Shown one piece after another: positions 1 through 28,325 of a stretch of DNA of 28,325 nucleotides; position 1 is the first letter of the stretch, and each line of letters starts with the position of its first letter. A model generated the notes under the pieces. That model was not told where the DNA came from. It searched no databases and saw only the letters and a list, made by a program, of their open reading frames with translations. Source of the DNA: Physocladia obscura (taxonomy: Eukaryota > Chytridiomycota > Chytridiomycetes > Chytridiales > Chytriomycetaceae); the NCBI GenBank assembly GCA_027596945.1, contig JADGJH010000139.1, positions 1 to 28,325 of the forward strand. Direction: 5' to 3'. Made by a program: the position numbers and the translations under genes.

Positions 1-9
1 GGTTGTTAA

Positions 10-1150
10 AGAGAAAAAGATAAAGAAAATTTTAAACTTGACAAGTCTCCTTGCCTTGTTGAACTGGTTTTAATAAACTCGCCGAAAACCAATCTGCAGC
101 CACCACAATACCCAAGACCTTCTGATCACAAGCCGAAACGAGGATCAAACTTATTAAACCCAATTGATCCAACATCGAAACGTGCAAAATCAGCTGCACT
201 AATCAGCTCTTACTTTCAGTCCTCGTCCAATGCAACTGAACCTTCTTCAACATTAACAAATCCACCAAGAAATTTGACTGCACTTGCATATGTAGTGCCT
301 GCTCATCGAAACCTTTCAAATCGCAATGGGCATGGCGGTAAGCGGTCTGGTTCTGGACGAAAGCCAAAACGTACCAAACCTTTCGAAATAGTCACACAAA
401 ACTCTACCTCCAATTCTGTAAGTTAAGATTCTATTATAATTTATTGATATTATTGTTTATTTGATTGAAGAATCAGGATAATGCTAACCCCGCAATGTCC
501 ATTGCAGTTGCTTCGGGATCGAATTTACTCAAAAATTTGAGCAAAATCGGCACAATTGCGCGAAACTCTACCTCTGATTCTGTAAGTCAATATTCTATTA
601 TAATTCATTGATATTGTTGTTTATTTGAATAAAAAATCAGGATATTGCTACACCTGCGGCGCTAATCACTCGTTCTTCAGAATCGAATTTAATTAAAAAT
701 TTCGAAACAATTGCGCAAAACTGTGCCTCTGATTCTGTGAGTCAATATTTTATTATAATTCGTTGATATATTTGTTTATTTGATTGCATAATCAGGATAT
801 TACTACCCCTAGAGTGCCAATTAGTCATTCTTTAGGATTAAATTTGAATAAAGTCAAACCAAATTTGCAAAACTCTACACTTAATTCTGTAAGCTAACAT
901 AATATTATAATTTGTCAATATTGTCCTTTATTTGATTAAATAATGAGAATGTTGCTGTTTTTGCTGTATCAATCACTTCTGCCACAGTATCAAATTCAAC
1001 AAATTTGCATGTAACACATTCTATTGCTCATGATCAAAGCACAGAAGTTCAAATTTTGAATTCTGTACACTCATGGTTTGAATTTGCTGAGAACAATGAA
1101 AATAGTGAAGAAGACCATTACCTCTACTTGCTGATGAAAATGATGAATTA
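10..1150 (+). pseudogene. 5' part of a transposon-like gene: basic AT-hook-like exon followed by tandemly duplicated exons
   Basis: An open frame begins after an in-frame TAA at 7-9, has no ATG before the first intron, and so probably starts in an exon to the left of the window. Coding exons are 10-417, 477-581, 641-736, 796-888 and 948-1150, all joined in phase 0. The first exon is Ser/Asn/Pro-rich and basic, with an AT-hook-like stretch GKRSGSGRKPKRTK near its end. Each later exon repeats a degenerate unit ending in a motif like AQNSTSDS. The frame stops at a TAG at 1148-1150, but the next frame carries coding-like sequence from about 1117, so a single-base frameshift probably lies near 1112-1118. 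Function is not recognised. Its position before a transposase suggests the DNA-binding N-terminus of the same element, but it could be a separate host gene that the element joined. Confidence 0.5.
418..947 (+). repeat. Tandem exon+intron repeat array with four 59-nt introns
   Basis: Four introns at 418-476, 582-640, 737-795 and 889-947 are each exactly 59 nt. They start GTAAG or GTGAG, share the interior words attctattataatt and gttgtttatttga with small changes, and end in AG. The first three end in aatcag; the fourth ends in atgag. The exons between them are 105, 96 and 93 nt, all multiples of three, and begin GAT and end GATTCT or AATTCT. A fifth unit, 948-1064, ends in aattctgtac, where the donor site seems lost. 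This is tandem duplication of a whole exon-intron module with frame preserved. Confidence 0.85.
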
Positions 1151-1758
1151 GCATTTTCTGATTTTGTTGCTGGTGCTGTGGATCCTGACTATTTGCAACC
1201 AATTGGTTTCACTGACACTACTCATGATGAATTAAATGCACTGGAACAAGCAGCAGTAAATTCAGCAACTCCAGTTGAACTACACATCAAAGCATGCACT
1301 GCTGGAATGAGAAAGCATGAATCAAAATTTTCTGGGAAATCACCAATTGAGCAACATCTACAACTTTGCTCCAATGCTCTCAATAAATGATATAATGTGC
1401 ATGAAGTTAATTTAATTTTGGCTGCCAACAAAGAATCCTACAAAAAACAATTGGATAGTATTTGAATTAAAATTGATGAGGCTATTAAACTTCATGGTGG
1501 TTTTTTGATTCCTCCAGAACCAGCAACTGCTTTTAGAGAAAGCCTCAAATTTGGACAACCAAATCCAGCATCAGTTTGCATTGCACATGTTCAGTTTCTT
1601 GAATATCATCAAATTACTGCTGTGTTGCCTTGTTGTGACAACAATAAATGTACACATTATCAATCAAATCAACAAATGGCATTTCATGGCTGGTCATCAC
1701 GCCCTTGTTGCATCTTTGGGATTCTTCAATGAGGCATTTATTTTTTGTTTCAAGCAAA
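1117..1758 (+). pseudogene. Transposon ORF, region upstream of the DDE domain, with in-frame TGA stops
   Basis: One frame reads from about 1117 to past 1720 and is interrupted only by TGA at 1388-1390 and 1463-1465 before a third TGA near 1731. The text is coherent protein: an acidic start (LADENDELAFSDFVAGAV), then a region with Cys/His pairs such as LPCCDNNKCTHY. These could be half of a zinc-binding site completed by YWCLQCKKEW after the next intron. That intron is 1759-1817, starts GTAAGT, ends TTCAG and is 59 nt. No known family was identified from this part alone. The region is almost free of CpG. Confidence 0.5.
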
Positions 1759-1817
1759 GTAAGTTTTCTACTTTTGAAAAAAATTAATTTTTCAAATAAT
1801 TAATATTTCAAATTCAG

Positions 1818-3042
1818 ATATTGGTGTCTACAGTGTAAGAAAGAGTGGTACTCTGGCACACCAAAAGCTCAAAATAGATTAAAAGCAATGCTTAGCAGCA
1901 GATCTGGAATTGACAGAAAGTTGATTGAAGATACAAATATTGATATTAAAGCTGGTCCAACTGCTACCTGTGACAAGTATGCTGAAAAAATTTGCAAAGA
2001 ACACACAAACTGACTTCTTCTTTACCATTCTACAATTGAAACTGCATGGAGTACTCCCAAGGAACAGCCCTCAATTACTGGATTCAAGTTTCCAACAGGT
2101 TCTGACAACAAACTCCTACCAGTTCATGAATTTCCAGACTTTTTTGATCCTTGGTATGGTGGCCATTTGATGGGAGCAGCTTGGATTGCAAAAATGTTCA
2201 AAGAGCTGAATAATTCCAGAAAAGATTACTATGATGGAGAAGTTCAGCGTCAATGTTCATCCAATGGAATCTATTCAATTGATCACACATTTGGAATTAT
2301 TAAAGGAATGGCTCTTCAAAACAGTCAAAGAGTTGCAGAATTTGTTTTTAATATGAGTACAGATTGCAAAGAGCTCCGCTTGAATCACATTGTTCCAAAT
2401 GCTGGGCATTCAGCCATTGATGTTCCACTCTCTGCTGCAAAAGCAACTTTCATTACCAATGGAATTGGTGAACCTGAAATTATTTACACTGATAAGTGTT
2501 GTGATGATGAGAAATTTTTGCTGGAAAAATTTCCATCACTTGCAAGTTGAGTTAAAAATCTGGATTTTGCTTCAATTCCAAACAATATTACACAACTCTA
2601 CTTTAAGCAAAATTCTGCTGCTCTTGGAGTGAAATGCTCAGCTCTTCTTAACTATGTCAAATTGCATCAATTGATAATAAGTGTTGATTGTGAGTGGAAT
2701 ATTTCTGGAAATTCAAAAACTGGACATATTCCAGTCCTAACTTTTGGCCTAATTAAGCTTGAACCAATTGCATGTTTTGTAAATCTGGATCCAAACCTTC
2801 CTTTCCCACTGGAACTTAAGATGCTATTGGAGAATCAAAATATCAAAAAAGTTGGATCACACATATTTCATGATGCTTACTGGCTTTATGAAGATTATGG
2901 TGTTTTTTTTGCTGAAGAACATTATGTGCAATTGGAGAAATTGTGCAAGAAAAATTGCTGGACCCATAGAGCAAATGTGGTCCAATTACAGAACAGTATG
3001 AATCACCAACTGATTCAAATTTCTCAAATAAATCAACAATAA
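1818..3042 (+). pseudogene. DDE-type transposase fused in frame to a DEDD 3'-5' exonuclease domain (decayed)
   Basis: A single frame runs from the intron acceptor at 1817 to a TAA at 3040, broken only by TGA at 2011-2013 and 2548-2550. Its first part has the look of an RNase H-fold transposase. A first acidic position lies in GIYSIDHTFGIIKG (about 2265-2306) and a second in EIIYTDKCCDDEKFL (about 2476-2520), followed by FPSL. After the second TGA the same frame enters a DEDD exonuclease-like domain, with motif I IISVDCEWN (about 2671-2697, D and E as metal ligands) and a motif II-like VGSHIFHDAYWL (about 2851-2886). The third DDE acid and the last exonuclease motif are not seen, so the copy is defective. 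The transposase superfamily is unassigned. Confidence 0.6.
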
Positions 3043-3089
3043 TTTTGAATCCTGTGGCTTCACTTTATTCAGTGCTCTAGAGAGTTTTA

Positions 3090-4597
3090 TTGGATGGATT
3101 TCAGGCACTGCAAAGAATTGGAAAAGTTGTTCCAAATCCAAACAAACATCCTGCAACAAGTGTTCTGATGAAAGCAATACGAGATGCAATTTATATTGTC
3201 AATGGCTCTGATAAAATCAATATTGGCAATGTTCTTTATGACAAATTTGATGAAATGACATTTGATGAAATGTTTGAGTCAAATCCAGACTGGATTCTCA
3301 AACAAGTGCGGCGTTTATGCCCTGAGCCTGAGATCATAAAAAAAAATTTAGAGGAAGCTCTAGCAACTTTTAGAAAGTCAGAGTTTCAATTTGAAGGTTT
3401 ACCTGTTCTGACTTCAGATGCAATTAAGGAATTCAGGACTTTAATTGATGTCCATGTATCCAAAGGATGTCTTTCTGATCCAATTGGAGTTTCATTGTAT
3501 CGTGCAATAGGTTTGTTAACTTTTGTTTATTTTTTTATTTTTTATGATTTTACATTATTTTATTTAGGATATCAGAAATTAAATTAATATAGAATAGTTT
3601 ACATGAGGTACAAGAATGGGGTTTTATTTAGTGTTTTATTTTCAGAATAATAAACAACAAGTTTTTACTAAAATTATCACAAACCCCATGTAAACAATTC
3701 AAACAGAATCTGCAGGCACAGGATTCAACACTTATTCCTGCAGTCAGAAAAATAACTCCTGAGACATTTGGCTTTGCTCCATTAGTCCCTGAAAACCAAC
3801 AAGATTTTGTGACAGATTCAATGGTGAAGAATTATCCTTGCTTTTAAAGATTTTTGGCTGTTTGTACAAGATGCCTTGTGCCATACACTCCAGTCTGTAC
3901 AATTGCTGAAATGGCACTCTTCAAAAAACACATTCCACAATATTTTGGGAATCCAAAAAGGGGAATTACAGCTACAGAGGCTGCAGATTATGTATTGATG
4001 GCAATGCATTGGAATTCAGGTCAATTGCTGGATATCAATGGCAGGCATTGTTCCCCACTGCCTGGAGCTCAAACAAATGTATGGAAAAAGTTTCCTAAGG
4101 TGTTGGCAAGATTTTTCAAAACTTAAGACAAGGCCAGAAAACAAAAACTCCTTCAAGAAGCAAGTAAAAATCCTCTAGCAGCTATGAGACTTGACATACA
4201 GCAAAATCCTCCAATGTCAACAGCATTTATGGCCACTGTTGCTGCAAATCTTCTTAGATATAATGAACCATTCTTTGGATTTGATCATAGTAATGATGAG
4301 GCCTCAAAGGCAATAGTTTCTCAGTGCCAAAATATTACTCCTAATGGTTTGCTATCAAAAGATCCTGAATTTCAAGTTCCAAATTTTGCTTTCAAAAATT
4401 CTGTTGTAACTAGAACTTCACAAGTCCCTAATATTAGATCTATTGGATCTTCATCAACTCTACCAACTCCAGCAACATTCAATTCAATTGCCCACACAAC
4501 TGAAAAAGCCAAAAGTATCCAAAAATGTTGTGCACCAGGCTGTGGTAGTTCTGAATGTCTGGGAAGATGGAGTCAAAAAAACTGTACAAAAAATTAA
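3090..4597 (+). pseudogene. 3' part of the same transposon ORF, several broken frames, ending in a Cys-rich zinc-finger-like tail
   Basis: Three coding-like blocks follow the exonuclease. The first, 3090 to about 3513, contains NPNKHPATSVLMKAIRDAIY and a likely donor at 3512-3513 (GTTTGT). The second, about 3714-4126, includes a TAA at 3846 and contains TIAEMALFKKHIPQYF and MAMHWNSGQLLDINGRH. The third, 4184-4597, ends in KCCAPGCGSSECLGRW, a compact Cys cluster that could bind zinc. All lie on the plus strand in the order expected of one long protein, and all are CpG-poor. A third catalytic acid of the DDE domain would be expected near the gap between the first two blocks, where a small palindromic insertion sits. 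No intact product is possible. Confidence 0.45.
3596..3696. repeat. Small palindromic insertion with about 14-bp inverted ends (MITE-like)
   Basis: The left end agtttacatgaggt (3596-3609) pairs with the right end accccatgtaaaca (3683-3696): 12 of 14 positions match as inverted repeats, including a perfect core gtttacatg/catgtaaac. The interior is AT-rich and non-coding and separates two coding blocks of the transposon ORF. A clear target-site duplication is not visible, so a non-autonomous element is an inference. Confidence 0.35.
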
Positions 4598-4638
4598 AGA
4601 GGAACTGCTTAACAGTTTATTTTGCCAGATATTTGAAT

Positions 4639-4780
4639 TTCCCTCTTTTTTTTCTTTCTTTTTTTTTCTTCTTTTGTTTTTTTTTCTTTTTGTTTTTGTT
4701 TTTTTCTCTCTTGTTGTTTTTTTCTTTCTTTTTCTCTTTTTTTCTTTTTGTCTTTCTTTTTGTTTTCTTTCTTTTTTTTG
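4639..4780 (+). repeat. Polypyrimidine (T-rich) low-complexity tract
   Basis: About 140 bases are almost only T with C and a few G on the plus strand, in runs of ttttctttc type. The long frames through it (poly-Phe forward, poly-Lys reverse) are composition artefacts. It sits just after the last coding block of the transposon remnant and could mark its 3' end. Confidence 0.85.
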
Positions 4781-5238
4781 AAATTGTCACAAAAATCCTG
4801 AATAAAAAACAATGGGACGAAGTCACACAAGTATGTTCATCTTATTTTTCACAATAATTCTTTAGCCAATAACAATGTACTGTGCTGTCACTGCTTTATT
4901 GAGCTTTTTGAAACACCAGCAAACAGCTCAGTTTTCCTCATCTTGATATCTAGTATTTCAATTATTTTAAGCGGTTTTTCTGTAAATTTTCAATTTAAAC
5001 GTGAGATTTCCGTAGCTTGTCTTCGTTCTTTACCCAAACATCTTCGCGAAACTGGTAAACTTTTGCATCTGTGTTGGCAGATAGGATCAGCGCCAAAGCT
5101 TTTGTGGCATGTCAACTCAGCGTGAACACGAGAGTAATGAACAACATGAAACAAGCTTTTGAAATAAATAAAAAATAAATAAAAGGAAAGGTTCTTCCTC
5201 GCATTTATTATTGCTGACAATTATTATTGTGATTTGAA
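4781..5238. other. Intergenic, between the transposon remnant and the 3' end of the JmjC gene
   Basis: No convincing coding sequence is seen. CpG content returns to the level of the host genes from about 4970 onward. The right end is the 3' side of the minus-strand JmjC gene. The A/T-rich stretch 5160-5185 (aataaataaaaaataaataa) may contribute to transcript ends on either strand, but nothing specific is proven. Confidence 0.6.
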
Positions 5239-7257
5239 CTAATGACAGGGTGGAATTTCGAGGGTCCCAGCTTTCCGTTTTCTTCGAATCTTACATCGTC
5301 GACACATACACTTTCCTTCACCATCTGAGCTTTCACTTTGAGTATTGTCCTGGCTCGCACCATCTGTTTCACTGTCGCTACTACTTGAACTGGAAGAATC
5401 CGAGCTGTCTGACGAACTTGGAGGAAGCATTGGTACAAAACTCAATTCCTTTGCTTTCTCTACAAGCCTTTTGAAAACTTCGGCCTTCGTCTTCCTCTGT
5501 CCTATTCCATCGTCGTCTACAGTCTCACTGATATATTTTGGATCCTTTGAAAAACACTCGAGCTTTTCCAAGAGCCGTTTTGCAAGACGGGGGCGACTGT
5601 TGCGAGTTTTAAGCCATACTGTTTCCCATCCAGCGACACTGCAAAAGTTTTGCGTAACGCCAACAGTAAAGTCAAGATTTATTACAATGTGATGCCACCC
5701 ACCTGGCACAAACATTGTTTCGCCAGGACGCTGGATAATATTAATGATGCCGAGACGTTCGGCAAGTGTCCGGCCTGTTGCATCGATTGTGGAAGAGTCA
5801 TGTAGACGGGGATAAACGATCGCAAACCAAGTAGCGGCTTCATGATCAGGAAGCCCGCGCAATGTGACAAAATGTTTGGGGACTTCTGGTGGGAAGAGAG
5901 CCCATCTAAACTATTATTAAGTTCTCTAAAATTTATGAACAAAAATTTCATATAATATTAATACCGTTTGTGTCCAAATATAAGAGTGTTCCAGGCACTT
6001 GTTCCCAGTGGATCAATGTGTATACCAGTTCCAGATCTTTTTGGCCCTATAACGACCCAGCGGTGTGGTGGACGTTTGCTGCCTGTAAATTGGAAAAGGT
6101 CATCGTGAAAGTATTTCGGTGGACTATAGTCAGCAAGCATCTCGCGAGTAGGTCTCGATTCCAGAAAACTACTTATGACTTCAGTTTCGATATTTGCAAT
6201 ATTTTTGGTAGTTGCCAAATTGGAAACAAAAGTTGCGTCAGAAATTTTCAGCCGTAAACGAAAATTTTTTCCGGTGTTCTCTGCTGGTGAGAAATTTTCT
6301 GGCACTTTCGCCAAGTTTTGCGTGATTTCTGATGTTTTCGATTTTTTTCGAGTATCTTCGTTGTCAGAATTAGATATTTCGCGTTTTTCCTTTGCGGTAA
6401 TCTCCGAGTCATTTATTGAGCTCAACAGTTCTTTTCTGTTTTCATCAGGAGATTTTGATTTTGGCTTTGGTTTGCTTTTTCGAATTTCGGTTGCCGTGTT
6501 GTTTCTAGACCGATCGCCAAAATTGGGGTCAAAAATATATAACGGGCTGTCGTCTTTGTCGGCATCGCCAGATTCGAGACAGTAATGCATGAAATGTGAA
6601 AACTGAACATGAACTAAAGCAAAGAAAATGAGTCAGAATGACATCAATCGTAAAATTTTCACTCACCTGTTTTGCCATCATCGTCTTCTCCAACCTTGAA
6701 TTTTTCGTTGTGAAACCGTTCTAGAAGTTTCTAGAATAAAATTCAGCTGAAAGATGGACCTGGACAGATTAACTCACTTGTGGGGACCAGTTTTCGCGAG
6801 CGAGCCAATCATTTGTAACGCCCGTTAAAATAACGGGGAGTCCTGGTTGCTCAAACCGTTCCGTAAACTCAGAATGGGAAACAAAATTAACGTCAATACG
6901 TTCAGTATCATCGAGATAATCGGGAATGTGGAAGTTTAGTTTGGCAAAGCCAGCTCGTGCCCAGTTTGCAACGTCGAGTTCTGTCTTGAAAAAACCAGAC
7001 TGAGAAAACAAAGCGGGAAAGACGCACAAGAAACCTGAGCGGGCGTTACGCTTTGCTCTCCGGATGCGACGTGCATATCGCGACAGTTTTACTGATGATT
7101 CTGTGTATACGTTGGGTCTAGATTCCAGCTTTGCAGCACTTGATTTGCGCGTAAAGTCTTTTGCCGCCAGCCACTGTATTGTTTCATTCGTCTCAACATT
7201 GACCCGCATTTGCGAAAAGTGCTGGGCAGTTACTGCTGTTTTAGCTGCTGACATCAT
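5239..7257 (-). CDS. JMJD6: JMJD6-like JmjC-domain 2-oxoglutarate/Fe(II) oxygenase
   Basis: Four exons on the minus strand (7257-6778, 6730-6667, 6613-5965, 5905-5239) join in frame to 619 residues. JMJD6 proteins are nuclear lysyl hydroxylases, also reported as arginine demethylases, acting on splicing factors and histones. The product matches the family throughout: ARRIRRAKR near the N-terminus, [10 protein letters not shown], the iron-binding HID in [13 protein letters not shown] (H380, D382), [17 protein letters not shown] and the distal His in WHHIVINLD (H470). It ends in a Ser-rich acidic tail ([15 protein letters not shown]) and a basic Cys cluster ([15 protein letters not shown]). It is longer than the roughly 400-residue animal protein because of a disordered Lys/Ser/Glu-rich insertion at about 217-338. 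The start at 7257 is chosen because an upstream in-frame ATG at 7326 would overlap the first exon of the divergent gene. Iron ligands are intact, so it is probably active. Confidence 0.9.
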
Positions 7258-7292
7258 CGTGATTTTCCTTTTTGAAAAAGAAAAAGAAACAA
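7258..7292. promoter_or_regulatory. Very short divergent intergenic region shared by the JMJD6-like and HBS1-like genes
   Basis: Only 35 bp separate the ATG of the minus-strand JmjC gene (7257) from the ATG of the plus-strand GTPase gene (7293). The stretch holds an A-rich segment (gaaaaagaaaaagaaac) on the plus strand. Transcription of each gene must begin inside this gap or inside the first exon of the other. No TATA box is evident. Confidence 0.6.
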
Positions 7293-10200
7293 ATGTCTCG
7301 ACATCGACATGTTCGCAACTTGGCATTGGACGATTACGTTGATAACGGCGATGACGATGACTACAGCGACGAAGATTACGACAAAAATGATCTTCAAAAC
7401 GAGCCTGGTTTATCCCTTTTTCCTCTTGTTTTTTGTTTTATGATTTTGGTTTGAGTTGAGTGACTTATTTAAAAAATCAGAACCGATTCAAATTGCTTAT
7501 ACTGCTCCTTCACGTAATGTGTCTGGTAAATCATCGGCAATATCAACACCGTCCATGCGTAAAGCCAGCGTGCCGTTGACGGGTAAATAGCTGCCTTTTT
7601 TGTTACTCTATTGAACACTGCTGTTTCAGCAATTCGAAACGTGATGAATATTGTTGGATCTGGCTTTTCAGTAGACAGAGTTACGAATGCGTTATTAAAA
7701 TATGACGGCAGTGAAGAACGCGCCATAAATTATTTACTCGACAGCAGTGACCAAAATGGTGAGTTTCTCCTCCCAATATTCCCGTCTCGTTTCAAACCGC
7801 ATAGTGGGGGGGTGGCAAACATATTATCCGCACCGCTACTTTGATTTTGCTGTCCTCAAAATTCGATATCGCTTTGAATTTTGATCGCAAGCTGAAATCG
7901 TTCTCAGTATCATCACCGATTAAAAACTACCAAATTGATGAGAATGAATCGAAATCATCTGATAATCCCACTGCAAACTTGCCACAATCATTAAGTTCTC
8001 TGAAGTTAGGAGTTGCATCTGTTTCAAAAAGTAATTCTCTGTTGTCCAAGCCTGCTTTACCTGTGTCCTTGGCAAGTTTGGGTAAATCCGCTCCAATTAG
8101 CCAACCTCCGCCAACTTTGTCATCTCTATCCAACTTTGGCGGTGGTATCAAATTTCAAAATCAAAATATGGCTGGCAGTGGTGGTTTGCATGCGCTGGCT
8201 AGTTTAAGTAAACCAAAAATACCATTAACCTCTGGAGGATTAAACGCAGTTACAACTACAAACCCCGGACTTTCATCAATGAGATCAAACACGGCATTGA
8301 CCGGTCTTGGAGAAGGACCAAATTCAGGATCTAATCGCGAATCGAGCCTTATTAGCAAAAAATTAGATGGTGGTATTTCATCGGGAAATGTAATATCTGA
8401 AGCCTTGACTGCAATGTCTTTACGAGAATCTATATCTTATTCAAAATCAGCTCTACTTGTTCCAAAATTACTGCAATCAAATCTTTCACTTTCTACAATG
8501 ACGGGATTAAATCAAAAACCTGTTTCAATCACTGCAAAATTATCACCAAAAACTGCGAATGAGAAAATATTGAAACAAAAACTTGTGACTGATCGAAAAT
8601 CAGCGCTTTCAGAAAATTTATTACCTGATACCAACTATTCAACATCAATTTTTGCCAAACCCTCCGCTTTTGCATCTTTTTGGACATCTGACTTCACCTT
8701 TCTTGACGCGAGTACGCATGTAAAAATTAATAACCAAGTTTTTGCAAATTTGTTAGATGCATCTACTGTCGATGGGAAAAAATTCGATTTTTCAACTCCA
8801 AGTCCAGACGATCGTGTTTTCGCCGCCAGATCTGGTGTGTGAGAATGTTTTTCCTGTATTTCATTTAATTTAATAATTTTTTCTTTATTCATCTTTTGGA
8901 AATAAGGAAAACTTGCGGGAACAAAGCCTTCCATTGGCAACGCATACAACGCAAAAACTTCAACAAAACCAGTCAACCCAAATGTCCAGGCCATAATAAC
9001 ACAAGGCATCAAATCGATTTCAATTTCATCATCTTTGGCATCAAGTTCAAAGAACTCAACAAAATCCCATGTGATTCCCAAAAGCACAATAAGAGAAGAA
9101 ATTCCTCGCTCTCGATCAGTATCACCGGTTCGAGCATCTTCGCCAGCAAGAAGCACAACAAGTGTTGCATCAAGTGGAAAGGTTGGTATTCCAGTTCAAC
9201 AACCGCCACAACATTCGAAAGTAGGCGCAGGGAAAAAAATTGATGTTTTAGCTGAATATGCAAAAAGAAATTCGGACAAATCGTCTATTAATTTAGTGAT
9301 TGTTGGTTTGTGCTGGCTTTTTTTCTTTTGTTGTTGTTGTCGTTGTTGCATTTATCACTTCTTTCTCAAATTGCAGGACATGTTGATGCTGGAAAATCCA
9401 CACTGATGGGTAAGAAAAATATTAAAGACTAAGTTTTTACATTTTTCTGATTTTCAATTTAATTAGGACATCTTCTTTATTTACTCGGCGAAGTGAATGA
9501 AAAAACGATGAAAAAATACGAACGTGATGCCGAAAAAATGAAGAAGGGATCTTTTTGTTTTGCGTGGGTTTTGGACGAAACCGAAGAAGAACGCTCTCGG
9601 TAACATAGAAATGAAATATGTTTTTGGCCTTCTTCCGATTCTTTTTCTTCCTTTAGTGGCGTGACAATAGACGTTGGAATGTCGTATTTTGAGACTGAAA
9701 GCCACCGGTTCACTATTTTGGATGCACCCGGACATCGTGATTTTATCCCAAATATGATTTCTGGTGCTTCGCAGGTAATTTCGCATGCCTTTTTATTAAA
9801 TTTCCTAAAAATTATAAAACTAAAAAAATGAAGGCGGATGCTGCTCTTTTGGTGATTGATAGCGGGACTGGAGAATTTGAAGTCGGATTTGAATTAGGCG
9901 GGCAAACTCGAGAACATGCTCTGCTTGTTCGAAGTTTAGGTGTTAACCAACTTGTTGTTGCTATAAACAAGCTTGATATGGTAAGAGGTATTCGTTTTAA
10001 ACAAAGTTCTGAAATTTTTATTTCTATATTTGGGTATGCTTTTATTTTCTGGTCATTATCAGATGAGTTGGTCTCAAGCGCGTTTCTTGGAGATAAAAGA
10101 AAAACTGTTTGTGTTTTTTCTTGGCGCTGGATTCAAGAAGAACAACATTTTTTTTGTTCCATGTAGTGGATTCACTGGGGAAAATATGATAGAAAGGAAG

Positions 10201-11083
10201 AGTGATATTTTGAAATCTTGGTATTCGGGGCTGACACTCCAAGAAAGCTTGGGTAAGATTTCACTGTGCCACCAGTTCAAACTTACTCATAGTATTTTGC
10301 TCAGATGGTTTGACCCCTCCCATTCGGGAACTTGAAAAGCCTTTCCGACTTCCTGTTGTGGATTATTTTAAAGGAGGTGTGACAGCTGGCGGTGGTGGAT
10401 CATTATCGGTCAGTGGACGTGTTGAAGCTGGTACACTGCAGATTGGAGATATTATCACTGTGATGCCTTTGGGAGAACATGGTGTTGTTAAGTCAATTGA
10501 AGCAAATAATAATCCGATCAAATGGGCTGTAGCTGGAGATAATATTGTTATTGCAATCAGTGGTATTGAGACTCAGCAGATTAAGTGAGTTGTTTGTTTT
10601 GTGTTGTTTTATTATTATTTAATTGTTATAATAATATAAAATATAAAAGTATCGGAAATGTTCTTTGTTCGCCCCATTACCTTGTTCCAGTTGCTGATGT
10701 ATTTACTGTCAAAATTGTCACATTTGATATTGTAATCCCGTTGACTCTTGGCGTTCCAATTGTTGTGCACCATCAAAGTGCTTCAACCCCAGGAATAATT
10801 TCCAAACTCTTTTCTCTTCTTGATAAATCGACTGGAGAAGTCATAAAGAAGAATCCCAGGTGAGGCTTCTTTATTATTATTTTGATTTTGTGGGCATTGC
10901 TGACAGTTTGCTTATAGAGCGCTTGCAAAAAACGTGACAGCGGTGATTGAAATCAAAGTTGAGCGGCCAATATGCATTGAACTCGCAAAAGATTCCAGGG
11001 AGCTGGGCAGATTGATGATTCGGTCTGGATCTTCTGTAGTTGCTGCTGGTATTGTGACTGTAATTGTGAATCGAGTCAAATAA
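7293..11083 (+). CDS. HBS1: HBS1/Ski7-family translational GTPase (ribosome rescue, partner of Dom34/Pelota)
   Basis: Thirteen exons (7293-7407, 7481-7582, 7630-7758, 7908-8834, 8907-9305, 9377-9409, 9467-9599, 9657-9774, 9834-9980, 10063-10252, 10305-10584, 10650-10859, 10918-11083) sum to 2949 nt, 982 residues. HBS1 with Dom34/Pelota splits stalled ribosomes. The N-terminus [12 protein letters not shown] is family-typical, and residues 73-115 form the UBA-like helical domain ([13 protein letters not shown]). A long Ser/Leu-rich linker follows. The EF1A-like GTPase has G1 GHVDAGKST (558-566), G3 DAPGH (635-639), G4 NKLD (697-700) and G5 CSGFTGEN, then two beta-barrel domains ending in [11 protein letters not shown]. 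Exon 6 is only 33 nt and encodes the P-loop. The linker is longer than in yeast Hbs1 and carries KPSAFASFW (366-374), a possible exosome-binding motif like that of Ski7/HBS1L3 (inference). All GTPase motifs are intact. Confidence 0.92.
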
Positions 11084-11875
11084 AAAAATAAAAACATAAA
11101 AATAAAATAATAATAAATACCGCATTGAGATAAAACCTTGTCAGTTTTACCATCTACTTTGCCAGTATCTACCCGAAATCTGAGTACGTATTTGTAGTAT
11201 ATTTGTAATGCAAATAATAAATTTCCCATTAAATAACTAAGCAAAAAAAATATTACAAATAATATTAGCTGTTGTTGTTTTGCCATTTGCAAACTAAATT
11301 TCAGATGTTTTGCATCCCACCAAAGGAGTTCAAATCTGTCGACTAACCATCTAATTATCTGACCAACTTATCATCGCGTCATCATAAAAATTTAATATAA
11401 ATAGATATATTGCAATAATTGGTCAAAATAAAAATATGTGCAAAGAAAAGCTTCGTTGCGGCGAAAGATTGAGTTTTTTTATCAAACTAAAAACACTAGC
11501 GACAGCAAATTTTGTATGTTCTACAATCATAAAAATCAAAATTAAATTACTATACCTCAAGCTAACCGCATAAACTTTCACAATTCCAATGTAAACAGCA
11601 GAGGAATATTAAAAGAAGTCTCTAGCTTGAAAGTGCCAACACAGCATTTATTAGGAATTTTAGGAAGTCTTCCGACTTTGACGTGAAAATGGAAATTTTC
11701 CCTGATGTATGAGTTTAACATTTTGCTCTCAAACATCAGATATATTCTTCTCACTATGTTACTTTCCTTTATTTTATATATTCGGAATACTGTAATAAAA
11801 TAGCATTTTTGCACTCAAACACCAGATTAATTAAAAGCATACGAACTGTTCAAAGTGAGTTTGTAGGTGTAGGAT
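11084..11875. other. Intergenic, AT-rich, nothing recognised
   Basis: The 3' flank of the HBS1 gene begins with A/T-rich sequence (aaaaaaataaaaacataaaa), suitable for transcript ending. The remaining roughly 750 bases contain only short reading frames with no family resemblance. The left edge of the Harbinger-like remnant lies near its right end. Confidence 0.6.
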
Positions 11876-12678
11876 TCAATAAATACTTAATTTTTGCACT
11901 GCTTTCTGGTTTAAAACTGACCCTTCTTCAAGTTGAAATATCATTACACTGTGATCAATAGCATCAACAATTCCTGAAATTTCAACTCCTTCATTCAACT
12001 GGAATGAACCCCTTCTGTTTTTCACTGGCAAATAAACCTTGAACTTTGTTAATATCAAATTCAGGAGCAGTTAATAGTCTGTTGTCTGTGTCTTCATGAA
12101 AAGGTGTGTGAGTCACATGGATTCCATTTGGTTCAATCAGTCCAAATGCTGCTTTATGAAATAGAAAGCACTTCAACCACAAAATAAAAGTGGGTTCCAG
12201 AGTTTTTTGTTAAGACAAAGCCATAATTTCAAAATGCTTTGAAGCTTGTAGTGTCGGCTATTGTCTGCAAGGGTCTTCGCAATTTTTTTCATTTTCTAAA
12301 TCTGCATGGTCAGCTTCAGCAGTTTCATCCAAATCTTCCAAGGTATTTGGATCATCCCTCATGAAATCAGTAGCTTTGCAAAATGCTTTTTTTATGGATT
12401 TATATATAGCTGATTGTTGTAAAAAATGAAAATAGACAACAAAACATTTTTAAAGTCAAACCTGTATCACTGGCTCTGATTCACCTTTTCAAAGGCAACA
12501 TGAAGTCATTTGTTTTTTCCTTCAATAGATAAATCTTATCTGATACCTGCTCTGTTGTTTTGTTTTGCAAAAGGACTACAATTTTGGCTGGAGATTTTCC
12601 TTCCTTGCCCATGTTGTACATGATTGTTGACTCAGGGCAAGTCCATTTTATGTAAGTTTGTTTCCTTCTTCCAACCAT
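11876..12678 (-). pseudogene. Myb/SANT-like ORF of a Harbinger-type element (decayed)
   Basis: Read on the minus strand, 12678-12481 starts with ATG and encodes 65 residues containing KWTCPESTIMYNMGKEGKSP and a KTTEQVSDKIYLLK helix. This tryptophan-led three-helix pattern is typical of Myb/SANT-like domains. Further down the strand are an acidic stretch (DDPNTLEDLDETAEAD, about 12385-12310) and two later blocks (about 12182-11991 and 12040-11876), separated by stops or frame changes. PIF/Harbinger elements usually encode a Myb-like DNA-binding protein beside the transposase, and a transposase remnant lies immediately to the right in divergent orientation. CpG is nearly absent. The gene cannot give a full product as it stands unless further introns are present. 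Confidence 0.4.
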
Positions 12679-13049
12679 TGCTAATTAAAGTTGTCACTTT
12701 TGAAAGTTGTTCATTTTTGATGCAATTTTTTTCAATACAAATTGACACAGTTTCAATACATCATGAAAAATTACAGGTATGGAAGACAACAAAATTTATC
12801 AAATCAAGATCTCATTTTTGGCCCTCAAACTTTCACATTCAAAATTTGATAGATGCTGATTTCATCTTGGGATTCACCACCATTTCAGCTGCTCTCAGAA
12901 CAAATTCTTCACAGTTATTCAGACCAAAAATGTTGATCCTATTTTGGTGTCTAATTGCCAGTATGTTATGCAACTTGGTTCTATGTTAAACCACACACTG
13001 TGCCAGCTGTATTTCAGTCAAGCCATCTACTTTGGACTTTGTCTTTTGA

Positions 13050-13718
13050 AATACTATCCAAAAGAATTATATGGTGTCTGTGCATGGAATTGACTTAAAA
13101 ACTTGGATCAAATATATTGATCAAGGTACAATGCTGCTCTACTGCTATTAACCAAAGCTTTGTGCAATCTATATGCTTTTATTAAAACCAAATTATTTCT
13201 AGTATCCATGGAAAAGTCAAATGCAGCTTTAATTTAACAAATTCTTTCAATGGTTGTTGATGCCATATTTTGATGCCACGCCACCTCTTGAACCTTGCAG
13301 CTATTATTCAGTAAAAGACAAGTTTCATGCCTTGAAATATGAGGTTGCTTTCACAATTTGTGATCCTCATATGGTGAGTGGTTCATTTAAAGGTGCTGTT
13401 TCTGACAGAACAATTGCATACCATAAATTATTGCATAATCTTTGTGCTTTGGAAATACTGCTAGCTGACAAGGGATATGCAGGAGAGGATCACTTGCTTA
13501 TTCCTGTAAAAGCGTCAAACAATTCAGCTGATGAAATATTCAATTCACAACATTTCAGAATCTGCCAGTTGATTGATAGGATGAACAAGCAGATTAAACA
13601 TTTTGACTGTTTAGCAGGAGTCTGGAGGCATGGATATTTGCAAAACAAAATAGCATTCATATTATTTGTAGATCAACTAATATTATTATTGATTTGGGAG
13701 AGCCATTGTGAAAAATAA
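13050..13718 (+). pseudogene. PIF/Harbinger-like DDE transposase (decayed)
   Basis: One plus-strand frame from 13050 to the TAA at 13716-13718 is interrupted by TAA 13149, TAG 13200 and TAA 13230. After that it is open for 154 codons. It carries the order of motifs of DDE_Tnp_4-type transposases: PYFDATPPLE with a first acidic residue, YYSVKDKFHALKYEVAF, VSDRTIAYHKLL with the second acidic region, LLADKGYAGEDHLLIPVK, and a C-terminal LAGVWRHGYLQNKIAF. The glutamate expected in the IIE-type motif seems to be Asp (LIDRMNKQIKHF), which with the stops argues against activity. Upstream plus-strand sequence (about 12780-13050) may hold more of the gene in other frames. Confidence 0.65.
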
Positions 13719-13730
13719 AGTTTTGAAAAT

Positions 13731-14082
13731 TCAGTTGATTCCAGTGCCTCCATTACAAAAGCTGGCAACTATGTCACTGTTATAACTCAATTGATCTTTA
13801 AAATATTGCTATGAACAGTTCAGGGAATACACAATGGATGTTTGATAGAAGATTTGAATAGTCATATAATTCACCTGTTGTATGAGTCAAATACAAAAGC
13901 AGATCTACAGACTGAAAATCCCAGCAATATGGGGTATATTTTTATTTTTGAGGCTTTAATTTGCCATTTTCTTGTACAATTCAACTGGATGACTGGAAGC
14001 ACTTGAATGTGGTGTAACATGGTATTTAGTTGTTGAAAAACAATAATTGAACCTGAAATCAGCCTTCAGCCCCCAATCGAAC
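13731..14082. other. Intergenic, upstream of the vWA gene
   Basis: No gene is seen in these 350 bases. The left part is still CpG-poor, as in the transposon remnant. The first CpGs appear at about 14077, next to the start codon of the vWA gene, so its promoter probably lies within old element-derived sequence. Confidence 0.5.
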
Positions 14083-15073
14083 ATGATGCAATCTTCACGT
14101 TTAAACGAGATCAAACCACCGGAATACTCGTTTGATCCAACGACTGTGATTGATGAAGACAGTCGGATCACACAGTTCAAAGAATTGATTCTCAAACATG
14201 AAATCTCGAACTTGATGGCTCTGAAACTGCGAAAACTTGAAGTAAGTAGCTGTAATGTGCATCAGTTTTCAAATATCTCACACTCCACATTATTACGCTC
14301 ACAAATAGGCTTTCGACATTGTGATCATTGCTGACGATTCGGGATCGATGCAGACGAAGTCGACAAGCAATCTCACAGTTTCGGATCCGTTCGCAAAGAC
14401 CAAAACGCGATGGGACGAACTCAAAGAAACCGTCGCCATCGTCACAGAAATTGCAGCATTGTTGGACGAAGACGGTGTCGATATTTTCTTTCTCAATAGA
14501 CCGCCGGTTCGGAATATTACTGGACCATCGGCTGCGTTGGATGCCGCGTTTCAGCCAAAACCAACCGGGTACACACCAATTACAAGCACATTACAAGCAG
14601 TTTTGCATGAAAAATGGCACGGTATTGCGCATGGAGACCGCAAGAAACTATTGATTCTCATTGCTACCGACGGCCAACCAACAACAAGCACAGGCCAAAT
14701 CGACAAAGAGGGATTAAAACGCGTATTGGTGCATGAACGTGGCAATGTACCTGGGGAAATTCCGGTTTGCTTCCTCGTATGCACCGACGATGATTACGAA
14801 ATCGAGTACCTGAATGAATGGGACAATGTGATACTCGATCTTGATGTTGTGGACGATTATTTCACTGAACGGAGGCAAATAATAGAAGTTCAAGGGAGTC
14901 AGTTTCCGTTTTCGAGGGGTGATTGGGTGTGTAAAATGTTGTTGGGTGCAATTGATCCGGAAATTGACGCGCTTGATGAAACACCGATTAATTCGGCAGC
15001 AAGGCGTAAAAGCACACAACAAAGCAAGCAAAAGTCTCACAGTAACAGTCAAAATGGATGCGAAATCTCATGA
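14083..15073 (+). CDS. von Willebrand factor A (vWA) domain protein
   Basis: Two exons (14083-14241 and 14309-15073) join in phase 0 to 307 residues. The start is the first of two adjacent ATGs; an in-frame TAA lies at 14044. The vWA fold is shown by a complete metal-ion-dependent adhesion site: DDSGSM (D62, S64, S66), a TGYTPITSTL segment supplying the threonine, and LILIATDGQPTT supplying the third-loop aspartate. The domain runs from about residue 54 to 240, and the protein ends in a basic Ser/Gln tail (RRKSTQQSKQKSHSNSQN). There is no signal peptide or membrane segment, so it is probably an intracellular protein that binds a partner through Mg2+. Such single-domain fungal vWA proteins have no settled function. 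It is convergent with the PEX11 gene. Confidence 0.85.
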
Positions 15074-16325
15074 TTTGGTTGGGAGTTTGTGTTTTTACTT
15101 TTTAAAAGATTGAAAATTCTGGTGACTATTTTTGAGCGAATTTAGTAAATTTGCTTTTCATTTTTGATATTCGTAAAATAATTTGGCAGTCAAACAGTTA
15201 TAAAATTCATGCGGAAATTATTATTTTTTGGTATGGATAGGAAAAATGGTTGCCAAACATAGTTTAAAATGGTTTGTAATGATTGTGTCGTTGTAAAAAG
15301 ATGGTAAAAGCGGTAAATTAAGTACTTTTGCCCACGTAAGTGTTTTTGCCCGTGAACATCAAGCAAAAATCACACTTTTGAAAGGGAATTTCTTCCACAA
15401 GATAACCGATACAGAAACTACGGTTATTGTGGAACAAAATTTTATAGTTCATAGGTCAACCGAATACCGTTATTTAAAGGTTCTATCATTTTCAATGTTT
15501 GGTTTTCACATAATTAGCTACATTTTATTTTTCATATTTTTTGTCATCGATTGTTCACACCACACACCAATCAACTTATGATGAATACTAGATTGAAAGA
15601 ATGACAGTGGGGATTTTGAAGTCTTCATGTTTCTATTATTATTCGTGCCCTTTTTATTTCTTCCTAAGCCTTTGTATTGTTTTAGAAAAAGAGTGCTCGT
15701 TTCCACTAACCACGGTTGCCATATATCAAGAAGAAACTTCTCATATTCCGAAAATTGCACCATGAGGTTTTAAATGCAGTTCAATAACCAATGCCAAAAA
15801 ATTTAAAAATCCTTAGAATAGCAATCATAACCAATATTTTTGAGTATAAAAAAGCTGAATACAAACAATTGAATATTCAAATAAATATTCTTCTCTGTCA
15901 TTAAAATTTTCTCAGTAAAAATCAGTCACTGGATTTTGTTATATCTATTGAGATGTACAACATGCACATACGGTACTTTTTCATTCTTGCCAGTCGACAG
16001 TACTGCAAATTTGTCACAGGGCAATGTTTCTGGTTATCGCGTCATAAAAAAAAAAGATTAGAAGTAAACTTTTTTCGTCTGAGTCTCAAGCTGAAATACC
16101 TATGATGAATTTCATGCTTGTCCAAGCTGTTGATTTGTCAGGCACACCTAAGATTCAGATGGCAATTTATACGTGAAGTAGAGAAAAAGTCTATTGAATA
16201 TCCAGATCTACCGCCATTCTAAGATTATACTTTGGTTATGGGAATAATAACGAAAGTATTGCAATTTTAATAACTTTAATAACTTTCATAGAAGGTGGAT
16301 AAATAAATTTTGATTTTTTTATGGT
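15074..16325. other. Intergenic between two convergent genes
   Basis: About 1.25 kb separate the ends of the vWA (+) and PEX11 (-) genes. A strong hairpin lies at 15393-15434. A minus-strand frame of 81 codons (15763-15518, starting MVQFSEYEKFLLDIW) begins with ATG but matches nothing I recognise and is not counted as a gene. The rest is AT-rich with no feature. Confidence 0.5.
15393..15434. repeat. Inverted repeat able to form a 14-bp hairpin
   Basis: The left arm ttccacaagataaccg (15393-15408) pairs with the right arm cggttattgtggaa (15421-15434). Fourteen bases pair perfectly apart from a two-base bulge in the left arm, around a 12-base loop. It lies between two convergent genes, so it could act in an RNA 3' end or be the core of a small inverted-repeat element. 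Confidence 0.6.
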
Positions 16326-17822
16326 TCAAATTTTCTTATTGGTTGTAGCGGAAGTAGACAAAGTGGAAAACAATTTCCAAGTACCTAAACACGCTGCCGT
16401 TAAACCTGCCAAATCTTGAACATGTTGTAACTGCTTTGCAGGGCCGCGCATTTTTTCGACCTGTTTAACAACTCCAAACACATCAAACGAACAAAACAGA
16501 CAATCTGCCACCAGTTTTGCCAAAGTTAATTGAGATATCCAAATCTTCAGCTCAGCATCACAAATTTTTTCATTTGTTGCAGCAATTAGAACTGCTGCAG
16601 TGCTTGGTGATGTGTCACCACTGCAAACAATGGTTTCATCATCATCAATGACAGATTCGGAAACTTTGCAGATTTCAGCAGACATGCTTTGATCAAGCTG
16701 CAAAATAAGAACGCGACGCTTTTCATGCAAATCAACAAGAGTACGACGTGTTGCATTCAATTTATCCCATACATCACGCACATCAAATCCAATTCCTATA
16801 AGCCAGAGTCTGTCAGCCCATGTGTCAAAAAAAGGGTTTTGATCTTTAAGACCGATTTTGGCAAGCGTCACATTGTCATCCGCAATATTAGTGAGTAAGG
16901 CATTAATGTTTGAAAAAAAGTTGAAGAGGTACGCAGGGCTTGCGTCTGGCGATGTTGATGACAAAAATTCGATAGGCGCAAGAAAAGAACCGAAGCGAAT
17001 GAGTTTTCTGGCGACAGAAAGATGCGGGATCATTTTGGCAAGGGATTTTCGAGTGCGAGCAGTCACAGGGAGAATCGAAAGAAACTTTACCCACAAAAGA
17101 ACTTTTGCAGAGTACTGGATAACTTTGAGGATCTTTTAAATTTTAATATCAGTCAAATCATGCCACCGCAAGTGTTGTCAACAACGAAAAAACAAAAACA
17201 AAAAAACGCAAAAATAAACCTTGTCTCGCCCATCGTTAAGAAGCAATATTTTACGAAAAATAAGGATTTTAAAGATCAGATTGGATGATGCAAATTTCGT
17301 GGCAGATTTCTCAGAAATGACCTGAGAAACTTTTTTTGGTTTTGAATTCACTTCATTATTTACTGGGTGTGAGAATGTTTGGAGGGTGCTTGACGAGAGT
17401 GAACGCAACAAAGTAACAGCCTTATCACTAAGCGCAATGCGTGGAATGGACTTTACACTCGAGATTGGAATGGAGAATGGGATTGGGATGAAGCTTGGTG
17501 TTTTATTGCGCAAAAACGATTGGTTTTCGAGCAGTTTTGCAGGAAGCAGCGGAGGCATTTGCTGAGCGCTGAGCGGGTGTTTTCCTTCGCCGGCAGCGAA
17601 TGTCGCTGAGTTCAAGATTGTTGGCGATTGCAGAATAGCCATTTGTTGCTGATTAACTGATGGTGGACTGGATTCTTTTGTTATCAGTTTGGTTGATGAC
17701 TCTATTTTTGGATCGTCGCCTTTTTGCGCTGCTATTGCCTCATCGTGTTTCACATTGTCGGTTTCAATTGCTGTGCATTCCGAGTCTGTAAGCGAATGCT
17801 CCGAACGTGCTGGGCTATGCAT
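16326..17822 (-). CDS. PEX11: Peroxisomal membrane protein PEX11 family, with long N-terminal extension
   Basis: Two minus-strand exons (17822-17220 and 17132-16326, intron 87 nt with GTTTAT...AAAAG) join in phase 0 to 469 residues. PEX11 proteins bend and elongate the peroxisomal membrane and promote peroxisome division. The family signature spans the splice junction: GRDK then ILKVIQYSAKVLLW. It continues with RTRKSLAKMIPHLSVARKLIRFGSF, a helical stretch NALLTNIADDNVTLAKIGL, and a C-terminal hydrophobic segment DLAGLTAACLGTWKLF. Typical PEX11 proteins are about 230-280 residues, which fits residues 195-469 here. Residues 1 to about 185 are an added Ser/Pro/Gln-rich, probably disordered region starting MHSPARSEHSLTD. 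It may be regulatory (phosphorylation is known for PEX11 in yeast), but that is inference. Confidence 0.82.
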
Positions 17823-17976
17823 TCTACTTTTTGTTAATTAAATCTCCTTGTTTGTTTGTTCGCCACAGTTTCCGGCATTCTCCGGCCTTTCCCGGCGATT
17901 GTTTCTTTTGTACTCCAACAACAAGTTAACTGTCTACAATCCCATGAATTTAACATTGTCTCCACTATTAAAAAAG

Positions 17977-18282
17977 TTAACTGCACGTGTTTTTAACGTC
18001 TATATTTTTAATACTAAAATTTTGATTGCAAAAATAACTATTCTTTGTACTTATCAGTAATTTCCAAATTTTACTTGGAGTAAATCGCGTTTTACACCCT
18101 AAACAAAGTTTCTGAAACCGCCAATCGCTCCAATAATTGGTTTCAAAATTGCAGAGAATAGTCTTGGTAAATGAAACGGCCGTACTTTCTGCATCAGTTT
18201 GAATGCAGTTTGCTGGCACATCCAACACAGTTTTAGCCGCTTTATTTACGTTTCGTGCCAAAATTTGCACGTCTTTTTGCAT
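17977..18282 (-). CDS. Unassigned 101-codon ORF upstream of PEX11
   Basis: An ATG-started minus-strand frame encodes 101 residues beginning MQKDVQILARNVNKAAKTV, with an amphipathic-looking first part and several Cys later (KLCLGCKTRF). The frame stays open upstream of the ATG as far as an in-frame TAG near 18345. I do not recognise the family. It could be one exon of a small gene on the PEX11 strand or chance. Confidence 0.22.
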   Translation of the reverse strand: MQKDVQILARNVNKAAKTVLDVPANCIQTDAESTAVSFTKTILCNFETNYWSDWRFQKLCLGCKTRFTPSKIWKLLISTKNSYFCNQNFSIKNIDVKNTCS

Positions 18283-19070
18283 GTTTCTGTTTTGATTAAT
18301 ACTGCTGCCACCAATAGAAACACCACTTAAACCAGTTAACTGTTTCTAACATTACCTGGGTTTTAATGGTTACGTTCGCTTCAAGATTTTATGGTTATAC
18401 TGGTGCTGTAGTGACTAACAGTGGCGCTGTGGCTTTAGGTGACGTGTTTGAGTTTATAGTCTATTTTAACAGGGATTACTAGAATTGAATAGAGTTATGA
18501 ATATTGAAATAATTTAAATTGTTAATTGAAATAGTAAGTCAAACCCGTCAAACATTCTCAGCGACAAATTAATATCATTCACAATAATTTGTATCATTGA
18601 CGATGATCTAAAAGAAAAATAGAAAGTTAAATTACATTTCGAAAATTATTTCTTTTCATACAAATAACTACTCAGAAAACTGGGCATAGTTCAAAACATT
18701 ATAGCCATTACTTTCTTTAAAGAGAATTACAGATTACCAACATTAGTAGTGTATAAGAGAGTTTATAATACCTAGATGCCCTCTGTCACATTCAATTAAA
18801 AGTGGACGAAAACATATCCATGATCATTTCGAGATTATTCCAAGCTTGTATGGATAATTTTTAGTTTTTTTTAATTGTATGAAATTGGCGCGAATTTAGT
18901 ATAGAATCTCTGATAAATTTTTGGTTATATAATCTCTTATATTTTCACTATTATTTTTTCAACTTGGGCAATTCAGATTCTAATTTAAAATTTCAAAACG
19001 CAAATCTAAATTAGATAATTTTAAATAATTTTGCTTAAAAAAGGAGGGAAAAAGCTGTAGAAAACTAATT
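18283..19070. other. Intergenic, strongly AT-rich, nothing recognised
   Basis: No reading frame or repeat of note is seen in about 790 bases. Runs of A/T such as taaattttaaataattttgc dominate the right half. Confidence 0.55.
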
Positions 19071-20760
19071 TCACAACTCACAACTTTTGTTTATTGTTTC
19101 ACACATCTTGATAATACGAAATTCCAACTCCTCCCAGATTTTCTTAATTTCCGCTGGGTTGTTTCCAACATTCGAGAAGAATTTGCTTGTTGCTCCAATC
19201 ACATATCCATCAGTTTGGGAAGGCAGCAGAATAATGTTGAGGTATTTTACGATTTGCCAGCATTTTCCGACATGTCTCGACAGTCTTTGGATGACCACTG
19301 AAAGATTTCGATGCTTGCCCCGCATTGAGCTTCTTGGTGACAGGAGCATACCAGAAGTTATCAACAAATGGGTAGGCACTGTCATTCATGTAGAAAATCA
19401 TACATGGTGATGCGACAATTTCAGCATTCATTGGGTTTTTTGACGGATCTTTGTCAGGACATTCAAAGAGAAGGTTTTTCATTCTACAGTGGACCTCACG
19501 AGAACTGAGTAGTTGCTGCTATCATCTTTCTGCTTGACAAAAAAGTTTCCAGAACCGTTGTTATTGTCCCTTTTGCTGCTAGGGTGGCCTCATCCAGGAT
19601 TCCATGTGACAACTTGCCAACAGGGTTTTCTTCCATTGGGTGGGTTCCAAGATGTCTGCTGGCGCAGATTATATGGTTGGTTGCACCGGGTGTTCTGAGA
19701 ATTTTCACGCCCTGCACTTCTGTAGTTTCCACAAATACTACAGGGTGGGCTGCAGCTACAGCTGTTTTCACAGTTACTGTTGTTGTAGCCATTGTTGCCG
19801 AGAGGACTGGAGGGTGTGGTGACAAGAGCGGTGGTATCAGTGGAATTTCCAACCATATTGCACTTGATTTCAAGTAATTTATTTAATAAATTTGTGCAAT
19901 TATTGTAGTTTTGAGAGCATAATAGTGACAGGAAGGATCCATATTTACTGGGGTATAGTTTGTTAATCATGCATGTGCAAAAATGCTTGCGCATTTGCAT
20001 AGGGTACATATTCCATACAATTGGGGTCCATAGCCATTTTCGCTTGGATTTTTGATAGGGTTATATAGTAAGTTGTAATGGTGTCGCTAGCTGATTGTGT
20101 GCAGCTGAGCCAGTTTTTTACTACCGAGTTTTTGTCCTCCAAGGGATTGTTGTAGAAGGATTGGATTTGTCACATGACTGTTTGAGCAGAGTTAGTTGAA
20201 AAATTAATAGTTTCAGAAAAGTCATCTGTTAGTTATTGCTTAATGATATATTTTGCAGTAATGCTTTGTTCAGGGTTTCCACGGCAAACTTTTTTGGCGC
20301 CTTCAATAACATTGTCGCCCATAAGCTTAAGACAGAAGGGCTTGTTTGGGTCATTTTTGTCATTAAATACTGCAGTGCCTTCGTATTTGGGTCATTTGCA
20401 GTCACGTGATTGAAAATCCATTTGTTAATTTCTTGATTGTGAGTGAGGGGGTTAAGTACAATAGTGTAGTGTGTCTGACTTTATTAATGGTTAAAATTTT
20501 GAGAAGTTCCTGCTTCCATTTGGGGAAGTCTGTAATGTTGTTGATGCCAAGTGGGGTTTTTGTGTTGTAGATTCTTTAAGACATTTTTTGATTGTTTTGA
20601 TATTTTTAAGAGCAACTAAATGGTAGCTGAATAAGCTGTGTATACTGTTCGCATTTTTGCGGTAATATAATAACTGCAAGTGGTTGTAGGCAAGGTTTTC
20701 TGAAGTGCTTGACAATTGTATGGAAAGCTTCCCAAAAAATTTTATTTTTATTTTGTTTGT
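19071..20760 (-). pseudogene. Decayed coding sequence resembling retroelement gag/protease
   Basis: Minus-strand protein-like text switches frame and is broken by several stops. From the right: LASTTLQTSPNGSRNF overlaps another frame reading GINNITDFPKWKQELLKIL (about 20555-20500), a pattern like the start of Ty1/copia gag proteins. Next come AVFNDKNDPNKPFCLKLMGD and CRGNPEQSITAKYIIKQ followed by a TAA, then a 92-codon frame including DPNCMEYVPYANAQAFLHM. Around 19820-19740 a Cys-rich frame (CENSCSCSPPCSICGNY) overlaps one reading VKILRTPGATNHIICAS, which could recall the DSGATNHI motif of copia proteases. Downstream, 19482-19213 is open for 90 codons. The assignment is tentative; that the region is dead coding DNA is clearer than its class. 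CpG is reduced but not absent. Confidence 0.35.
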
Positions 20761-21192
20761 TTGTTTTGTTTCTTAGCTTGCGATGAAATTAAGCGCAAGG
20801 GGTAGTTTCAAATTGTTTAGCTATCTTAAAGACTCTTAATTTGTTAGAGATCCAGTGGTCGATGCGAGGAGATGCGTTTATTTAAAGATCGCAAGCGACA
20901 ATATTTTAAGGATAAAAAATCTCTCTTTATTGACAATTTTTTTTTCCTCGATTTGAGTTATAGTAGCTCCGTGTAGCTCCAACAGAATATATTCAGAAAA
21001 TCACCAAAATACGCGCAACAATCTTAGGCCGAATTACCCCAATGTTACTCATTTTTTAATTATTTGAATAAATTTTGGAAATTGACAAGGAACAATTGTG
21101 AAAAGAAATGAGTTCGAAAATAAAGATGTAATAATGGAGGTGAAATATTTTCTGTTTTGAACTTCTCATTTTTTTCTGTTTTTCCAAATCAA
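20761..21192. other. Intergenic, upstream of the ferredoxin fusion gene
   Basis: No coding sequence is supported. An ATG at 21134 opens a nine-codon frame (ending at a TGA) in the likely 5' leader, a possible short upstream ORF. The true start of the next gene is taken as 21193. Confidence 0.5.
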
Positions 21193-22937
21193 ATGCTGTT
21201 GGAGTCAACAAGGATTGCAATATCAGCTACACGTGTGATTTATAGCGCCATCAGTATCGGAGAAATCAATTTGCATTCTCGAATTCTCCGATGCAATATT
21301 CGTGCCGTTCCATTTTCGTCCGAATGCTGTACGCCAATAAATCAAAAAACAAATCAAGCAGAAAAGCAAACACAATCCCAACTAAGGCCAATCGAACTAT
21401 CTAAATTCAACTACATCCAACACCTCCTCGTATTATCTCCAGCTCACTCGATTCAATCAGAGTGGCCAAAGAAAATTGAGGCCGACCCGTACATTTCCAA
21501 ACTCAACGAGGCCACAGCAATCTTATCAAATCTCAAAATCACAGCGTCAACAACAATATCATCATCACCACCACCATCTCCATCGGCAATTGCACCTCTT
21601 CAATTCCAATCCCAATCCGAATCTGCACGCGACATTCTCGTATTCCCCGACATGCTACACTTTAAAAATGTGTGCCCACAATCGTTTGACGTCCTTGTGA
21701 AACATCTTGTTGAATCACGACTCGGTGTTTTTAATGCGTCAACTGCTTCATCTGATATTGCCGTTGACACGTGCACTGGGACACACCACCTGCTCGTGTG
21801 TACGCACGCGTCTCGCGATGTTCGATGCGGTGCATTGGGTTACCGCCTTATTTCTGCATTGGCTGATGTTCTTGGACCGCGTAAAGATGTTGTTGTACAT
21901 GAGTCGTCGCATGTTGGAGGCCACGCATGGGCTGCGAATTTGATTGCATATCCGCGTGGCGATTGGTATGGAAATCTTGCACAAAGTGGTGAGACTGCTG
22001 TACCAGATGCGCGTGCTCTTGTGGATGCTGTAGACACTGGCGTCGTGTTTTGGGAAAAATGGAGGGGTCGTATTGGATTGGATGAAGCTGTTATGAAACG
22101 AATGGTTGCAGCTAAAAAGGAACTCGATAAAGATGCAAAAGAGGCTGGCAGTTGTTGTAGCGGTGACATTTCTGCAGAACCCGCAAGTGGTAGAAAAACT
22201 GACCATGTAGGTGTTGCTGAGAAGAAGCAGCAAACAATCAAAGTTACGTATGTTCTTCAAAACGGTCAGCGAATAGTTGTGGATGCAGAACTGTCAGAGT
22301 TTACACCGGCAGATCCAGAAAATCCATACTTTCCATCAACTGCAGCCGATACACGCGTACCTATAACTGCAACAACAGCGAACACTCCTCTCACAATAAC
22401 TCCAAACATTCACGAGAAAGAGGTGTCGGCGTTGCTTTCAAAAGAAGCAGATGAAATTGAACTAACATTTGTGTTGGGAAACGGACCCAAAGCTGAACGG
22501 CGACTAGTTCGACCCAAAATTGGTCAAAGTCTTCTTGATGTGGCCAAAGACGCAAATATTCCAACTATAGAAGGTGTTTGCGGTGGAAATATGGAATGCG
22601 CAACATGCCATGTTATCGGTTAGGACCCTGTTGTCTTCTGTTTGTTGCCGTGTTTCGTTTTCTGGTTTAAAATCCTGAAATTAAATTCTTTAGTTCATGA
22701 CAATCACTTTACGCGTCTTCCACCACCATCAGAAGGCGAAGAAGATATGCTAGAATACGCAATAGGCAGAAAAGATTGGTATATTTGTATTATTATTATT
22801 TTGGTTCATTTTATAGTTTTTTTCTGATGAAAATAATTTTCAGCTCCAGGTTGGCGTGTCAACTAAAAGTAAGCAAAGAAATGGATGGAATGGAATTCCG
22901 CATACATATTCCTGCATCGGGCGAAATTTTTGTTTGA
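21193..22937 (+). CDS. Apd1/Aim32-type bis-His [2Fe-2S] domain fused to an adrenodoxin-type [2Fe-2S] ferredoxin
   Basis: Three exons (21193-22618, 22694-22778, 22844-22937) join to 534 residues. The N-terminal part is a sucrase/ferredoxin-like (Apd1/Aim32) thioredoxin-fold domain: HLLVCTHASRDVRCGALGYR gives C203 and C212, and SSHVGGHAWAANLIAYPRGD gives H240 and H244. This is the 2-Cys/2-His ligand set of the non-Rieske [2Fe-2S] proteins Apd1 and Aim32. WRGRIGL follows. The C-terminal part is a vertebrate-type ferredoxin: CGGNMECATC gives C463-x5-C469-x2-C472, then LPPPSEGEEDMLEYA and C509 in SRLACQLKV. The 46-residue C463-C509 span equals that of adrenodoxin. The N-terminus (MLLESTRIAISATRVIY) is rich in Arg/Ser and low in acids, fitting a mitochondrial presequence. 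Both ligand sets are intact, so one chain should carry two clusters. The electron partner is unknown. Confidence 0.88.
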
Positions 22938-23772
22938 TGTAAAGGAAATAAAAAATAATGCAAAGCTTAATTCTTCTCTTCTGCTTTGAATATGGAATTC
23001 TTTTTCCTTAAATTGAAGATTTAAAATTCAAACCAAATGTTTATAGCAAAATCCTCTTCTTTAACTTTCTTTAATTGACAAACAAAAATGAATCCACTTA
23101 ACGATCCGAAAGAAATTTGAATTTGAAGAATGAAGAGATTTTCAAAAATATCTACCACTCTTAATACCAAAAACCCAAACAGTATACAAGTGATAGAATA
23201 TATTAGCAAAGGAGTATAGGAACAGATAACAACCTATCAAAGGCCATTGAGCCAATCATTGTATTTCAAAGCGGAAATGCTTTGCTTGCTTCTTGAAGCC
23301 AGTTGGTGTTTTGGTGGCATAAGATGTGACAGCAATATTTTTGACATCAATTGTATGGATTGTTGGACAATTTTTTGTAAGTAATTGAATTCCTTTATAT
23401 GTGCCTATTTTCTGGAGGTAGTTGCCATGATTGTGGCCGCAAGTAGAAAGTGGCAGTGGAAGTTGAAGGTGACCTGTTTGGTCATTACTGCAGCAGCCAA
23501 AGCTGTTTGTAACTATTAAAGGAACATGTAATCTCTGATGTTCTTGTTGATTTTTGCTTTATGTAAATGCGTCAGCTCACAAGCCAAATCCATTAACAGA
23601 AAAAAGATTTCAGTTGCCAGCAGCAAAGGCAGATATTATTGATCAGATTTAGGATGAAGTGGAGCCTGAATTTTTTAAGATTCTTTGATTGAGTGCAAAG
23701 GATAAATTAGAAAAGTGCGTTAGGTTGAAAGGCGGCTGCAAATATTTGAGTTTATTATTTTCTGGGTGAGAA
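22938..23772. other. Intergenic with a degraded open frame
   Basis: The left 300 bases are AT-rich with nothing recognised. The right part holds a minus-strand frame without a start (see the separate entry) and, just before the next ATG on the plus strand, a coherent but stop-broken reading (FQLPAAKADIIDQI, then stop, then DEVEPEFFKIL). Both look like pieces of old mobile or gene sequence. Confidence 0.4.
23256..23558 (-). pseudogene. Unassigned 100-codon open frame without a start codon
   Basis: A minus-strand frame is open from 23558 to a TGA at 23256-23258. It reads like real protein (LIVTNSFGCCSNDQTGHLQL, STCGHNHGNYLQKIGTYKG, TPTGFKKQAKHFRF) with Cys/His pairs that could bind zinc. It lacks an ATG near its start, is CpG-poor like the transposon remnants, and has a TGA at its end. 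It is probably a fragment of a mobile element; the family is not recognised. Confidence 0.3.
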
Positions 23773-25614
23773 ATGGAAGGAAACACAAAGAATGATTTGA
23801 CGACGAAAGACGGGCAGTTTATTGAGTTTCGGCGACGCGGCTTCTTGGATGCGACGCGCAAACACGCCGCGCATCAGTTTGTTGACGGTGCGGATGGCGC
23901 TGCGCTCCAAACGCGTATCGTCAAAGTCATTGACGAAACCCTCACGAAGTTAACCCAACAGCAATCTCAGTCACAATTCCAGTCGCGGGAAGCGCTCGTG
24001 CTTCTTCTTTCCGATGCTGTCGAAGCGTATGTGATCAATCCGCATTACTTTTATGCATATTAAATGCATAATGAATTATTGTAACCTGAATTCCGATATC
24101 CCTCTAGCTCAGTCATGCTTCCTCTTAAACGCGATCTTGGCTCTTTTCTTGCTCGCGAGTCCGTCTCTAGTTTTATCCAGGAAAAACTGCGCTCTCTTCA
24201 CACACCGCAAACCGCAACGCTCGCAAACAGTGCAATCAAACCTGACGCGAATTTGCAAAACATGTCTGACCCTTCCCCACAAAATCGTGAACGTATCGAC
24301 GATATTAATAATACAGCAAGCTTGTCCGTCAATGGCTTTACTCAATCTTCATTAATTGACGAATCTGCAGCTCAAAAACGAAAAAATGATTACGAAAGCG
24401 AAACAAATAAAGGCTCGATTCCCTTTGTATATTCGGAACTACTTGACGGTTGTACTGATGCTGATAATCACGGCTCTGTAATTAGCAAACGAAGGAATGT
24501 TTCGATAGAAACAGTAAATGATGGAAAACCAGAATTCACCATGATAAACAGTCAGCCAGATTTGCTGTATTCTAATCGCTCATCAAATGAGAGTAATTCT
24601 AAAGCTAAAAATCTTATTGAAAATGAAAAACTCGATATCGTTAGACAAACACCAGAGATGGAGCATGGTGTTTTATCAATAAGTTCATTAACTTATCACG
24701 CATCGCAGTCAATGCCGCAAATATTTTCTGCAATGAAAAATTCACTATTTACTCCTCGCGTCGAAAAAGAAGGCCATGATGTGATGAAAATTGCAGAATC
24801 TGGCGAACTCTTGGATACAACGAAGCAATTTGGAAAAGATACGGTTTCAGAAAATACAACTATTGCTACAGCTATTTCAGAACCAAACTTGGAACATAAA
24901 CTTTCTTTGTCAAAAGAAAAATCATCTTTAGCTACCAAATCGGAAGAAGGAGAAGAATCACGCGGCGCAAACATGTATTTCCTTTGTTTTCTCATTTTTC
25001 CTTCTTAATTTGCTGCAACGTAAAACTAACGAAAAAAATAAAATAAAATAAAATAAAAAAATAGAAAAGAATCAAACCCACAGACAATCATCAATCAGCC
25101 AACAAACTTTACAAACATAGACTCTAAAATCAACAAATTGAAACAAATTTCTAAAAAGTCATCCACAACAGCCAATTCTCCAGCATATGAGGAAAAAAGC
25201 TCAAATTCACCAAAATATGCTTCCTCTTCTTCAGCTACAGCCAATCCTCACAACAACGACACTCAAAAACTCGCAGCGTCATCATCTAAAATGACTATGC
25301 CAACCACAAAACTCAAAGATTCGAAAAAACCTGGTCGCGCTGACACTGATGAAAAATTAGCTGGACTAAAAACAAAAACAGCAGAACAACAGCAGCAAAA
25401 GTCGTCTACGTCGTTAGTGGGAGCTTCAGTCGCGGCAGGAAAAAAACCCAGTGGTTCGATAATCGATGAAGTTGTTTTACCAGCCAAACTCAGCGGGTGT
25501 CGATGTGAATGTTGCAAAAAATTCAGACAGGGGTGTGATAAGATGCTGCCACGTTGTTCGCGGTGCATTCACTACTCTAGAGAATGCGTTTACTTGCAAG
25601 GAAAAAATGAGTAA
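23773..25614 (+). CDS. Shg1/BOD1-like N-terminal domain joined to a C-terminal Zn(II)2Cys6 cluster
   Basis: Three exons (23773-24026, 24108-24974, 25065-25614) join to 556 residues. Residues about 17-95 fit the Shg1 (COMPASS subunit)/BOD1 domain: FRRRGFLDATRKHAAHQFVD, then TRIVKVIDETLTKL, then a helix REALVLLLSDAVEA continuing across the first splice into LPLKRDLGSFLA. Shg1 belongs to the Set1 histone H3K4 methyltransferase complex. The middle (about 130-510) is Ser/Lys/Glu-rich and probably disordered. The last 40 residues hold a complete fungal binuclear zinc cluster: C521-x2-C524-x6-C531-x6-C538-x2-C541-x6-C548, within KFRQGCDKMLPRCSRC and ending 8 residues before the stop. Zn2Cys6 domains bind DNA and are usually N-terminal. 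The third exon depends on a phase-2 intron at 24975-25064 whose frame fits only the acceptor at 25063-25064. A nuclear chromatin or transcription role is inferred. Confidence 0.75.
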
Positions 25615-26836
25615 AAACATAAATGTGGAAAAAAACGGAGTGACAGCAATTGAAAGAAGTGATTTGTTAATTGTTCATTTTTTTTAAAAACTTTTGTTGA
25701 TGTAAACACGTGTTTCTCGTTTTAGTACTGGATATGATAATACGTTACATATTAACAATTTCCACAAACATTTGTCAATCCGTCATCACAACCTATGCTT
25801 GCCCAAAAATAGTCTTAAATTCACAATTCCTGAAATCCCCAATTTTAATCAACCGTCTGGTTTTGTTTTGATTGACGCTTCTACCACCGATAACCACAGT
25901 ATCGCATGCATGGCAAATATACTGCCATCAAAACTTTCCCCTACCCATTACCACACAAACAGAAAATTTTAGTTTGATTGTATAATATCTAAACAAAATA
26001 CTCTTTCTCAATTAACACCATCTCCAAACTGCAAGCATGTTTACTAAAGCATTCAGCTGCTTCACAATTGTTTAACACACGAACTATTAGCTTCCTTTCC
26101 TACAAGAACCTCTCGACATCCTGCCTTCCGAATTGTTGACTTCGCTGAATTTATATTTTATTTATTGTACTTCACAAACTTACACTATAATTGGAACACT
26201 TATTTCACACTCTGTGAAGATACGTTTTTTTCTGAATCAGTGAAGACTCTGTTCTATTCTATAAAAATAGTATCTCCGTGCACTTCCGTAAACTCAAATT
26301 TCTATCTCCTTCCAGACAGCTACTTGATATATTGTTGTTCTAAAACATGAAAATTGCAGCTTTGAAGTCCTTATTTTAATAATGTCAGCTTTGAAAAAAG
26401 AAATATCCGACCTAGCAGCAAGAAATTGTAATTAAATTAAATTAATTATCGAAAAATATTTAAAATAATATTTAAATTCAATTTATGTCATGATATTCAC
26501 TCTTCATTTTTGTGAACAATATATTTTCTTGGTCACTTTCTCACTTTCCACTTTCCGCAGCAATGAAATTAATAAAATAATATTCCACTTAATCAAATCA
26601 TACTTATTTGACGGCAGGGGGGTATAGACGGTTTTCTGAGTGTCTCCAGTACCAACAGTATACTACACTGCAGTAGTTCATCGACAAAAATTGGAGACTG
26701 AAGCAACTACAAAGTCGATAAAATATAGAGCAAATCGAAAGCATCATGATTGTAACAATTAATTCAGTGCTCATGCCTTAATAACAAATTCAATCTTTCA
26801 TTCCAAAAATTACGTTTCCAAATTGGAATAATTGGA
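25615..26836. other. Intergenic, upstream of the chitinase gene
   Basis: About 1.2 kb without a supported gene. Short frames are present but show no family resemblance. The stretch 26400-26500 is extremely AT-rich. The 3' end of the Shg1-like gene and the promoter of the chitinase gene must both lie here. Confidence 0.55.
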
Positions 26837-28309
26837 ATGCCTGCCGCCAGAGAATCGCAGCTTAGGCCCAAGTCGCACAAGAAAACTTTTATTATAGTCG
26901 CTACTGTTATTGTTGTTGTTGCCGTTGCGGGTGGTTTGGCCGGATACTTTGTGACGAAGAACAACAATAATAGTAACAGCAGCTCCAGCGCCTCATCAAG
27001 CTCGCCAAGCGCAACTACAACCTCATCCACTTCATCAAATAAAACAGCAACACCAACAGCTGGAAAGCACTTTTTTGGCTACTGGGGACAGAGTGCTGTT
27101 GGTACTGACCTATTATTGATTATGCAAACTTGTTCTATAATCATCTCTTACTATTTCTTCAGGTAATGATGTCGGCCCGCTCGGTCTTGGGACACGGCCA
27201 ATCGATAATGATCAGCAGCAGTACAGTCTCGCAAGCTATTGCGATCTTGAGTATTACCAGACAATGAACTTAGCCTTTCTGTATGCGTTTGGAGGCGGCG
27301 ACGGACACTGGGCACTCGATCTTTCTTCACTGGGTAGATACCATGTTTATCCTAACGGAACAAGTTCGACGGAGCTTAACGGCGACCCTATTGATGTAAC
27401 AAACATGACTGTGTCACGTGGTTGAAATTTAACCAAAGAAAATTTCTTGTAAAAACGCAGGCATCGGTTTTCACGCAAGTCGGGAATAATATTACTTACT
27501 GCCAATCAAAAGGAATCAAAGTTATTCTGTCGATTGGCGGCGACATGCATTCTCCATATTCTTTCATTCAAGGCGATGGTGCATTGTATGGCAAAATCTT
27601 TTACGATGCGTTCTTGGGCGGTAACGGCGCGCACCGTCCATTCGGCTCTGCCGTTCTCGACGGCCTCGAACTTGATATCGAAAAAACTGACACGTACTAT
27701 ACACAAGAAATGATTTCATTGATAGAAACAGTTAAAGCCCTGAATTCCAAAGTCATTTTCTCCGCCGTTCCGCAATGTTTCCTGAATGGTATCAACGAGG
27801 ACTTAAATACTGGGCCTGTCATCAAATCGAATCCCGAATTTTTTGATTACATTGTTATACAGTATTACAATAACCCTTCATGCTCATACCCCTTTGGTTT
27901 CAATTTTGGCATTTGGACAAACGTTACCAGTGTGCCACTTGTGATTGGACTTGCCGGAGACCCCACATCTGCAATCACGGGGGGGTTTTTGAATGCGGGA
28001 CAATTGCAAGCAGTGGTTGATATGGTCTGGAACAATACGCAATTCTTGGGAATGTCTGTGTATGACGTTTCGTCATCAAATCCATGGTTTTCAAATTACT
28101 CGTCAATCATGCGAAACGCATTAAATGGAGAGATTGTGGGCAGTGGGTATCCACCGCAGGGTGCTTTCACAACGGAGCAACAGTATGCCGCAAGATGTGC
28201 GGGTACATGGAATTACGCGAATGAAACATGCAATTTAGTAACATGCCAGCCAGATGGAAGCTGCACAGACACCACACAATATTGCTTCAACTTTTTGTCT
28301 GCATGTTAG
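26837..28309 (+). CDS. GH18 chitinase (class III type) with N-terminal membrane anchor
   Basis: Three exons (26837-27101, 27163-27410, 27461-28309) join to 453 residues. GH18 chitinases hydrolyse chitin, here probably in wall remodelling. Residues 1-16 are basic and followed by a hydrophobic segment 17-39 (FIIVATVIVVVAVAGGLAGY), a signal anchor that would put the enzyme outside the plasma membrane. A Ser/Thr/Asn-rich stalk leads to the catalytic barrel at about residue 77 (FFGYWGQS). Family marks are LSIGGD (194-199), the active-site strand LDGLELDIEK with catalytic E245, and IVIQYYNNPSC. The strand motif is DxxExDxE instead of the usual DxxDxDxE (E241 for D), a conservative change near the catalytic acid. 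The C-terminus is Cys-rich (CNLVTCQPDGSCTDTTQYC). The phase-0 donor GTGTCA at 27411 is weak, so the second intron is the least certain part. Confidence 0.87.
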
Positions 28310-28325
28310 ATGAAGTGAATGGAAT

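Follow-up and report, generated by a model that had tools for sequence, protein, structure and literature searches.

The locus studied here raises the question of whether a single polypeptide can hold two unlike [2Fe-2S] sites, one of the Apd1/Aim32 type and one of the adrenodoxin type, and what such a union would be for. The gene lies on the plus strand of a 28,325-nucleotide stretch of the Physocladia obscura genome (contig JADGJH010000139.1), hereafter the window. Joining 21193-22618, 22694-22778 and 22844-22937 gives a single open frame of 534 residues from ATG to TGA, as a preliminary description of this DNA had predicted, and the product is identical to the annotated protein HK100_001749 of P. 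obscura (P0001) in the public protein set. Exon 1 (21193..22618) encodes a leader, a complete Suc_Fer domain, a linker and the start of the ferredoxin, past its third cysteine to V475. The first intron (22619..22693, GT...AG, 75 bases) follows directly after the CATCHVI motif. Exon 2 (22694..22778) supplies the middle of the ferredoxin, including the EEDMLEYA region, as placed by the alignment of relatives, and after the second intron (22779..22843, GT...AG, 65 bases) exon 3 (22844..22937) carries C509, the fourth ferredoxin cysteine, through the stop codon. Both exon junctions fall in gapless stretches when the close relatives P0002, P0003, P0004 and P0007 are aligned. The gene models of P0005 and P0006 end early, at points that coincide with the second intron of the window gene and thus agree with the predicted junction, while the odd tail of P0005 at this site suggests an unspliced intron.

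A domain-database search of the 534-residue product recovered the two expected families, PF06999 and PF00111, each above its Pfam gathering score. The Suc_Fer-like domain PF06999 covers residues 73-291 (21409..22065, plus strand), with 107.9 bits against a gathering score of 34.9 (E 8.7e-31). Its 2-Cys/2-His ligand set, visible in the sequence and in the alignment of relatives, consists of C203, C212, H240 and H244 (21799..21924, plus strand) and was present in 42 of the 43 fused proteins described below, the remaining one being a fragment that lacks this region. Residues 195-293 are predicted to form a thioredoxin-like ferredoxin fold, the predicted structure resembling solved thioredoxin-like ferredoxins, and W258 and W290 are near-invariant tryptophans. 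The yeast proteins Aim32 (311 aa) and Apd1 (316 aa) are not known to carry a ferredoxin domain. The ligand spacing in P0001, C-X8-C ... H-X3-H (HxGGH), is the published Apd1/Aim32 motif (PMC8482512, PMC11138216). Given the shared motif, fold and tryptophans, and a Pfam score three times the cut-off, we conclude that this half is an Apd1/Aim32-type domain with a predicted bis-His [2Fe-2S] site. In the literature on these proteins, the Aim32/Apd1 cluster is held by two cysteines and two histidines, the histidines allowing proton-coupled electron transfer, and the function of thioredoxin-like ferredoxins is called elusive (PMC11138216). Aim32 is located in both the matrix and the intermembrane space; its ligand residues matter when cells grow under stress, and its proposed role is thiol redox quality control (PMC8482512). 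Apd1 is described as a protein of unknown function (PMC11126956).

The adrenodoxin-type ferredoxin domain occupies residues 420-527 (22450..22913, plus strand, with the two introns inside it), within which PF00111 (Fer2) matches residues 442-513 with 27.7 bits against a gathering score of 21 (E 2.7e-6). Its cysteine codons lie at 22579-22581, 22597-22599, 22606-22608 and 22857-22859 on the plus strand, and the resulting spacing, C-X5-C-X2-C-X36-C, fits the adrenodoxin-type pattern Cys-X5-Cys-X2-Cys-X35-37-Cys. All four cysteines are found in 37 of the 43 fused proteins, the other six being shortened models. With C463, C469, C472 and C509 thus added to the four Suc_Fer ligands, all eight residues stand where the preliminary description had put them, and one chain carries two unlike, complete [2Fe-2S] ligand sets. 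The predicted structure of this half shows an adrenodoxin-type fold and resembles the solved Etp1/FDX2 ferredoxins, Schizosaccharomyces pombe Etp1 ranking second among the solved sequences closest to the P0001 domain; the block 461-470, which holds two of the cluster cysteines, has a pLDDT of only 52. The best NCBIfam model was TIGR02007 (ISC ferredoxin fdx_isc), which serves for bacterial and archaeal proteins, at 55.7 bits and below its cut-off of 132.1.

The domain belongs to the same class as Yah1, FDX2 and adrenodoxin, but it differs from them in sitting behind another redox domain and in its place in the tree, and the CSTCHV and ENDMLDLA of Yah1 read CATCHV and EEDMLEYA here. In a ferredoxin tree of 96 columns, built from 30 of the 43 fused domains and only seven non-fused rows, none from a known chytrid, Yah1, Etp1, FDX2 and three more non-fused ferredoxins formed a clade (98/95) from which all 30 fused domains were absent. 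The one remaining non-fused row, from a bacterium, fell on a long branch amid the fused sequences, and a single origin of the fused domains was not rejected (p_AU 0.461). The fused ferredoxin therefore looks, from these sequences, like a dedicated line more than a recent copy of Yah1.

The two halves are joined by a linker of changing length. In 17 proteins in which a pattern scan found both motifs, the gap from motif to motif ranges from 95 to 218 residues, and in Calcarisporiella the halves are only about 8 residues apart. In the predicted structure of P0001, linker residues 320-346 and 380-418 have a pLDDT below 50; a model of the short-linker relative P0010 reached a pTM of 0.68 and does not fix the orientation of the domains. 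Given the variable gap and the low pLDDT in the linker and in block 461-470, we assign no fixed geometry to the pair. Within the linker, residues 346-382 (22228..22338, plus strand) form a conserved element, VTYVLQNGQRI.VDAELSEFTPADP.NPYF, predicted to be a beta hairpin; among six close relatives its mean pairwise identity is 0.75, against 0.74 for the ferredoxin core and 0.37 and 0.21 for the flanks. Zopfochytrium and Cladochytrium have a divergent version of it. Family searches with this element gave nothing convincing (best E 0.27 in Pfam and 0.46 in the PDB). By eye the element resembles the first ferredoxin hairpin, a similarity that is not significant, and the idea that it is a copy of the first strands of the ferredoxin was rejected, since it scored no more than 1.0 bit against the beginning of the P0001 ferredoxin. 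The N-terminal 63 residues of P0001, with a pLDDT below 50, look like a leader in the model. In five of the 43 fused proteins (P0011, P0012, P0013, P0014 and P0018, from two Geranomyces, Powellomyces, Thoreauomyces and Gaertneriomyces, all chytrids), a FAM210 domain (PF06916) follows as a third, C-terminal part. Physocladia has FAM210-type proteins of its own on other contigs (C235:2843-3409 and C533:3098-3505).

The fusion extends far beyond the window. A search with the window protein returned 21 proteins, 18 of them with both domains (the 7999 candidates sharing most words were scored), and a search with an alignment of the first relatives returned 31 (7998 candidates scored in the same way); from a search with the Suc_Fer part, the best 120 of 351 matches were used. 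Domain profiles over 147 proteins among the matches listed identified 43 with Suc_Fer and ferredoxin (the window protein itself and several fragments being counted here), 101 with Suc_Fer only and three with ferredoxin only. All eight ligands are complete in 36 of the 43, the other seven being fragments or early-ending models, and no ligand position carries a substitution. Species with both domains in one chain were found, among the matches listed, in five fungal phyla, namely Chytridiomycota, Calcarisporiellomycota, Mortierellomycota, Kickxellomycota and Basidiomycota. The fused genera include, in Chytridiomycota, Physocladia, Chytriomyces, Podochytrium, Entophlyctis, Rhizoclosmatium, Polychytrium, Zopfochytrium, Geranomyces, Powellomyces, Thoreauomyces, Gaertneriomyces, Cladochytrium, Chytridium, Quaeritorhiza and Chytridiales sp. 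JEL 0842; in Kickxellomycota, Dispira and Dimargaris; and in Basidiomycota, Mixia, Sporobolomyces, Rhodosporidiobolus, Malassezia, Rhizoctonia, Ceratobasidium and Tulasnella (P0015, P0022, P0123, P0130 and P0140 are left out of this genus list). Taxonomy look-ups covered all five phyla, and genera beyond these look-ups are given under the phylum to which we take them to belong.

Among the names of the matches listed (best 120 of 351 in the Suc_Fer search), no Ascomycota were recognised. In bacteria, none of 44 Suc_Fer loci had an adrenodoxin-type ferredoxin fused or nearby, as judged with a profile made from the fused fungal domains on frames of at least 60 codons within flanks of at most 5 kb per side, less at many loci; the Suc_Fer profile gave more than 100 bits for just 13 of the 44, the others being distant relatives. 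The bacterial loci therefore lend no operon support to the pairing outside fungi. Precomputed Pfam annotation already shows both domains for many of the fused proteins, and the fusion is not the subject of any title or abstract that we found in the literature on it or its parts, a coverage outside which lies the main Apd1/Aim32 paper (Stegmaier 2019, JACS). What emerges from sequence comparison is a union of two known families that fungi have kept, on which we found no paper. A different combination appears in P0142 (Dioscorea alata), where a UbiE/COQ5-type methyltransferase and Suc_Fer share one gene model, as a real fusion or a read-through.

The history of the fusion was traced on the Suc_Fer half. 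In a tree of 44 rows, hand-chosen from the 147 proteins and holding 27 of the 43 fused ones, all 27 fused rows grouped with five fungal rows that have Suc_Fer only, on the same side of a split (89/81, not starred). In Thelephora, Irpex, Cerrena and Somion, the single-domain proteins nested among Agaricomycetes with the fusion (forks 99/98 and 96/85), as did a single-domain Serendipita row on a long branch, and a topology that keeps all fused rows together was rejected for this tree (p_AU 0.0017) in an AU test run after the 88-row tree had been seen. That quicker tree of 88 rows, which took every second of 78 single-domain proteins (39) and left out 19 proteins (fragments, near-copies and non-Suc_Fer) and one short row, gave the same nesting with weaker support, the single-domain Coemansia protein P0121 (Kickxellomycota) staying unplaced. 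Because single-domain Agaricomycetes, so classified from gene models alone, sit inside the fused clade, we read the fusion as one that looks old in fungi and whose ferredoxin half appears to have been lost later in some Agaricomycetes. When yeast Aim32 and Apd1 rows were added, with P0118 and P0141 dropped for their long branches, the result was long branches meeting with a support of 24/79. A further step, which we regard as possible and rather doubtful, is that the ancestor of these fungal phyla had a two-cluster protein, of which the single-domain bis-His proteins, yeast Aim32 included, would be reduced descendants that borrow a shared ferredoxin (Yah1). If this were true, the entire fungal family would have started out as a ferredoxin-fed electron relay, which the chytrid forms with a FAM210 domain would link to the inner membrane.

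Based on these data, we hypothesize that the fusion works in nature as an electron relay of two clusters, probably in mitochondria, and we consider this reading reasonably likely. In such a relay, an Arh1-type (adrenodoxin-reductase) ferredoxin reductase would reduce the ferredoxin domain, which would hand single electrons to the bis-His cluster; the latter would couple electrons to protons and deliver them to an acceptor, for which oxidised protein thiols, as has been proposed for yeast Aim32, and an iron-sulfur assembly step are candidates. Fusion would free the Aim32 half from dependence on a shared ferredoxin. Self-sufficient P450s, which carry their redox partners in the P450 chain, likewise join a ferredoxin to its acceptor, although that acceptor is a heme enzyme. 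Electron transfer between the two predicted clusters of one chain is plausible, and its direction, from ferredoxin to bis-His, is judged from typical potentials, that of Apd1/Aim32 presumably being higher than that of adrenodoxin-type clusters. The latter potentials are low, bovine adrenodoxin being given as -270 mV (PMC6123783). Against the relay speak the widely differing linker and the low pLDDT noted above, the Agaricomycetes that manage with no ferredoxin half, and the lack of the pairing in the 44 bacterial loci. The preliminary description had suggested that the fusion may name the redox partner of Aim32-type proteins, and this held in part: an adrenodoxin-type ferredoxin is indicated, but not Yah1 specifically, since the fused domains fall outside the Yah1/Etp1/FDX2 clade in the tree with seven stand-alone ferredoxins. 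That the fusion has been kept in five fungal phyla, with a later loss seen in the tree, points indirectly to an adrenodoxin-type ferredoxin as the fungal partner of the family. Whether reduced Yah1 reduces Aim32, and whether electrons pass from cluster to cluster within the fusion, become testable questions, and the fusion offers a single protein in which the passage of electrons to a bis-His [2Fe-2S] cluster from a four-Cys one could be studied.

An alternative to this relay is that the two sites work independently, the fusion serving shared import, stoichiometry or a common client, with no electron transfer between the clusters. Linkers that are variable and partly disordered would suit such an arrangement, and the added FAM210 domain indicates that these proteins do gather modules. 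However, both parts are one-electron carriers by family, and the pair has been kept across five phyla with its ligands unsubstituted, so that we consider independent sites unlikely.

It could also be that the ferredoxin half fills the role of Yah1 as the general mitochondrial ferredoxin of these fungi, being made as the tail of another protein and perhaps cut free after import, with the Aim32 half as a mere neighbour. S. pombe Etp1, whose fusion partner we take to be the heme A synthase Cox15, is likewise a natural fungal fusion with a C-terminal adrenodoxin-type ferredoxin, and this ferredoxin is released after import. In Etp1 it spans residues 516-618 of the longer chain (2wlb), and one review gives the Etp1 partner as Arh1 (PMC7140478). 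Pfam found no heme A synthase family before the ferredoxin of P0001, PF06999 standing there instead. In the tree with seven non-fused rows, the Etp1 ferredoxin groups with Yah1 and none of the 30 fused domains does, which makes an Etp1-like carrier less likely. Long linkers could permit cleavage, but the short one of Calcarisporiella argues against it. In the Physocladia assembly, searches with yeast Yah1 and the Yah1-like P0028 matched only the window gene, and proteins of Aminotran_5, the family that we take to include Nfs1, were found there, as would be expected if the fusion stood in for Yah1. This genome test is weak, however: a Pfam Fer2 search of the assembly gave no matches and missed the window gene too, and Isu1, expected in any such genome, was found neither by its family nor by the yeast protein, either because the assembly is incomplete or because short, intron-rich genes may escape the search. 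We therefore do not take the missing Yah1 as absent. Moreover, some Agaricomycetes do without the ferredoxin half, a loss that a sole Yah1 would not allow, and we judge the general-carrier explanation to be quite improbable.

In a third scenario, to which we give little credence, the bis-His domain would be a donor or sensor and the ferredoxin half its outlet, for example feeding cluster assembly. Yeast Aim32 was recovered in Ni-NTA pull-downs of Nfs1-His6 (row 29, 64 MS/MS counts) and of Yfh1-His6 (row 23, 20 counts) (PMC5675994), and an ISC ferredoxin model is the best NCBIfam match to the ferredoxin half, though below its cut-off. Since a histidine-rich protein may bind nickel unaided, and the pull-down methods section of that paper describes no untagged control, we keep this recovery as a weak hint; the potentials considered above would also run counter to an outward flow. 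Finally, a gene-model or assembly artefact has next to no chance of explaining the fusion, as 43 proteins, drawn from numerous genomes and groups, share this two-domain architecture, and we take the window gene to be, as first described, one gene and a genuine fusion rather than two genes joined by accident.

The P. obscura assembly contains a second copy of the fusion gene on contig C1052 (about 8780-9956, minus strand; L002, L006), spread over several frames. It is 62-71% identical in its three longest blocks and 58% in the short ones, has no match beyond residue 475, and may be a decayed paralogue or a diverged duplicate; the protein HK100_000931 (P0019) contains part of it. Elsewhere in the window lie pieces of a JmjC hydroxylase (5239-5862, minus strand), a GTP_EFTU protein (9828-10166, plus strand) and PEX11 (16326-17096, minus strand), and a glycosyl hydrolase 18-like piece that scores below cut-off (27422-28309, plus strand). 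The window also holds a piece of a DDE_Tnp_4 transposase (PF13359, E 1.9e-13) at 13254-13718 on the plus strand.
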